From Sphingomonas cannabina (GTDB taxonomy: Bacteria > Pseudomonadota > Alphaproteobacteria > Sphingomonadales > Sphingomonadaceae), in NCBI RefSeq assembly GCF_021391395.1, contig NZ_CP090059.1, positions 3,023,001 through 3,087,000 on the forward strand: a stretch of DNA of 64,000 bases. The letters are read 5' to 3'. A program made the position numbers and the translations under genes. The stretch's first letter is position 1. Each line of letters begins with the position of its first letter. Below the pieces are notes generated by a model, which made no database searches, was not told where the DNA came from, and worked only from the letters and a program-made list of their open reading frames with translations. Below, one piece after another: positions 1-64,000 of the stretch.

Positions 1-1
1 C

Positions 2-913
2 GCGCATCTCGGCTGCGAGCCTTCCGACGTGTTCGTCGCTTCGACCGGCGTGATCGGCGTGCCCCTGCCGATCGACAAGGCCGAGGCCGGCCTCGACGCC
101 GCCTTCACCGCCGAGCCCTGCTCGTGGACCGCGGCCGCCGAGACGATCATGACGACGGACACCTTCGCCAAGGTCGCCGAACGGCGCGCGACCGTCGGCG
201 GCCAGGACGTGCGGCTGGTCGGCATCATCAAGGGCTCGGGCATGATCGCGCCGGACATGGCGACGATGCTCGGCTTCATCTTCACCGATGCCGCGGTCGA
301 GCCGGGTTTTCTCCAGGCTGCGCTGTCGTCGGCGAACCGCAAGACCTTCTCCTGCATCACCGTCGACAGCGACACCTCGACCAGCGATACCGTGCTCGCC
401 TTCGCCACCGGCAAGGCGGGCAACGCCCCCCTCGCGAGCGAGGAGGACGAAGGCGCGCCTGCCTTCGTCGCCGCGCTGTCGGAGCTGTGCATGGAGCTCG
501 CCCAGCTCGTCGTCCGCGACGGCGAGGGCGCGTCGAAGCTGATCGAGATCAGCGTCGAGGGCGCCGAGAGCGACCGCTCCGCCCATGTCATCGCGATGAG
601 CATCGCCAACTCGCCGCTGGTCAAGACCGCCATCGCCGGCGAGGACGCCAATTGGGGCCGCGTGGTGATGGCCGTCGGCAAGGCCGGCGAGCCCGCCGAG
701 CGCGACAGGCTCGCGATCCGCTTCGGCGATACCCAAGTGGCACGGGGAGGCCTTGCGGTCGAAGGTTATGACGAGGCCCCGGTCGCCGCCCATCTCAAGG
801 GCCGGGAGATCAGCATCGGCGTCGATCTCGGCCTCGGCGAGGGCCGCGCCACGGTTTGGACGTGCGACCTGACCCACGGCTATATCTCGATCAACGCCGA
901 CTACAGGAGCTGA
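2..913 (+). CDS. argJ: Bifunctional glutamate N-acetyltransferase / amino-acid acetyltransferase ArgJ (5' truncated)
   Basis: The C-terminal roughly 300 residues of ArgJ are present; the gene begins before the window and its frame is open from base 2. ArgJ moves the acetyl group from N-acetylornithine to glutamate in the cyclic arginine pathway and can also acetylate glutamate with acetyl-CoA. The autoproteolysis site is visible at about 250-275 as MIAPDMATMLGF; in this family the chain is cut between Ala and Thr and the Thr becomes the nucleophile. Further family signatures are VFVASTGVIGVPLP near the window start, the SNSPLVKTA-like segment ANSPLVKTAIAGEDANWGR, and the terminal HGYISINADYRS. 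The stop is 5 bases before the next start, so the two genes are probably cotranscribed. Confidence 0.93.
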   Translation, partial: AHLGCEPSDVFVASTGVIGVPLPIDKAEAGLDAAFTAEPCSWTAAAETIMTTDTFAKVAERRATVGGQDVRLVGIIKGSGMIAPDMATMLGFIFTDAAVEPGFLQAALSSANRKTFSCITVDSDTSTSDTVLAFATGKAGNAPLASEEDEGAPAFVAALSELCMELAQLVVRDGEGASKLIEISVEGAESDRSAHVIAMSIANSPLVKTAIAGEDANWGRVVMAVGKAGEPAERDRLAIRFGDTQVARGGLAVEGYDEAPVAAHLKGREISIGVDLGLGEGRATVWTCDLTHGYISINADYRS

Positions 914-918
914 GCGCG

Positions 919-1530
919 ATGCTGACGATCTGGGGCCGGCTCAACTCGCACAACGTCAAGAAGGTCGCCTGGCTCGCGGAGGAGCTGGGCCTCGACTACG
1001 TCCGTCACGACATCGGCGGCCAGTTCGGCATGGACGATGCCTATCGCGCCAAGAACCCGAACGCGCTGATCCCGACCATCGAGGATGGCGAGGTCGTGCT
1101 GTGGGAATCGAACGCGATCCTGCGCTACCTCGCCGCGCGCTACGGCGGCGAGCGCTGGTGGCCGGCCGATCCGGCGGCGCGCGCCATGGCCGACCGCTGG
1201 ATGGACTGGCAGTTCACCTATGCCCGCGCGCAGCTTCCGGCCTTCGTCAATCTGATCCGCCGGCCGGAAGGCGAGCGCGACATGACCGCGGTGGCGGAGG
1301 CGGCCGAAGCTGCTGCGCGGCTGATGCGGATCATCGATGCGCAGCTTGCCGCGTCGCCGTGGCTGTCGGGCGCCGAGTTCGGAATCGGCGACATCCCGAT
1401 GGGCGTCTATGCCCACACCTGGTTCACGCTGGCGATCGACCGCCCGGAGATGCCGCACGTCGCGGATTGGTACCGCCGGCTCCAGTCGCGACCCGGTTAT
1501 GCCGCGCAGGTGATGATCCCGCTGACTTGA
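919..1530 (+). CDS. Glutathione S-transferase family protein
   Basis: 203 residues, the usual GST length. The N-terminal half has a thioredoxin-like GST fold (LTIWGRLNSHNVKKVAWLAEELGL, with LIPTIEDGEVVLWESNAILRYLA carrying the conserved cis-Pro and the Glu-Ser that bind glutathione). The C-terminal half is helical and ends in a WYRRLQSRPGY motif. The start ATG at 919 follows argJ by 5 bases; AGGAG of the argJ end (about 905-909) can serve as ribosome binding site. Glutathione conjugation or a related thiol reaction is inferred from the family; the substrate cannot be read from the sequence. Confidence 0.88.
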   Translation: MLTIWGRLNSHNVKKVAWLAEELGLDYVRHDIGGQFGMDDAYRAKNPNALIPTIEDGEVVLWESNAILRYLAARYGGERWWPADPAARAMADRWMDWQFTYARAQLPAFVNLIRRPEGERDMTAVAEAAEAAARLMRIIDAQLAASPWLSGAEFGIGDIPMGVYAHTWFTLAIDRPEMPHVADWYRRLQSRPGYAAQVMIPLT

Positions 1531-1582
1531 GGCGTCCGCCCCAAAAAAGGCCCGGAACTAGCGGGCTAATGCCTTGCCTACC

Positions 1583-1690
1583 CCGTCACCCCGGCGAAGG
1601 CCGGGGTCCACCGGGCGGCTGACCCGTCGCTCGAGCCTCTAGCTGCTCGCTGGCGGACGAGTGGACCCCGGCACAAGGCCGGGGTGACGG
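1583..1690. repeat. Dispersed palindromic repeat (type A, CCGTCACCCCGG...)
   Basis: Two hairpin-forming units lie between the GST gene and trxA: CCGTCACCCCGG with an inner palindrome at the left and CCCCGGCACAAGGCCGGGG running into GTGACGG at the right, so the outer ends are mutually inverted. Related copies occur at 5502-5598, 44717-44813 and 48709-48804. The element sits between convergent genes and may act as a bidirectional terminator; that role is inferred. Confidence 0.8.
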
Positions 1691-1713
1691 TATTGATTGA
1701 TGGCAAGCGACTC

Positions 1714-2037
1714 TTACGCCAATTCACCCTCGAGCCAGGCCTTGATGCGCCCCTTGGGCTCCGCACCGACCTTGGTCGCGACCGGCTGGCCGTTCTTGAA
1801 CAGGATCATCGTCGGGATGCCGCGCACGCCGTAGCTGCCCGGCGTCTCCGGATTCTCGTCGATGTTGAGCTTGGTGATCGTCACCTGCTCGCCCAGCTCG
1901 TCGGACAGTTCCTCCAGGCTCGGGCCGATCATCTTGCAGGGGCCGCACCATTCCGCCCAGAAATCGACCAGCACCGCGCCGTCCGCGTTGAGCACGTCGC
2001 TCTGGAAGCTGTCGTCGGTGATCGCCTTGGTCGCCAT
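1714..2037 (-). CDS. trxA: Thioredoxin TrxA
   Basis: 107 residues, the length of a classic bacterial thioredoxin. The active site [13 protein letters not shown] puts the redox cysteines at residues 31 and 34, and the conserved cis-Pro is in [11 protein letters not shown]. It reduces cytosolic protein disulfides using NADPH and thioredoxin reductase. The ATG at 2037 is preceded by AAGGAG about 10 bases upstream. It is the last gene of the divL-tsaE-amgK-murU-addB-addA-trxA run and follows addA by 55 bases. Confidence 0.96.
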
Positions 2038-2092
2038 TGTCTCGTGTCTCCTTGGGAGTTGGCCTGTAATCTATGCATGAGCGCGGCGGCGC

Positions 2093-5000
2093 TCAAGCGT
2101 CGGGCAACAAGCTTTGCTCCGTGGCCGGCAATTCCGGCTTGTGCGCCGCGAGCTGCTCCGGCGTCAGCGGGAACAAGGTCGGACCGGCGGTGTAGAGCAG
2201 CACCGCCTCCACCCGCCGCCCGGGGAAGATCACCGCCAGCGCCGCGGCATAGGCCGCCATCTGCTTGAGGTGATGCGGCGGAATCTCCGCCTCCGACGCC
2301 GGCGCCCGCCGTCCGGTCTTGAAGTCGGCGACCCGGATCACCTCGTCCGTCACGACCAGCCGGTCGACCGTGCCCGAGACCACGAGCCCGCCCACCGTCG
2401 CGGCGATCGGCGCCTCGGCGAGCGAATCCGGCCCGAACAACCCGGCGAAGCGCGGATCGTCGATCACCGCCAGTGCCGCCCGGGCGATCTCCGCCCGCGC
2501 TCCTGCGTCCTCGACCCCGCCGGAGCGCAGGAGCCATCGCTCCGCTGCCTCGGCCCTGAGTTCCGGCGCCACCGCCGGCAGCCGCTCGAACAGCGCGTGC
2601 AGCAGCCGCCCGCGCTCGGCCGCCGCCCGCGTCGCGGCGGTAGGCGGCGGATCGGCCACCGCATCGTCGCCGATCGCCGAGGGCGCCAGTGGGCGCGGCG
2701 GCCGCGCTTCCTGCGGCGCCGGCCGCCGCGCCCAGCCGGGCAGCGCCGCCACCGGCGCAACGCTTGCCGCGAATGGCTCGCGATCCTTGACCGGCGGCTG
2801 GGGTTCGAGCCCGTCGAACACCCGCTCGCCCGACGCCTCCGCCACGCCGAGCGTATCCAGCGCTCGCGCCGTCGCCGCATACCAGCTGTTCGCCGGCGCC
2901 TGCCCCTTCTTCCGCGGGCTCAGCGCGCCAGCGACGACGAGCTGCTCCTCGGCCCGCGTCGCCGCGACGTAGAACAGCCGCCAATGCTCCTCCAGTTCGC
3001 GCGCATCTGCCTGATCGAGCACCGTCTCCAGCGGCCCATCGGTGCGCTCTTCCTTGCGCGGCCGGAAGATCGGCAACGCATGGTCGAATCCCTCCGGCGC
3101 CCATTTGACCAGCGAGCGCGGCGAATCCCCGGGATCGGCGGTGGCGTCGGCCAGGATCACCAGCGGTGCCTGCAGTCCCTTGGCGCCATGCGCGGTCATT
3201 ACCCGCACTGCATCGAGCGGCTGCGAGGGATCGCGCACGATCTCCACCTCGCCGCGATCGAACCAGTCGAGGAAGCGCTGGAGCGACGGCGTCGCGGTGC
3301 CCTCGAACGCCAACGCCGCGTTGAGCAGCTCCTCGATCGGATCGCGCGCTTCCTCGCCCAGCCGCCGGAGCAGCTTGCGCCGCCCGTCCAGCGGACCCGA
3401 CAGCAACTCCTCCAGAAACCGATAGGGCGTGGTGAAGTCCGCACGGTTGAGGATCGCCGTCAGCGGCGCCAGCCGGTCCTCGCCCTGCGTCGCGCGCAGG
3501 TGCCGCCACAGGCTCCCGCGCTCGCGCAGCGCCGCCGTCATCAGCTCGCCCTGGCTCCAGCCGATCAGCGGCGAAACGAGCAGGCTGGCGAGGCTGAGGT
3601 CGTCGTCCGGCTGGAGCGCGAAACGCACGGCCGCGAGCAGGTCCTGAACGGCCAGCGGCGCCGTCAACCGCAGCCGATCGACACCCGCCACCGGCACCCC
3701 CTCGGCATAGAGCCGCGCGACGATCAGCGAGGCGAGCTCGCCGCGGCTCTTGACCAGAATCATCACGTCCTCGGGCCGCAATACCCGGCCCTTGCTGTCG
3801 AGCCGCAGCCTCCCGACCCACGACTTCACGGTCCGCGCGATCCGCCCCGCGTGCCGGCGCGTCGCGTCGTCGATCCAGCCTTCCTCGTCGTCGTCCTCGC
3901 CGCCGGCTTCGGTCGGCGCCCACAAGGTCACACGGCCTGGGCCCTTGACCTCGCTCGCATGGCCGCCCTCTATCTCCGTCCCCATGCCGGGCGGCGGCAG
4001 CGCGGCGATCGCGGCGTCGACGAATTCCAGCACCGGCCGCGTTGATCGGAAGCTGTGGCTCAGGGACAAGGTATCGAGTGGCCGCGCATCGGCATCGAAC
4101 TCGGGCGCCGCCCTGGACTCACGATCGAAATACTGACGCGCCGCCGCGAAATAGACCGGGCTCGTCCCCTGGAAGCCGAAGATCGCCTGCTTGTAGTCGC
4201 CGACCGTGAACAGTGTGCGCTGCACCCCCGCCCGCGCGCCCTCGCCCGCGAAGAACTCGTCGGCCAGCGCCCGCACGATCGCCCATTGCTCGGGATTGGT
4301 GTCCTGCGCTTCGTCGATCAGGATATGGTCGGTCGCCTGGTCGAGCTTGTAGCGCACCCAGTCGCCCATCCCCGGCCGCTGGAGCAGCGCGACGGTCGCC
4401 CGGATCAGGTCGTCGAAGTCGACCGCCCCCAGCCGCCGCTTGGCACGAACATAGGCATCGGCATAGGCGCGCCCCGCCTCCAGCCCGCCGGCCAGCAGAT
4501 CGGCATAGGCGGCGCGGTCGAGCAGCCCCAGCAGCCGCGCACACTCCCCGCGCAGCCCCTCGACGAGCGCGGCATAGCCGTCGACCTGCGGCGCCCAGCC
4601 CTTGGCGGTGGAAAAGACGCCGGCCAGCTCGCGCAGCCCCTCCACCCGCCCGGCGGCATCGGCTGCGATCCAGCGTTCGACCACCTCAACGCGCGCCAGC
4701 CCGCGTGGCGTTCCCCAGGCCCGGTTGTGCTCGACCAGCGCACCCAAGGCTTCACAGTCGAACGCCGCACAGCACCGCTCCACCTCCGCGGCGATGTCGC
4801 CTTCGGGCAGGTCGAGCGCGCGCCTGAGGAACGGCTGCACCCCGCTCGGCAGCGCCGTCATCGCCTCGGGCGTGCGGGCGCAGGCAAGCAGGAACTTTTC
4901 GGCATCCCCTTCGCCCAATCTCAGGCTCAACGCCCCCACAGCGTCGACCAGCCGGCGCCGGCCGTTGCGTTCCTCCTCGGCCAGCATCTCGGCGAGCGCC

Positions 5001-5485
5001 TCGCGCGCCAGCACCGCCTCCTCGCGCGCCTCGAGCGGTCGGAACCCCGCCGCGAGCCCCGCCTCGACCGGAAAGGCGGCGAGCAATGATTGGCAGAAAC
5101 TGTGGATGGTCTGGATGCGGATGCCCCCGCCCGGCGCATCGAGCACCCGCGCGAACAGCTTGCGCGCCCGCTCGCGCATCGCCGGATCGCCGCTCTCGCC
5201 GAGCGCTTCCAGATCGCGCGCGAGATCGACGTCCGGCATCCGCACCCACGCCGCCAGCCGCGCGCCAATCCGCCCCGCCATCTCCGCCGCGCCGGCCTTG
5301 GTGAAGGTGAGGCACAGGATCGCGGACGGATCGACCCCGCGCAGCAGCAGCCGATAGACCCGCGCCGCCAGCACCTGCGTCTTGCCCGTGCCGGCCGAAG
5401 CGGACAGCCACACATGCGCCCGCGGATCGCTGGCCGCGCGCTGGTTGCCCTTGAGCGGCGGGAGTGGGCTGGTGGACTTGCTCAC
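2093..5485 (-). CDS. addA: Double-strand break repair helicase-nuclease subunit AddA
   Basis: 1130 residues, a UvrD-type superfamily 1 helicase with a C-terminal RecB-like nuclease domain. Walker A is SASAGTGKT (residues 28-36); Walker B is the LIDEAQDTNPEQW segment near residue 390; further helicase motifs are VGDYKQAIFGFQG and VMTAHGAKGLQAP. The nuclease signature is VADFKTGRRAP in the last 100 residues. With AddB it resects double-strand breaks to load RecA. The GTG start at 5485 has GGAGGAGG 6 bases upstream. The repeat at 5502-5598 separates it from addB, an intrusion into the operon. Confidence 0.95.
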   Translation of the reverse strand: MSKSTSPLPPLKGNQRAASDPRAHVWLSASAGTGKTQVLAARVYRLLLRGVDPSAILCLTFTKAGAAEMAGRIGARLAAWVRMPDVDLARDLEALGESGDPAMRERARKLFARVLDAPGGGIRIQTIHSFCQSLLAAFPVEAGLAAGFRPLEAREEAVLAREALAEMLAEEERNGRRRLVDAVGALSLRLGEGDAEKFLLACARTPEAMTALPSGVQPFLRRALDLPEGDIAAEVERCCAAFDCEALGALVEHNRAWGTPRGLARVEVVERWIAADAAGRVEGLRELAGVFSTAKGWAPQVDGYAALVEGLRGECARLLGLLDRAAYADLLAGGLEAGRAYADAYVRAKRRLGAVDFDDLIRATVALLQRPGMGDWVRYKLDQATDHILIDEAQDTNPEQWAIVRALADEFFAGEGARAGVQRTLFTVGDYKQAIFGFQGTSPVYFAAARQYFDRESRAAPEFDADARPLDTLSLSHSFRSTRPVLEFVDAAIAALPPPGMGTEIEGGHASEVKGPGRVTLWAPTEAGGEDDDEEGWIDDATRRHAGRIARTVKSWVGRLRLDSKGRVLRPEDVMILVKSRGELASLIVARLYAEGVPVAGVDRLRLTAPLAVQDLLAAVRFALQPDDDLSLASLLVSPLIGWSQGELMTAALRERGSLWRHLRATQGEDRLAPLTAILNRADFTTPYRFLEELLSGPLDGRRKLLRRLGEEARDPIEELLNAALAFEGTATPSLQRFLDWFDRGEVEIVRDPSQPLDAVRVMTAHGAKGLQAPLVILADATADPGDSPRSLVKWAPEGFDHALPIFRPRKEERTDGPLETVLDQADARELEEHWRLFYVAATRAEEQLVVAGALSPRKKGQAPANSWYAATARALDTLGVAEASGERVFDGLEPQPPVKDREPFAASVAPVAALPGWARRPAPQEARPPRPLAPSAIGDDAVADPPPTAATRAAAERGRLLHALFERLPAVAPELRAEAAERWLLRSGGVEDAGARAEIARAALAVIDDPRFAGLFGPDSLAEAPIAATVGGLVVSGTVDRLVVTDEVIRVADFKTGRRAPASEAEIPPHHLKQMAAYAAALAVIFPGRRVEAVLLYTAGPTLFPLTPEQLAAHKPELPATEQSLLPDA

Positions 5486-5501
5486 CGCTGCCTCCTCCCT
5501 A

Positions 5502-5598
5502 CCGTCACCCCGGCCTTGTGCCGGGGTCCACCGCGCAGCAAGCCAACGCGCCGATGGGAGCGCGGCACGGTGGATGCCGGAACAAGTCCGGCATGACG
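5502..5598. repeat. Dispersed palindromic repeat (type A) between addB and addA
   Basis: CCGTCACCCCGGCCTTGTG with GGGGTCCACC at the left and GTGGATGCCGGAACAAGTCC with GGCATGACG at the right. Each end forms its own hairpin and the ends also pair with each other. The copy fills almost the whole addB-addA gap, ending 8 bases from the addB stop, so it would be transcribed as part of the operon message. Confidence 0.8.
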
Positions 5599-5605
5599 AA
5601 GGGTA

Positions 5606-8539
5606 TCACTCCCGCCCATACCACTCGTCCCGCCGCATGAGCTGGTCGTAGTCGGCGAAAGGTGCGAACTCCGGCCGCAGCTTCGCCGTGAACGGCTCCT
5701 CCCCGGTCAGCCACCGCCCCGCCGCCTCGACGAAATGCCCGCGCGCGATCTCGACGAACTCGTCGGTCCGGATCTTGTCCCGCGCGCCCGTCGGATCGAC
5801 CGGCGAGCTGATCTTGCCGAATGCCCCCCGATCCTTCGCCAGCGACCAATATTCGAAACAGCCGGCGCGCCCTGCGATCCCCTCGAACCCGCGCTCTTCC
5901 GCGATCAGCCCGAGCAGCCCCAGCTGCAGGCTGAACCCCGCCTTCACCGCCGCGACGGAGGGCGCCTTGCCGGTCTTGTAGTCGACGATGCCGAGCGTCC
6001 CGTCCGCCATCCGGTCGAGCCGGTCGAAGGTGCCGCGCAGCTCGACTCCGGCGATATCGATCGCCCCCTGGCGCTCGACCGCGATCACTTGCCGCCCCTC
6101 CTCGGCCATCGCCGCGATCCGGCTCGCGATCCAGTCCACCGCCTCGTAGAGCCGCGGCGCCCACAGCGCCCGCATCAGCGGATGCGCCCCCGCCAGCATC
6201 GCTTCGGCCCGCGGACGCAGCTTCTCGGGCGCGCAATCGTCCTCCTCGGCCCAGACGCGCAGCACCGCATGGACCTCGGTCCCGCGCCAGGCGGCGGTGG
6301 CGTCGGCATCGACCGGCTCCAGCGGCATCAGCCGCAGCATCCGCCGTGCGTAGAAGGCGAAGGGATCGGCCTTCAGCCGGTCGACCTCGGTCACCGAGAT
6401 CCGCTTCGGCCGGATCGCCGCCGGCGGCGCCGGTTCCGGACGCGGGCTCGGCGCGAACATGCCCGGATCGTCGAGCGAACGCGCCCAGCGGGCCAGCGCG
6501 TCCGCTGCCACCCATCCCTCGCCCGCCAGCGCCTGGAGCCGCAGCCAGAAGCGCGAGGCGATCGTCGGCGACTTGGCATCGCGCCGCGCGCGTGTCAGCA
6601 ACACCTCCGGCGCGCCCAGCCCCATCGCGAAGTCGTGCGCGGTGAGGCCGATCCGCGCTTCCAGCCCCGGCAGCCCCAGCTCCGAGCGGATGCGCGGCGC
6701 CAGCCACGGATCGGGCGCCGGCCGCCCCGGCCACACCCCTTCGTTGAGGCCGCCCAGGATCATCACGTCCGCCGCCTGCAACCGCGCCTCGAGTAGGCCA
6801 TAGATCGCCAGCCGCGGATGCCCGCCCTGCGGCGGCCGTACCGCCACCTCGTCCATCAGCGTGCGCAGCAATGCGGCGAGCGTCGCCGGCTCGACCAGCG
6901 GCGGTCCGAGCGCCGCACGCTCCTCCAGCTCCGCGAGCAGCTCCGCCGCCGCCCGGCCCTCGGCGCGTGCCCAAGCGGCATCGCCGGCCAGCGCCGTCGC
7001 CGCCTCGCGCAGGCACCCGAGCAGCCCCGGCAGCGGCTGCACCCCGCCGCCGAATGCCGTCTCGATCCCGTCGAGCAACGGCCGCACCTCGGCCCACCAG
7101 CTCGCCGCCAGCCCGCCCGCCTCGCCGAGATGCCGGTCGAGCCCATCCAGCCCCGCCGCCGGCCGCGGTCCGCGCAGCGCTCGATCGACCGCCCGCGCCC
7201 CTTCCAGCCAGGCCGCGCGCTCTTCGCTCCTGACCAGCGGATGCTTGAGCAGCGCCAGCAGCGGCACCGGGGCGAAACGCTGCGCCCCCGCCTCGGCGAT
7301 CGCGAGCAGCAGCGTTCCCGGCGGCGTCTGCGACAGGGGCTGACCGGCGGAATCGTCGACCGCGATGTTCCACCGCGCGCAATGCGCCGCCACCCGCCGC
7401 GCCAATGCGCGGTCGGGCGTCACCAGCGCCGCCGTCCGTCCGGGCATCTCCAGCGCCTCGCGCAGCCTGAGCGCGATCGCCTGCGCCTCCTCGGCCGGCG
7501 TCGCCACTTCCAGCGCGCTGACCCCGCCCAGGTTGCGCTCCCCCGGCTTCAAGGCGATCCAGCGGTGCGTCAGCTCCGCCGGCGCCAGCGCGGTTGCGAT
7601 CGCGCGGCTGCGCGCGGGCGGCGCGTCGACTTCGCTCGTCGCCTGCCAGGTGCGGAACTCGCCCCGCCGCACGCCCATCCGCTCGAGCAGCAGCTTGAGG
7701 TGATATTGCGGGTGCGTCTCCTCCGCTTGGCGCCGCCGGCCGGTGACCGGATCGGGCGGGAACGGCCCCAGCGCCTCCCAGCCCTCCTCGTCCATCGCCA
7801 GGTCGAGCCCCGGCAGCACCACCATACCCTGCGCCAGTCCCGCGACGCTGCGCAGCACGCGCGCGATCGCCGGCGCGGCCGAGGTCACGCCCGCCGCGCA
7901 CACGAACCCCGCCGGCGGCCGCTCCCGCCACACCTTCGCCACCCGATCGAGCAGCCGCCCCCGCCGATCGGCGAGGTCGATCCGCCCCAGCCGGGCCAGC
8001 TCCCCCGGCCAGCGGTCGAGCACCACCGCAAAGGTCGTCAGCGCTCGCTCCCAATGCGCGCTGAGCGGTTCGAACAGGCTGATCTCGCGCAACCGCCCGG
8101 GCGCCACCTCTTCCACCAGCAGCTGGTCGAGCGTGCGCGCAAGGTCGCCCGCCAGCCGCACCGCCTCGGCGCTGTCGATCGCCGGATCGGCCTCCTGCAC
8201 CAGCCGCGCCAGGATCATCCGCCGCGCCATCGGCGCCACCGCGGGCGGCACCGGCTCCTCGGCATCGGCAGGATCGAACAATGGCCCCACCGCCTCGTCG
8301 ATTTCGGGATCGCCGATCGCGACCAACCGCGGCAACAGGAGGCCGCTCCCGCTCGCGCGCACGAAGGCATCGGTGATCGCCCGCTTCGACCGGTTGGTCG
8401 GCACCAGCACGATGCCGCGCGCGAGCCCGGTCGGCTCGCCGCCGAAGCGCCGGATCAGCCCGGCCGCCAAGGCATCGGCGAAGGCACGATGCGGCGGGAT
8501 GGTGTAGAGGTTGAGGCGCCGGGCAGCCGCCTCAGCCAT
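5606..8539 (-). CDS. addB: Double-strand break repair protein AddB
   Basis: 977 residues, AddB of the alphaproteobacterial type. The N-terminal part matches the inactivated helicase half (LVPTNRSKRAITDAFVRASG), and the C-terminal part holds a RecB-family nuclease motif, GIVDYKTGKAPS, near residue 880. AddB recognises Chi-like sites in characterised AddAB enzymes and provides the second nuclease. The ATG at 8539 is chosen because it overlaps the murU stop by 8 bases and starts the conserved stretch RLNLYTIPPHRAFADALA; the open frame extends upstream to 8683 without similarity to the family. Confidence 0.92.
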   Translation of the reverse strand: MAEAAARRLNLYTIPPHRAFADALAAGLIRRFGGEPTGLARGIVLVPTNRSKRAITDAFVRASGSGLLLPRLVAIGDPEIDEAVGPLFDPADAEEPVPPAVAPMARRMILARLVQEADPAIDSAEAVRLAGDLARTLDQLLVEEVAPGRLREISLFEPLSAHWERALTTFAVVLDRWPGELARLGRIDLADRRGRLLDRVAKVWRERPPAGFVCAAGVTSAAPAIARVLRSVAGLAQGMVVLPGLDLAMDEEGWEALGPFPPDPVTGRRRQAEETHPQYHLKLLLERMGVRRGEFRTWQATSEVDAPPARSRAIATALAPAELTHRWIALKPGERNLGGVSALEVATPAEEAQAIALRLREALEMPGRTAALVTPDRALARRVAAHCARWNIAVDDSAGQPLSQTPPGTLLLAIAEAGAQRFAPVPLLALLKHPLVRSEERAAWLEGARAVDRALRGPRPAAGLDGLDRHLGEAGGLAASWWAEVRPLLDGIETAFGGGVQPLPGLLGCLREAATALAGDAAWARAEGRAAAELLAELEERAALGPPLVEPATLAALLRTLMDEVAVRPPQGGHPRLAIYGLLEARLQAADVMILGGLNEGVWPGRPAPDPWLAPRIRSELGLPGLEARIGLTAHDFAMGLGAPEVLLTRARRDAKSPTIASRFWLRLQALAGEGWVAADALARWARSLDDPGMFAPSPRPEPAPPAAIRPKRISVTEVDRLKADPFAFYARRMLRLMPLEPVDADATAAWRGTEVHAVLRVWAEEDDCAPEKLRPRAEAMLAGAHPLMRALWAPRLYEAVDWIASRIAAMAEEGRQVIAVERQGAIDIAGVELRGTFDRLDRMADGTLGIVDYKTGKAPSVAAVKAGFSLQLGLLGLIAEERGFEGIAGRAGCFEYWSLAKDRGAFGKISSPVDPTGARDKIRTDEFVEIARGHFVEAAGRWLTGEEPFTAKLRPEFAPFADYDQLMRRDEWYGRE

Positions 8540-9293
8540 GGGCCAGGATCGCCTCCGCCTCGCCGATCGCGGCCGGCTCGCCGATCTCGAACCACAGGCC
8601 CTGGTGGACCAGCCCCCAGGCGCGGCCCGCCTCGATCGCCCGCTGCCAGAAGAGATTGGTCGAGAACGGTCCTTCGGGCGCATCGGCGATGATGCGCGGA
8701 TGGATCATCTGCACGCCGACATAGACGAACGGCGCCACCCGCCCGCGCTTGCGCCGCCCGGTGATGCGGCCCAGCGCGTCGAGGTGGAAATCCCCCTGCG
8801 CGCGATAGCCGTGGGCACGCGCATAGGGCACCATCAGCAGCAGCGCGTCCATCCGCTCGCCGTCCCACGCGGCAGCGAGCGCGCGGATCGCATCGGTCGG
8901 CCCGTCGATCCAGAGGCTGTCGGCGTTGATCACCAGGATCGGCTCGTCCCCCAGCAGCGGCCGCGCCTTCACCAGCCCGCCGCCCGTCTCCAGCAATTGC
9001 CCGCGCTCGTCGGAGATGACGACGTCGATGTCCTTCACCCGCGCCCTGAGGTGCGCCTCCAGCGCATCGGCGAGGTAATGGACATTGACCACCGCGCGCC
9101 TGACCCCGGCCGAGCGCAGTCGGTCGAAGACATGGTCGATCAAGGGCTTGCCCGCCACTTCGACTAGCGGCTTGGGCCGCGTCGCGGTGAGCGGCCGCAT
9201 CCGCTTGCCGAGCCCCGCCGCCATCACCATCGCCGTTTCCGGCACATGGCCGCCCGGATCGGGTCTCAGCGCCAGCGTGCGCCCCTTGCTCAT
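8532..9293 (-). CDS. murU: N-acetylmuramate alpha-1-phosphate uridylyltransferase MurU
   Basis: 253 residues with a nucleotidyltransferase fold. The nucleotide-binding signature MVMAAGLGKRMRPLT followed by RPKPLVEVAGKPL is at residues 22-53, and the metal-binding region is INADSLWIDGP. MurU makes UDP-MurNAc from MurNAc-1-phosphate in the peptidoglycan recycling route that bypasses de novo synthesis. The placement directly after an AmgK-type kinase, sharing a 4-base ATGA overlap, supports this over a generic sugar-phosphate nucleotidyltransferase. The start at 9293 is fixed by that overlap. Confidence 0.88.
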   Translation of the reverse strand: MSKGRTLALRPDPGGHVPETAMVMAAGLGKRMRPLTATRPKPLVEVAGKPLIDHVFDRLRSAGVRRAVVNVHYLADALEAHLRARVKDIDVVISDERGQLLETGGGLVKARPLLGDEPILVINADSLWIDGPTDAIRALAAAWDGERMDALLLMVPYARAHGYRAQGDFHLDALGRITGRRKRGRVAPFVYVGVQMIHPRIIADAPEGPFSTNLFWQRAIEAGRAWGLVHQGLWFEIGEPAAIGEAEAILAHG

Positions 9294-10273
9294 AGATGCC
9301 CGCCCACCACCATCGGATCGCCCCGCATCTCGGCGGGAATGTTCGCGTCGAACCACGCCCGGACCGGTGCCAGCACCGGCTGTTCGAGGTCACGGTTGAG
9401 ATACCCCCACACGCGCGGGCACAGGCCGGGATAACGCGGCTTGCCGTCGCGCTGCCACAGACGGGTGAAGATACCGACGATCTTCGCGTTCCGCTGCGCG
9501 CCGAGTACGTGATAGGCGTCGACGAAGTCCTGTTCCGCCCCGGTGGTGCGCAGGTAGCGGTCGAGCAGCGCCTTCTCCAGCGCCGGATGCACGTCGCGCC
9601 GCGCATCCTGCAGCAGCGAGACGAGATCATAGGCGGGATGCCCCGCCAGCGCGTCCTGGAAATCGAGCAGCCCCATGAAACCTTTGCGCGGTCCATGCTC
9701 GATCAGCATGATGTTCTCGGCGTGATAGTCGCGCAGCACCGTCACCGTCGGACCGCTGAGCGCCAGGTGGAACACCTCGTTCCACGCCGCGCGATAACCC
9801 TCCACGTCCGGCTCGATCCCCACCGCCGGACAATACCATTCGGGCAGCAGCCCGGTCTCGCGGTGCAGGACCTGCTCGTCATATGACGGCAGCTCCGCCG
9901 CGCCATGTCCCGCCAATGCGATCAGCAGGTCCACCGCCTGCTCATAGAGCCGGAGCTCGCTCTCCGGCGCGGCATCGGCGGTCTCGCGCATCCGCGCGTC
10001 GCCGAAGTCCTCGAGCAGCACCAGCCCCTGATCGAGGTCGCGCGCATAGATCTCCGGTGCCGCGAAGCCGCGCTCGCTCAGCCATTCGGCGATGGTGATG
10101 AACGGCCGCGGATCCTCGTGCGGCGGCGGCGCGTCCATCAGCACGGCGCTGCGCCCGGGGGCTACCGCACGGAAATAGCGGCGGAACGAGGCATCCCCGG
10201 CGAGCGGCAACAGTTCGGCGTCGCCCCATCCCGCATTCGCGAGGAAATCCGGGGCCGCGGCGGGCGGGTTCAT
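9290..10273 (-). CDS. amgK: N-acetylmuramate/N-acetylglucosamine kinase AmgK (aminoglycoside phosphotransferase fold)
   Basis: 327 residues of the APH kinase superfamily: glycine-rich N-lobe LPLAGDASFRRYFRA, catalytic loop LRDYHAENIML and metal-binding GLLDFQDALAG. AmgK phosphorylates C1 of MurNAc or GlcNAc recovered from the wall, and MurU uses the product. The start at 10273 makes an ATGA overlap with the tsaE stop; two further in-frame ATGs upstream (10288, 10300) lie inside tsaE. The pair is characterised in Pseudomonas putida and is linked there to intrinsic fosfomycin tolerance; the assignment here rests on fold plus synteny. Confidence 0.86.
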   Translation of the reverse strand: MNPPAAAPDFLANAGWGDAELLPLAGDASFRRYFRAVAPGRSAVLMDAPPPHEDPRPFITIAEWLSERGFAAPEIYARDLDQGLVLLEDFGDARMRETADAAPESELRLYEQAVDLLIALAGHGAAELPSYDEQVLHRETGLLPEWYCPAVGIEPDVEGYRAAWNEVFHLALSGPTVTVLRDYHAENIMLIEHGPRKGFMGLLDFQDALAGHPAYDLVSLLQDARRDVHPALEKALLDRYLRTTGAEQDFVDAYHVLGAQRNAKIVGIFTRLWQRDGKPRYPGLCPRVWGYLNRDLEQPVLAPVRAWFDANIPAEMRGDPMVVGGHL

Positions 10274-10716
10274 GTCGGCGGCGGCCATCGCTCCTTCCAT
10301 GCCGCAGGCACCTCAGCTGTCAAGACGCGCGTGCCGTCCGCTGCGACGGAGAGCGTCAGCCATAAGGCGTCGCTCCATGCGCCGGCGTCCAGCCGCTCCG
10401 GCCATTCGACGATCAGCAGCGAATCCGCGCGGGCATCGTCGAGCCCCAGTTCATCGGCTTCGTCCGGGTCCTCGATGCGATAGAGATCGACATGCAGGAC
10501 CGGAAAAGCGACCTCCGGCGGGTCGTAGGGCTGCACGATCGCGAAGCTCGGCGATGGCGCCTCGCCTTCCAGGCCGAGCGCCGTAAGCAACCCGCGCGCG
10601 ATGCTGGTCTTACCGGCGCCGAGGGGGCCGGACAGCGCGATCACGTCGCCGGGGCGGGCGACACTCGCAAGGGCGCGCCCGAGCGCTTCGCTCGCTTCCG
10701 GAGAGGAGAGGATCAA
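10270..10716 (-). CDS. tsaE: tRNA threonylcarbamoyladenosine biosynthesis ATPase TsaE
   Basis: About 148 residues. Walker A is GPLGAGKTSIARGL, followed by the family segments SPSFAIVQPYDPP and VLHVDLYRIEDPDEADELGL. TsaE is the ATPase of the TsaBDE complex that installs t6A37 on ANN-decoding tRNAs. The frame stays open to a TTG at 10755, but that start has no spaced ribosome site and would add a non-conserved stretch encoded by a hairpin. A TTG at 10716 has GGGGAGG 5 bases upstream and gives the usual family length, so it is preferred. It lies between divL and amgK. Confidence 0.88.
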   Translation of the reverse strand: MILSSPEASEALGRALASVARPGDVIALSGPLGAGKTSIARGLLTALGLEGEAPSPSFAIVQPYDPPEVAFPVLHVDLYRIEDPDEADELGLDDARADSLLIVEWPERLDAGAWSDALWLTLSVAADGTRVLTAEVPAAWKERWPPPT

Positions 10717-10717
10717 A

Positions 10718-10744
10718 AGCTCCTCCCCGGCACGGGGAGGAGCT
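10718..10744. repeat. 12-bp-arm hairpin at the 5' end of tsaE
   Basis: AGCTCCTCCCCG-gca-CGGGGAGGAGCT is a perfect inverted repeat. On the message strand its right-hand arm contains the GGGGAGG that would serve the TTG start at 10716. It could therefore mask the ribosome site of tsaE, or be one more dispersed repeat unit. Confidence 0.6.
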
Positions 10745-10761
10745 GAGGATCGCAAACCCCC

Positions 10762-13140
10762 TCACCGCGGCAGCTCCACGGTGACCAGCGTCCCCTCCCC
10801 CTGCTCGCTGATCAGCGAGATCGTCCCGCCGTGCGCCTCGACGAACTGCTTAGCGAGCGGCAGCCCCAGCCCCAGCGCCCGCTCGCCGCTCTGCGTGATC
10901 CCCGGCCGGGCGAAGCGATCGAACGCCCGCGCCACCGCCGTCTTGTCCATGCCCGGTCCGTCGTCGGACACCACGATCCGCGCCTTGACCTCGTCGCCGT
11001 CGAGATGCAGCAGCACCCGTCCGCCTTCATGCGTGCACGAGATGGCATGGCGCAGCAGATGCTCGATCGTCTGTCGCAACCGCTCGGGATCGCCGGTGAC
11101 GCTGCCCGCCGATCCCAGCACGTCCAGCGCAAGCCCGATCCGCTTCGCCCGCGCCGACGCCGCCACGGTCTCGGCCGCGGCATTGGCGGTCAGCTCCAGG
11201 TCGACCGTCACCCGTTCGCCTGCCCTCGAGTCCTGCGTCAGGTCGAGCACGTCGTCGACCAGCGCGGACAGCCGCTCGACCGATTCGAGGATCGCCTGGA
11301 CGTAACCGGTGCCGTTCTCGCTGAGCTCCCCCGCATAGCCGCCGTGGAGCAATTCGGCGAACCCCTTGATCGAGGTGAGCGGCGTGCGGAGCTCGTAGCT
11401 CATGTTGGCGACGAACTGGGTCTTGACCCGATCGGCCTCCTCCAGCGCTTCGTTGCGGTCGGTGAGCGCCCGTTCGATCCGCCGGCTGTCGGTGATGTCG
11501 AGCATCGTCAGCAGCGCGTTGCCGTCCGGCAGCGGCACCGCCGCGAACTCGAAATGCCGCCCGTCGGCGAAGCTCACCCGTCCGCCGCGCTGCTGCCGCT
11601 CGGCGGTGGCGGAGCGCACCAGCTCGCCGATCAGCGACGCGCGGGCCGGATTCTCCAGCTTCTCGCTCGCCCGCTTCGCCAGATCGTCGACGCGAGGATG
11701 CTTATTGAGCAATGCCTCCTCGAAGCCCCACAGCAGGCGGAACTTCTGGTTCCAGATCTGCAGCCGACCGTCCGAGGCGAACACCCCCAGCGCCTCGAAC
11801 AGATTGTCGAACGTCGCGGTCCGGACGCGCAGCAGCGTGTCGCGCGCGCTGGCGAGCTGGACCTGTTCGGTGCGGTCCTCGAAGATCACCAGCAGCCCGC
11901 CATCGGGCAGCGGCTGCGCCACCACGCGCAGATGCGTGCCGCCGGGCAGGTGCCACGGCTCCTCGATCGCCTCCTGGTTGGCGCTCAGGAACCAGTCGCG
12001 CCGCTCGGCCTTCCAGCCGGGGAAGTCGCGCACCTCGGGCAGCCGCCCCGCCTCGCGCATCCGCTCGAGCACGCGATCGAACTCCGGCCGGTCCTTCACC
12101 CATTCCTCGCGCATCGCGAAGATGCGGCGAAACGGCTGATTGCAGAAGCTGAGCCCCCGGTCCGGCCCGAACTGCGCGACGCCGGCGGAGAGCCGGTCGA
12201 GCATCGCCCGCTGCGCATCGGCGAAGCGCTTGATCCCGCCCCGCGCCTGCTCAAGTTCCTCGATGTCGACCGCGAAGCCCGCCACGCCGCCCGAAGGCAG
12301 CGGCACGTCATGGATGCGCAGCATCCGCCGCGCGCCCCCGATCGTCGCCGGCACCGCCGCCACCTGCGGCTCCCTGGTGTCACGCGCGATAGCGGCATTG
12401 GCGAGCGGTCCCCCGATCGCGCCGCCCTCGACCAGCTCGAGCCCGCGGTCGATCACGTCGCGCGCGTCCTCGCCCTCGACGGCGCGGACATAGGCGGTGT
12501 TGACCATGGTGAGCGCCAGGTTGCGGTCGCGGTACCACATCGGCATCGGCGCCGCCTCGATCAGACCGGCCAGCGCGTCGAAGGCGGCGTGCAGCCGCTC
12601 GCTCTCCTGCGCGAGCCGGGCGATCTCCTCCTCGCTCTCGGTCGCGTCGAAGAACCACAGCACCACGCCGCCCGGCGCCAGCGCCGCCTCAGGTGCGCGC
12701 GCACCGCTGACGATGAGCTTGCGCGCCGATCCGCGCGTCGCAACGGAAAGGCGGAACGGCCGTCCCGCCTTGGCGGCGGCGGTCACTTCACCGGCTAGTA
12801 TCTCGGCATCCGCGGGATCGAGTCCGGTATCGGGCGCCGAGAGATCGGTGAGGTATCTGGGCTCCGTCGCCAGCCCCAGCCAGTCGGCGACCCGTTGCGG
12901 CAGCTCGATCCGTCCATCCGAGCGCACCAGCGCCGCCTGCGCGGGCCCGCTCGCCAGCAACGCGGCATCGCGCCGGGCAACGTCCTTCAGGCGTACGCCG
13001 CTGCGCCGCCCTGCGAGGCCAACATAGAGCATTGCTGCGGCCCCGACGACGAGCACCGCCAGCACTGCACCGGCGATCATCGCGGCAGTGGTCGAAATGG
13101 TGATCATGTCGACAGGCACGAGCCCTCGCCCGCCCCGCAT
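10762..13140 (-). CDS. divL: DivL-type sensor kinase with Tyr in place of the phospho-accepting His
   Basis: 792 residues: one N-terminal membrane segment (about 13-43), a long PAS-containing region, then a dimerisation helix and an HATPase domain. The dimerisation motif reads ANMSYELRTPLTSIKGFAELL; the usual His is Tyr (residue 582, TAC at 11395-11397). The ATPase boxes are intact (VVSDDGPGMDKT, then GLGLPLAKQFVEAHGG). This substitution plus the tsaE neighbour is diagnostic of DivL, which in Caulobacter acts on the CckA-CtrA cell-cycle pathway as an allosteric regulator. The function here is inferred from that homology. The start is uncertain: ATGs at 13140 and 13107 are both possible. Confidence 0.88.
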   Translation of the reverse strand: MRGGRGLVPVDMITISTTAAMIAGAVLAVLVVGAAAMLYVGLAGRRSGVRLKDVARRDAALLASGPAQAALVRSDGRIELPQRVADWLGLATEPRYLTDLSAPDTGLDPADAEILAGEVTAAAKAGRPFRLSVATRGSARKLIVSGARAPEAALAPGGVVLWFFDATESEEEIARLAQESERLHAAFDALAGLIEAAPMPMWYRDRNLALTMVNTAYVRAVEGEDARDVIDRGLELVEGGAIGGPLANAAIARDTREPQVAAVPATIGGARRMLRIHDVPLPSGGVAGFAVDIEELEQARGGIKRFADAQRAMLDRLSAGVAQFGPDRGLSFCNQPFRRIFAMREEWVKDRPEFDRVLERMREAGRLPEVRDFPGWKAERRDWFLSANQEAIEEPWHLPGGTHLRVVAQPLPDGGLLVIFEDRTEQVQLASARDTLLRVRTATFDNLFEALGVFASDGRLQIWNQKFRLLWGFEEALLNKHPRVDDLAKRASEKLENPARASLIGELVRSATAERQQRGGRVSFADGRHFEFAAVPLPDGNALLTMLDITDSRRIERALTDRNEALEEADRVKTQFVANMSYELRTPLTSIKGFAELLHGGYAGELSENGTGYVQAILESVERLSALVDDVLDLTQDSRAGERVTVDLELTANAAAETVAASARAKRIGLALDVLGSAGSVTGDPERLRQTIEHLLRHAISCTHEGGRVLLHLDGDEVKARIVVSDDGPGMDKTAVARAFDRFARPGITQSGERALGLGLPLAKQFVEAHGGTISLISEQGEGTLVTVELPR

Positions 13141-13181
13141 CGCCTGGCCTTCATCTGCCTTTCCTTAGGCGCTCCTCGCCG

Positions 13182-13217
13182 CAAAGGAAAAGGGCGGAGC
13201 GCCAAGGCGCCCCGCCC
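13182..13217 (-). terminator. Rho-independent terminator of TonB receptor 1
   Basis: On the minus strand, an inverted repeat GGGCGG-GCGCC / GGCGC-CCGCCC with one mismatch and a 2-base loop (13192-13217) is followed by TTTTCCTTTG. It lies 25 bases after the receptor stop and before divL on the same strand, so it should insulate the divL operon. Confidence 0.72.
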
Positions 13218-13241
13218 CTCTTCCGATCCGCTGGCGCGGAA

Positions 13242-16200
13242 TCAGAACTTCACGTTCGCAGCCACCCTGAAATAGCGGCCGATGATGCCCGAGGAATAGG
13301 TCTTAAGGGCGTTCGCGCTGGTCGCGGCCGCCGGGAACGGCGGCTTGGTGTCGAACAGATTGTCGACGATGAACTTCAGCCCGAAGCGCTCGTTCACCTT
13401 CGCTCCCACCGTGGCGTTGAACAGCCACCAATCGCCGACGCCCATGATGTCGCGCGCATTCGCGGCCTCGTCGATGTCGAAGCGGCCCTTGCCGACATAT
13501 TGCGCCTGGAACAGCAGGTTGAAGCTGTCGCTGTCATAGGTGAGGTTCGCCGTACCCGCATGGCGGGGATAGCCGATCTCGCCGGCGCGGTGGTCGATGT
13601 CACCGGCTCCGACCTGCTGCTCCAGCTTGTCGCGATAGAAATAGTTGATCGACAGGCCGGCGACGCCTCCGTTGTTGATTCCGACGCGGTTGAGCGGAAG
13701 CCGGTATGCCGCGACGACGCTGAGGCCCGCGGTCTCGTAGGACGCGGCGTTGTAATAGCCCTCGCGTATCATCGTGATCTGCCCGGCGGAATCGCGGTCG
13801 ACGAGGCCGCAGAAGCTGTTCGGATAACCCGGCGAATCATAGCAGGCGTTGAGAATGTCGTCGCCGCCAAGCGAGGTGATCGCCCCCTTCAGCTTGATGT
13901 CGATCCAGTCGGCCGACAGCGAGAAGCCGGGGACGAAGCGCGGCTGCAGGATCACGCCGGCGGTCCAGCTGTTCGCCTTCTCGTTGTCGAGGTTCGGATT
14001 GCCCGACACCGTGACCGGAACGGTGAAGTCGCTGTAGTTCGACGTGAAGTCCGCGGTGTTGATTCCCGCTGCCTGGCAGTTCGCCTGGCGCACCGCCGGA
14101 TTCGGACCGCTGTTGACGTAACGCGTATCGCAGGGGTCGCTGCCCAGGTCAAAAGCGCGTGACGTCGGATTGAACACCTCGGTGATCGCCGGCGAGCGGA
14201 TCGACCGCGTGAAGTTGCCGCGGAAGGTGACGCCGCGGATGAAGCCGAGACGGCCGCCCGCCGTCCAGGTGAGGTCCCCGCCCGACAGCGAGTTGTCGAC
14301 ATAACGCGCGGCACCGTCGAACTCGAGCGTCTTGAGCCAGCTCAAGCCGTTGTCCTCGGTGACGAACGGAATCACCAGCTCACCGAACACCTCGTTGGTG
14401 TGATACGAGCCCTTGATCGGGTCGATCGGGATGCTGCGGCCATATTGCGTGCGCGTCCCGTCGCCATTGTCCTCGCCATAATAGAAGGCGCCCGGATCGA
14501 AGTCCGTTTCCTCGCGCCGGTGCTCATAGCCGGCGGAGATTTTCACATCGTTGCCGAACAGCGTGAAGATCGAACCCGTCAGGTTCGCGTTGAACACCAG
14601 CTGCTCGTTGACCGACACCGGCCGCGCTATCGCGAAGATATAGTCCGCGGCCGCCTGGCTGGCCTGCCCGACGCCGAAGATGTTCAGCGGCGCGCAGGTG
14701 CTGCTGATCGTCGGCGCGGTCGAGCTGGTGTAGCCCGGGCGGCAGACGATGTTGCCGCTGGCGTCGGTCACCGCGTCGAGCGCGTTGAAGAAGTTCTGGT
14801 TGTCCAGCTCGTAGTTGCGGCCCGTCGTCTTCGAATGGCCATAAGTGACCGAGGTCTCCCAGTTGAAGCTGCGGCCTCCCACCGAGAAGTCACCGGAAAG
14901 CCCGCCGACGAAGCGATAGGTCTCCACCGTCGCCTGCGAGCGGCCCGTGGTGAGGTCGCTCAGCGCACGGCCGATGTAGAAGCTGTCCTGGCCGGCGGGC
15001 AGGTTCGCCGCGATGATCGCGCGGTCGGCCGGGTTCAGATAGGGATTGTCGAGCGAGACGATCAGGTTGCCGTCGGGCGTGCCGGCATCGTCGAACAGCG
15101 CGGTATTGTAGTTCGGCTGGTCGATCAGATTGACGCCCTTGCTGTGCGTATACCAAGCCTCGCCGAACACGCGGACGTGATCGGTGATGTCGAAATGCCC
15201 CTGGACCGTTCCCATGTAGCGTTCCGAGGACGTCAGCAGATTCGTCTGGGCCGGCAGGTTGTAGCCGTTGCCGCCGCTGCTGATGTAGCCCTGGCGCATG
15301 ACGGTGCCGAGGTCGAGCGGCGCCAGCCGCCCGTCCGCGCCGAACTGCAGCAGCTGGCCGGAGGCATCCCGGATGCCCGAGCGCGACGCAAGATAGTCAT
15401 CGTCGCTGAACGGAACGCCACCGATCGTGAACGCGCTGTAGCGCTGCGCCGGATAGAGGACCCGCTGGAACGGCGAGTTCGCCGAAGCCGGCGGAGTGCC
15501 GAAGAAATACCCCTGAGAGGTGACCGATCGGTCGTTGGCGACCAAGCCGCTCGACTTGTTGTATTCGCCCGAAACGACGATGTTGCCCCGGCCGTCCGCG
15601 AAGTTCTTGCCGCCGAGGACGCTGACCCGGAACTCCCGCGCGTCGCCCCGGTCGGAGATGCCGTACTGCCCCTGGACGTCGAGACCCTGATAATCCTTCT
15701 TGAGGATGACGTTCACGGTGCCGGCGATCGCGTCGGAGCCATAGATCGGCGCGCCGCCGACGGCGACGGTCTCGACACGATCGATCAGCGTCGTCGGGAT
15801 GTTGTTGAGGTCGACCTGCGTTCCCGCGTCCACCGGACCGAAGATGCTGGCCGTGTTCGACGAAACGAAGCGGCGGCCGTTGACGAGCACCAGCGTACGC
15901 TGGGTACCGAGGCCGAAGAAGTCGACGAAGGTCTGCGCAGGCCCGAACGACGACTGAGCGCCGGCATTGCTGTTACCCGGCGGGCCGAAGGCGGGCAGCT
16001 CGTTCAGCACCTGACCGACGTTGGTGTAACCGCGGGCTTCGATCTGCGCGGCGCCCACGACCAGCGTCGGCTGGACGGTATCGAACTCGGGCCGCGCGAT
16101 GCGCGAGCCGGTGACGATGATCTCCTGCTCGTTCGCGCTCTCCTGCGTGTCCGGAGCGGCGCTCTGGTCTGAACCGGTCGTCTGCTCCTGCGGCGTATCC

Positions 16201-16286
16201 TGCCCGAAGGCCGGAACGGCGGCGATGACGGCGAGCAGCGATGCGGTCGCGGCGAGCGCCCCGCGGGCGCGAAGGGTCTTGGACAT
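13242..16286 (-). CDS. TonB-dependent outer membrane receptor 1
   Basis: 1014 residues. A signal peptide (about 1-29, ending VPAFGQ) is followed by a Gln/Thr-rich linker and the TonB-proximal EIIVTGSRIARPEF. The plug contains VLVNGRRFVSS, TLIDRVETVAVGGAPIYG and SDAIAGTVNVILKKDY, and the barrel ends in the C-terminal aromatic YFRVAANVKF needed for outer membrane insertion. Receptors of this subtype in Sphingomonads import sugars, peptides or other large solutes with TonB-ExbBD energy; the substrate is unknown and no transport or catabolic gene is adjacent. The sequence GATACTCCC occurs twice upstream (16287-16295, 16311-16319), one copy serving as the ribosome site GGGAG. Confidence 0.93.
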   Translation of the reverse strand: MSKTLRARGALAATASLLAVIAAVPAFGQDTPQEQTTGSDQSAAPDTQESANEQEIIVTGSRIARPEFDTVQPTLVVGAAQIEARGYTNVGQVLNELPAFGPPGNSNAGAQSSFGPAQTFVDFFGLGTQRTLVLVNGRRFVSSNTASIFGPVDAGTQVDLNNIPTTLIDRVETVAVGGAPIYGSDAIAGTVNVILKKDYQGLDVQGQYGISDRGDAREFRVSVLGGKNFADGRGNIVVSGEYNKSSGLVANDRSVTSQGYFFGTPPASANSPFQRVLYPAQRYSAFTIGGVPFSDDDYLASRSGIRDASGQLLQFGADGRLAPLDLGTVMRQGYISSGGNGYNLPAQTNLLTSSERYMGTVQGHFDITDHVRVFGEAWYTHSKGVNLIDQPNYNTALFDDAGTPDGNLIVSLDNPYLNPADRAIIAANLPAGQDSFYIGRALSDLTTGRSQATVETYRFVGGLSGDFSVGGRSFNWETSVTYGHSKTTGRNYELDNQNFFNALDAVTDASGNIVCRPGYTSSTAPTISSTCAPLNIFGVGQASQAAADYIFAIARPVSVNEQLVFNANLTGSIFTLFGNDVKISAGYEHRREETDFDPGAFYYGEDNGDGTRTQYGRSIPIDPIKGSYHTNEVFGELVIPFVTEDNGLSWLKTLEFDGAARYVDNSLSGGDLTWTAGGRLGFIRGVTFRGNFTRSIRSPAITEVFNPTSRAFDLGSDPCDTRYVNSGPNPAVRQANCQAAGINTADFTSNYSDFTVPVTVSGNPNLDNEKANSWTAGVILQPRFVPGFSLSADWIDIKLKGAITSLGGDDILNACYDSPGYPNSFCGLVDRDSAGQITMIREGYYNAASYETAGLSVVAAYRLPLNRVGINNGGVAGLSINYFYRDKLEQQVGAGDIDHRAGEIGYPRHAGTANLTYDSDSFNLLFQAQYVGKGRFDIDEAANARDIMGVGDWWLFNATVGAKVNERFGLKFIVDNLFDTKPPFPAAATSANALKTYSSGIIGRYFRVAANVKF

Positions 16287-16399
16287 GATACTCCCTGGAC
16301 TTGTTACTGTGATACTCCCCTCAACGCTCGTTCCTGCGCGTCGTGCCCCTCGTTCGCAAGCTAGCTAAGAAAGAGGCAACAGCCCTGTCGCACAAATGC

Positions 16400-16434
16400 A
16401 ACACCGCGCCCGGACGGGGTCCGGACGCGGTGTT
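16400..16434 (-). terminator. Likely terminator downstream of ahcY
   Basis: AACACCGCG-c-CCGGAC-ggg-GTCCGG-a-CGCGGTGTT, a long stem with a single mismatch, lies 32 bases past the ahcY stop. The downstream flank on the minus strand (TGCATTTGTG) is only moderately T-rich, so intrinsic termination is probable rather than certain. Confidence 0.55.
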
Positions 16435-16466
16435 CTGCTTAACGCCGGCTTGCGGCCGGCTTACGA

Positions 16467-17879
<1,413 letters not shown>

Positions 17880-17902
17880 GGGCAGTCTCCGAATGAGTGA
17901 AT

Positions 17903-17926
17903 GCCGCTGCCCCTAGCCGCAGCGGC
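17903..17926 (-). promoter_or_regulatory. Hairpin in the ahcY leader
   Basis: GCCGCTGC-8 bases-GCAGCGGC forms an 8-bp stem 24 bases before the ahcY start, between the start and the palindrome at 17939-17958. It may shape the 5' end of the message. I see no riboswitch core that I recognise in it. Confidence 0.45.
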
Positions 17927-17938
17927 GCCTGGAATCAA

Positions 17939-17958
17939 ATATAAAGATATCTTTATAT
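17939..17958. promoter_or_regulatory. Perfect 20-bp palindrome upstream of ahcY, candidate SahR-type operator
   Basis: ATATAAAGATATCTTTATAT is its own reverse complement and stands out as AT-rich in a GC-rich background, 60 bases before the ahcY start. From memory, ArsR-family SahR repressors of the methyl cycle in Proteobacteria bind AT-rich palindromes of this general form upstream of ahcY, metF and metH; this match is by recollection and was not searched. The palindrome itself is read directly. Confidence 0.7.
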
Positions 17959-18168
17959 GTTCGGAAGAGCGGCGGGGATCGGCAGCAGGCTCGATTGGTC
18001 CAGATACGCCACCGATCCGTCACACCGGGGGGAACCGCCGTGCGCCGCAACCGTAGTACCGACACCGGCATCATCCCGGCCCATCATTCCGGCCCATCAT
18101 TCGCTCGACCGAGCCGGCGATGCCGTTCGCCCACTCCAGGGAACCGCAGCAGCGGGAGGAGGATGATC

Positions 18169-18603
18169 ATGAAGGTGAACGAATGCATGACGCGCGAGGT
18201 GCTGATCGTCGACCCCGGCGAGACGCTCCAGCGGGCCGCGCGCACGATGGCGGACATTGATGCCGGTGCGCTGCCGGTCGGCGAAAACGACCGGCTGATC
18301 GGGATGGTGACCGACCGCGACATCGCGATCCGCGGCGCCGGGCAGGGACGCGCCCCCAACGCGACCGTCCGCGAGGTGATGAGCCCGGAAATCCTCTATT
18401 GCTTCGAGGACGACGACGTCGAGGACGTCCTCAACAATATGGCCGAGATCCAGGTCCGCCGCCTGCCCGTGCTCGACCGCAACAAGCGGCTGGTCGGCGT
18501 GGTCTCGATCACCGATCTGGTCGACAGCGGCGGGGAAACGCACGCAGGCGAGGTGCTGCGCGAGATCGCCCGGCCGAGCGGACTGCACTCGCAGACGGCC
18601 TGA
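18169..18603 (+). CDS. CBS-domain protein (tandem CBS pair)
   Basis: 144 residues made of two CBS motifs: VNECMTREVLIVDPGETLQRAA to GMVTDRDIAIRGAG, then VREVMSPEILYCFEDDDVEDVL to GVVSITDLV. Such pairs bind adenine nucleotides and usually sense energy state; stand-alone versions of this size are common in alphaproteobacteria and often stress-induced. Two in-frame ATGs are 6 bases apart; 18169 is preferred because GGGAGGAGG ends 6 bases upstream of it, too close to serve 18163. No partner enzyme is adjacent. Confidence 0.9.
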   Translation: MKVNECMTREVLIVDPGETLQRAARTMADIDAGALPVGENDRLIGMVTDRDIAIRGAGQGRAPNATVREVMSPEILYCFEDDDVEDVLNNMAEIQVRRLPVLDRNKRLVGVVSITDLVDSGGETHAGEVLREIARPSGLHSQTA

Positions 18604-18618
18604 TCCGGCACGGCCGGC

Positions 18619-19512
18619 TCATGGCTGCAGGTTCGCGCCCGCCGCCGCGCGCACCGCATCGGTCAGCGCGCGCAGCGACGCGGCGTGGAGCCGCGCGACG
18701 GTCCAATGGAGCTTGACCTCGACGGGCAGTGCCGGTGTCAATTCCACCAGATGTCCCGCAGCGATGTACGGCTGGGCCAAGGATAAAGGCTGCATTCCCC
18801 AGCCCAGGCCGGCAAGGGCGAGGTTCAGAAAACCTTGGGTCGACGGAACCCAATGCCTCGGCGCCTTGAGCGCGATGCCGTGCGCGTCCTTCGCCCAGCG
18901 CGCCTGCAGTGCGTCCCGCCGGTCGAAGCGCAGGTATGGCGCTTTCGCCAGCGTCTGAGCATTCACGCCGTCCTCGAAATACCTCGCCATGAAATCCGGG
19001 CTGGCGCAGGCGACATAGCGCAGCACGCCCAGCCCGATCGTCCTGCACCCCGGCACCGGCTCGGGGTCGGCGGTCACGGCCGCCAGCACCTCGCCGGACC
19101 GGAGGCGATCCGCGGTATGCGCCTCGTCCTCCAGCACCAGATCGAGCAAGGTGCCCGTGTCCCGGACGAACGCAGCGGCCGCATGAGGAAACCAGGTAGC
19201 CACGCTGTCGGCATTCACCGCGATCCTGAGCGTGAGCGGCGCCTCCACCCCTTCACCCGTCGAGGTCAGCACCGGCGTCAGCTCGGCTTCCAGCAGCCGA
19301 ACCTTATCGAAATGCGCACACAGCGCCCGGCCGAGATCGGTGGGCAGGCACGGCTGTCCCCGGACGATCAGAATCGTCCCCAGACGCTCCTCATACCCGC
19401 GGATGCGCTGCGAGACCGCCGATGGCGTGATGCCGAGCGCCTCGGCCGCACGCTCGAAGCTGCCCTCGCGGATCACCGCGGCAACGGCGGCCAGAGCGGG
19501 ATAGTCGAGCAC
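18619..19512 (-). CDS. argP: LysR-type regulator of the ArgP family
   Basis: 297 residues. The N-terminal helix-turn-helix (about 17-45, SFERAAEALGITPSAVSQRI) is followed by a LysR effector domain. It is divergent from a LysE/ArgO exporter gene, the classic ArgP-ArgO arrangement in which the regulator with basic amino acids activates the exporter. The start is GTG at 19512. The 73-base intergenic region holds two palindromes (19516-19530 and 19537-19558) that are good operator candidates. Family and context agree, so lysine/arginine sensing is a reasonable inference. Confidence 0.87.
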   Translation of the reverse strand: MLDYPALAAVAAVIREGSFERAAEALGITPSAVSQRIRGYEERLGTILIVRGQPCLPTDLGRALCAHFDKVRLLEAELTPVLTSTGEGVEAPLTLRIAVNADSVATWFPHAAAAFVRDTGTLLDLVLEDEAHTADRLRSGEVLAAVTADPEPVPGCRTIGLGVLRYVACASPDFMARYFEDGVNAQTLAKAPYLRFDRRDALQARWAKDAHGIALKAPRHWVPSTQGFLNLALAGLGWGMQPLSLAQPYIAAGHLVELTPALPVEVKLHWTVARLHAASLRALTDAVRAAAGANLQP

Positions 19513-19515
19513 GTG

Positions 19516-19558
19516 TGAAGCAATGCTTCATTGGCCTTAGGAAAACAAGTTTTCCTAA
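19516..19558. promoter_or_regulatory. Two palindromes in the argP-argO divergent promoter
   Basis: TGAAGC-aat-GCTTCA (19516-19530) and TTAGGAAAAC-aa-GTTTTCCTAA (19537-19558, perfect 10-bp arms) stand side by side between the divergent starts. The first has the short dyad form typical of LysR-regulator sites; the second is AT-rich and could be a second half of the regulator footprint or overlap the promoter. Confidence 0.6.
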
Positions 19559-19585
19559 TCCACGGCCGAGTGCCATTTCGCGGGG

Positions 19586-20206
19586 ATGACAAACGGCATT
19601 TCCCCCTTTCTCACCGGCTTCGCCCTGTCGGCGGCACTCATCATGGCGATCGGCGCGCAGAATCTCTTCGTGCTGCGCCAGGGATTGAAGCGCGAGCACG
19701 TCGGCGCGATCGTGCTGTTCTGCGGCGGCGCCGACGCGCTGCTGATCGCGGCAGGCGTTGGCGGCGTCGGCGCCGTCCTCGCCGCCATCCCCCAGCTCAC
19801 CAAGGCGCTGGCCTTCGCAGGCGCCGCGTTCCTCGGCTGGTACGGCGTCAAGGCGCTGCGGCGCATGGCGGCGCCCGATGCGATGGTCGTCGCCGGTGGC
19901 GGGGGGCTGACGCTCGGCCGGGCGATCGCCGCCACCGCCGGCTTCACCTTCCTCAATCCGCACGTCTATCTCGATACCGTGTTGCTGATGGGCGCAGCCG
20001 GATCGGCGCAGCCCGCCGATCTGCGCCCGCTGTTCGTCGCCGGAGCCGTTACCGCCAGCTTCGCCTGGTTCGCCGCGCTCGGCTATGGCGCGCGGTTGCT
20101 GGCACCGCTGTTCGCGCGGCCGGCGGCCTGGCGCGTGCTGGACGCGCTGGTCGGCGCGACGATGCTGGCGCTGGCGGGATCGCTGGCCCTGCGCGCGATC
20201 CTGTAG
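19586..20206 (+). CDS. argO: LysE/ArgO family amino acid exporter
   Basis: 206 residues with about six hydrophobic segments. The family signature near the N-terminus is MAIGAQNLFVLRQGLKREH, and the conserved loop TFLNPHVYLDTVLLMG is at about 130. It exports basic amino acids (arginine or lysine) through the inner membrane. The gene is divergent from argP, which probably controls it. It ends 6 bases before the convergent GNAT gene. Confidence 0.9.
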   Translation: MTNGISPFLTGFALSAALIMAIGAQNLFVLRQGLKREHVGAIVLFCGGADALLIAAGVGGVGAVLAAIPQLTKALAFAGAAFLGWYGVKALRRMAAPDAMVVAGGGGLTLGRAIAATAGFTFLNPHVYLDTVLLMGAAGSAQPADLRPLFVAGAVTASFAWFAALGYGARLLAPLFARPAAWRVLDALVGATMLALAGSLALRAIL

Positions 20207-20212
20207 CCGGCT

Positions 20213-20890
20213 TCACGCCCGCACCAGCACGCTCGCCGTCACCTCCCCGTCGACCCGGAACCCCAGGCTCTCGTACAGCGCGATCGCACCGGCATTGGAC
20301 GCGTAAGCATGGAGGAACGGCGTCTCGCCCCGCGCGAGCATCCGCTCGGCAACTGCCCGCATCAGCGCGCCTGCGTAACCGCGGCCGCGGAAGTCGGGGT
20401 GGGTGCACACTCCGCTCACCTCGGCCAGCCCCGGCATCCGCATCCGCTCGCCCGCCATCGCCACCAATCGCCCCTCCTGCCTCACCCCAATGAACGCGCC
20501 GAGCCTGTTGGTGTGCGCAACATAGGGTCCGGGCTCGGTCAGCATCGCCAGCGCGAACATCTCCGCCGCATCGTCCTCGCCGAGCGGCACGACCTCGAAC
20601 GGCAGCTGCGGCGCCGGGGTGATCGCCTCTGCCACCATCTGCACGCACGCCGCCGAGCGATCCACCCGCGTTCCCGGCGGCGCGGGCCATAGCTCTTTCT
20701 CGACGGTCCACAGCTCGCCGTCCGGCGGCACCAGCGCCGCCAGCGCGGCAAGGCTCTCCGACGACCGGTCCCCCGCGGCGCCGAACACGCCATAATCGCG
20801 ATTCAGCCGCCATGCCCGCGCATCCCCTTCGGCGAGCGCGGCCCAACCGCTCGTCAGAGCATTCCACACCGGCCGGTCGAGCAACCTCAA
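20213..20890 (-). CDS. GNAT family N-acetyltransferase
   Basis: 225 residues. The acetyl-CoA binding motif CTHPDFRGRGYAGALMRAVAERM (R-G-x-G-x-A type) is at about 155-177, followed by HAYASNAGAIALYESLGFRV typical of GNAT C-termini. The N-terminal 100 residues are a separate poorly conserved part. The start is TTG at 20890 with AGGAAAG about 8 bases upstream. Its substrate cannot be told. Confidence 0.85.
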   Translation of the reverse strand: MRLLDRPVWNALTSGWAALAEGDARAWRLNRDYGVFGAAGDRSSESLAALAALVPPDGELWTVEKELWPAPPGTRVDRSAACVQMVAEAITPAPQLPFEVVPLGEDDAAEMFALAMLTEPGPYVAHTNRLGAFIGVRQEGRLVAMAGERMRMPGLAEVSGVCTHPDFRGRGYAGALMRAVAERMLARGETPFLHAYASNAGAIALYESLGFRVDGEVTASVLVRA

Positions 20891-20913
20891 CTTGGCACTT
20901 TCCTACGCGGGAT

Positions 20914-21474
20914 TCATGCGGTGCCGGTCGAGCTCGCCAGCAGCCGCGGATCGATCCCCGCCGCGGCGAATCCCGCTTCCCAGCGATGATGCGCGGCGGT
21001 GTCGAACAACAGCCGCTCGTCGCCGGCGGTGTTGAACCAGCCGTGCCGCGTCATCTCGCCGTCGAGCTGCCCGGCGCCCCAGCCGGCATAGCCGAGCGCG
21101 ACCAGCCAGCGCTCCGGCCCGGTGCCTTCGGCAATCGCACGCAGCACATCGATCGTGCCCGACAGCGCCCAGCGCCCCGCGACGTCGATCGTGTCTCCGC
21201 CCGACCAGTCGCGCGAATGCAGCACGAAGCCGCGCCGCGGCTCGACCGGCCCGCCGAGCAGCACCGGCCGGTCCTCGGCCTCCCCGGGATCGATCTCGAG
21301 CTGCCGCAGCACGTCATGGAAGCTCAGCGAGTCGATCAGCGTTCCCACGCCGATCCCCAGCGCGCCGTCGGTATCGTGCGCGCACATCGCGATCACGGCA
21401 TGCTCGAAGCGCGGATCGCCGATGCCCGGCATCGCCAGCAGGAACTGACCGGTCAGGAACGAAGTCGACTCCAT
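20914..21474 (-). CDS. YqgE/AlgH family protein
   Basis: 186 residues, the usual size of YqgE/AlgH. The N-terminus SFLTGQFLLAMPGIGDPRFEHAVIAMCAHD and the middle VLLGGPVEPRRGFVLHS, then ALGYAGWGAGQLDGEM, match the family throughout. AlgH was linked to alginate gene expression in Pseudomonas, but the molecular role of the family is unclear. The ATG at 21474 is preceded by GGTGGGGGG; the frame is open further upstream but without family similarity. Confidence 0.9.
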   Translation of the reverse strand: MESTSFLTGQFLLAMPGIGDPRFEHAVIAMCAHDTDGALGIGVGTLIDSLSFHDVLRQLEIDPGEAEDRPVLLGGPVEPRRGFVLHSRDWSGGDTIDVAGRWALSGTIDVLRAIAEGTGPERWLVALGYAGWGAGQLDGEMTRHGWFNTAGDERLLFDTAAHHRWEAGFAAAGIDPRLLASSTGTA

Positions 21475-21589
21475 CCCCCCACCATAAAGGGCCCGCCGGC
21501 CGCGCACCACGCTTGAAAAATCCCACGATCCGTCCAACTGACCCGTCGACCGGCCACTTCGGCACGGGCAAGTCTGAAAGGAAGCGCGA

Positions 21590-22072
21590 ATGACGATCAA
21601 GGTTGGCGACCGCCTGCCCAGCACGCAGCTTGTCAAGGCGACCGAGAATGGGCCAGAGGCGGTCAGCAGCGACGAATTCTTCAAGGGCCGCAAGGTGGCG
21701 CTGGTCGCGGTGCCCGGCGCCTTCACCCCGACCTGCTCGGCGCGCCACCTGCCGGGCTTCCTCGACAAGGCCGAGGAATTGAAGGCCAAGGGCGTCGACG
21801 AGATCGCCTTCACCTCGGTCAACGACGCCTTCGTGATGGGCGCGTGGAGCAAGGCGAACGAGGCCGCGGGCAAGGTGACGATGCTCGCCGACGGCAACGG
21901 CGAGTTCGCCCGCGAGGTCGGGCTCACCATGGACGGCTCGAAGTTCGGCATGGGCGAGCGCAGCCAGCGCTATTCGATGCTGGTCAACGACGGCGTGGTC
22001 GAACAGCTCAACGTCGAGCAGCCGGGCGCGTTCGAAGTGAGTTCGGCCGAGCATCTGCTGGGACAGCTTTGA
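21590..22072 (+). CDS. Peroxiredoxin (Prx5 type)
   Basis: 160 residues. The peroxidatic site is VPGAFTPTCSARHLPGF with the cysteine at residue 49, the Prx5 signature. The conserved Arg is in the GERSQRYSMLVNDG segment. It reduces hydrogen peroxide and organic peroxides, usually with glutathione/glutaredoxin or thioredoxin. AAAGGAAG about 6 bases before the ATG is the ribosome site. It stands alone in its transcription direction, divergent from yqgE. Confidence 0.94.
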   Translation: MTIKVGDRLPSTQLVKATENGPEAVSSDEFFKGRKVALVAVPGAFTPTCSARHLPGFLDKAEELKAKGVDEIAFTSVNDAFVMGAWSKANEAAGKVTMLADGNGEFAREVGLTMDGSKFGMGERSQRYSMLVNDGVVEQLNVEQPGAFEVSSAEHLLGQL

Positions 22073-22078
22073 GTTGAA

Positions 22079-22101
22079 GCGTTTCGGCGCAGCTGAAACG
22101 C
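22079..22101 (+). terminator. Hairpin after the peroxiredoxin gene
   Basis: GCGTTTC-9 bases-GAAACGC lies 6 bases past the peroxiredoxin stop. There is no T-tract, so it may be a weak terminator or a message-stabilising hairpin. Confidence 0.4.
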
Positions 22102-22129
22102 GCTACGTCCCCTATACCGTTCCGGGAGC

Positions 22130-22155
22130 GGAACCGGCGGCGGGTACAACGGGTT
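22130..22155 (+). promoter_or_regulatory. Candidate EcfG (general stress sigma factor) promoter
   Basis: GGAAC (22130-22134), a 17-base spacer, then GGTT (22152-22155). The alphaproteobacterial EcfG consensus is GGAAC-N16/17-CGTT, so the -35 is exact and the -10 differs by one base. The site lies 34 bases before the start of the small Ala-rich protein. Confidence 0.42.
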
Positions 22156-22188
22156 GAATCCCGGTCATTAGGAAAGGGATTCGAGACG

Positions 22189-22431
22189 ATGGCCACCCAG
22201 ACCGATTTCGCCACCCCGGAGACGGGCACGAGCGAGCGCAAGACCTTCTTCACGCAGGCGCAGGAGACCGCGACCAGCGCCTTCAACTCCACTGCCTCCG
22301 CGGTACGGGAGCACCCGGTCGCCGCCGCCGCGGCGGTCGCAGGGGCTGCCGCCGCGGTCGCCGGCGCCGCCTATGGCGCGTCGAGGCTGATGAGCAACGG
22401 CAGCAGCAAGAGCGCGTCGCGGAAGAAGTAA
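22189..22431 (+). CDS. Small Ala-rich membrane-anchored protein, unknown function
   Basis: 80 residues: a polar N-terminus with TFFTQAQETATSAFNSTASAVREHP, a single hydrophobic Ala/Gly-rich segment (about 44-66) and a basic Ser/Lys tail. The layout (amphipathic helix, one C-terminal membrane span) resembles ElaB/YqjD or YtxH-like stress proteins, though I do not claim homology. GGAAAGGG upstream of the ATG is a good ribosome site, and a candidate EcfG promoter precedes it. A protein of similar plan is encoded at 24089-24592. Confidence 0.75.
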   Translation: MATQTDFATPETGTSERKTFFTQAQETATSAFNSTASAVREHPVAAAAAVAGAAAAVAGAAYGASRLMSNGSSKSASRKK

Positions 22432-22450
22432 GGAAGGTCCCGCACCTCAT

Positions 22451-22542
22451 CCCGTTCGCCCTGAGCTTGTCGAAGGGTCGCCTTTCTTCTTAGTGATCTG
22501 GAACAAGAAGGACGGCCCTTCGACAAGCTCAGGGCGAACGGG
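22451..22542. repeat. Dispersed inverted repeat (CCCTTCGACAAGCTCAGGGC type)
   Basis: Two 27-base arms, CCCGTTCGCCCTGAGCTTGT continuing CGAAGGG (22451-22477) and its exact reverse complement (22516-22542), flank a 38-base loop. This sequence type is widely dispersed in Sphingomonad genomes. It lies between the Ala-rich protein and the AMP nucleosidase gene and could act as a terminator. Confidence 0.88.
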
Positions 22543-22592
22543 AGCGGAACTGGCGACTTGCCAGCGTCATCTTCACGGCTTAACCGCTGAAG

Positions 22593-24029
22593 ATGACCCA
22601 AGCCGCTGACATCGTCGCCGAGCTCGACCGCCTCTACCAGGCCTCGATCGAGCGCCTAAAGGCCGCTCTCAACCGCTACCTCACCGACGGCACCCCGCCT
22701 GCGCCGGCGAGCCGCTTCGACGGCAGCTTCGCCTATCCCGAGATCCGCCTCACCTACCGCCCGGGCGCCGACCGCCCGACGCCGCTGCGCTCTTTCGGCC
22801 GCCTGGTCGATCCCGGCGACTACGGCATCAGCGTCACCAAGCCGGCGATGTTCGCCGACTATCTGACCGAGCAGCTCACCCTGCTGATCGAAGACTACGA
22901 CGTCGAGGTCCGCGCGGTCGAGGGCCGGCAGGAGATCCCCTTCCCCTATGTCCTCGATCCCGGCCACGCGCTGAGCCTCGACGAGGTCTCCGCCGCCGAG
23001 CTCGCCCGCCATTTCCCCGCGACCGAGCTCGCCCATATCGGCGACGAGATCGCCGACGGCCTGTGGGCCAGCGTCGACCACACCCGCCCGCTCGCGCTGT
23101 TCGACGGCCTGCGCACCGACTTCAGCCTCGCGCGCCTGCGCCACTACACCGGCACCCCGCCCGAGCATGTCCAGCGCTACGTCCTGTTCACCAACTATCA
23201 CCGCTACGTCGACGAATTCGTCCGCTGGGCGGCGTCGCAGCTCGGCGACGGCAACCGCTTCACCGCCCTTTCCGGCGCCGGCGGGGTGGTGATCGAGTCG
23301 CCCGACGACGTCGACGTCATCGTCAGCGACAGCGCGTGGCGGCGTCACCAGATGCCGGCTTACCACCTGATCGCGCCCGACCGCACCGGCATCACGCTGG
23401 TCAACATCGGCGTCGGCCCGTCCAACGCCAAGACGATCTGCGACCATCTCGCGGTGATGCGGCCGGAGGCGTGGCTGATGATCGGCCACTGCGGCGGCCT
23501 GCGCCCTAGCCAGCGGATCGGCGACTATGTCCTCGCCCATGCGTACCTGCGCGACGACCACGTCCTCGACGACGTGCTGCCGCCGGAGATCCCGGTTCCC
23601 GCCATCGCCGAGATCCAGCAGGCGCTCGCCCGCGCTGCGGAGACCGTCTCCGGCCAGTCGGGCGACGAGCTCAAGCGCCGCCTCAGGACCGGCACCATCG
23701 TCACCACCGACGACCGCAATTGGGAGCTGCGCTTCTCGCGCTCGGCGCTGCGCTTCTCGCTGTCCCGCGCGGTCGGTATCGACATGGAATCGGCGACGAT
23801 CGCCGCGCAGGGCTATCGTTTCCGCGTCCCCTACGGCACGCTGCTCTGCGTCTCGGACAAGCCGCTCCACGGCGAGCTCAAGCTGCCGGGCCAGGCCAAT
23901 CGCTTCTACGAGCGCGCGATCAACGAGCATATGCGCATCGGCATCGAGACCTGCGAGGAGCTCCGCCGCGAGGGCGCCAAGCTCCACAGCCGCAAGCTCC
24001 GGGCATTCAGCGAACCACCCTTCCGTTGA
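22593..24029 (+). CDS. amn: AMP nucleosidase
   Basis: 478 residues, the full length of proteobacterial AMP nucleosidase. It hydrolyses AMP to adenine and ribose 5-phosphate and so adjusts the adenylate pool. An N-terminal regulatory domain (about 1-180) is followed by a phosphorylase-like catalytic domain with MIGHCGGLRPSQRIGDYVLAHAYLRDDHVLD and, towards the end, AVGIDMESATIAAQGYRFRVPYGTLLCVSDKPLHGELK, where the Met-Glu-Ser motif binds ribose. It sits between two small stress-type genes. Confidence 0.95.
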   Translation: MTQAADIVAELDRLYQASIERLKAALNRYLTDGTPPAPASRFDGSFAYPEIRLTYRPGADRPTPLRSFGRLVDPGDYGISVTKPAMFADYLTEQLTLLIEDYDVEVRAVEGRQEIPFPYVLDPGHALSLDEVSAAELARHFPATELAHIGDEIADGLWASVDHTRPLALFDGLRTDFSLARLRHYTGTPPEHVQRYVLFTNYHRYVDEFVRWAASQLGDGNRFTALSGAGGVVIESPDDVDVIVSDSAWRRHQMPAYHLIAPDRTGITLVNIGVGPSNAKTICDHLAVMRPEAWLMIGHCGGLRPSQRIGDYVLAHAYLRDDHVLDDVLPPEIPVPAIAEIQQALARAAETVSGQSGDELKRRLRTGTIVTTDDRNWELRFSRSALRFSLSRAVGIDMESATIAAQGYRFRVPYGTLLCVSDKPLHGELKLPGQANRFYERAINEHMRIGIETCEELRREGAKLHSRKLRAFSEPPFR

Positions 24030-24034
24030 TGGAG

Positions 24035-24059
24035 GGAAACCGGCTAGGAGTTGGGCGTT
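24035..24059 (+). promoter_or_regulatory. Candidate EcfG-type promoter before the Lys/Ala-rich protein
   Basis: GGAAA (24035-24039), a 16-base spacer and CGTT (24056-24059) match GGAAC-N16-CGTT with one -35 mismatch. The start codon follows 30 bases later. The site is weaker evidence alone, but the neighbouring similar gene has a comparable site. Confidence 0.38.
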
Positions 24060-24088
24060 AGGCGTTGGAACAACAGGGAGCGATAGCG

Positions 24089-24592
24089 ATGGCCACTCCG
24101 CCGAAGAAGCCGACCGGCACCCCCACCCCGCCGCGCCGCAAGGCGGCCGCGCGCAAGGCGACGCCGAAGGCGAGCGCGCCCAAATCCCCCGAAGGCGCCA
24201 GCGACGAGACGCCGACTCCCGCGCCCAAGCCCCGCGCCACCAAGGCCGCCGCACCGCGCACGCGCAGCCGCAAGACCGAGACCGGCACCACGCGCAGCGC
24301 TTCCGCCGCACGCAAGCCGGGTGCGGTCGCCTCCGCCGCCAAGACGGTGACCGCCGCCGCCTCCGACGCCGCGAAGACCGTCACCACCGCCGCGACGGAC
24401 GCGGGCAAGGCGATCGCCGCCTCGCCCCCCGGCAAGCTGGTGACCGAAACCCGCGAGAAGGTCGGCGACAAGACCTTCTTCGGCGCGCTGATCGGCGGCG
24501 CCCTGGCGATCGGCGCGACCGTCGCCGGCATCTTCCTCGCGCGCCGGCCGAAAGCGGACGGCAAGGCAAAAGGGGATGCGCCGAAATCCTAG
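24089..24592 (+). CDS. Lys/Ala/Pro-rich protein with one C-terminal membrane span, unknown function
   Basis: 167 residues. Residues 1-85 are a low-complexity basic tail (many Lys, Ala, Pro, Thr), residues 85-125 form an Ala/Thr-rich helix with SAAKTVTAAASDAAKTVTTA repeats, and residues 136-156 are a hydrophobic anchor (FFGALIGGALAIGATVAGIF) followed by a basic end. The tail resembles histone H1-like or nucleoid-binding tails, which suggests DNA or polyanion contact, but this is inference. The ATG at 24089 is chosen for GGGAG 8 bases upstream; an ATG at 24065-equivalent start lies further up in the same frame. Confidence 0.7.
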   Translation: MATPPKKPTGTPTPPRRKAAARKATPKASAPKSPEGASDETPTPAPKPRATKAAAPRTRSRKTETGTTRSASAARKPGAVASAAKTVTAAASDAAKTVTTAATDAGKAIAASPPGKLVTETREKVGDKTFFGALIGGALAIGATVAGIFLARRPKADGKAKGDAPKS

Positions 24593-24606
24593 GGTGGCGG
24601 CGAGCG

Positions 24607-25326
24607 CTATTTGGCTAGGGCGTAGTCGATCCACACGGTGACGGCGACCGATTGCTCGCCGGGTTTGACAGGCGCCTTGGCCCGACCGGCGGCATAGCCC
24701 GTCACGATGATGTCGTTGTCACCGTCGTGACGCGCCGACCGCTCGCTCACCCGCAACACGCGGGCAATCCTCATCCCCAATGCGGCTGCATAGTCCCGCG
24801 CCTGCCGTTCCGCGGCGGCAACGGCGTCGGTCCGTGCCTTGGCCTTCAGCGGCGCATCGTCGCTGAAGGAGAAGGTCGGTCCATTGAGTCCCGTCGCACC
24901 CGCATTCATCAATGCGTCGATGACGCGCGGCGCGGCGCCGATGTCGCGAATCCTGATCGAGAGCCGATTGCTCGCCCGATAGCCGATGATCTCGTCAGTC
25001 TCGCCGCCATCCTTGTCGGGACGATAGCGCGGTCCGACGCTCAGATCGCTGGTACGGACGTCGGCATCGGCGACGCCGGCTTCACGCACTGCGCCGACCA
25101 GCCGCTCGGCCACCTTCGCGTTGGCGGCGAGCGCCGCCTGCGCCGTCGTCCCGTCGCTCGTCACGCTCGTCGAGAATTCCGCGATGTCGGGCGTCGCCTT
25201 CGCCTCGCCGGCAGCATTGACCTCGAGCAGCGTCTCGCCGGGCGCGAGCGTCGTCAGCGCCGTCTGGGCCGACGCCGGCATGGCCGCCATAAGGGCCGAT
25301 GCGGCCAGGATCGTCCTTCGCTTCAT
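24607..25326 (-). CDS. SIMPL domain (DUF541) periplasmic protein
   Basis: 239 residues with a signal peptide (about 1-21, ending PASAQ). The SIMPL features are LLEVNAAGEAKATPDIAEFSTSV at the mature N-terminus, repeated Ala-rich helices (ANAKVAERLVGAVREAGV) and YRASNRLSIRIRDIG. Relatives are secreted or outer-membrane-associated proteins (BP26/YggE) tied to stress. The ATG at 25326 shares one base with the hydrolase stop and has GGAGGGG upstream, so the two are cotranscribed. Confidence 0.88.
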   Translation of the reverse strand: MKRRTILAASALMAAMPASAQTALTTLAPGETLLEVNAAGEAKATPDIAEFSTSVTSDGTTAQAALAANAKVAERLVGAVREAGVADADVRTSDLSVGPRYRPDKDGGETDEIIGYRASNRLSIRIRDIGAAPRVIDALMNAGATGLNGPTFSFSDDAPLKAKARTDAVAAAERQARDYAAALGMRIARVLRVSERSARHDGDNDIIVTGYAAGRAKAPVKPGEQSVAVTVWIDYALAK

Positions 25327-26084
25327 CACTTCCCCTCCGCCAGAAACGCCGCGATCGTCTGCCCCAGCTCGGGCTTGGTCACCGCGCTCATGTGATTGCC
25401 CGGCACCTCGGCATAGCGCGCGTCGGCGAGCGTGTCGGCGAGCTGCTGGCCCGATCCGTTGTCGTCATCGTCCGCCCCGTTCACCACCAGCGCCGGCACG
25501 TCGATCGCCGCCAGCTCTGCCTCGCTCGTGTCAACGAAGGTATTGAGAATCAGCAACAGCGCCTCGGGATCGCCCTTGGTTGTCTTGAGGAACGCTTCGG
25601 TCATCCATTCGGACGTGCCGCGCTCGAAGCTGCCGAGGTTGGTGAGGACCCGGCGGAAATAGCCGCCCCGCCCTTCGGTGTGGACGATCCCCTGGAACCC
25701 CATGCCCGACAGCACCACCCGCCGCGGCCGCGCGCCGCCCACCAGCATCCGCACGCTCGTCCGCCCGCCCAGCGAATAGCCGACCAAGTCGTAATCGCTC
25801 AGCCCCAGATGCTCGAGCAGCGCGAAGCCGTCCCGCATCAGCACGTCGGGCGGATAGGCGGCTGGATCGTGCGGCTTGTCGCTGTCGCCGTGCGCGCGCA
25901 GGTCCGGCATGATCACGCGGAAGCCCTCGGCCGCCACCGCCGCGGCATGGCTGTAGCGGATCCAGTTGGTATGGGCATTCGAGAAATAGCCGTGGATCAT
26001 CACCACCGGCCGTCCCTCTCCCATCTCCCGCCAGGCGAGGCGGACGCCGTCGAAGCTCTCGAAATATTCAGGGGACTCGGCCAA
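25326..26084 (-). CDS. Alpha/beta hydrolase
   Basis: About 252 residues. The oxyanion region is VVMIHGYFSN, the nucleophile elbow is GYSLGG, the acid is in ALVVNGADDDDN and the His in PGNHMSAV, a complete Ser-Asp-His triad set. The substrate is unknown. The start is uncertain: the frame runs open to an ATG at 26156 deep inside the GFA gene, but family similarity begins at YFESFDGVRLAWREMG. A TTG at 26084 with GGAAAG just upstream is therefore preferred, overlapping the GFA gene by 17 bases. Confidence 0.85.
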   Translation of the reverse strand: MAESPEYFESFDGVRLAWREMGEGRPVVMIHGYFSNAHTNWIRYSHAAAVAAEGFRVIMPDLRAHGDSDKPHDPAAYPPDVLMRDGFALLEHLGLSDYDLVGYSLGGRTSVRMLVGGARPRRVVLSGMGFQGIVHTEGRGGYFRRVLTNLGSFERGTSEWMTEAFLKTTKGDPEALLLILNTFVDTSEAELAAIDVPALVVNGADDDDNGSGQQLADTLADARYAEVPGNHMSAVTKPELGQTIAAFLAEGK

Positions 26085-26511
26085 GGCTTTCCATCCAGCG
26101 GGCGACGATGCGCGGGTTGTCCTCGGTCCGTGAGGTCGGCAGGTGGCTGGTGTCAAGCCATTGGGGATGCCAGCTCTCGACGCCCGAATGACTGACCGGG
26201 CGGAAGCGCGACGGATCGTCGAAGCTGCCGACGGTCAGGTCCATGCGGTCGTGGCCGTCCGATTCATAGGTGAGCGGCGTCCCGCAATGCGCGCAGAACC
26301 CCCGCCTGGCGAAGGATGAGGAGGCGTAGCGGTCCGGCTCCTCGGTCGTCCATTCCACGTCCGCCTTCATCACGTTCTTGAACGCGATCGATACGCCGCC
26401 GGTTGCCCGCTGGCACATCCGGCAATGGCAGAGATAGGCCTCGTCGTCCGCGATCGTCACGCGATAGCGCTTGGCGCCGCATTGGCAGCCGCCGGTCATC
26501 GGTTCGCTCAT
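26068..26511 (-). CDS. GFA family zinc protein (glutathione-dependent formaldehyde-activating type fold)
   Basis: 147 residues. Zinc ligands are visible as C9-x-C11, C28-x-C30-x-x-C33 and C73-x-x-C76, the complete GFA/CENP-V pattern. Members bind zinc; the enzymatic claim for formaldehyde-glutathione is disputed and most have no known reaction. The ATG at 26511 (MSEPMTGGCQCG) has AAGGA 7 bases upstream and is preferred over one at 26553. First gene of the GFA-hydrolase-SIMPL run. Confidence 0.9.
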   Translation of the reverse strand: MSEPMTGGCQCGAKRYRVTIADDEAYLCHCRMCQRATGGVSIAFKNVMKADVEWTTEEPDRYASSSFARRGFCAHCGTPLTYESDGHDRMDLTVGSFDDPSRFRPVSHSGVESWHPQWLDTSHLPTSRTEDNPRIVARWMESLGRVP

Positions 26512-26600
26512 CTCCTCGTCCTTCCCGTGCAATCGTGATTGCGCATTGTGCATGTTGCATGTGCTAGCTATATATAAGCACGCTCATTATATGCCGGCCT

Positions 26601-27059
26601 ATGAGTGACAACAGCCTGGCCTTTCTCATCAGCGACGTCTCGCGCCTGATGCGCAAGCGCTTCGACGAGCGCGCGCGCAGCTTTGGCGCGACGCGTGCGC
26701 AGTGGAAGACATTGGCGATCGTGTCGCGTCATCAGGGCATCAACCAAGGCGGGCTCGCGGAGTTGCTCGAGGTCGAACCGATCACGCTGTCCCGCATGCT
26801 CGACCGGCTGGAGCAATCCGGCCTGGTCGAGCGCCGCCGCGATCCCACCGACCGCCGCGCCTGGCGCATCTACCTGACCGACGCGGCGCAGCCGGTGATC
26901 GATCAGGCCCATGGCTGCGGCGCCGAGCTGATGGAGGCCGCGCTGCTCGGCGTCGACGCGCGGGAAAGCGCCGCCGTCACCACCGCGCTCCAGAAGATCC
27001 GCGACAATCTCGCCCAGTTCGATCCCGAAAAGACCATAAAAGAGACCGCCAATGGCTGA
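26601..27059 (+). CDS. MarR family regulator
   Basis: 152 residues with a winged helix: the recognition region is GLAELLEVEPITLSRMLDRLEQSGL and the wing RRRDPTDRRAWRIYLT. It overlaps emrA by 8 bases, so the regulator is the first gene of the efflux operon it very likely represses, relieved by a toxic ligand. The upstream region (26541-26600) is AT-rich for this genome, with GCATGTTGCATGTGC and TATATA, the likely promoter and operator. Confidence 0.92.
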   Translation: MSDNSLAFLISDVSRLMRKRFDERARSFGATRAQWKTLAIVSRHQGINQGGLAELLEVEPITLSRMLDRLEQSGLVERRRDPTDRRAWRIYLTDAAQPVIDQAHGCGAELMEAALLGVDARESAAVTTALQKIRDNLAQFDPEKTIKETANG

Positions 27060-28131
27060 CGCCGATCCCAAGATCGAAACCTCCGCGGGGACGGAGGTGA
27101 CCCTCGAGCCCGCAGCGCCCGCGAGGAAGCGCCGCGGCCTGCTGCGCCCGATCCTGATGTTCGGCGTGCCGCTGATCGTCGTCGCCATCGCCGGCTATTT
27201 CTGGGCGATCTCCGGCCGGTCGGTCTCGACCGACAACGCCTATGTCCACCAGGACAAGACCTCGGTCTCGGCCGATGTCGCCGGCAAGATCGTCTCGGTC
27301 GACGTGCGCGAGAACCAGCACGTCAACGCCGGCGACGTGCTGTTCCGCATCGATCCCGAGCCCTATCGCATCGCCATCACCCAGGCGGACGCGGCGATCG
27401 CCAATGCGCAGGTCGAGCTCCAGACGCTGCAGACCAGCTACGTCGGCACCGGCGCCGATATCCAGGCGGCGAAGGACCGGATCAAGCAGGCGCAGGAGGA
27501 TTACGACCGCCAGGCCGCGCTGATGAAGCAGGGCTTCACCACCCGCGCGAACTTCCAGGCCGCCCAGCACGCGCTCGAACAGGCGCGCGCCGCCTATCAG
27601 AGCGCGCTCGCCGACGCGGCCGAGGCGCGGTCGAAGCTCGCTACCGGCTCGGCCGTTCCCGGCCAGAACCCGGCGATCGCCGCCGCCGTCGCCCAGCGCA
27701 ACAAGGCGATGCTCGACCTCCAGCGCTCGGTGGTGCGCGCGCCGATCAGCGGGCAGGTCAGCCAGACCGACCGGCTGGTGCTCGGCCAGTATATGATGGC
27801 GGGCCTGCCGGCGGTGACGATCGTCGCGGACCAGAACAGCTGGGTCGAGGCGAACTTCAAGGAAACCGACCTCAACCACATGCGCGTCGGCCAGCCGGCG
27901 GAGGTCAGCTTCGATGCCTATCGCGGGCTCAAGCTCAAGGGCCATGTCCAGTCGATCGGCGCCGGCACCGGCAGCGAGTTCTCGGTGCTCCCGGCGCAGA
28001 ACGCCAACGGCAACTGGGTGAAGGTCACCCAGCGCGTGCCGGTGCGCATCGCCATCGACGAAAAGAGCCCGCGCCAGCTCATCGCCGGCCTGTCGGCGGA
28101 TGTGACGGTCGACTTGAGAGGTGGGAAGTAA
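27052..28131 (+). CDS. emrA: EmrA-type membrane fusion protein of a multidrug efflux system
   Basis: 359 residues: one N-terminal membrane span (about 33-53), lipoyl halves (VSADVAGKIVSVDVRENQHVNAGDVLFRID and VVRAPISGQVSQTDRLVLGQYM) around a coiled-coil hairpin (about 105-210), then a beta-barrel domain. It bridges the inner-membrane MFS pump and an outer-membrane channel, which is not encoded here. ATGGCTGA overlap joins it to the marR-type gene. Confidence 0.93.
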   Translation: MADADPKIETSAGTEVTLEPAAPARKRRGLLRPILMFGVPLIVVAIAGYFWAISGRSVSTDNAYVHQDKTSVSADVAGKIVSVDVRENQHVNAGDVLFRIDPEPYRIAITQADAAIANAQVELQTLQTSYVGTGADIQAAKDRIKQAQEDYDRQAALMKQGFTTRANFQAAQHALEQARAAYQSALADAAEARSKLATGSAVPGQNPAIAAAVAQRNKAMLDLQRSVVRAPISGQVSQTDRLVLGQYMMAGLPAVTIVADQNSWVEANFKETDLNHMRVGQPAEVSFDAYRGLKLKGHVQSIGAGTGSEFSVLPAQNANGNWVKVTQRVPVRIAIDEKSPRQLIAGLSADVTVDLRGGK

Positions 28132-28139
28132 GCACCGTC

Positions 28140-29729
28140 GTGGCCACCGCAGCAGCCTCGACAGCACAGGCGCCATCCGCGCCGCCCGCACCGGACGGCG
28201 CCGCGCTCTACACGCCTAATCGCCCGCTGCTCACCGTCGGCGTGATGCTGGCGACGATCATGCAGATCCTCGACTCGACGATCGCCAACGTCGCGCTTCC
28301 GCACATGCAGGCGACGCTCAGCGCCACCGCCGACACCATCACCTGGGTGCTGACCAGCTACATCGTCGCCTCGGCGATCGCGATCCCGATCACCGGCTGG
28401 CTCGCCGACCGTATCGGATCGCGCAACCTGTTCCTGTGGTCGGTCGCGGGCTTCATCGTCTCCTCGGCGCTGTGCGGCATGGCGACCGGCCTCACCGAGA
28501 TGGTGGCGTTCCGCCTGCTCCAGGGCATCAGCGCCGCCTTCATGAACCCGCTCAGCCAGACGGTGCTGCTCGACATCAACCCGCCCGAGAAGCAGGCCAA
28601 GGCGATGTCGATCTGGGGGATGGGCATCATGGTCGGTCCGATCCTGGGGCCGGTGATCGGCGGCTGGCTCACCGACAACTACAACTGGCGCTGGGTCTTC
28701 TACGTCAACCTGCCACTCGGCGTGTTCTGCTTCGCGGTGCTGTGGTGGCTGCTCCCCTCCCGCCCGGTCCGCAGGCGCGAGTTCGACATCACCGGCTTCG
28801 CGCTGCTCTCGCTCGGCATCGCGTCGCTGCAGCTCATGCTCGACCGCGGCCAGAACCAGGACTGGTTCTCCTCGACCGAGGTGGTGATCGAGGCGCTGGT
28901 CGCCGGCATCGCGCTGTGGATGGCGATCGTCCACATGTTCACCGCCAAGAAGCCGATGTTCGACCGCGAGCTGTGGAGGAACCGCAATCTCGTGACGGCC
29001 ATCCTGTTCATGCTGGTGATCGGCGTGGTGATGATGGCGACGATGGCGCTGCTGCCGCCGATGCTGCAGAACCTCTACGGCTATCCGGTGCTCGACACCG
29101 GCGTGCTGCTGATGCCGCGCGGGTTCGGCATCGTGTTCAGCATGTTCCTCGCCGCCAACCTCACCCAGCGCGGCTTCGATCCGCGCATCCTGGTCGGCGT
29201 CGGCTTCGTCGTCGCCGCCTTCTCGCTGTGGCAGATGACCCAGTGGACGATCGTGATGAGCTCGACCCCGTTCATCGTCTCCGGCCTCATCCAGGGGCTC
29301 GGCATGGGGCTGATCTTCATGCCGCTGCAGAGCATGGCCTTCGCGACGCTGCCGCCGCACTACCGCACCGAGGGGTCGAGCCTCATGAACCTGATGCGCA
29401 ACGTCGGCGCGTCGGTCGGCATCTCGGGCGTGACCGCGCTGCTCGCGCAGAACATCCAGGTCAGCCATTCCGAAGTCGGCCAGCATGTGACGGCCGAGAC
29501 ACTGGGCACGCTCGATCCGTCGCTGCTCGGCATAGGCGGCAGTATCGGCGATTCGGTGATGGCGATGATCGATGGCGAAGTGAACCGGCAAGCGGCGATG
29601 ATCGCTTATCTCGACGACTTCAAGGCGATGATGATCGTCACCGCCCTGTCGATCCCGCTGGTGCTGTTCCTCAAGAAGCCGCCGCGGCCGAAGGCGAGCG
29701 AGAAGGCGGCGCCGGTCGACCTTCACTAA
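28140..29729 (+). CDS. emrB: EmrB-type MFS drug transporter (DHA2 family, 14 spans)
   Basis: 529 residues with about 14 membrane segments. MFS motif A is GWLADRIGSRN, the DHA2 motif is ATIMQILDSTIANVALPHM, and motif C is GMGIMVGPILGPVIGGWL. It exports hydrophobic drugs by proton antiport with the EmrA partner. The start is GTG at 28140, 8 bases after emrA. Confidence 0.94.
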   Translation: MATAAASTAQAPSAPPAPDGAALYTPNRPLLTVGVMLATIMQILDSTIANVALPHMQATLSATADTITWVLTSYIVASAIAIPITGWLADRIGSRNLFLWSVAGFIVSSALCGMATGLTEMVAFRLLQGISAAFMNPLSQTVLLDINPPEKQAKAMSIWGMGIMVGPILGPVIGGWLTDNYNWRWVFYVNLPLGVFCFAVLWWLLPSRPVRRREFDITGFALLSLGIASLQLMLDRGQNQDWFSSTEVVIEALVAGIALWMAIVHMFTAKKPMFDRELWRNRNLVTAILFMLVIGVVMMATMALLPPMLQNLYGYPVLDTGVLLMPRGFGIVFSMFLAANLTQRGFDPRILVGVGFVVAAFSLWQMTQWTIVMSSTPFIVSGLIQGLGMGLIFMPLQSMAFATLPPHYRTEGSSLMNLMRNVGASVGISGVTALLAQNIQVSHSEVGQHVTAETLGTLDPSLLGIGGSIGDSVMAMIDGEVNRQAAMIAYLDDFKAMMIVTALSIPLVLFLKKPPRPKASEKAAPVDLH

Positions 29730-29775
29730 TTGCTGCGGCCGCCCTAGATCGCTCCCAACCTTCAGGAGCCATCTC

Positions 29776-30963
29776 ATGTCCGCCGATCCGATCGTCATCG
29801 CTTCCTACGCCCGCACCCCGATGGGCAGCTTCCAGGGCTCGCTGACCGATGCGTCGGCGACGGATCTCGGCGCGGTCGCGGTCGGCGCCGCGGTCGAGCG
29901 TGCGGGACTCAAGGGCGAAGCGATCGAGCGCATCTACATGGGCTGCGTGCTTCCCGCCGGTCTCGGCCAGGCACCCGCCCGGCAGGCGGCGCTCAAGGCG
30001 GGGCTGCCCGACCATATCGAGGCGACCACGGTCAACAAGATGTGCGGCAGCGGCATGCAGGCCGCGATCCTCGCCGCCGACGCGCTCGCCGCCGGATCGG
30101 TCGACCTGCTGATCGCCGGCGGCATGGAGAGCATGACCAACGCGCCCTACCTTTCGCTCCGCCACCGCGGCGGCGCGCGCATCGGCCATGACGTGCTCAA
30201 GGACCATATGTACCTCGACGGCCTCGAGGACGCCTATGAGCCCGGCAAGCTGATGGGCAATTTCGCCGAGGATGTCGCGGTCGAGTATCAGTTCACCCGC
30301 GAGGCGCAGGACGCCTATGCGATCGAATCGCTCACCCGCGCGCAGAAGGCGCAGCAATCGGGCGCCTTCGACCGCGAGATCGTTCCGGTCGAGGTCAAGA
30401 CCCGCAAGGGCGTCGTCACCGTCACGCTCGACGAGCAGCCGGCCAAGGCCGACCCCGCCAAGATCCCGACGCTCAAGCCTGCCTTCTCCAGGGACGGCAC
30501 CATCACCGCCGCCAATGCCTCGTCGATCTCGGACGGCGCCGCCGCGCTGGTGATGACCCGCGCGTCGGTCGCGGAGAAATACGGCCTCGATCCGGTCGCG
30601 CGCATCGTCGCCCATGCCGCCCATGCCCACGCCCCGTCGCGCTTCACCACCGCGCCGGTGTTCGCGATGAAAAAGGCGCTGGAGACGGCCGGCTGGGACC
30701 TGAAGGACGTCGATCTGTTCGAGGTTAACGAAGCCTTCGCCACGGTCGCCATGATCGCGATGCGCGACCTCGGCATTCCGCACGACCGGCTCAACATCCA
30801 CGGCGGCGCCTGCGCGCTCGGCCATCCGATCGGCGCGAGCGGCGCGCGTATCCTCGCAACGCTGATGTCCGCACTCGAGACCACCGGCCAGAAGCGCGGC
30901 CTCGCCTCGCTCTGCATCGGCGGCGGCGAGGCGACGGCGGTCGCGGTGGAGATGCTGCGCTAG
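29776..30963 (+). CDS. Acetyl-CoA acetyltransferase (thiolase)
   Basis: 395 residues. The acylated cysteine is C90 in NKMCGSGMQ; the His and second Cys are in GGACALGHPIGASGARI and SLCIGGGEATA. Size and motifs fit biosynthetic thiolase II (condensing two acetyl-CoA, as for PhaA/AtoB), but a degradative 3-ketoacyl-CoA thiolase cannot be excluded. AGGAG lies 9 bases before the ATG. It is the sole gene between the efflux operon and TonB receptor 2. Confidence 0.93.
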   Translation: MSADPIVIASYARTPMGSFQGSLTDASATDLGAVAVGAAVERAGLKGEAIERIYMGCVLPAGLGQAPARQAALKAGLPDHIEATTVNKMCGSGMQAAILAADALAAGSVDLLIAGGMESMTNAPYLSLRHRGGARIGHDVLKDHMYLDGLEDAYEPGKLMGNFAEDVAVEYQFTREAQDAYAIESLTRAQKAQQSGAFDREIVPVEVKTRKGVVTVTLDEQPAKADPAKIPTLKPAFSRDGTITAANASSISDGAAALVMTRASVAEKYGLDPVARIVAHAAHAHAPSRFTTAPVFAMKKALETAGWDLKDVDLFEVNEAFATVAMIAMRDLGIPHDRLNIHGGACALGHPIGASGARILATLMSALETTGQKRGLASLCIGGGEATAVAVEMLR

Positions 30964-30975
30964 GCGCCGACTCCT

Positions 30976-30997
30976 TCCGTCCGATCGGTCGGGCGGA
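30976..30997 (+). terminator. Hairpin after the thiolase gene
   Basis: TCCGTCCGA-tcgg-TCGGGCGGA forms a 9-bp stem with one wobble pair, followed by TCATTTCC. The T-run is short, so terminator function is possible but weak. Confidence 0.4.
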
Positions 30998-31207
30998 TCA
31001 TTTCCGCTTGTTAAGCAAAACATTGCCGGATTGTTGCCGGAACCGCGATTCTGTAACATCTTTGCCACATAATCGCGGCGTTCTGCATCGTGGCGGCTTG
31101 CCAACCTTGCCGCCGTCCTTCCCTCATGCAGACTTCGCTGCACCGCAGCACATGCGCTGCGGGCGCGAAAGCATCACGCCCGTGATGCTCAAACGGGGGA
31201 ACCATCT

Positions 31208-34189
31208 GTGGCTATCTCGATACGGCAATGCTTGCTTGCCTCGACCTTCTTCGTCGTCGCCGTGGCACCGGCACATGCACAGGATACGACATCGCTGGAA
31301 ACGACCGCGGCGCAGACCGATGAATCCCGAGCGGATTCCGAGATCGTGGTTACGGGGACGCGCATCGCGCGCGCCAATCTCGAATACGCCAGTCCGGTTG
31401 CCGTGATCGGCGAGCAGGAGATCCAGTTCCGTCAGCCCGGCACTGCCGATGACCTGCTCCGCAACTTCCCCGGCATCCGCCCGTCGCTGGGCGCCGGCGT
31501 CAACAACGGGTCGGACGGCTCGGCGACGGTCGAGCTTCGCGGTATCGGCGCGCAACGCACGATGGTGCTGCTCGATGGCCGCAGGCTCGTACCGTTCGGC
31601 CTCGACGGCCTGACCGATACCAACAACGTCCCCGTCGCGCTCATCGAGCAGGTCCAGGTGCTGACCGGCGGCGCCTCGTCGACCTACGGTGCCGACGCCG
31701 TCGCGGGCGTCGTCAACTTCATCACCAAGCGCAACTTCACGGGCATCGACGCGAGCGCGAGCTACCGCATCTCCGAACGCGGCGACGCTGCCCGTTTCAA
31801 GGCGGACGTGGTGCTCGGCGCCAACATCGACGACGGTCGCGGCAACGTCGTCTTCAGCGTCGGCTACACCAAAGCCAACCCGCTCCTGCACACCGCCCGC
31901 TCGATCAGCGAGGTTCCGATCAGCTCGACGACCGGACAATTCTCCGGCGCGACGGCCGCACAGGTCACGATCTTCGCCTCGCCGACCAACGCCGCGCTTG
32001 GGCTGCCGGCCAGCAGCTTCGGCGCAGTCGTCGATCCCAGCACCGGCCGGCTGAGGGCGGCGACCGCTTCGGATACCTACAACACGAACAACGGCACCTA
32101 TTTCCAGACGCCGCTCGACCGCATCAATTTCTATTCGGCCGGCCGCTACGAGATCACCGACGGCGTCGAATTCTATTCGAGCGCGATGTTCACGCGTAAC
32201 AAGGTGAGATTGCAGCTCGCCTCGTCCGGCACGTTCAGCAACACCTATCAGCTCGCGTTGAACAATCCCTATCTGCCCGCCGGCGTCCGCGGCCAGCTCT
32301 GTGCCGCGCGCGGGATCAGCGCTGCGAGCTGCGATGCAGCCGCTGCCGTCCAGGGCGGACCGGGCACGGCCGGCTATCTGGAGATCCCGGTGATCGCGCA
32401 GCGCCGCTTCACCGAATACGGCCCGCGCGGCAACGTCGTCGAATCCGAGATGTTCCAGGTGCAGGGCGGCTTCCGCGGCAACATCACCTCGGGGTTGAAG
32501 TACGACTTCTCGGCGCAATATGGCGAGACGACCCAGAACCAGACCCGCGAGAACTGGGGATCGTACAGCAAGGTCCAGCAGGCGCTGCGTGCCTATCGCG
32601 CGGCCGACGGCACGCTCCGCTGCGTCGACACCAGCAACAACTGCGTGCCGCTGAACCTGTTCGGCGCGAACGGATCGATCACCCCCGAACAGCTCGCCTT
32701 CATCGATCTCGACGCGATCATCAACCGCAAGGTGCGCCAGACCGTCGTGACCGGCAGCGTCAACGGCGACCTGTTCGCCTCGCCGTTCGCCAGCAACAAG
32801 ATCGCCTTCGCGGTCGGCGGCGAGTATCGCAAGATCTCGGCGGCCAGCCAGCCCGACGGCCCGTCGCAGATCCAGGGCGAGGTGCTCGGAACCGGCGCGC
32901 GCACGCCGCCCGATTTCGGCCAGTACAGCGTCAAGGAAGTCTTCGGCGAGATCAACGCCCCGCTGATCGAGGACAAGCCGTTCTTCTATCGCCTGAGCGT
33001 CGAAGCCGCCGTCCGCTATTCGGACTATACCACGACCGGCGGCAGCACGACCTGGAAGGCCGGCGGCACCTGGGAGCCCTATCAGGGGTTCAAGTTCCGC
33101 GGCACCTATCAGGTGGCGGTGCGCTCGCCCAACATCCAGGAGCTGTACCAGTCGCCGGTGCAGGCGCTCGGCAACCTGACGGTCGATCCGTGCCAGGGCG
33201 CGGTGTCAGGCGGACTGGCCGCGCTCTGCGTGGCGACCGGCGCCCCTGCGGGCACGATCGGCTCGATCCCTGCGCCGACCTCGGGCCAGATCAACAACAC
33301 CACCTCGGGCAACCGCGACCTCGATGTCGAGCGCGCCAAGACCTATACGCTGGGCGGCGCGTTCACGCCGAGCTTCATGCCCGGCTTCGCGCTGACCGTC
33401 GATTACTTCAACATCCGCGTCCGCGACGCGATCACCCAGCCGGCGCAGTCGGACATCCTCAACGGCTGCTATTCGGCAGCGCTGAATCCCGGCTTCACCT
33501 ACAATGCGTTCTGCCAGCTGATCGGGCGCAACCCGCTCACCGGCAGCCTCAACGGCGCGGGCGAGACGCCGGGCGTGATCCTGACCTATTCGAACCTGGG
33601 CGTGATCGAGACGGCCGGTGTCGACATCGGCCTGTCACAGCGCACGAAGATGGAGGATCTGGGGATCAACGACGAGGGCACGCTCTCGCTCGAATTCAAC
33701 GCGACCCGTCTCAGCTATTATCACTTCCAGGCCACGCCGAATGCGATCAACCGCGATTGCACCGGCTATTACAGCGCGGGCGGATGCACCAACCCGCGCG
33801 CGAAATGGCGCTGGAACAGCCGCCTGACCTATGCTCGGGAGCTGTTCGACATCTCGCTCTTGTGGACGCACATCAGCGCGGTCTCGCTCGAGCCGTATCT
33901 GGCGACGCGTCTTCCGGGCGATGTCCCACAGCCGGGTGGGCCGAACCCCACCACCGTCCTGGAGGCGTTCCGCAGCATCCCGGCATACGACTATTATGAC
34001 CTGGCATTCCGGGTGAAGCCGACCGACACCGTCGAGTTCAGCCTCACCGTGAACAACCTGCTGGACAAGAAGCCGCCGCTGGTCGGATCGGGCGTGGGCG
34101 GCACGACGTTCAACAGCGGCAACACCTTCCCGACAATCTATGATCCGATCGGGCGGTCGTTCACCATGGGCGCGCGTCTCAAGTTCTGA
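31208..34189 (+). CDS. TonB-dependent outer membrane receptor 2
   Basis: 993 residues. Signal peptide about 1-24 (ending APAHAQ), TonB-proximal EIVVTGTRIARANLEY, plug with VLLDGRRLVPFGLDG, ALIEQVQVLTGGASSTYG and ADAVAGVVNFITKRNF, and a barrel ending in FTMGARLKF. The start is GTG at 31208 with GGGGGA 8 bases upstream. The 244-base region before it contains no gene; it holds the receptor's promoter. The substrate is unknown and no metabolic partner is adjacent. Confidence 0.93.
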   Translation: MAISIRQCLLASTFFVVAVAPAHAQDTTSLETTAAQTDESRADSEIVVTGTRIARANLEYASPVAVIGEQEIQFRQPGTADDLLRNFPGIRPSLGAGVNNGSDGSATVELRGIGAQRTMVLLDGRRLVPFGLDGLTDTNNVPVALIEQVQVLTGGASSTYGADAVAGVVNFITKRNFTGIDASASYRISERGDAARFKADVVLGANIDDGRGNVVFSVGYTKANPLLHTARSISEVPISSTTGQFSGATAAQVTIFASPTNAALGLPASSFGAVVDPSTGRLRAATASDTYNTNNGTYFQTPLDRINFYSAGRYEITDGVEFYSSAMFTRNKVRLQLASSGTFSNTYQLALNNPYLPAGVRGQLCAARGISAASCDAAAAVQGGPGTAGYLEIPVIAQRRFTEYGPRGNVVESEMFQVQGGFRGNITSGLKYDFSAQYGETTQNQTRENWGSYSKVQQALRAYRAADGTLRCVDTSNNCVPLNLFGANGSITPEQLAFIDLDAIINRKVRQTVVTGSVNGDLFASPFASNKIAFAVGGEYRKISAASQPDGPSQIQGEVLGTGARTPPDFGQYSVKEVFGEINAPLIEDKPFFYRLSVEAAVRYSDYTTTGGSTTWKAGGTWEPYQGFKFRGTYQVAVRSPNIQELYQSPVQALGNLTVDPCQGAVSGGLAALCVATGAPAGTIGSIPAPTSGQINNTTSGNRDLDVERAKTYTLGGAFTPSFMPGFALTVDYFNIRVRDAITQPAQSDILNGCYSAALNPGFTYNAFCQLIGRNPLTGSLNGAGETPGVILTYSNLGVIETAGVDIGLSQRTKMEDLGINDEGTLSLEFNATRLSYYHFQATPNAINRDCTGYYSAGGCTNPRAKWRWNSRLTYARELFDISLLWTHISAVSLEPYLATRLPGDVPQPGGPNPTTVLEAFRSIPAYDYYDLAFRVKPTDTVEFSLTVNNLLDKKPPLVGSGVGGTTFNSGNTFPTIYDPIGRSFTMGARLKF

Positions 34190-34212
34190 CGCGCGGCTGT
34201 TGCCGAACAATC

Positions 34213-34247
34213 GGGGCGGTCGTCGCAGGGCGGCCGCCCCTTTTCTT
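34213..34247 (+). terminator. Rho-independent terminator of TonB receptor 2
   Basis: GGGGCGGTCG-8 bases-CGGCCGCCCC with one G-U pair, followed directly by TTTTCTT, 24 bases after the receptor stop. Confidence 0.78.
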
Positions 34248-34273
34248 GAAATTCCCCGGACCGGCGAAGCGTC

Positions 34274-34729
34274 TCAGATCGCCAGCGAATAGCAGCGGTT
34301 GAACTCGGTCAGCTCATAGTCGCCGAACGGCCCGCTGGGCGTGAAGCCTGCCGCTTCGTACATTGCCCGCGCCGGTGCGAACGCGTCGTTGGTGCCGGTC
34401 TCCAAACTTACCCGCCGGTAGCCGCGTGAACGTGCCTCGGCGATCAGGTGCTCGAGCATCGCCTTGGCAACGCCTCTGCGGAGCTGATCCGGCGCGGTGC
34501 GCATCGACTTGAGCTCGCCGTGGTCCGGCGCGAGCTCCTTGAGCGCGCCGAGCCCGAGCAGCGTCTCGCCCTCCCAAGCAGCGAAGACGGACAGAGCGGG
34601 ATCACGCAGCCCGCTGAGGTCGAGCGCGAAGGCGCTGCCCGGCGGCGAGTTGCGATGGGCCTCGCGCAGATGATGCTCGATGAGCGCAACGACCGCGGGA
34701 TGATCGAGGTCCGCCGGCACGATCCTCAC
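34274..34729 (-). CDS. GNAT family N-acetyltransferase
   Basis: 151 residues. The acetyl-CoA loop appears as RRGVAKAMLEHLIAEARSRGY, followed by VSLETGTNDAFAPARAMYEAAGF, the C-terminal GNAT pattern; length and GPFGDYELTEFNRCYSLAI match the PsiE-less single-domain family often annotated as YafP-like. The GTG start at 34729 shares GTGA with the stop of the SH3 gene, so the two are translationally coupled. Confidence 0.87.
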   Translation of the reverse strand: MRIVPADLDHPAVVALIEHHLREAHRNSPPGSAFALDLSGLRDPALSVFAAWEGETLLGLGALKELAPDHGELKSMRTAPDQLRRGVAKAMLEHLIAEARSRGYRRVSLETGTNDAFAPARAMYEAAGFTPSGPFGDYELTEFNRCYSLAI

Positions 34730-35205
34730 GGCACGTCCTCGCCCGGATCGACGCCCCAGAGGTGGATCGCCTCGACATAGCCCGCGCGACCTTTGACGTC
34801 GAACCGGCACCAGCCGCGGCTGCACTTGCTGATCCTGCCGACCACCCCAGGCGCCGCGCGCCACTGGATCGCCGCGTTCGCATCCGGCGCGGATCGCATC
34901 GCCACGATCGTGTCGGTAACGTAGCCGGTACGCGCGTCGGTCAGCAGGTTGGCGAGCATCCACCCCTGCGTGCCGCCGGGGTCCTCGACCTTGCGCCATT
35001 CCTTGTAGATGTCGACCACCTTCACCGGCAGCCCGGCGCGCTGGTAAAGCCAGCTCGCCGGATAGTTGCGCCCGGGGCCGGTGCGCATCCGCGCCTGCCC
35101 GGCGTTGATCGAGGCATAATAGGGTGTCTTGCGGGTCTGCGCCTCGGCGGACGCGGCGAGTCCGGCGGCGATCGTCGCCATGACCAGCAGCTTTGCGATG
35201 CGCAT
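34726..35205 (-). CDS. Secreted protein with bacterial SH3 domains
   Basis: 159 residues, signal peptide about 1-22 (ending SAEAQ). Two SH3-like repeats follow: YYASINAGQARMRTGPGRNYPASWLYQRAGLPV, then GYVTDTIVAMRSAPDANAAIQWRAAPGVVG. Such domains usually bind peptidoglycan or act as wall-localised modules. The ATG at 35205 is preceded by GGAGGGA about 7 bases upstream. Confidence 0.88.
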   Translation of the reverse strand: MRIAKLLVMATIAAGLAASAEAQTRKTPYYASINAGQARMRTGPGRNYPASWLYQRAGLPVKVVDIYKEWRKVEDPGGTQGWMLANLLTDARTGYVTDTIVAMRSAPDANAAIQWRAAPGVVGRISKCSRGWCRFDVKGRAGYVEAIHLWGVDPGEDVP

Positions 35206-35298
35206 TGTCGTCCCTCCGCTCATAACGCGATCTAGCGAGCGATCGGCGCAAGGTTCAACCGTTGACTGACCCTCGCCACCTCGCCAATTCGGGACTCG

Positions 35299-36282
35299 AT
35301 GGCCAGCCGTCCCGCCCGTCCCAAGGTCGTCGTCACCCGCGAGCTGCCGATCGCGGTGATGGACCGGCTCGAAACGCTGTTCGACGCGACGCTCAATCGC
35401 GACGATGCGCCGGTCGATCTCGCCGCGGCGATGGCCGACACCGACGTCCTGGTCCCGACCGTCACCGACCAGATCACCGCCGAGCTGATCGCCGGTGCCG
35501 GCGAGCGGCTCAAGCTGATCGCCAATTTCGGCGCCGGCGTGAACCACATCGACCTCAAGGCCGCCCGGGCCCGCGGGATCATCGTCACCAACACGCCCGG
35601 CGTGCTGACCGAAGACACCGCCGACATGACGATGGCGCTGATCGTCGCGGTGCCGCGCCGGCTGGTCGAGGGCGAGAAGCTGGTGCGGTCGGGCGGGTGG
35701 AAGGGCTGGTCGCCCGGCGGCGTGCTCGGTCACCGCATCGGCGGCAAGGCGCTCGGCATCCTCGGCATGGGCCGGATCGGCCAGGCGGTCGCCCGCCGTG
35801 CCCGTGCCTTCGGCCTCTCGATCCATTACCACAACCGCCATCGCCTGCCCGCGGTGATCGAGGAGGAGCTCGGCGCCACCTGGCACGCCGATCTCGATGA
35901 GATGCTGGGGATGATCGACATCCTGACGATCCACACCCCGCGCAGCCCCGACACCGAGAATCTGATCGACGCCCGCCGCATCGCGCTGATGCGGCCACAC
36001 GTCTATCTCATCAACACCTCACGCGGCGGCATCGTCGACGAGGATGCGATGATTGCCGCGCTGGAGATGGGGCGCCTTGCCGGGGCCGGCCTCGACGTGT
36101 GGACGCACGAGCCCGCGATCGATCCGCGCCTGCTGGCGCTGCCCAATGTCGTGATGACACCGCACATGGGCTCGGCGACCTTCGAGGGCCGGCTGGCGAC
36201 CGGCGAGAAGGTGATCGCCAACATCCGCGCCTGGGCCGACGGCCACCGCCCGCCCGACCAGGTGCTCGAAGGCTGGGCCTGA
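35299..36282 (+). CDS. D-2-hydroxyacid dehydrogenase (glycerate/hydroxypyruvate/glyoxylate reductase type)
   Basis: 327 residues. The nucleotide-binding motif is ALGILGMGRIGQAVARRARAFG; the catalytic Arg is in NTSRGGIVDEDA, the Glu in GLDVWTHEPAI and the His in VVMTPHMGSATFEGR. It reversibly reduces 2-keto acids such as glyoxylate or hydroxypyruvate with NAD(P)H; the exact substrate cannot be read. The gene stands alone, divergent from the SH3/GNAT pair. Confidence 0.92.
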   Translation: MASRPARPKVVVTRELPIAVMDRLETLFDATLNRDDAPVDLAAAMADTDVLVPTVTDQITAELIAGAGERLKLIANFGAGVNHIDLKAARARGIIVTNTPGVLTEDTADMTMALIVAVPRRLVEGEKLVRSGGWKGWSPGGVLGHRIGGKALGILGMGRIGQAVARRARAFGLSIHYHNRHRLPAVIEEELGATWHADLDEMLGMIDILTIHTPRSPDTENLIDARRIALMRPHVYLINTSRGGIVDEDAMIAALEMGRLAGAGLDVWTHEPAIDPRLLALPNVVMTPHMGSATFEGRLATGEKVIANIRAWADGHRPPDQVLEGWA

Positions 36283-36355
36283 AGGAGCCGCCGCAACCAT
36301 TTGGCAAGGGTCGTCGTTTCGCCTCTGTGTCATTCCGGTTGCGAAAGGCTCACCC

Positions 36356-36766
36356 ATGAAGCGCTATGCCTATGCGTGGATCACCCTCGCCTTCTTCCTC
36401 GGTTCGCTCGCGCTGCACTGGTTCTTCGGCTGGCAAGCCTTCGTCGATGAAGCGACCCAGCACAGTCAGGCGCCGGAGGTTTCCGGCTATCTCCATGAGA
36501 TGCTGCGCGATACCTTCGAGAACTGGCAGTCGGAGTTCCTCCAGCTGCTCTGGCAGGTCGTCGGCCTCGCCTATTTCCTCTACGTCGGCTCGCCGTCGTC
36601 CAAGGAGAATGACGATCGCGTCGAGGCCAAGATCGACGCGCTGATCCGTCTTCAGGCCGGCGAGCGCGGCGAGACGATCATCGATTCGATCGACGAACGC
36701 TATCTGCGTCACATCGGCCATTCCAAGCCGCACGCCCATGGCGAGCCCGCCGTTCCGATCAGCTGA
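36356..36766 (+). CDS. Small inner-membrane protein (DUF6766-like)
   Basis: 136 residues with two hydrophobic segments (about 7-27 and 62-80: YAYAWITLAFFLGSLALHWFF and QLLWQVVGLAYFLYV) around a conserved loop with EVSGYLHEMLRDTFENWQSEFLQL. The C-terminus is polar and His-rich. I recognise the family as a DUF-type membrane protein without known function. It is followed after 11 bases by the low-affinity iron permease homologue, so the two are probably cotranscribed. Confidence 0.78.
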   Translation: MKRYAYAWITLAFFLGSLALHWFFGWQAFVDEATQHSQAPEVSGYLHEMLRDTFENWQSEFLQLLWQVVGLAYFLYVGSPSSKENDDRVEAKIDALIRLQAGERGETIIDSIDERYLRHIGHSKPHAHGEPAVPIS

Positions 36767-36777
36767 GGGAGCCCACA

Positions 36778-37185
36778 GTGGACCGTATCTTCACCACGAT
36801 CGCCGGCAGGATTTCCGGCTTCGTAGGCCAGCCGGTCGCCTTCATCCTGGCCGCGCTGTTCATCATCGTGTGGGGCGTGACCGGTCCGATCTTCCACTTC
36901 TCGGATACTTGGCAACTGGTCGTGAACACGGCCACCACCATCGTCACCTTCCTGATGGTGTTCCTGATCCAGAACTCGCAGAACCGCGACGCGGCGGCGA
37001 TTCAGGCAAAACTCGACGAGGTCATCCGCACGCTCGACGGCGCCCGCAACCGCTTCATCGGCATCGAACACAAGACCGACGTCGAGATCGAGGAGATCCG
37101 CAAAGCACTGGAACAGGAATGCGAGGACGAAGAGGACTGGACGAGCACCGAAGCCTCGATCGCCAAGTTCCGTTGGCGGCGGTGA
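36778..37185 (+). CDS. Low-affinity iron permease family protein
   Basis: 135 residues. Two membrane spans (about 19-40 and 48-70) are separated by VTGPIFHFSDTW, followed by the family motif FLMVFLIQNSQNRDAAAIQAKLDEVIRTL and a charged helix ending in an Asp/Glu cluster. The family is named after fungal Fet4 domains, but the bacterial short forms are untested. The start is GTG at 36778 with GAGGGAG upstream. It is linked to the membrane protein just upstream. Confidence 0.85.
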   Translation: MDRIFTTIAGRISGFVGQPVAFILAALFIIVWGVTGPIFHFSDTWQLVVNTATTIVTFLMVFLIQNSQNRDAAAIQAKLDEVIRTLDGARNRFIGIEHKTDVEIEEIRKALEQECEDEEDWTSTEASIAKFRWRR

Positions 37186-37202
37186 TAGCGACTTCTTTTT
37201 CC

Positions 37203-37274
37203 TACCGTCATCCCGGCGAAAGCCGGGATCTCAGGCAACGGCACGAGATCCCGGCTTTCGCCGGGATGACGGTA
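37203..37274. repeat. Perfect 30-bp inverted repeat (type B, CCGTCATCCCGGCGAAAGCC)
   Basis: TACCGTCATCCCGGCGAAAG continuing CCGGGATCTC (37203-37232) and its exact reverse complement (37245-37274) flank a 12-base loop. Each arm is itself partly palindromic (CCCGGCgaaaGCCGGG). It sits between two convergent genes, where it may end transcription from both. Confidence 0.9.
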
Positions 37275-37287
37275 AGAGGGGGCTTTC

Positions 37288-38691
37288 TCAATCCCCGGTC
37301 AGGATACGATCCACCAGCTGCTTCACAGTCGGGACAAAGCCATTGGAATAGAAGGGATCGCGCTTGAAGTTATAGGCCCCGTGCCCGGCGAACATCAGAT
37401 TGTGATCCACCGGTCCGCCATGCGCGATGTCCTGCAGCGTCTTCTGGATGCAGAAGCTGCGCGGGTCGGCGAGGCGGCCGGTCGAGTTGGTCTCGGTATC
37501 CGCCCAGGACGAGAACTGGCACTGGCTGAGGCAGCCCATGCAGTCCGCCTGGTCCTTGCGGATCGTGCCCTTCTCCTCCGGCGTCACGAACACCAAGGTG
37601 TTGTCCGGCGTCTTCAGCGCATCGGTGAAGCCCGCACCGTACCAGGCCCGCGCGCGCAGCAGGTCGTTGCGCGTCACCCAGAAGTTCTTGCCCTTGACGC
37701 CGACATCGAGCTGGAAGGTGTGGTCGCCCGCCTCCTGCGTCGAGAAGGGGATCTGCCGCTCCGACCGCGCCTCAAGATTACGCAGGAAGGTGTTGCGCAC
37801 CGCCGAGGAATAGAAGCCGGTCGGGGAGAAGCGGTGCAGCAGCACCTCGCCCTCCTCGATGTCCATCAGCTTCGCCTTCCACTCCTCCGGGATCGGGCTT
37901 TCCTTGGTGAGCAGCGGCCGCGTGCCGAACTGGAAGGCGATCTTGCCGAGCTCGGGATTGTCGATCCAGTCGTTCCAGTCGCGCAGATACCAGACGCCGC
38001 CCGCCATCACGATCGGCACGTCGTCGGACAGGCCGCCCTCGCGCATCGTCTCACGCAGCGCCTTGACGCGCGGATAGGGATCCTCGGGCTTCAGCGGGTC
38101 CTCGGCGTTCGACAGGCCGTTGTGCCCGCCGGCGAGCCACGGGTCCTCGTAGACCACCGCCGCCAGCCACTCCGCCGCCTTCGAATAGGCGCGCTTCCAC
38201 AGCGCGCGGAAGGCGCGGCCCGAGCTGACGATCGGCAGATAGTTGACGCCGTAGGACGCGGCGATCTCCGACAGCTTGTAGGGCATGCCCGCGCCGCAGG
38301 TGACGCCCGCCACCAGCCCGCGCGTCCGCTCTAGCACGCCGTGCAGCACCCGCTGCGCGCCGCCCATCTCCCACAGCACGTTGATGTTGATCGCACCGGC
38401 TCCGCCGGCGATGTCCCAGGCGCGCCTGACCTGCTGCACCGCGCCCTCGATCGCATAGGCGATCAGTTCCTCGTGCCGGTCGCGCCGGGTCAGCGCATTA
38501 TAGACCTGCGGAATGATGCGCCCTTCGGGATCGTAGCTGTCGGCGTTCACCGCAGACACCGTGCCGATACCCCCCGCCGCCGCCCAGGCGCCCGCCGACG
38601 CGTGGTTGGTCGCAGCCACGCCCTTGCCACCCTCGACAATCGGCCAGACCTCGCGGCCGTTGTAGATGATCGGCGTCAGCCCCTTGAACAA
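37288..38691 (-). CDS. Nitronate monooxygenase-like flavoprotein
   Basis: 467 residues, longer than the usual 320-380. The FMN-dependent TIM barrel has MFKGLTPIIYNGREVWPIVEGGKGVAATNHASAGAWAAAGGIGT at the N-terminus and GLVAGVTCGAGMPYKL, then MAGGVWYLRDWNDW and FQFGTRPLLTKESPIP. The last 150 residues are an extra part with a Cys cluster (CMGCLSQCQFSSW, plus SFCIQK). Nitronate oxidation is inferred from the fold; enoyl reductase-like roles of related proteins are possible. Confidence 0.78.
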   Translation of the reverse strand: MFKGLTPIIYNGREVWPIVEGGKGVAATNHASAGAWAAAGGIGTVSAVNADSYDPEGRIIPQVYNALTRRDRHEELIAYAIEGAVQQVRRAWDIAGGAGAININVLWEMGGAQRVLHGVLERTRGLVAGVTCGAGMPYKLSEIAASYGVNYLPIVSSGRAFRALWKRAYSKAAEWLAAVVYEDPWLAGGHNGLSNAEDPLKPEDPYPRVKALRETMREGGLSDDVPIVMAGGVWYLRDWNDWIDNPELGKIAFQFGTRPLLTKESPIPEEWKAKLMDIEEGEVLLHRFSPTGFYSSAVRNTFLRNLEARSERQIPFSTQEAGDHTFQLDVGVKGKNFWVTRNDLLRARAWYGAGFTDALKTPDNTLVFVTPEEKGTIRKDQADCMGCLSQCQFSSWADTETNSTGRLADPRSFCIQKTLQDIAHGGPVDHNLMFAGHGAYNFKRDPFYSNGFVPTVKQLVDRILTGD

Positions 38692-38756
38692 TATAACCTC
38701 CGAAAAAATCCTGCCGACGCTAGACGGACATGCGGTGCAACGCGAGCGAAATTCGC

Positions 38757-39896
38757 TCAGCCAAGAACGCCCGGCCGTCCCATCGCGGCGCCATACAGCT
38801 CGGCATAGGCCGCGATCATCGCGCTCTCGTCGAATAACGCACGTGCGCGCGCCTGGTTCGCCTGGCCGATATGCCGGCGCGCACCAGGTTCGTTGACGAA
38901 ATATTGGATGGCGTCGCGCAGATGGACCTCGAACCGGTCGTCCGGGATGAGCGGGCGGTTTTCCTCGGCGATCATCTCGCGGACGTCGCCGACAACGGGC
39001 GAGGCAATCGGCAATCCGGCCGCCATCGCCTCCATCACCGCGATCGGCTGCTGCTCGCTTTTCGACGACAGCGCGAAAATGTCGAACAGGCCGATGTAGC
39101 GCGCCGGATCGGGCAGGAAGCCCGGCAGCACCACCCGATCCTCGAAGAACATCGCCTCGGCGGTATCCAGAATCTTCTGCCGCTCCGGTCCCTCGCCGAC
39201 GATCACCAGCCGGATGTTGCCGGCAAGCCCTCCGCAGGCGCGGACCAGCATCGGCAGGTCCTTGACCTCGCGCAGCCCGGCGACGGTGCCGATCACGACC
39301 TCACCCGCCTTCTTGACGAAGCTGGGTATCGCCTTGGGATCGGGCGTGCGGGCGTAGCGCGCCGTATCGATGCCGTTGGAGATGCGCCGGAGCCGCCCCG
39401 CCGGCTGTTTCCAGACGGTCCGCGCGATCTCCTCCAGCCTCAGCGACGGCACCACCAGTGCATGTGCGGCTGGCAGCGCCAGCCGGCGGTACATGTTCCG
39501 CACCGGATTGAGCCGCTTCGCCTCATCGGCGCCGAAGCCGTCCTCGTGATGGACCAGCGGCGGCAGGCCCTTGCCGAACACGCGGCGCGCCATCACCGCG
39601 TCGATCGCGCCCCAATTGTAGGTCAGCACCAGGTCGAACCGGCGCATGAACCGCGCCAGCGCCTCGTAGCGCGCGACGGAGGGCTTGCCCGTGAGCGCCG
39701 GCGGGTCCTGCGCGATCTCGTACTTGATGCCTTTGGCGATCGCGTCGCGGGCGTCGAGCTGATCCGGCACCCCGGACACGATCATATGCCGCGCCCGGTC
39801 GCCGAACGCGTTCATCAACCGCACCGCGCGCGCTTCCTTGCCGCCGAGCGAGAAGCTCGAATGCAGGTGGAGGATGTGGACGGGCGGACCGCTCAA
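38757..39896 (-). CDS. Glycosyltransferase family 4 protein
   Basis: 379 residues with a GT-B fold. The N-terminus is [26 protein letters not shown]; the donor-binding C-terminal half contains [33 protein letters not shown] and the Glu-x7-Glu motif [32 protein letters not shown]. The acceptor is unknown. The start is a TTG at 39896 forming a TTGA overlap with the kup stop; the same frame runs open for 1 kb upstream, but that stretch is the shadow of kup. Confidence 0.85.
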
Positions 39897-41833
39897 ATCT
39901 CGACCTGGCTCCCGAGCTCGACCACGCGGTTGGTGGGCAGGCGGAAGAATTCCATCGCGCTTTCGGCGTTGCGCAGCATCCACGCGAACAGCTGCTCGCG
40001 CCAAATGGCCATGCCGGGTCGCGACGAGGGCAGCAGCGTCTGCCGCGCGAGGAAGAAGCTGGTCTCCATCATCCGGAACTCGCCGTCGTGGGTCTTGATC
40101 GTCTTGAGTGCGGCGGGGACGTCCGCCTCCTGCATGAAGCCGAAGTAGAGGACGAGGCGATAGAAGCCCTGCCCCAGATCCTCCTGCTTCACCCGGCGGC
40201 TGTCGGGGACATAGGGTTCGTCGATGATCTTGACGGTCAGCAACACCACACGCTCGTGCAGCACCTTGTTGTGCTTGAGGTTGTGGAGCAGCGCGTGCGG
40301 CACTCCGTCGGCGGTGGAGGTCATGAACACCGCGGTGCCCGGCACGCGCGAGGCGGAGTTGGCGGCGGACTGGATGAACACCTTGATCGGCATCGCACTC
40401 TCGCGAAGCTTGTCGATCATCAGGTGCCGCCCCTTCGCCCAGGTCGTGAGCAGGGTGAAGATGACGAGGCCGACCAGCAGCGGGAACCAGCCGCCGTCGG
40501 GGATCTTGGTGAGGTTCGACGCGAAATAGGCGCCGTCGATCAGCAGGAAGGTGGCGACGGTGACGGTCGCCAGCACCTTGTTGACCCGCCAGACCCGGAA
40601 CATCAGCACGCCAAGCATGCAGCTGGTGATAAACATCGTGCCGGTCACCGCGATGCCATAGGCGGCGGCGAGATTGGTCGAGCTCTGGAACGAGAACACC
40701 AGCAGCAGCACCATCACCAGCAGCGCCCAGTTGATCCCCGGGATGTAGATCTGGCCGGCGGCGGCGGCGCTGGTGTGGGTGATCCGCATGCGCGGGATGA
40801 AACCGAGCTGGATCGCCTGCTGCGTGACCGAGAAGGCGCCCGAGATCACCGCCTGGCTGGCGATGACGGTCGCCATCGTCGCCAGCACGACCAGCGGCAG
40901 CCGCCATTCCTCCGGCGCCAGGTTGAAGAAGGGATTCGCGACCGCGGCCGGATCGTTCATCAGCAGCGCCGCCTGCCCGAGATAGTTCAGGATCAGCGCG
41001 ACGAACACGAAATACCAGGCGAAGACGATCGGCTTGCGTCCGAAATGCCCCATGTCGGCATAGAGCGCCTCGGCGCCCGTGACCGCGAGCACCACCGACC
41101 CCAGCGCGAGGAACGCCAGCACCGGATCGTGTGCGAAGAAATTGAAGGCATGATGCGGCGACAGCGCCTGGAGCACTTCCGGCCGGTCGACGATATGGAC
41201 GATGCCGAGACCGGCAAGCGTCACGAAGTAGACCACCATGATCGGCCCGAACAGCTTGCCGACCAGGTCGGTGCCGCGCGCCTGCAGGAAGAACAGGAAT
41301 ACCAGGATCATGGTCGCGATCGGCAGCACGAACGGCTCGAACGAGCTCTGCACCACGGTGAGACCCTCGACCGCGGACAGCACCGAGATCGCCGGCGTAA
41401 TGATGCTGTCGCCGTAGAAGAGCGCGGTCGCGAACACGCCGAGCATCACCAGGCCGGCCGACCAGCGTTTCGCCCCCGTCCGCCGCGTGATCAGCGCGAG
41501 CAGCGCCAGGCTGCCGCCCTCGCCCTTGTTGTCGGCGCGCATGATGATGAAGACATATTTGACGGTGACGATCAGCATCATCGTCCAGAAGATGAGGCTG
41601 ATCACGCCGAAGATGTGGAGATGGTCGACCGCCAGCTTATGGTGGCCGATGAACGATTCCTTCAGTGCGTAGAGCGGGCTGGTGCCGATGTCGCCGAACA
41701 CCACGCCGATCGCGCCGAGCACGAGCTTGGCGATGTTGTCGCTGCGATGATGGTAGGCGGAAGCCGACTCGTCGGCGGACGCCTCCCCGGACGCCGACGG
41801 GGCTTCCGTCGACGCTGATGCTGGCTGGTTCAC
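39893..41833 (-). CDS. kup: Kup-family potassium uptake transporter
   Basis: 646 residues with about 12 membrane spans in the first 450 residues and a cytoplasmic C-terminal domain. The N-terminal signature [24 protein letters not shown] and [55 protein letters not shown] are typical. It imports potassium with protons. The first 30 residues are a Ser/Ala/Glu-rich tail. The downstream glycosyltransferase is translationally coupled, an unusual pairing. Confidence 0.95.
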
Positions 41834-41965
41834 GGGCGGAGAATCTGTGCCCGGGGGAAACGCATGTGGGTCATGTGAGACCGCATACCTGCTGTTCTAC
41901 GAATAGGCGGCGCGCCTAGCACTCCGCCGCTCCCCCCGCAACACGGCATCGCCCGGGCGTGTCCC

Positions 41966-42433
41966 TCAGCCGAACAGCGCGTCGGCCTCGCTGCGGGTCG
42001 GCACCTGGCGGAGCACGAAGCTGCTGGCGATGGTGTTGACGCCGGGCAAACGCCCCAGATGCTCGCGATGGAGCCGCTCGTAATCGTCGAGGTCACGGCA
42101 GATGATCTGCAGGCGATAGTCCTGGTGCCCCGACACCAACGCGCAGGAGACGACACCGTCGATCGCCGATACCGCCCGCTCGAACTGGGCAAGATCCTCC
42201 TCGACCTGGGTCGAGAGGGTGATGTCGACCAGCGCGGTGACATGGAAGCCGAGTCGCTTGTGCCCGAGCCGCGCGCCATAGCCGAGGATATGGCCGGATG
42301 CCTCCAGTGCCTGGATGCGCCGCGAGCAGGCGGACTGGGACAGCCCTACCTGCGCCGCGATCTGGCTGACGCTCGCACGCGCGTCCTCGGCGAGAATCTT
42401 GAGGATCGCCGAGTCGATTCGATCGGTCTGCAT
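41966..42433 (-). CDS. Lrp/AsnC family regulator, probable regulator of ald
   Basis: 155 residues. The helix-turn-helix is ASVSQIAAQVGLSQSACSRRIQALEASGHI (about 20-50), followed by an RAM-type effector domain (GVVSCALVSGHQDYRLQI). Its divergent placement from the alanine dehydrogenase gene matches the AldR-type arrangement, in which the regulator senses alanine. The ATG at 42433 starts the conserved MQTDRIDSAILKIL; an ATG at 42475 is possible. Confidence 0.88.
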   Translation of the reverse strand: MQTDRIDSAILKILAEDARASVSQIAAQVGLSQSACSRRIQALEASGHILGYGARLGHKRLGFHVTALVDITLSTQVEEDLAQFERAVSAIDGVVSCALVSGHQDYRLQIICRDLDDYERLHREHLGRLPGVNTIASSFVLRQVPTRSEADALFG

Positions 42434-42566
42434 GGATTCGTTGTTTATGATGGCCACTCTCAAGAATCTATGCACTTAACCCTCAATTGGAAACGCGACT
42501 TTGCACGGATTCGCGAAGCCCTTTCCGCTATGGGCGCGCCACAGAGAAAATCGAGGAGATCGTACG

Positions 42567-43673
42567 ATGCGCGTCGGGGTGCCCAAGGAGATCAAGAACC
42601 ACGAATATCGCGTCGGCCTGACGCCGCCGTCGGTGGCCGAGCTGACCGCGGCCGGCCATGAGGTGATCGTCGAGACCAAGGCCGGCCTCGGCATCGACTT
42701 CGAGGACCAGGACTATGTCGACGTCGGCGCTCGCATCGTCGGCAGCGCCGCCGAGGTGTTCGCCCAGTCGGACATGATCGTGAAGGTCAAGGAGCCGCAG
42801 CCGCAGGAGATCGCGCTGCTGGAGCCGCGCCATACCCTCTTCACCTACCTTCACCTCGCCGCCGACAAGCCGCAGGCCGAGGGGCTGATGAAGTCGGGCG
42901 CGACCTGCATCGCCTATGAGACGGTGACGTCGAGGACGGGCGCCCTCCCCCTGCTCAAGCCGATGAGTGAGGTCGCCGGCCGCATGTCGGTGCAGGTCGG
43001 CGCGCATTATCTCGAGAAGGAACAGGGCGGCCGCGGCGTGCTGCTTGGCGGCGTGCCGGGCGTGGCGCCGGCGCGGGTGGCGATCCTCGGCGGCGGCGTC
43101 GCCGGCGTCAACGCCGCGCAGATGGCGGTCGGCATGCGCGCCGACGTCACCATCTACGACATCAACAACGACCGCCTGGCCGAGCTCGACATGTTCTTCT
43201 CGAGCCAGATCAAGACCGCCTATGCCAGCAAGGCGGCGATCGCTGCGGCGGTGAAGAATGCCCATCTCGTGATCGGCGCGGTGCTGGTGCCGGGTGCGGC
43301 GGCGCCGAAGCTGGTGACGCGCGACATGCTGAAGACGATGAAGCGCGGCAGCGTGATGGTCGACATCGCGATCGACCAGGGCGGCTGCTTCGAGACCAGC
43401 CATGCCACCACCCATGAGGATCCGGTGTTCGAGGTCGACGGCGTGATCCACTATTGCGTCGCCAACATGCCCGGCGCGGTCGCGCGTACCTCGACCTTCG
43501 CGCTCAACAACGCGACGCTGCCGTTCGCGCTGAAGCTCGCCAACCTGGGCGCCGAAGCGGCGATGAAGGCCGATCCGCACCTCGCCAACGGCCTCAACGT
43601 CTACAAGGGCAAGATCGCGTTCAAGGCCGTCGCCGACGACCTCGACCTGCCGTATGAGGCATGGAAGGGCTGA
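42567..43673 (+). CDS. ald: Alanine dehydrogenase
   Basis: 368 residues. [20 protein letters not shown] is the classic start; the catalytic Lys and His lie in KVKEPQPQE and [12 protein letters not shown], and the NAD motif is [24 protein letters not shown]. It interconverts L-alanine and pyruvate plus ammonium with NAD. The ATG has GAGGAG 8 bases upstream. The 133-base gap to the divergent lrp-type gene should hold both promoters. Confidence 0.96.
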
Positions 43674-43676
43674 CGA

Positions 43677-44318
43677 TCAGGGAGCCGGCGTCGCGCCGGC
43701 TCCCTCCTCGGCCAGATAGCGATCGAGCAGCCGCAGCCGCGTCCCGATCTCGTCGCGGTAGCTGGTCCCGGGCGGGCTCAGCCGATAGGCCCGCGCCCAC
43801 CATTTGCGCGTTTCCGCGAACTGTCCCTCATCGAGATAGGCCACGCCGAGGAAGAACGGCGGCCCCGGATGCTCCGGCGCCAGCCGCATCGCCTGATCGA
43901 AGGCGAAGCGCGACGGCGCCGAGACGCTGCCGTCATGCGCGGCATAGGCCTGCCCCAGCGCCGTCCACAGCGCCGCATTCTGCTTGGCGCTGGCGATGCC
44001 GCCGATCAGCAGGCTGACCGCGCTCCCCTTCGCCCCCGAGCGCTGCAGCGCGTCGGCGGCGACGAAATAGGGTTCGGCGAAGGTGAAACGCCCGAACATC
44101 TTGAGCCGCAGCTCGCTCATCACCGGTTCGACCACGCCGGGCACCTTCGACGCCTCGGTCGGTCGGCCGGGCAGCATCGGCCGTCCCTGGAGCGCATAGC
44201 CCGCCGCCCCCAGCATCAACGCCGCACCCGCGAACGACCACAGCATCCGCGGCAATCGGAGCCGCCACAGCAGCGCCGCCGCGCCGACACCGATCAGGAC
44301 AAGGACCAGCCAGCCCAT
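43677..44318 (-). CDS. ccmI: CcmI-like cytochrome c biogenesis protein (TPR)
   Basis: 213 residues, last gene of the ccm operon. Two membrane spans at the N-terminus (about 2-18 and 24-45: GWLVLVLIGVGAAALLW and MLWSFAGAALMLGAAGYAL) are followed by TPR-like helices (ALWTALGQAYAAHDGSVSAPSRFAFDQAMRLAPEHPGPPFFLGVAYL, cut here to 43677-side features). CcmI chaperones apocytochrome c to the heme ligation machinery. The ATG at 44318 shares one base with the ccmH stop. Confidence 0.85.
   Translation of the reverse strand: MGWLVLVLIGVGAAALLWRLRLPRMLWSFAGAALMLGAAGYALQGRPMLPGRPTEASKVPGVVEPVMSELRLKMFGRFTFAEPYFVAADALQRSGAKGSAVSLLIGGIASAKQNAALWTALGQAYAAHDGSVSAPSRFAFDQAMRLAPEHPGPPFFLGVAYLDEGQFAETRKWWARAYRLSPPGTSYRDEIGTRLRLLDRYLAEEGAGATPAP
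43680..43704 (+). terminator. Hairpin after ald, overlapping the ccmI 3' end
   Basis: GGGAGCCGGCG-tcg-CGCCGGCTCCC is a perfect 11-bp stem that starts 6 bases after the ald stop and lies inside the last codons of the convergent ccmI gene. The following TCCTCGG is poorly T-rich. It probably helps end ald transcription. Confidence 0.55.
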
Positions 44319-44716
44319 CAGCCGCGCCTCCGCCGCCGGAAGCTCGCTCGGGCGACTAGCGCACCGAGCACGATCAGCACCACCGGCGCCAGCCACAGCG
44401 GCGCGGTCAGCGGGCTCATCGGCGGATCATAGGTCACATAGTCGCCATAGCGGGCGATCAGCCATTCGCGGATCGCCTCCGGCTTCTCGCCCGCCGCGAT
44501 CCGCTCGCGCACCAGCGAGCGCATGTCGGCCGCCATGTCGGCATCGCTGTCGGCGATCGACTGCCCCTGGCAGACGAGGCAGCGCAGCGTCTCCATCAGC
44601 GCCTTGGCCTTGGCCTCCTGCGCCGGGTCGGGAAGCTGCGTGTTGGCATAGCGAGCGGCGGGAAGCGCGGTCTGGGCCAGTGCTGGAACGGCCAACGCCG
44701 TCAGCCACAAACCCAT
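44318..44716 (-). CDS. ccmH: CcmH (CcmL-type) thiol-disulfide oxidoreductase
   Basis: 132 residues, signal peptide about 1-15 (ending PALAQ). The active site LRCLVCQGQSIADSDADMA has the two cysteines at 46 and 49 in the LRCxxCQ form, and a C-terminal membrane span follows (WLAPVVLIVLGALVA). It reduces or handles apocytochrome CXXCH thiols. The start is ATG at 44716; codons further upstream belong to the repeat at 44717-44813. Confidence 0.93.
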   Translation of the reverse strand: MGLWLTALAVPALAQTALPAARYANTQLPDPAQEAKAKALMETLRCLVCQGQSIADSDADMAADMRSLVRERIAAGEKPEAIREWLIARYGDYVTYDPPMSPLTAPLWLAPVVLIVLGALVARASFRRRRRG

Positions 44717-44813
44717 CGTTACCCCGGCCTTGTGCCGGGGTCCACGGCGCCGCGCACTCATCGATTCCGGCCCTTGCCGCCCGGTGGATGCCGGAACAAG
44801 TCCGGCATGACGG
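44717..44813. repeat. Dispersed palindromic repeat (type A) between ccmG and ccmH
   Basis: CCCCGGCCTTGTGCCGGGG with TCCAC at the left and GTGGATGCCGGAACAAGTCC with GGCATGACGG at the right: the same hybrid plan as the copy at 5502-5598. It fills the ccmG-ccmH gap, so it is transcribed within the ccm operon. Confidence 0.82.
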
Positions 44814-44826
44814 ATGAGCGGGGCCG

Positions 44827-45354
44827 TCACCGCGCCTTCCTCACCGCTTCGAGGATCGCCGGCACCTCTTCGGGCCGGATATCGCCGATATGCTGCGAGA
44901 CGATCACGCCGTTGCCGTCGATCACGAAGGTTTCCGGCACCCCCGACGATCCGAGCGCCAGCTGCACCTGGCTCGCCCTGTCGTCGCCGATCCGCTCGTA
45001 GGGATCGCCATATCGCCCGAGGAACCGCGCCACGTTCGGTCCGGTATCGCGCACCGCCACCGCGTCGATCCTCACGCCGGCCTGCTTGAGCGCCATCAGC
45101 TGCGGCGCCTCGGCGATGCACGGCACGCACCAGCTCGCGAACACGTTGAGCAGCCGCGGCTCGCCACCCTTGAAGTCGCGGGTCGCGAGCCCGGGCTTGT
45201 TCGGCTGGTTGGCCGGCAACGCGAACTCGGGGAGCGGCTTGCCGACCATCGCCGATTTGACGGTGCGGTCGGCCGGCTTGAGCAGTTGCCCCGCCACCAC
45301 CCACAGGATCACCGCAAACGCCGCGAACGGCGCCCAGATCAGCCAGCGCTTCAC
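44827..45354 (-). CDS. ccmG: CcmG/DsbE thiol:disulfide interchange protein
   Basis: 175 residues. One N-terminal membrane anchor (about 4-24) precedes a thioredoxin fold with active site ASWCVPCIAEAP (C76, C79) and the family GVPETFVIDGNG. It keeps apocytochrome c cysteines reduced in the periplasm. The start at 45354 shares ATGA with the ccmF stop. Confidence 0.94.
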   Translation of the reverse strand: MKRWLIWAPFAAFAVILWVVAGQLLKPADRTVKSAMVGKPLPEFALPANQPNKPGLATRDFKGGEPRLLNVFASWCVPCIAEAPQLMALKQAGVRIDAVAVRDTGPNVARFLGRYGDPYERIGDDRASQVQLALGSSGVPETFVIDGNGVIVSQHIGDIRPEEVPAILEAVRKAR

Positions 45355-47393
45355 GCGTAGGCCTCCCTCAGCGCGCTCCGCCGCTCACGCCGCACCCGGC
45401 CGATCAGCGACAATGCTCCTCCGATCGCGATCAGCGCGCCGCCGAGCCAGATCAGCGTCACGAACGGCTTCCACCACAGCCGAAGCTGCCATCGCCCGTC
45501 GCCGTTGTCCTTCCCCAGCACGGCATAGAGCTGCCCGTCGATCCGCGTGGCGATCGCCGCCTCGCTGGTGGTGGTCGGCGGATTGGCGAAGAAGCGCTGC
45601 TGCGGACGCAGCACGAACGGCCTGCCCTCCTCGCCGCGCGTCACGGTCAGATGCCCCTCCAGCGCCGACCAATTGGGTCCGATCGCCGGCGCGATGCCGT
45701 CGAGCGTCACCCGGAACGGCCCGACCTCGATCGGCGCGCCGATCCGTGCCGCCACCAGCCGCTCCTGGGTGAAGGCGCTGTCGCTCGCCATGCCGGCGAG
45801 GCTCACCGCGACGCCGAGATGCGCGACCACCATGCCCCAGGTGAACAGCGGCGTGCGGCGAAGGTCGCGCTTCCACAGCGGCGCCACGCTGGCCACCGCC
45901 AGCCCCGCCGCCAGCGCCAGCCCGGCGAACGGCAGCACGCCGATCGGGTGGGCCGCATCGGCCGCGAACACCACCAGCGCGACCCCGGCGAACAGCGTAA
46001 CCGCGATCGGCGCGATCATCCGCCCGAGCAGCGCGTCCCAGTCGTCGCGCCGCCAGCGGATCAGCGGCCCCGCCGCCAGCGCCACCGTCAGCAGCAGCGC
46101 CACCGGCCCCACCGCCTTGTCGAAGAAGGGCTTGCCGACCGACAGCTGCACGCCGAACCCCGCGGCGACAATCGGATAGAGCGTCCCGATCAGCACCACG
46201 CCCAGGATCACGCTCAGCAGCAGGTTGTTGAGGACGAGGCCGCCCTCGCGGCTCAGCAGCTCGAATGTGTTGCCGGCCTTCACCGTGCCGATGCGGAGCG
46301 CGAACAGCAGCAACGCCCCGCCGATGTAGACCGCCAGCAGCGCGAGGATGAAGCTGCCGCGCTCGGGATCGACGGCAAAGGCATGGACGCTGGTGAGGAT
46401 GCCCGATCGCACCAGGAACGTCCCGATCATCGACATCGAGAAGGCGACCACCGCCAGCATCACCGTCCAGGCCCGGAGGCCGTCGCGCGTCGCCAGCACC
46501 GTCACCGAATGGAGCAGCGCGGTCGCCGCGAGCCATGGCATCAGCGAGGCGTTCTCGACCGGGTCCCAGAACCACCAGCCGCCCCAGCCGAGCTCGTAAT
46601 AGGCCCAATAGCTGCCGGCGGTGATGCCGATCGTCAGGAAGATCCACGCTCCCAGCACCCACGGCCGCATCGCCCGCGCGAACGCCGGGCCGACGTCGCG
46701 GGTCAGCAATGCCCCCACGGCAAAGGAGAAAGCCACCGACAGCCCGACATAGCCGAAGTAGAGCGTCGGCGGGTGGAAGGCGAGGCCGGGGTCCTGCAGC
46801 AGCGGGTTGAGCCCCGCGCCGTCCAGCGGCGCCGGGTCGATCCGCGCGAAGGGATTGGACGCGATCAGCAGGAACGCGAAGAAGCCGAGCGCGATCGCCG
46901 CTTGCGCCCCCAGCGTCGCCACCAGCGTCCGCTCGGGCAATCGGTGCTCGAGCACCGCGATCGCCGCCCCGGCGATGCCGAGCACGGTCACCCACAGCAG
47001 CATAGACCCTTCGTGATTCCCCCACGCGCCCGCGAACTTGTAGAGCCAGGGCTTCGCCGAATGGCTGTTCTCGACGACCAGCAGCACCGACATGTCGGAA
47101 CGCAGGAATACCGCGATCAGGCAGGCGAAAGCGACGCAGGTCAGCACTCCCCCCACGATCGCGACAGGACGGACGGCTGCGAGGATCGCCCAATAGCCCT
47201 CTCCCCCTTGGGGAGAGGGTTGGGAGAGGGGCGGAGTCTCACCGAGACCGTCGCCCGCGGCATGCCCCTCTCCCCGACCCTCTCCCCGGAGGGGAGAGGG
47301 AGAAGAACGCAGCCCAATCACCGTCAGCAGAAGCTGCATCAGCGCCATCGCCGCGGCGAACCACAGCGCGGCGAGCCCGGCCTCGGCGATCAC
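45351..47393 (-). CDS. ccmF: CcmF cytochrome c heme lyase subunit (with repeat-encoded insertion)
   Basis: 680 residues with about 15 membrane segments. The heme-handling WWD motif is ELGWGGWWFWDPVENASLMPW, with family features ENSHSAKPWLYKFAGAWGNHEGSMLLWV and FLVRSGILTSVHAFAVDPERG. It attaches heme to apocytochrome c. Residues about 30-66 (SSPSPLRGEGRGEG to SQPSPQGGEG) are absent from the family as I know it and are encoded by the dispersed repeat at 47197-47300, in frame. The start is GTG at 47393, sharing GTGA with the ccmE stop. Confidence 0.94.
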   Translation of the reverse strand: MIAEAGLAALWFAAAMALMQLLLTVIGLRSSPSPLRGEGRGEGHAAGDGLGETPPLSQPSPQGGEGYWAILAAVRPVAIVGGVLTCVAFACLIAVFLRSDMSVLLVVENSHSAKPWLYKFAGAWGNHEGSMLLWVTVLGIAGAAIAVLEHRLPERTLVATLGAQAAIALGFFAFLLIASNPFARIDPAPLDGAGLNPLLQDPGLAFHPPTLYFGYVGLSVAFSFAVGALLTRDVGPAFARAMRPWVLGAWIFLTIGITAGSYWAYYELGWGGWWFWDPVENASLMPWLAATALLHSVTVLATRDGLRAWTVMLAVVAFSMSMIGTFLVRSGILTSVHAFAVDPERGSFILALLAVYIGGALLLFALRIGTVKAGNTFELLSREGGLVLNNLLLSVILGVVLIGTLYPIVAAGFGVQLSVGKPFFDKAVGPVALLLTVALAAGPLIRWRRDDWDALLGRMIAPIAVTLFAGVALVVFAADAAHPIGVLPFAGLALAAGLAVASVAPLWKRDLRRTPLFTWGMVVAHLGVAVSLAGMASDSAFTQERLVAARIGAPIEVGPFRVTLDGIAPAIGPNWSALEGHLTVTRGEEGRPFVLRPQQRFFANPPTTTSEAAIATRIDGQLYAVLGKDNGDGRWQLRLWWKPFVTLIWLGGALIAIGGALSLIGRVRRERRSALREAYA
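47197..47300. repeat. Dispersed palindromic repeat (CCCTCTCCCC type) inside the ccmF coding region
   Basis: CCCTCTCCCCCTTGGGGAGAGGG (one arm pair, 47197-47219, shown here by its first bases CCCTCTCCCC) and CCCTCTCCCCGG...GGGGAGAGGG (47278-47300) are two hairpins around GGTTGGGAGAGGGGC and its inverted match. It lies in the first loop of CcmF and keeps the reading frame. Confidence 0.85.
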
Positions 47394-47821
47394 GGCGCGA
47401 GCGACTTCGACTTGTGCATCGCGCCGGCGACCTCGGGCGGCATGTAGCGCTCGTCGTGCTTGGCGAGCAGGTTGGTCGCCTTGAACGACCCGTCGGCCAG
47501 GAAGCTGCCCTCGGCGACCACGCCCGATCCTTCGCGGAACAGGTCGGGTGCGATGCCGGCGAAGCGCACCGGCACCTGGGCGACGCCGTCGGTGACGACG
47601 AAGGTCTGCGTGACCCCATCCGCCGCCCGCTTGAGCGACCCCTTCTCCACCATCCCGCCGAGCCGCACCGCCTTGCCGACCGGCACGCCCTTGGCGACAT
47701 CGCCGGGCGCGTAGAAGAATGCCGCCTGGTCCCTCAGCGCCGACAGCGCCAGCAATCCTGCGGCGATCACCGCAACCACGGCGAGCAGGACGAGCGTCAG
47801 GCGCTGATGCTTGGCTTTCAT
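47390..47821 (-). CDS. ccmE: CcmE periplasmic heme chaperone
   Basis: 143 residues: one membrane anchor (about 9-28) and an OB-fold domain. The heme-binding motif is LLAKHDERYMPPEV with H122 and Y126, the covalent heme site of CcmE. The start at 47821 overlaps the ccmD stop (ATGA). Confidence 0.95.
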   Translation of the reverse strand: MKAKHQRLTLVLLAVVAVIAAGLLALSALRDQAAFFYAPGDVAKGVPVGKAVRLGGMVEKGSLKRAADGVTQTFVVTDGVAQVPVRFAGIAPDLFREGSGVVAEGSFLADGSFKATNLLAKHDERYMPPEVAGAMHKSKSLAP

Positions 47822-47946
47822 GAGCGCTTGAGCTGCTCCGCCGCCTTCTCCGCCCGGCGCATCGCCCGCCAGCTTGCGAAGGCGACCGCCGCCGACGCGG
47901 CCAGCGTCAGCGCATAGGCGGCGGTGATGAAGGCCCAATGGTTCAT
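47818..47946 (-). CDS. ccmD: CcmD heme exporter protein
   Basis: 42 residues, one membrane span (MNHWAFITAAYALTLAASA) and a basic tail (WRAMRRAEKAAEQLKRS), the exact plan of CcmD, which assembles with CcmC and releases holo-CcmE. It is too short to be obvious and is called from position between ccmC and ccmE with 4-base overlaps at both ends. Confidence 0.88.
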   Translation of the reverse strand: MNHWAFITAAYALTLAASAAVAFASWRAMRRAEKAAEQLKRS

Positions 47947-48668
47947 GCTGCCGCCATCCGCCGCATCCGCGCCTCGACGCGCGTGGTCGCGATCATCGTC
48001 CGCATCCGCATCAGCACGATCGCGGCGAAGAACAGGGTGAAGCCCGACAGGGTGAAGCCCAATGGCCACAGCATCGATCCGTCGATGCTCGAGCTGGTGA
48101 GGCCGATGCTCTGCCCCTGGTGCAGCGTGTTCCACCACACGACGGAGTAGCGGATGATCGGCAGCAGCACGCTGCCCGCGATCCCGAACAGCGCCGGGAT
48201 GCGCCCGTCGCCGCCGCGCTCAGCGTCGGCACGGCTCAGCGCCATGTACGCGCAATAAACGAAGAACAGCAGCAGCATCGAGGTCAGCCGCCCGTCCCAC
48301 TGCCACCAGGTCCCCCAGGTCGGCCGCCCCCAGATCGATCCGGTGGCAAGGCACAGGAAGGCGAACAGCGCGCCCGGCAGCGCCGCAGCGCGCGCGGCGA
48401 TGCTCGCCAGCGGGTGCCGCCAGACCAGATAGACGATGCTGGAAACCGCGATCGCGCTCCACCCGCCAAGCCCGAGCCAGGCGGTCGGCACGTGGATGTA
48501 GAGGATGCGGACGCTCTCGCCCTGGAGATAATCGGGCGGCGTCTGGGTAAGGCCGGCCCAGGCCCCGAACGCGATCAGCGCGACGCCCACCCAGAACAGC
48601 GGCGCCGTCAGCGGCCGGGCAATGCGCAGGAATCGCGCGGGATTGGCGAGGGCGTGGATCGCAGGCAC
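47943..48668 (-). CDS. ccmC: CcmC heme transporter/CcmE heme-loading protein
   Basis: 241 residues with six membrane spans. The tryptophan-rich WWD motif is GSIWGRPTWGTWWQWDGRLTS and the family sequence YIHVPTAWLGLGGW. It loads heme onto CcmE. GTG start at 48668. First gene of ccmCDEFGHI; the ccmAB ABC transporter genes are not in the window. Confidence 0.95.
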   Translation of the reverse strand: MPAIHALANPARFLRIARPLTAPLFWVGVALIAFGAWAGLTQTPPDYLQGESVRILYIHVPTAWLGLGGWSAIAVSSIVYLVWRHPLASIAARAAALPGALFAFLCLATGSIWGRPTWGTWWQWDGRLTSMLLLFFVYCAYMALSRADAERGGDGRIPALFGIAGSVLLPIIRYSVVWWNTLHQGQSIGLTSSSIDGSMLWPLGFTLSGFTLFFAAIVLMRMRTMIATTRVEARMRRMAAA

Positions 48669-48708
48669 GGACGCGTGTCTAGGGGCTTTCCGGCACCATT
48701 TCTACCAT

Positions 48709-48804
48709 CGTCACCCCGGACTTGTTCCGGGGTCCACCGAGCGACATATCCAATATCACCATGCTGGCGGATCGGTGGATGCCGGAACAAGTCCGGCATG
48801 ACGG
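48709..48804. repeat. Dispersed palindromic repeat (type A) upstream of ccmC
   Basis: CGTCACCCCGGACTTGTTCC with GGGGTCCACC at the left, GTGGATGCCGGAACAAGTCC with GGCATGACGG at the right. It lies between the leucine dehydrogenase gene and ccmC, both on the minus strand, so the ccm promoter must lie beside or within it. Confidence 0.82.
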
Positions 48805-48827
48805 TGAGTGACGCAAGCGCCCGCGAA

Positions 48828-49880
48828 TCATCCCCGCCCGATCAGCCGCCGCGCGATCGTATCCGCGACGTCGCTCGCCGGCTGGCCGGTACGGTCGGCC
48901 TCGTCCCATACCTCAACCAGCCGGTCGGGGATGCGGGCGATGCGGGCCTCGACCTCGGCGCGGTCGCCCTGCCCCAGATATTCGAGCCCGACGTTGATGA
49001 TGCCGCCCGCGTTGATCACATAGTCCGGCGCATAGAGGATGCCGCGCGCCGCCAGCCGCGCACCGTCCTCGGGCGTCGCGAGCTGGTTGTTGGCGCCACC
49101 CGCCACCGCCTTGCAGTCGAGCGCGGCGATCGAGGTCTCGGTCAGGATCGCTCCCAGCGCATTGGGGCTGACGATGTCGCAGGACACCGCCAGGATCTCC
49201 TCGGTCGGCACCACCTCGGCACCGATCTGTGCCGCCAGCGCCTTGGCCCGTTCGACGTTGACGTCGGCAATGGTGAGCCGCGCCCCGTCCGCCGCCAGCA
49301 GCCGCGCCAGCCCGCCGCCGACGCTGCCGACGCCCTGGATCGCGACATGGACGTCCTTCATGCCCTCGGCACCGAGCGCACGTTTCGCGGCGGCATTGAC
49401 GCCGAGGTAGATGCCCATTGCGGTGAACGGCCCCGGATCGCCGCCCGCGCTGCCCGCCGCGACCGGCAGGCCGGAGACATGCTTGGTCCGCGTCGCGATC
49501 ACCTTCATCCGCGCCTCGGACATGCCGACGTCCTCGGCGGTGACATAGCGTCCACCCAGCGACTCGACCGCGTCGCCGAACGCCTCGAGCTGCGCGGTGG
49601 TGATCTCCGTCCCCGGCGCGCTCGCCAGCACCACGCCCTTGCCGCCGCCCATCGGCAGGCCGGCCATGGCGTTCTTGTAGCTCATGCCCCTGGAGAGCCG
49701 CAGCGCGTCGGTCAGCGCCCGCTGGCTGTCGGCATAATGCCAGAAGCGCACGCCGCCGGCAGCCGGGCCAAGCGCGGTCGAATGGACCGCGATGATCGCG
49801 TGCATGCCGGACTTGGGGTCCGCGAACAGATGGACGCCTTCGTGATCGTCGTAATCGGGAAGATCCCAAGCCGAGCTCAA
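48828..49880 (-). CDS. Leucine dehydrogenase-type Glu/Leu/Phe/Val dehydrogenase
   Basis: About 350 residues. The catalytic Lys region is AMAGLPMGGGKGVVL, and the NAD domain has VHVAIQGVGSVGGGLARLLAADGARLTIADV. It deaminates branched-chain amino acids to 2-keto acids with NAD. A TTG at 49880 has GGAGG 5 bases upstream; an in-frame TTG at 49898 lacks a clear site, so the former is preferred. Leucine, valine or phenylalanine preference cannot be decided. Confidence 0.9.
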   Translation of the reverse strand: MSSAWDLPDYDDHEGVHLFADPKSGMHAIIAVHSTALGPAAGGVRFWHYADSQRALTDALRLSRGMSYKNAMAGLPMGGGKGVVLASAPGTEITTAQLEAFGDAVESLGGRYVTAEDVGMSEARMKVIATRTKHVSGLPVAAGSAGGDPGPFTAMGIYLGVNAAAKRALGAEGMKDVHVAIQGVGSVGGGLARLLAADGARLTIADVNVERAKALAAQIGAEVVPTEEILAVSCDIVSPNALGAILTETSIAALDCKAVAGGANNQLATPEDGARLAARGILYAPDYVINAGGIINVGLEYLGQGDRAEVEARIARIPDRLVEVWDEADRTGQPASDVADTIARRLIGRG

Positions 49881-49970
49881 TGCCGCCTCCGCGCTCAATC
49901 GAAAATTGCTCGCGCGGGCAATATTGTTTTAGCGGCCGGGGTGCCAGCCCAAAATGCAATGCTGTGGGAA

Positions 49971-50048
49971 TGGGGCGATCGACGGGACTTGAACCCGCGA
50001 CCCTCGGTACCACAAACCGATGCTCTAACCAACTGAGCTACGATCGCC
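49971..50048 (-). tRNA. tRNA-His (anticodon GTG)
   Basis: 78 bases on the minus strand. Acceptor stem GCGATCG/CGATCGC with an extra 5' G (G-1) opposite C73 and an encoded CCA end; T8 A9; D-arm GCTC/GAGC; anticodon stem TCGGT/ACCGA with loop TTGTGGT giving GTG; T-arm GCGGG-TTCAAGT-CCCGT. The G-1:C73 pair is the standard histidine identity element. Confidence 0.97.
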
Positions 50049-50135
50049 GTGAAGCCGCGCGCTTAGCCGGGGTTTGCCCGGCAATCAAGGCGCCGGGGGC
50101 TGGAATCCGCACGCCGGCTTTGGCAGGGTCGCCGC

Positions 50136-50813
50136 ATGGTCAGCCTCGCCCCTGACGCCCATGTCCAGCCCGCCCCCGGCTCCGGCTTTCCCGCCGAGCC
50201 GGTGATCGAGTCGATCATGGCGCGTCCGGGCGTGCAGCGCGTGCCCAGTCCCAAGCTGACATTGTTCATGCTCCGCGATTTCCTCGAGCCGGAGCTCTGC
50301 CGGTCGCTGATGGCCAAGATCGACAAGGACCGCCGCCCTTCGACCATCGCCGATGCCAATGGCGACTATGCCTTTCGCACCAGCGAGACCTGCGATCTCG
50401 ACCCGAGCGATCCCGAGGTGGCGGAGGTCAAGCGGCGGATCGTCACTCTCACCGGCCTCGACCCCGCGCATGGCGAGCCGATGCAGGGGCAGCGCTACGA
50501 GGTCGGCCAGGAGTTCAAGGCGCACACCGACTATTTCGACCCGCGCGGCGCCGATTTCGCGCGCTACTGCAGCGTCGCGGGCCAGCGGACCTGGACGGTG
50601 ATGCTCTATCTCAACGATGTCGAGGCCGGCGGCGCGACGCGCTTCAAGGCGATCGACAAGATCGTGCAGCCCGAAGCCGGCAAGCTGCTCGCCTGGAACA
50701 ACCTGCGCCCCGACGGCACGCCCAACCCCGCCACGATCCATCATGCGATGAAAGTGCGGGCTGGCCTCAAATATGTGATCACCCAATGGTTCCGGGAACG
50801 GCCCTGGGGCTGA
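50136..50813 (+). CDS. 2OG-Fe(II) dioxygenase, prolyl 4-hydroxylase-like
   Basis: 225 residues. The iron triad is visible as H130-x-D132 in FKAHTDYF and a distal His in TIHHAMKV (202/203), with K212 of GLKYVITQWF binding 2-oxoglutarate. Family motif RYEVGQEF precedes it. It hydroxylates a protein, peptide or small-molecule prolyl or similar site; the target is unknown. It is preceded by the tRNA-His gene on the other strand. Confidence 0.9.
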   Translation: MVSLAPDAHVQPAPGSGFPAEPVIESIMARPGVQRVPSPKLTLFMLRDFLEPELCRSLMAKIDKDRRPSTIADANGDYAFRTSETCDLDPSDPEVAEVKRRIVTLTGLDPAHGEPMQGQRYEVGQEFKAHTDYFDPRGADFARYCSVAGQRTWTVMLYLNDVEAGGATRFKAIDKIVQPEAGKLLAWNNLRPDGTPNPATIHHAMKVRAGLKYVITQWFRERPWG

Positions 50814-50839
50814 CGGTCGCCGCCGTCCATCAATGAAAG

Positions 50840-50869
50840 GGCCGGCTGCACAATCGCGTGCAGCCGGCC
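50840..50869. terminator. Hairpin between P4H and TonB receptor 3
   Basis: GGCCGGCTGCAC-6 bases-GTGCAGCCGGCC, a perfect 12-bp stem, lies 26 bases past the P4H stop. No T-run follows on the plus strand; CCCTTTCATT follows on the minus strand. It may end transcription of the convergent genes. Confidence 0.5.
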
Positions 50870-50917
50870 GGAACAAGACGCTCACGATTAGAGTCGGATT
50901 CGGCCAGGTTTGAATCC

Positions 50918-50986
50918 GTTCCCCGGCGAAGGCCGGGGCCCAGCTGCGAGCGGTTCGAGACTGGGCCCCGGCCTTCGCCGGGGAAC
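50918..50986. repeat. Inverted repeat (type C, GTTCCCCGGCGAAGGCCGGG)
   Basis: Arms of 26 bases (50918-50943 and 50961-50986) are exact reverse complements around a 17-base loop. It belongs to the same general class as types A and B, with a shared CCCCGGCGAAGGCCGGGG core, and sits between convergent genes. Confidence 0.88.
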
Positions 50987-51014
50987 AGCCTCTTCAAGCC
51001 AGATGGATCGAACT

Positions 51015-53804
51015 TTAGAAGGTCGTGCTGAGCCCGATCGAGAAGACCTGACCGACGTTGTAGCGGTTGATGTAGACGACGTTGCCGTTGTCGAACGTCT
51101 GCCGCTCGTTGAACCGGGTCTTGGTCAGGTTGCGGGCCTCGAGCTTGAGCTCGAACTTGCCGCCGGCGAGCTCGAAGCCCTGGCGGGCGACGACGTCGAG
51201 GCGGATGCCGGGGCGCTCGACGATGTCCGGCTGGAACCCGACGCCCGACAGCAACGACGGGCCGCGGTTGGTCACGCGGTCGCTCGCATAGTTGAACAGC
51301 ACCGTCAGCTGCGAGAGCTGCTGCGTGTCCTCGATGCCGAGCTGCAGGTTGACCAGATGATCCGACTGGCCGGTCAGCGGCGCGCCGTCGCGGAACTGGA
51401 GGTTCGCCGGGCCGAATCCGGTCGGACAGCCGCCGAGCGTCTGGTTGAGGACGTTCGGCACACAGCTCGAATCCGCGGTGATCTCCGAATGGGTATAGGT
51501 GTAGTTCGCGATCACCACCGCCCGGCGCGTGGCGAAGAAGCCGCCAAGCGTATCGAGCGGGAAGTACTTCTGCACCTCGACCTCGCCGCCGTACAGCTGC
51601 GCCTTGGGAAGGTTGGTGAAGCCGGTCTGCAGGCGGTCGTCGGCGCCGGTGTAGAAGCCGACCTGCTCGATCGGATTGTCGATCTTCTTGTAGAAGCCGG
51701 CGAGCGTGAACCGCTGGTCACGTGCGAAGAACCATTCGAAGCGGCCCTCGAAATTGAGCAGCTCAGAATCCTTGAGCAGCGGGTTGCCGAAGAACAGACG
51801 GTCCGAATCCGGATCGCGGAACTGCTGCGGCGCCAGTTCGCGGAACTGCGGCCGCGAGATGGTCTTCGAAGCGCTGGCACGCAGCTGCATGTCCGGCGCG
51901 AAGTTCCAGGTCAGCGTTGCCGCCGGCAGCCAATAATCGTTCTTGAGCTTGGTGGTGGGGCTCGCGACCGGCGTTACCCGCTGATCGCCGCTCTCGTAAC
52001 GGACACCGATGACGGCCCGCAGGCCGTCGAGCAGCTCGCCTTCCGCCTGAGCATAGCCCGCGTGGATGCGCAGCTTGGCGTCATAGGCATAGGCACCGAG
52101 CGGCGTGTTGAACTGCATCTCGATCGTGCACGCGCCGGTGCCCTGGAGCGGACAGGCGTTGTTCACGACGTCGGGGCTCAGCAGATAGTCCGGCCGCAGC
52201 AGGTTGAAGGGATAGCCGGGCGCCGTGCCGCCGCCCGCGCTGGTCTGGTAGTTGAACTGCAGGCGCCGCGAGAAGCGGTCCGTGTCCGAATAATAATAGC
52301 CCGCCGACAGCGTGATCGGGCGCGGCGCGTCGATCTTGTACGACAGGTCCGCCTGGCCCGTCCAAAGGTCCTCGTTCAGGTCGGAGAAGATGATCGACGC
52401 GAACGGGGAGAAGCGCTGCGTGACCTGCCAGGCGCCGTTGCACTGGAAGCCGGTCGCGCCGTTGCCGCCGTCATATTGGATCGGCTGCCCCGTAGTCGTC
52501 GTCGACGAGCATAGATAGTCGAACTGGCGCTCGTAAGGCGCATTACGCTTCGAGTTGGCATAGGCACCGCGCACGTCGAGCTTGAACGCATCCGTCAGAT
52601 GAAATTCGCCGACGAGCTGCGATTCGATCAGTTGCCGCTCGAACCAGTTGGTGTTCTGCTGGAAGCGCAGGCCGCTGGCGTTGTTGTAGACCTCCGCCGC
52701 CGAGCCGCGCGCCTGCTTGAGCACGTCACGGATATAGATGTTGGTCCAGCGGATCGTGTTCTCGCCGAACGAATAGCCGACGCCGAGCAGCGCGTTGCCG
52801 ACGATATGATTGTCGGTGAGCAGCGTGTGGAAATCGTTGCGGATCGCACCCGTCTCGGTGACGCTGTCCTGCTGCAGGATCGAGCGCGTGCGGAAGCTGT
52901 TGCTGTAGCCGATCGACCCGATCACGCCCAGCCGGCCGCCGCCCATGTCGAACGCGCCGCCGCCGCTGATCTCGGCCGACCAGTTGGCGGGGAGCTGGTT
53001 GTTGCGCTGGAGCAGCGTGGTCGAGGCGTTGGACAGCTGCAGCACCTGCTCGGCCGGGATGAGGCCGGAGTTCTTGGTCGCGTTGCGGATGAAGTCCGGG
53101 ACCTTGCGGGTACCGTCGTCGAAGCCCAGCCAGTCGGTGTCGCCGCCGTAATAGGTATAGCCGAGCTCGCTCGTCGTGGCGGTGTCCGCGGACAGCGAGC
53201 CGCCGACCTTGATGAAATTGTCGTCCGGGATCGCCTTGGTCGTGAGGTTGATCACGCCGCCGCCGAACTCGCCGGGATAGTTGACCGAATAGGTCTTCTG
53301 GATCAGCGCCGAACCCACGATCGTGGTCGGGAAGATATCGAGCGGGACCGAGCGGCGCAGCGGCTCGGGGCTCGGCAGCGGCGACCCGTTGAGCAGCGAC
53401 GAGGAATAGCGGTCGCCGAGACCACGGACATAGACGAAGCCGTTGCCCACCACGCTGAGGCCGGTGACGCGCGTCAGCGCGCCGGCGATGTCGCCCTCAC
53501 CAGTCCGCGCGATGTCGGCGCTCGAGAGCACCGACACCACCTGCGGCGTGGCGCGGATCGTGTTCGGGATGTGCCGGCCGACGACGACGATGTCCTGGGC
53601 CGCGCTAGGATCGACGCCAGGCGCGGAAATCTCGACGTCCTGCTGCTGATCCGTCTGCGGAGCCTGGGCATCCTGCTGCGGGGCAGCCGCCGCGGCCGGA
53701 TCGCTGGCCGGAGGAGCGTTGCCGGTCGTCTGCGCCAACGCCGCCGGCGAAACGAGTTGCGAGGTCAGGAGAAGAAGGGTGGCGTAGGCGAGGCGTCGCT
53801 GCAT
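51015..53804 (-). CDS. TonB-dependent outer membrane receptor 3, partner of the lipoprotein
   Basis: 929 residues. Signal peptide about 1-25 (ending PAALAQ), an Ala/Gln/Asp-rich linker (about 30-70), the TonB-proximal QDIVVVGRHIPNTI, and the plug with YVRGLGDRYSSSLLNGSPLP and SVNYPGEFGGGVINLTTKAIP. The barrel ends in IGLSTTF. The ATG at 53804 is preferred over an in-frame TTG at 53819. It follows the lipoprotein by 84 bases on the same strand, so the pair forms one unit probably controlled by the array at 55599-55708. Confidence 0.93.
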   Translation of the reverse strand: MQRRLAYATLLLLTSQLVSPAALAQTTGNAPPASDPAAAAAPQQDAQAPQTDQQQDVEISAPGVDPSAAQDIVVVGRHIPNTIRATPQVVSVLSSADIARTGEGDIAGALTRVTGLSVVGNGFVYVRGLGDRYSSSLLNGSPLPSPEPLRRSVPLDIFPTTIVGSALIQKTYSVNYPGEFGGGVINLTTKAIPDDNFIKVGGSLSADTATTSELGYTYYGGDTDWLGFDDGTRKVPDFIRNATKNSGLIPAEQVLQLSNASTTLLQRNNQLPANWSAEISGGGAFDMGGGRLGVIGSIGYSNSFRTRSILQQDSVTETGAIRNDFHTLLTDNHIVGNALLGVGYSFGENTIRWTNIYIRDVLKQARGSAAEVYNNASGLRFQQNTNWFERQLIESQLVGEFHLTDAFKLDVRGAYANSKRNAPYERQFDYLCSSTTTTGQPIQYDGGNGATGFQCNGAWQVTQRFSPFASIIFSDLNEDLWTGQADLSYKIDAPRPITLSAGYYYSDTDRFSRRLQFNYQTSAGGGTAPGYPFNLLRPDYLLSPDVVNNACPLQGTGACTIEMQFNTPLGAYAYDAKLRIHAGYAQAEGELLDGLRAVIGVRYESGDQRVTPVASPTTKLKNDYWLPAATLTWNFAPDMQLRASASKTISRPQFRELAPQQFRDPDSDRLFFGNPLLKDSELLNFEGRFEWFFARDQRFTLAGFYKKIDNPIEQVGFYTGADDRLQTGFTNLPKAQLYGGEVEVQKYFPLDTLGGFFATRRAVVIANYTYTHSEITADSSCVPNVLNQTLGGCPTGFGPANLQFRDGAPLTGQSDHLVNLQLGIEDTQQLSQLTVLFNYASDRVTNRGPSLLSGVGFQPDIVERPGIRLDVVARQGFELAGGKFELKLEARNLTKTRFNERQTFDNGNVVYINRYNVGQVFSIGLSTTF

Positions 53805-53888
53805 GGCCGTGTCATCCAATGAGAATTATGGGCAAATGCCGGGGCGGCTTGGGAGCCGCCCCGACACGGTTGCGCATGTGCGTTCGCC

Positions 53889-55496
53889 TCAGCGGCCGTT
53901 GCAGGAGAAGTAGACCGAGTTGAACACCGGCGGGCCCTGGTCCTGCAGCGCCTCGTTCTTCGGGCGAATGGTCGAACGGTCGGACGCGCTGGTCTCGCCG
54001 GCGATCATGTTGACGCAGGCGACGTTCGTCGGCGTCTTCACGATGCCATTGACGAAGGTCATGTCGGCACCGCCGCGCAGACGGATCGCCGCCGGCGCAT
54101 TCGCCGTCTGGATGAAGGTGAAGTTGGCGTAGCGGCCCCAGGTGCGGGGCAGCAGGTCCTCGGCACCGTTCGAGTCGATCTCGGTCGAGAAGGAGTCGGC
54201 GGTCGCGCCGGAGACCTTCTGCGCCGCGATCATGAACTGGATGAAGCCGCGCCAGCCGTTGTCGACGTCGAAGCCGTCGTCGTCGGCGCCGGTCACCGCG
54301 ATATACTTGATGTTGCTGGTGCCGCCGAAAATCTCGATGCCGTCGTCGGCCGAGTTGTGGCTCTGGATGTGGTCGAGCACCGTGCCCGAGCCGGTCGCGC
54401 CGAGCGTCAGGCCCTGCAGCTCATTGCCGTCGGAGATGGCGATGCCGCTGTAGCGGATCTGGACATAGGACATCTGGCCGCTGCTGTCGTTCTCGGCCGT
54501 GCCGCCGTAGAAGCGGCCGGTCACGCCTTCGATCGCCTGCTGGCAAGGCGTGCCGCTGGTGCCGCCGGTGCCGGTCGCGCAGACTGCCGTGGTCGAACGG
54601 CCGAGCAGGATGATGCCACCCCACTGGCCCTGCGTCGAATCGCTGACGCCGTTGTTGGCGAGGTTCTGCTGCGAGGTGAAGATGATCGGCGCGGTGCGGG
54701 TGCCGATGGCCTGGATCTTCGAACCGCGGTTGACGAGCAGCAGGTCGTTGGTGGGCTCGCTCGAATCGGCCGCGATCACCACGCCGGCCTCGATCGTGAG
54801 GGTCACGCCCGCACCGCCGGTGGCGCCGAGGTCGGTGCCGACCTCGGTCTGGCCGCGAAGGCGATAGAAGACGCCGGGAATCTTCGGCAAGGTGAGATTG
54901 GCCGTGATCGCCTGCGGAATACGGCAGGCGCGGAAGGTCTGCACCAAGCCGTCGTCGGTCGTGCCGGTCGGGCAAGCCGCGGCGCTGCCTCCGGTGCCGA
55001 CGGCCGGCACGGCGGTGCAAGCCGCGCTGGCGCCGCCGAAGTTTGCGCTGGTCGAGTTGCAGGTCCAGTCCTGGAAGGCCGTGTCGGTCGGGCCGTTGAG
55101 GGCACCGGCATAGTTGGTGCTGGTGAAGAAGGCATTGAGCGTCGAGGGATCGGTCGCCGGCGTCGCCGAGGTAGCGCTCGTCGGGTAGACGCCGTTGAGG
55201 AGGCTCGAGGCGTTCGCCGTGCCGTTCACATTGTTGTTGCTGCCGGTGTTGACGATCACCAGCTGCTCGTCGGCGGTGATCGTGAGGCTGCCCTGCGTCG
55301 TCGCCGCTGCGAACTGTGCCGCGGTGATCGGGCCGGTCGGAGTCGGCGTGGGAGTCGGGGTCGGCGTCGGAGCCGGCGGAATGACGATGGTGCCGCCGCC
55401 CGGCGAGGCGACGTTGTCCGCGCCGTTGCACGATGAAAGCGCCGCCGAGGCGGCCGTCGTCAAGAGAATAAGGCCGAGGCGCTGGAAGCTTCGCAT
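53889..55496 (-). CDS. Predicted surface lipoprotein with beta-helix-like repeats, unknown function
   Basis: 535 residues. The lipobox AALSSCNG puts the lipidated Cys at 23; a Pro-Thr repeat linker (PTPTPTPTPT, about 42-54) follows. The middle (about 230-440) has Gly/Asn/Asp-rich segments such as GRFYGGTAENDSSGQMSYVQ and HIQSHNSADDGIEIFGGTSN, typical of right-handed parallel beta-helices. I do not recognise its family by function. Placed before TonB receptor 3, it is a plausible surface ligand-binding or enzymatic partner, similar in logic to SusD-type lipoproteins but not homologous as far as I can see. Confidence 0.82.
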   Translation of the reverse strand: MRSFQRLGLILLTTAASAALSSCNGADNVASPGGGTIVIPPAPTPTPTPTPTPTGPITAAQFAAATTQGSLTITADEQLVIVNTGSNNNVNGTANASSLLNGVYPTSATSATPATDPSTLNAFFTSTNYAGALNGPTDTAFQDWTCNSTSANFGGASAACTAVPAVGTGGSAAACPTGTTDDGLVQTFRACRIPQAITANLTLPKIPGVFYRLRGQTEVGTDLGATGGAGVTLTIEAGVVIAADSSEPTNDLLLVNRGSKIQAIGTRTAPIIFTSQQNLANNGVSDSTQGQWGGIILLGRSTTAVCATGTGGTSGTPCQQAIEGVTGRFYGGTAENDSSGQMSYVQIRYSGIAISDGNELQGLTLGATGSGTVLDHIQSHNSADDGIEIFGGTSNIKYIAVTGADDDGFDVDNGWRGFIQFMIAAQKVSGATADSFSTEIDSNGAEDLLPRTWGRYANFTFIQTANAPAAIRLRGGADMTFVNGIVKTPTNVACVNMIAGETSASDRSTIRPKNEALQDQGPPVFNSVYFSCNGR

Positions 55497-55598
55497 GAGG
55501 GTCTCCGTGTCCGATCCGACGGTTGTGCGGGAAGGGCCTGTTTTGCCCGGGATCGACTCGGTTCCCCCCGGCCGACCTTGCCGTGGTCGCTAGGGGCG

Positions 55599-55708
55599 CT
55601 GTGTGACGGCGAGATGCCAGTTCAGCGACGTTTCGGAGACTCTGAGATGACAGTTGGATGCCATTATGAAGTCGTTTCAGCGACTTATCGATGACTATTC
55701 GATGACAC
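55599..55708 (-). promoter_or_regulatory. Array of ten 11-bp phased repeats, candidate tandem Pho boxes
   Basis: Read on the minus strand, ten consecutive 11-base units follow without gaps: GTGTCATCGAA, TAGTCATCGAT, AAGTCGCTGAA, ACGACTTCATA, ATGGCATCCAA, CTGTCATCTCA, GAGTCTCCGAA, ACGTCGCTGAA, CTGGCATCTCG, CCGTCACACAG. Position 3 is G and position 5 is C in all ten; T at position 4 in seven. A Pho box is two 11-bp direct repeats beginning CTGTCAT, and unit 6 has that heptamer exactly. Units 1-3 and 6-8 match 25 of 33. The array is about 100 bases upstream of the lipoprotein gene. Confidence 0.65.
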
Positions 55709-55715
55709 TCATGGA

Positions 55716-56984
55716 CTAACGCAATGAATCAAAACGCTTTCCTGCCTTGAGCACAAGCGCGACATGCTCGATCGCGGCGATGTCCTTGGTCGGGTCGCCG
55801 TTGACCGCGATCAGATCGGCGGCGAGGCCCGGCCGAACCGCGCCTATCCGATCCTGCCAGCCGAGGATCGCCGCATTGCCCGAGGTCGCGACGATCAGCG
55901 CCTGCGCGGGGCCGAGGCCCCATTCCGCCATCAGCTCGATCTCGCGCGCGTTGCGGCCGTGCGCAAAGACGCCGGTGTCGCCGCCGGCGCACATTCGGAC
56001 GCCCGCCTTGCGCGCGACGGCGAAGCTCGTCCGCTTGCCCGCAATCGCTGCCGGCTCGGGTCCAGCGCCATTCCAGCCGGCGTAGCGCGCGATCGCATCG
56101 GAAGCCGCCAGCGTCGGGCAATAGGCGACATTCCTCGCCTTCATCAGCGCGAATACCTCGGCGGTACCGTCGTTGCCGTGCTCGATCGTATCGGCACCGG
56201 CCAGGATCGCGCGCCGCATCCCCTCTGCGGTGCTGGCGTGGACCGCGACCTTCCGGCCCGCATCGTGCGCGGCGGCGATACCTGCGGCGAGCTCCTCCTG
56301 GCTGAAGGTCGCGCGGCTCGGCTCGCCCGGCCCCCAGCGATAGTCGGCGTAGAACTTCACCCAATCTGCCCCGCGCGCGATCTGGCGCCGCACGCCCGCG
56401 ACGACGCCCTCGACGCCGCTCACTTCCTCGGCGCCCTGCGGCACCTCGAAGGCATATCCCTTGGGACCATAAGCGCCGGTCGCGACCAGCGCGCGATTGG
56501 CGATCAGCAGCCGCGGCCCCGGCACGATCCCCTGCGCGATCGCCACCTTGAGCCCCGCATCGGCATCGAGCGCTCCCTCGGTGCCGAGGTCGCGCACGGT
56601 GGTGAAGCCCGCCGCCAGCGTCGCCCGCGCCGCCGCCACCGCGCGCGCGGTGCGGAGCGCTAGGGGCTCCGTCACCACCTGATCGTTCCAGCTCGTCTCG
56701 TTATAGGGGTGCAGGAACAGGTGGACGTGGAGATCGATCAGCCCCGGCATCAAAGTCGTACCGGGCAAGGCGATTGTCTCGCTTCCGATCGGCGCCGTCA
56801 CGTCGGGACCGGCCGCTACGATCTTCTCGCCTTCGACCAGCACCTTCCAGCCTTCGTGCGGCTTGGGATCGACGCCGTCGAACACGCGATCGGGCACGAG
56901 GAGGATCGGATGCGAGACGTCCTGCGCATTCGCCGCCGGCATCATCAACAGTGCAGCCATCACGGCGAGCGTGCGTCCGAACAT
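55716..56984 (-). CDS. Secreted amidohydrolase (imidazolonepropionase/Xaa-Pro dipeptidase-like)
   Basis: 422 residues, signal peptide about 1-20 (ending PAANAQ). The metal-binding motif is LMPGLIDLHVHLFLHP; further ligands appear in WVKFYADYRWG, VAVHASTAEGMRRAILAGADTIEHG and AGGDTGVFAHG, the complete amidohydrolase set. It hydrolyses an amide or peptide-like bond in the periplasm; the substrate is unknown. The ATG at 56984 is preceded by GGGAAGGGAG. It is divergent from cutC. Confidence 0.9.
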   Translation of the reverse strand: MFGRTLAVMAALLMMPAANAQDVSHPILLVPDRVFDGVDPKPHEGWKVLVEGEKIVAAGPDVTAPIGSETIALPGTTLMPGLIDLHVHLFLHPYNETSWNDQVVTEPLALRTARAVAAARATLAAGFTTVRDLGTEGALDADAGLKVAIAQGIVPGPRLLIANRALVATGAYGPKGYAFEVPQGAEEVSGVEGVVAGVRRQIARGADWVKFYADYRWGPGEPSRATFSQEELAAGIAAAHDAGRKVAVHASTAEGMRRAILAGADTIEHGNDGTAEVFALMKARNVAYCPTLAASDAIARYAGWNGAGPEPAAIAGKRTSFAVARKAGVRMCAGGDTGVFAHGRNAREIELMAEWGLGPAQALIVATSGNAAILGWQDRIGAVRPGLAADLIAVNGDPTKDIAAIEHVALVLKAGKRFDSLR

Positions 56985-57078
56985 CACCGACTCCCTTCCC
57001 TCCGCTGCTAGACCGGATCGTGTCGGCCGCGAAGGGCCCGTCTGGAATTGGCAAGCCTTTCGGGCCATGAGGCAGATC

Positions 57079-57822
57079 ATGCTGGAAATCTGTGTAGACG
57101 AAGCGGCCGGTATCGCGGCAGCGATCGACGGTGGGGCCGACCGGATCGAGCTCTGCGCCGCGCTGTCGCTGGGCGGGCTCACGCCCCCCGCGTCGCTGAT
57201 CCGCCATGCGGCCGGAGCGCCGATCCCGGTCCACCTGCTCGCCCGCCCGCGCGAGGGGGATTTCCGATACGAGGCCGACGAGGCAACGCTGGTCGCAGCC
57301 GATATCGACGCAGCGGCAGAGGCAGGGCTGGCAGGGGTGGTGATTGGCGCCAGCGGATCCGATGGCGGACTGGACGCGCCGCTGCTTGCGCGGTGGGTGG
57401 CCCATGCCCGCGCCGCCGCCGCCAGGCGCGCCCGGCCGCTATCGCTCACGCTGCACCGCGCTTTCGACCTCACGCCCGACCCGCTGGCGGCGTTGGAGAC
57501 CGCGATCGAGCTGGGCTTCGACCGTATCCTGACGTCCGGCGGTGCACCACGCGCCGCCGATGCGCTGCCCATGCTGGCGTCGCTGGTCCGTCAGGCGGAG
57601 GGACGGATCATCATCCTCGCCGGAAGCGGCGTCGACGCGGCGACCCTTCCCGCGATCCTCGATACCGGCGTCACGGAGGTCCATGCCTCGTGCCGCAGCC
57701 CAGCCGGCACGGCCGGTGAGACGGAGCAGCGGTTCGGCTTCCAGGCAGGGCCGCGTCTGCGTACCGACCGGGGCAAGGTCGAGGCACTGCGCAGCCTGCT
57801 CGACCGGGCGGCAGCTCCCTGA
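57079..57822 (+). CDS. cutC: CutC family protein
   Basis: About 247 residues, a TIM-barrel of the CutC family: LEICVDEAAGIAAAIDGGADRIELCAALSLGGLTPP at the start and HRAFDLTPDPLAALETAIELGFDRILTSGGAP, then VTEVHASCRSP near the end. The name comes from a copper-tolerance phenotype in E. coli, but its chemistry is unresolved. The ATG at 57079 has GAGG 6 bases upstream; an ATG at 57067 is also possible. It converges with a glycosidase gene (3-base gap), placing it in the glycan locus. Confidence 0.9.
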   Translation: MLEICVDEAAGIAAAIDGGADRIELCAALSLGGLTPPASLIRHAAGAPIPVHLLARPREGDFRYEADEATLVAADIDAAAEAGLAGVVIGASGSDGGLDAPLLARWVAHARAAAARRARPLSLTLHRAFDLTPDPLAALETAIELGFDRILTSGGAPRAADALPMLASLVRQAEGRIIILAGSGVDAATLPAILDTGVTEVHASCRSPAGTAGETEQRFGFQAGPRLRTDRGKVEALRSLLDRAAAP

Positions 57823-57825
57823 GCT

Positions 57826-60714
57826 TCAGCGCGGGAGCACGTCCACCGATCCGAGGATACCTGACTCTGCTCCTGCCGACGCCTCGATCACCAGCACCAC
57901 GACGCGCGGCTTCGCGCCTGGCGGCAGGTTGGCCTCCAATGGTGCCGGCGCGGTATCGGCCTTGTCGGCGAGCTTCTGCCCGTCGACCCACAGTTCGGCG
58001 CGGCCGCCGATGCGCTCGAACCGGATCACTCCACCCGCGGCCGCCATGCGCTTCCAGGGCGTGAACCGGCTGCGATAGACGCGCCAGCCCGCCTGGGGCT
58101 CTGCAGGCGTCGGCGTGCCGCTGCGGACGAAGGCCCAGCTGTTGTTGTCATCGTCCGAGGGGGCGAGCGTCGGCTCCGGCCGGGCCGCCAGCAGGGGGGA
58201 GCGCCGCCATTCGCGGACCGACATGACCGGCGGCGTCACCGGCACCTGCGGCCGCGGCGCAATGTCGGCGCGGTCGAGTGCCAGCGTCGCGGGCTTCAAT
58301 CCCTCGGCCGTGGCAGTGATCCGGATCCTGCCTCGTCCCCTGCCCGCTCTGACGATGAGCTGTGCGAGGCCGTTGAACAGCGACCGGCTGCCGCCCTGCT
58401 CGGGTTCGTGGCTGTTGGGGTCGCCGTTGCCGACGCCGATGATCGTCCCGCCCTCGACGACGAAGCGCGTCATCAGGTTCGCCGTCGGCACATGACGGCC
58501 CCTGGCATCGACCGCGTCGATCGTGATCGGCTGCACATCCTCGTCGTCGCCCGCCATCACCGTTCGAGCGGGCGTGAGGCGCAGCGCGACAGGTGGTCCT
58601 GCGGTCTCGTGAGAAGCGCGCGCGACCACTTTGCCGCCCCGCATCGCCACTGCCTCGATCCGTCCCCCTTCGTAAGGCACCTGCCATGCGTTGCCCATGA
58701 TCCGGTCGGCCTGCTGCACACCGAGTTCGCGACCGTTGAGGCTGAGCGCGATCGTCTCGGCATTGGCGATCGCGAAGATGCGGATCGCCTGCCCTTCACG
58801 GCCCGGCCAGGTCCAATGCGGCGCCAGGAACAGCACCGGCCGGTCGTCGATCCAATGCGCGCTGTGGATGCCGAAGGCCGTCTTGGGAAAGCCGCACAGG
58901 TCGAGGATGCCGAAGAAGCTGGAGATCGTCGGCCATTCGTGAGGCGTCGGCTCGCCGTGATAGTCGAACCCGGTCCAGACGAAGCCGCCCGCGACGAACG
59001 GCCGCTCGGCGATCTTCCTCCAGCTTCCCCGATGCGTATCGCCCCAGGATGCCGCCTCGTCGTCGTAGGAGGTGATCACATGCCGCGCCGGATCGCTGGA
59101 GAAGGCGCCGCGCGTCTCGAAGGCGCTGGTATCCTCCGAGCTGGTGATCGGCTTGGTCGGGTTCAGCCGATGGAACTTGTCATAGTCGTTCTGATAATAG
59201 TTGAACCCCATCACATCGACGACGGTCGAGACATTGGCCGGGTTGTAGAAGGACCCGTTCATCGCCGCCGTGATCGGCCGGCTGTCGTCGAGCCGGCGTA
59301 CCGCGGCGGCCATGCGGCGGACCATCTCCACCCCCGCCTCGGTGCCCTGCATCGGCTCCTCGTTGAACACCGACCACAGGATCACGCTCGGATGATTGCG
59401 GTCGCGCCGCACCAGCCATTCAAGCTGGGCGAGATAATCGGGCGCCGGGTTGAAGTTACGGTTCTCGTCCATGACGAGGAAGCCCATCCGGTCGCACCAG
59501 TCGAGCAGCTCCGCATTGGGCGCGTTGTGCGACATGCGGATCGCGTTGCAGCCCATCGCCTTCAGCCGCTCGAGCCGCCACGCGAGCAGCGCGTCCGGCA
59601 CCGCTACGCCGACACCGGCATGATCCTGGTGGAGGCAGACGCCCTTCAGCTTCACCGGACGATCGTTGACGAACAGGCCCTTGTCGGCATCGAAGCGGAT
59701 CGTGCGGAAACCGATCGCGATGTTGCGCTCGTCGACCGCCCTGCCCTCGCGCAGCACGCGCGTGCGCACCGTGTAGAGCGTCGGCTCCTCGACCGACCAG
59801 ACCCGCGGCGCATCGGCATTGAGCCGCAGCACCGCCTCGGCACGGTCGAGCACCGGCACGCTCGCCTCGACCCGCTGCACGGCGACCGAGCGGCCGTCCG
59901 GATCGATCAGTTCCGCCTCGACCTCCACCGAAGCCGGCGCATTCTCGATGTTCCCGAGTGTGACGGTGACCGGCACATGCCAGCCGTCTGCGTTGCGGCG
60001 TGGATCGCAATGCACCCCGTCCGACACGATCGCCACCGGCGCCCGGCGGACCAGCCAGACATGGCGGTATAGGCCGGCACCTTCGTACCACCAGCCTTCC
60101 TTGGCATCGGCATCCACGCGCACGGCGATGACGTTCGTCTCGTCACCGAAGCGCGCGAACGGGGTCAGATCGACATAGACGCTGTTGTAGCCCGACCAGT
60201 TGTGGGCGACGACGCTGCCGTTGACCCAGATCGTCGCGTTCGTCGCGATCCCGCCGAAATGCAGCTCGATCGTCCTGCCGCGATCCGCCGGATCGAGCCG
60301 GAGCGTCCGCCGGTACCAGCCGATGCCGCGCGGGCGATAGCCCTGCGACACATTGGCGGTCTCGACAAAGGGTTGAGACGCGGCCCAATCGTGCGGCAGC
60401 CGGACCTCCCGCCAATCGCTGTCGTCATAGACGACCGCAGCGGCGCCCGGTGCGTTACCCGCCTTGACGCTGAGATAGGTGGCGTTGTGCCCGACCGGCT
60501 CGGGCATCGGGATGTCGCCTTCGTGGAAACGCCAGCCGAGATCGAGCAGCGTGCGCGAAGGGTCGCTCTCCGGCAGGCGCGGCGGCAGGGACCGGATCGG
60601 CGGCGGCATGGGGAAGCCGTCGTCCATCCCGCGCGGCGGCGCAGCCAGCACCGGCCGGACCGAAAGCATCGCCCCCATTCCCGCGCTGCCGAGAAGGAGC
60701 TGGCGGCGATCCAT
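57826..60714 (-). CDS. Glycoside hydrolase family 2 protein (beta-galactosidase-like), secreted
   Basis: 962 residues. A Tat-like signal (DRRQLLLGSAGMG) precedes a sugar-binding domain (about 55-210, with GIGWYRRTLRLDPADRG), an immunoglobulin-like domain and a TIM barrel whose acid/base Glu is in VILWSVFNEEPMQGTE and whose nucleophile Glu is in PITSSEDTSAFETRG. Two further beta domains form the C-terminus. It removes beta-linked sugars; galactose, glucuronic acid or glucosamine cannot be distinguished. The GntR gene upstream and the GH20 gene suggest an amino-sugar glycan. Confidence 0.9.
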   Translation of the reverse strand: MDRRQLLLGSAGMGAMLSVRPVLAAPPRGMDDGFPMPPPIRSLPPRLPESDPSRTLLDLGWRFHEGDIPMPEPVGHNATYLSVKAGNAPGAAAVVYDDSDWREVRLPHDWAASQPFVETANVSQGYRPRGIGWYRRTLRLDPADRGRTIELHFGGIATNATIWVNGSVVAHNWSGYNSVYVDLTPFARFGDETNVIAVRVDADAKEGWWYEGAGLYRHVWLVRRAPVAIVSDGVHCDPRRNADGWHVPVTVTLGNIENAPASVEVEAELIDPDGRSVAVQRVEASVPVLDRAEAVLRLNADAPRVWSVEEPTLYTVRTRVLREGRAVDERNIAIGFRTIRFDADKGLFVNDRPVKLKGVCLHQDHAGVGVAVPDALLAWRLERLKAMGCNAIRMSHNAPNAELLDWCDRMGFLVMDENRNFNPAPDYLAQLEWLVRRDRNHPSVILWSVFNEEPMQGTEAGVEMVRRMAAAVRRLDDSRPITAAMNGSFYNPANVSTVVDVMGFNYYQNDYDKFHRLNPTKPITSSEDTSAFETRGAFSSDPARHVITSYDDEAASWGDTHRGSWRKIAERPFVAGGFVWTGFDYHGEPTPHEWPTISSFFGILDLCGFPKTAFGIHSAHWIDDRPVLFLAPHWTWPGREGQAIRIFAIANAETIALSLNGRELGVQQADRIMGNAWQVPYEGGRIEAVAMRGGKVVARASHETAGPPVALRLTPARTVMAGDDEDVQPITIDAVDARGRHVPTANLMTRFVVEGGTIIGVGNGDPNSHEPEQGGSRSLFNGLAQLIVRAGRGRGRIRITATAEGLKPATLALDRADIAPRPQVPVTPPVMSVREWRRSPLLAARPEPTLAPSDDDNNSWAFVRSGTPTPAEPQAGWRVYRSRFTPWKRMAAAGGVIRFERIGGRAELWVDGQKLADKADTAPAPLEANLPPGAKPRVVVLVIEASAGAESGILGSVDVLPR

Positions 60715-60755
60715 CGGGGTACTCCTACTCGAACAAGAACGATGAGGGCGCCGCG

Positions 60756-61493
60756 TCAGACGTCGCTCAGCTCCGCCACGAAATCATAGGCGTCGCCGCG
60801 ATAATAGGAGCGCGTGACCTCGGCAGCCCGGCCGTCACGCAGGAAGGCGCGGCGCTCGATCAGCAGGCCCGCGTGGCCCGGATCGACGCCCAGCATCTTG
60901 GCATGCTCGCCCCCGAACGGCACCGCACGCAGCCGCTGGAGTGCGCGGACGGGCCGGTTGCCGGCCTGCTCGAGAGCGGCGTAGAGCGAGTCCCCCACCA
61001 CATCGACCGAGGAGAGGCAGTAGCCCGGGATGGTCGAGAACTCGAGCGCCATCGGCTCGTCGTCGGCATAGCGTATGCGCGCGAAGCGCAGCACCCCCGC
61101 GCCCGGCGACAGGCCCAGCGCCATCGCCTCCTCCGGGTTCACCTGCCCGGGGGCGCGCGAGATCCAGCTGCTGCTCGCCTTGCGGCCGCGCGCCGCCATA
61201 TCCTCGGTGAAGGACGAGAGCTTGGAGAAGCTCTTCTCGACGCGCTCGGCGACAAAGGTGCCTGCGCCGCGGCGGCGGGTCAGCAAACCCTCCTCCACCA
61301 GTCCGCCGATCGCCTTGCGCACGGTGATGCGCGACACGTCATATTCGAGCGCCAGGTCGCGCTCGGGCGGGATGGCGTCGCCCTGCTTCAGCACCGCGCC
61401 GCCGATCGCGTCGCGGATGAGCTGCTGGAGCTGGAGATACAACGGCGAGGGGTTGTCGTCCCGGAAGCGTCCGATCTGATCCGAAAATGCCAT
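60756..61493 (-). CDS. GntR/UTRA family regulator (NagR/DasR-like)
   Basis: 245 residues. The winged helix is GDAIPPERDLALEYDVSRITVRKAIGGLVEEGLLTRRRGAGTFVA (about 40-85) and the UTRA ligand domain begins SSWISRAPGQVNPEEAMALGL. Relatives sense glucosamine-6-phosphate or GlcNAc-6-phosphate. The ATG at 61493 begins MAFSDQIGRF; upstream ATG at 61562 would add non-conserved residues. It separates the GH2 and GH20 genes and probably represses both. Confidence 0.9.
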   Translation of the reverse strand: MAFSDQIGRFRDDNPSPLYLQLQQLIRDAIGGAVLKQGDAIPPERDLALEYDVSRITVRKAIGGLVEEGLLTRRRGAGTFVAERVEKSFSKLSSFTEDMAARGRKASSSWISRAPGQVNPEEAMALGLSPGAGVLRFARIRYADDEPMALEFSTIPGYCLSSVDVVGDSLYAALEQAGNRPVRALQRLRAVPFGGEHAKMLGVDPGHAGLLIERRAFLRDGRAAEVTRSYYRGDAYDFVAELSDV

Positions 61494-61574
61494 TCCTTCC
61501 CCCTGCCGAGACCCCTCGCCCCAACACGGCCGGCTGGTATCCCACGGCGCCATGAGGAGCAACCGGTCTGGGTT

Positions 61575-61590
61575 CAGGTCTAGATTGGTA
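61575..61590. promoter_or_regulatory. Possible GntR-family operator (dre-like)
   Basis: CAGGTCTAGATTGGTA contains GGTCTAGA, the central half of the DasR/NagR-type box ACTGGTCTAGACCACT as I remember it; the right half is degenerate. It lies in the divergent region between the GntR gene and the GH20 gene. Confidence 0.33.
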
Positions 61591-61741
61591 CGATCTTTCG
61601 ACCACTCACCCCGATGCAGTCAAGATATTTCAAAGGATTTCCGCGCCCCGCCGAATCGTTGCGCCGCCGCTATTGCCGGATAGGATATACATTGGTTACA
61701 TCCGCCGCGCATCGCCGAGCCGGCGCAACAGGGAGCAACGA

Positions 61742-64000
61742 ATGATGCGGACGAGCGCCAGGTGGCTTTGCTGGACGAGTCTGACGCTCGCAGTGCCGGC
61801 ATATGCGCAATCTCCCGCGGCGCTCCCGCTCACGCCGCTGCCCAGTTCGGTGCAGCCGGGCCAGGGCAGCTTCACCGTCGCGGACGGCGCGATCATCGCC
61901 GTTCCCGCGGACGACACCGGAGCCGCGGCGGCGGCGCGCATCCTCGCGGCCCATGTCAAGGTCGAGCGGGGCATCACGCTCGTCGACAAGGCCGGCACCG
62001 GCCCGATCAGCTTCACGCGCGACCCGGGCGTGCAGGGCGGCGAGGCCTACCGGCTCGAAGTCGATGCCAAGGGCATCCGCATCGCCGCCTCGGGCGACCG
62101 CGGCCTGCTCTACGGCGCGATGACGCTCGCCCAGCTGCTCAGCCCCGACCGCGCGTTCGGCAAGCCGGTCAAGGTTCCCGCAGTGACCGTCACCGACAAG
62201 CCGCGCTTCGGCTGGCGCGGGCTGATGATCGACCCGGCGCGGCATTTCCAGCCGATCGAGTTCCTCTATTCGGTCGTCGACCAGATGGTGTCGGTGAAGC
62301 TCAACACGCTGCACATCCACCTCACCGACGATCAGGGCTGGCGTTTCGAGGTGAAGCGCTATCCCAAGCTGACCGAGATCGGCGCCTGGCGCACCGGCCC
62401 CTCCACCGGCGGCCCGGCACCGACCGAGAAGGTCGGCGGCTTCTACACCCAGGAGCAGCTGAAGGCGCTGGTCGCCTATGCCACCGAGCGCGGCATCACC
62501 ATCGTGCCCGAGATCGACCTGCCCGGCCACGCCCAGGCGCTGGTCGCCGCCTATCCCGAGCTCGGCGTGTTCGGCGACCGGCCCGAGGTCTCGCACGACT
62601 GGGGCGTCAATCCTTATCTCATCAACCCCGGCCCCAAGGGTGTCCAGTTCGTCAAGGACGTGCTCGACGAGCTGATGACGGTGTTCCCCGGCACCTATAT
62701 CCATCTGGGCGGCGACGAGGCGGTCAAGGACCAGTGGGAGCGCTCGCCGGAGGTGCAGGCGCAGATCAAGGCGCTCGGCCTCAAGGACGAGAACCAGCTC
62801 CAGAGCTGGCTGATCGACGAGTTCGGCAAGTACCTCGCGAGCAAGGGCCGCCGGCTGATCGGCTGGGACGAGATCCTGGAGGGCGGGCTGCCGCCCTCCG
62901 CGTCGGTGATGTCGTGGCGCGGCGAGAAGGGCGCGGTCGAGGCCGCCAACCAGAACCACGACGTGGTGCTGAGCCCCGCGCCGACGCTCTACCTCGACAG
63001 CCTGCAGAGCCGCCGCGCCGACGAGCCGCCGGGCCGGATCGCGATCCAGACGCTCGAGGACGTCTACAAATACGAGCCGATGCCGGCCGGCATCGACGCG
63101 GAGAAGGCGAAGCATGTGCTCGGCGCCCAGGCCAATGCCTGGAGCGAGTATCTGGTGACGCCCTATCAGGTCCAGCACATGCTGTTCCCGCGCGCCGCGG
63201 CGCTCGCCGAGATCACCTGGTCGGACAAGGACAAGCGCGACTTCGCGGGCTTCGTCGCCCGGCTCGACCCGCAGGTGCAGCGCTGGCGCCGCTCGGGCGT
63301 CGAGGTGGCGGACAGCGCCTTCGCGGTCGGCTTCGAGGTTCAGGGCAGCCGAGGCGACGCGCTGCGGGCGAACAAGGTCACCGTCGCCCTCTCGACCCAG
63401 GCACCCTACGGCACGATCCGCTACACGCTCGACGGCAAGGCCCCGACCGCCAAGTCGCGCGCTTACTCCGCCCCGCTGACGCTGAAGCCCGGGGCGACGA
63501 TCCGCGCCGCTGCCTTCGATGCCGTCGGCAATGCCACCGCCACGCCGCGCAGCTTCGACACCAGCCGTGCCGCGCTGCTGACCCGTACCAGCTCCGACCT
63601 CATCGCCTGCCCACGCGGCAGCCTCGGCCTCCGGGTGCCGCTGACCTCCGAAGCGACGGACAATGCACCGGCCTTCAACATCAACCTGTTCGACACCTGC
63701 AGCGCCTACCCGGCCGCGCCGCTCGACGTCGCCAAGGGCTTCACCGTCGAGGTCGCGCGCCTGGCACGCCACTACGGCCTCGCGCATGAGGCCTCGGCGC
63801 TCCGCGCGCATTACAACGTCACGCCCCATGGCGAGCTGGTGATCCAGGCGCGCTGCTTCGCCGCGGCCAAGGACAAGAGCGTCAAGCCGGTCGTGCTCGC
63901 CACCTTCCCGCTGCCCGATCCCGAGCGGTCGCCGACCCGCTTCAGCTTCAGCGGCACGCTGCCGGCGATGGCGGGGGACGAGGACCTGTGCCTCCAGTTC
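61742..64000 (+). CDS. Beta-N-acetylhexosaminidase, GH20 (3' truncated by window end)
   Basis: 753 codons are visible, open to the last base. Signal peptide about 1-23 (ending VPAYAQ), a small GH20b domain (about 28-150, ending GLLYGAMTLAQLL), then the catalytic barrel with WRGLMIDPARHF, LNTLHIHLTDDQGW and the Asp-Glu catalytic pair D325-E326 in HLGGDEAVKDQWE. A C-terminal beta domain starts near residue 520. It removes terminal GlcNAc or GalNAc from chitin-like or wall glycans. GGGAG lies 6 bases before the ATG (an ATG at 61745 is next). Confidence 0.95.
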   Translation, partial: MMRTSARWLCWTSLTLAVPAYAQSPAALPLTPLPSSVQPGQGSFTVADGAIIAVPADDTGAAAAARILAAHVKVERGITLVDKAGTGPISFTRDPGVQGGEAYRLEVDAKGIRIAASGDRGLLYGAMTLAQLLSPDRAFGKPVKVPAVTVTDKPRFGWRGLMIDPARHFQPIEFLYSVVDQMVSVKLNTLHIHLTDDQGWRFEVKRYPKLTEIGAWRTGPSTGGPAPTEKVGGFYTQEQLKALVAYATERGITIVPEIDLPGHAQALVAAYPELGVFGDRPEVSHDWGVNPYLINPGPKGVQFVKDVLDELMTVFPGTYIHLGGDEAVKDQWERSPEVQAQIKALGLKDENQLQSWLIDEFGKYLASKGRRLIGWDEILEGGLPPSASVMSWRGEKGAVEAANQNHDVVLSPAPTLYLDSLQSRRADEPPGRIAIQTLEDVYKYEPMPAGIDAEKAKHVLGAQANAWSEYLVTPYQVQHMLFPRAAALAEITWSDKDKRDFAGFVARLDPQVQRWRRSGVEVADSAFAVGFEVQGSRGDALRANKVTVALSTQAPYGTIRYTLDGKAPTAKSRAYSAPLTLKPGATIRAAAFDAVGNATATPRSFDTSRAALLTRTSSDLIACPRGSLGLRVPLTSEATDNAPAFNINLFDTCSAYPAAPLDVAKGFTVEVARLARHYGLAHEASALRAHYNVTPHGELVIQARCFAAAKDKSVKPVVLATFPLPDPERSPTRFSFSGTLPAMAGDEDLCLQF

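Follow-up and report, generated by a model that had tools for sequence, protein, structure and literature searches.

A predicted PhoB operator of ten contiguous 11-bp units in Sphingomonas cannabina, built on a six-unit core conserved in related promoters

Introduction

The PhoB box consists of 11-nt direct repeats arranged head to tail, with seven conserved and four less conserved bases and a CTGTCAT core (PMC4415409), and it overlaps the -35 site (PMC3348028). Head-to-tail binding of PhoB to 11-nt repeats is established (PMC4415409, PMC3348028). At the pitH2 promoter of Streptomyces coelicolor, PhoP protects a 64-nt region with six 11-nt units, of which four form the core and are filled first and two are less conserved (PMC7866108). 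In Caulobacter, ElpS (CC0170) is produced under phosphate starvation, stalk extracts from low-phosphate medium are reported to contain both ElpS and CC0171 (PMC2996285), and the PhoB regulon includes TonB-dependent receptors (PMC11208175).

Here we describe an array of 11-bp units in a 64,000-nucleotide stretch of Sphingomonas cannabina DNA, which as a whole is called the window. With the Escherichia coli PhoB box it shares 11-nt repeats, the 7+4 layout, the CTGTCAT core and, as predicted from its position, the -35 overlap (PMC4415409, PMC3348028), but the E. coli box is defined as two units, whereas six are conserved here and ten follow one another without gaps in the window species. Its likeness to the pitH2 operator lies in the succession of several 11-nt units; the pitH2 operator differs in serving an actinobacterial PhoP with a GTTCACC core (PMC4415409) and in having six units rather than ten. 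The adjoining genes recall ElpS and CC0171 in that a lipoprotein gene is followed by a TonB-dependent receptor gene, a comparison of layout and not of sequence, and the two loci differ beyond that point, where type II secretion genes come next in Caulobacter and an ORF on the opposite strand, with no NCBIfam match, comes next in the window. ElpS/CC0171 may be regarded as the nearest functional analogue of the window gene pair.

Results and Discussion

The array and its genes

The sequence-only reading of this DNA had described ten gapless 11-base units with invariant G at position 3 and C at position 5, a CTGTCAT heptamer and a distance of about 100 bases to the next gene. Read on the minus strand from 55708, all ten units carry both bases, the heptamer is present in unit 6, and 102 bases separate u10 from the ATG of the lipoprotein gene. 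The units u1 to u5 are GTGTCATCGAA, TAGTCATCGAT, AAGTCGCTGAA, ACGACTTCATA and ATGGCATCCAA, and u6 to u10 are CTGTCATCTCA, GAGTCTCCGAA, ACGTCGCTGAA, CTGGCATCTCG and CCGTCACACAG; the array thus has the 11-nt direct repeats with a conserved CTGTCAT-like 7-mer that characterize a PhoB box (Table 1). Seven unit cores are of the type GTC, two GGC and one GAC, and a scan of the window for phased G-N-C runs of at least five units found this array as the only one. The array starts 7 bases past the stop codon of an upstream amidohydrolase ORF (lower end 55716). An Rfam gathering search of 55400-55900 gave no match.

The identity count given for the proposed higher-order duplicate is also borne out: units 1-3 and 6-8 are identical at 25 of 33 positions, a maximum with P = 0.005 when bases are permuted within columns, and shifting the array by five units leaves 34 of 55 positions identical (P = 0.016, same permutation). 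Because u1-u3 resemble u6-u8 in this way, local duplication is a plausible origin of u1-u4; the case for a partial block duplication within the array is plausible and not strong.

Table 1. Positions of the array, the promoter element and the adjoining genes within the window.
Feature	Position	Strand	Remarks
Complete array of ten PhoB-type half-site units, 11 bp each, no gaps	55599..55708	-	u1 starts at 55708, u10 ends at 55599
Six-unit core, u5-u10	55599..55664	-	Shares the register of the six-unit segments in orthologues
Upstream extension by four units, u1-u4	55665..55708	-	Additional to the conserved core
Putative -10-like element TAGCGA (in CCCTAGCGA)	55587..55592	-	10 bp after the u10 7-mer; role suggested by conservation
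Lipoprotein gene, 535 aa	53889..55496	-	LSSC lipobox-like motif (by eye); C-terminal part rich in beta structure
GC-rich hairpin lacking a T run	53841..53862	-	Between lipoprotein and receptor genes; by eye
TonB-dependent receptor gene	51015..53804	-	ATG at 53804; listed ORF from TTG at 53819
Terminator-like hairpin past receptor gene	50840..50869	-	Terminator scan

Pfam and NCBIfam searches placed the window lipoprotein in no family; its relatives carry the precomputed Pfam family PF28492. The structure model of the lipoprotein has a mean pLDDT of 61.8, with residues 1-167 below 50, and a Foldseek comparison of this model with the PDB returned 257 matches at E <= 10 and none at E <= 0.001, the best of these weak matches being beta-helix enzymes and tailspikes. 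The receptor gene likely shares an operon with the lipoprotein gene, and the terminator-like hairpin is likely the end of that operon, terminator-like sites in the 5-kb region numbering 5 against a mean of 2.9 in shuffles. A TonB-receptor relative lies downstream on the same strand at 80 of the best 80 loci of our scan, and the order of an ElpS-type pair, lipoprotein gene and then receptor gene, was found in the window and at all 80. When relatives were sought across the class, 3 of 114 genomes gave a match. The hairpin between the two genes is of a type able to set unequal expression within an operon.

Orthologous promoters

The named orthologues are the best 80 loci of one scan, 77 of them titled Sphingomonas; one (L135) was incomplete and 79 were used. 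The 11-base periodicity is present in these promoters, and the best segment in the 260 bp before the gene has six units in 77 of the 79 and eight units in the other two, namely L134, where the two extra units lie at and beyond the -10, and L111, where the upstream extras are one good and one poor unit. All six core units score positive in 67/79 of these best loci and all six are of the G-N-C type in 2/79, which means that single orthologue units are often poor and that the window, with G-N-C in ten of ten, is unusually regular. Across the same 79 promoters the mean scores of the core units range from 3.4 to 11.2. The unit position directly upstream of the core is positive in none of the 79 and further positions in 3-8%, and the alignment of these orthologues contains no conserved signal upstream of the six-unit core.

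A search of the genus at E <= 1e-140, which overlaps the named set, found orthologues in 137 of 295 genomes, the window's own included; leaving out one incomplete locus (G520), 135 promoters other than the window's were examined. Six units leading up to a TA dinucleotide were found in 133 of the 135, eight in L188 (the same record as L111) and four, with no TA at that register, in L294. A ten-unit array occurred in none of the 135 genus promoters and in none of the 79 named orthologues. The description of this platform as unusually long therefore stands, with six units in relatives and ten in the window, while the accompanying statement that PhoB boxes normally comprise two to four units has to be amended, six being the usual number here. 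The window retains the six-unit core and adds four units to it. Among more distant family loci, 20 of 29 have a segment scoring at least 20, of which 19 lie 104-303 bp and one 1179 bp before the matched part.

The nearest named relative among the best 80 loci is that of S. naasensis (L083), in which core units 2 and 3 align with those of the window (CTGTCATTTCA with CTGTCATCTCA and GTGTCTCGCAA with GAGTCTCCGAA, respectively). The same amidohydrolase, which lies upstream in only 7 loci, precedes the core in S. naasensis (76% over 386 aa), and no further units are found between the two. With about 4% of units positive per upstream position, four successive positive units would be expected by chance about 3 times in a million if the positions are independent. 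Two assemblies with a Sphingomonas-type locus, titled Bacillus sp. 2B10 (L126, 71% identity) and Arthrobacter sp. TPD3018 (L130, 69% identity), are likely mislabelled or contaminated.

In 79/79 named orthologues the last core 7-mer is followed by the TA at a distance of exactly 10 bp, C precedes this TA in 94% and 95% of them and its context is mostly CCTA(A/G)C, although the columns for G, C, T, A and TA are inflated because the anchor of this alignment of loci from the best 80 favoured them. In the genus set, where the TA was not used in placing the arrays, it stands at the 10-bp register in 134/135 promoters. From the T of the TA to the start codon there are 73-105 bp in 78 of the 79 named orthologues and 135 bp in one. 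The -10-like element of the window is GC-rich. In E. coli the PhoB box lies about 10 bp before the -10 element; the window array, in the -35 position and about 10 bp before an element whose -10 role is suggested by its conservation, appears to occupy the position expected of a PhoB activator site, one register before the conserved -10-like element.

Matrix scores

With a unit matrix trained on the 79 orthologous promoters of other species (from the best 80 loci, the window excluded), the array scores 84.2 and its single units 4.2-12.9. The runner-up phased segment in the window (15.5) is the opposite strand of the array itself, and elsewhere in the window scores reach at most 13.5. The highest control scores were 20.6, from 60 first-order Markov sequences (64 kb each, both strands scored), and 25.6, from 2000 local ones (264 bp each). 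Outside the promoters' own strand and place, the relatives' loci (0.9 Mb) contain 16 segments of at least 18, of which the highest, at 23.1, is the only one above 22.9; six of these segments are those promoters read on the opposite strand.

An independent half-site matrix was built from 59 E. coli PhoB sites published from ChIP-seq (PMC10294691). By this matrix the array scores 39.0 against at most 21.0 in 60 Markov sequences (64 kb each), the next best window segment scores 15.1, and periods of 8-10 and 12-14 give at most 16.9, confining the high score to period 11. The array therefore stands above background by a PhoB matrix, and the PhoB interpretation offered by the sequence-only reading is supported both by this score and by the periodicity in orthologues. 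Column-permuted versions of the matrix (n = 150) reached 35.7 at best, with a mean of 15.7, but the permutations were taken in order, so that the first column mostly stayed where it was and other columns often did too, which makes this a weak control. Unit by unit, u1 to u10 score 10.9, 8.2, -1.0, -2.6, 4.2, 10.9, 0.1, -1.9, 4.2 and 6.0, so that four of the ten (u3, u4, u7 and u8) are near zero or negative and strong pairs (u1-u2, u5-u6, u9-u10) alternate with weak ones (u3-u4, u7-u8).

Phosphate-control genes and further sites

In the 16 kb around phoB, where the scan covered the ORFs except in the stretch between pstA and phoU, matches to PhoR, PstS, PstC, PstA, PhoU and PhoB lie on one strand. 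PhoB scores 337 bits against a cut-off of 296, and PhoU, PstA and PstC are also above their cut-offs; PhoR (294 vs 334 bits) and PstS (159 vs 207 bits) fall below the curated values. The PhoB model TIGR02154 has 45 matches in the genome, PhoB being the only one above the cut-off. The best matches of its DNA-binding domain are the E. coli PhoB chains 3t72, 1qqi and 1gxp, and it is identical to E. coli PhoB across RTVDVHIRRLRKA, which we take to be the recognition helix, so that the genome presumably encodes a cognate PhoB with the same helix.

The same motif precedes the pst genes, as three units between phoR and pstS (22.9 with the orthologue-trained matrix). Two PhoB-type units (23.6) at L004 1500-1521 (G000:C1:2158524) lie about 25 bp before the likely ATG of a PHO4/Pit-type transporter. 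A TA at activator spacing is absent from both this site and the one before pstS; elsewhere, PhoB is known to repress Pit. Six units (50.6) at L071 2954-3019 (G000:C1:1895953-1896018) mark the start of the gene for a small TPR-like protein, where they overlap or abut the start codon, too close for an activator plus a -10, and may be a repressor site or point to a miscalled start. A diacylglycerol-kinase-like gene has four units (32.6) in its vicinity, and a CBS/MCP-signal gene has three (25.9) at its start. The loci outside the phoB region were preselected by GTCA pattern searches, so that their scores are not an unbiased survey, and several of them scored low or contained other repeats. A two-unit PhoB-type site on the minus strand at about L008 1497-1518 (G000:C1:3342177) has as neighbours a CDP-alcohol phosphatidyltransferase gene and a weak match to myo-inositol-phosphate synthase, and may have to do with phosphate-linked lipid remodelling.

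Because 13 of the genome's 45 PhoB-model matches span nearly the whole model, another regulator of the OmpR family, a family that commonly reads 10-11-bp direct repeats, might use the array instead of PhoB. ChvI is one such candidate, its site in S. meliloti being reported as GCC-N8-GCC and likewise of period 11 (PMC9731502). However, none of the ten unit cores reads GCC and the array contains no GCC-N8-GCC, the core fits the E. coli PhoB ChIP matrix, and similar units precede the pstS of this genome. For these reasons the ChvI reading was rejected, and we consider use of the array by any OmpR-family regulator other than PhoB quite improbable.

Proposed mechanism

The array is in all likelihood the operator of a PhoB-activated promoter that drives a surface lipoprotein/TonB-dependent receptor operon, a reading that draws on conservation, matrix scores and position, on the PhoB and pst genes and further sites of this genome, and on the phosphate-starvation link of the Caulobacter pair. 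Under phosphate limitation, PhoR would phosphorylate PhoB, and PhoB~P dimers would line up head to tail on the array with a monomer on each 11-bp unit, as is established for E. coli PhoB, with the promoter-proximal dimer on u9-u10 in the -35 region recruiting sigma70-RNA polymerase. Relatives would offer three contiguous dimer sites and the window species two more upstream, five in all, and the two added sites should raise occupancy or sharpen cooperativity. The alternation of strong and weak pairs suggests nucleation at the strong dimers and cooperative filling between them. We propose tentatively, and with more doubt than conviction, that five contiguous dimer sites in the order strong-weak-strong-weak-strong are filled cooperatively, that a graded phosphate signal is thereby answered by a sharper or stronger switch, and that a single lineage went from three dimers to five.

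A different view of u1-u4 accepts the six-unit core as a functional PhoB operator, and disputes only whether the four units added to it do anything: slippage or block duplication would have produced them as a neutral side effect. Relatives manage without them (the next unit is positive in 0/79 from the best 80 loci), u3-u4 are negative with the E. coli matrix, and u1-u3 are similar to u6-u8 (25/33, P 0.005), yet G-N-C and the exact phase are intact in all four units, both matrices rate u1 and u2 as good sites (12.9 and 9.4 orthologue-trained; 10.9 and 8.2 E. coli), and a neutral copy would be expected to decay, subject to its age. We hold this neutral origin to be a serious contender, at somewhat less than an even chance.

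If the PhoB-operator reading is right, what is new is a conserved three-dimer PhoB platform together with its predicted growth to five dimers in one species. Contiguity as such is not new, since six contiguous units are known for Streptomyces PhoP. A non-exhaustive literature search, mainly of titles and the openings of abstracts, found no report of a ten-unit PhoB array. The locus offers a natural dose series, in which one promoter has three predicted dimer sites genus-wide vs five in one species at a fixed -10-like register, and it puts in testable form the question of how extra contiguous sites for an OmpR-family activator affect threshold, slope and maximum. It would also tie a large unnamed sphingomonad lipoprotein/TonB-receptor family (relatives in PF28492) to the phosphate-starvation regulon.

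Other 11-bp repeats in the genome

A period of 11 bp might have a non-regulatory cause, either a minisatellite or a phased A-tract that curves the DNA. Long 11-bp arrays of GTCGC units do exist at five examined places in this genome, and the last two unit positions most often carry A (70% each). The GTCGC arrays, however, have different units and are set in a repeat with shared flanks, whereas the window array is conserved in relatives by sequence, position and register. Both the minisatellite and the curved-DNA readings were rejected on the grounds of this conservation and of the unlike GTCGC units, and we regard them as having hardly any chance of being correct.

The GTCGC-type tandem arrays have 4 to 17 copies and resemble the PhoB array in period only. 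They lie at L075 (G000:C1:1201105), L076 (1410440), L077 (1577251), L078 (1818850) and L080 (2100637); a flank like (G)TCAA(C/T)TTAGTCAAC is found at all five places, and GCAATGTAGGATTT at two at least.
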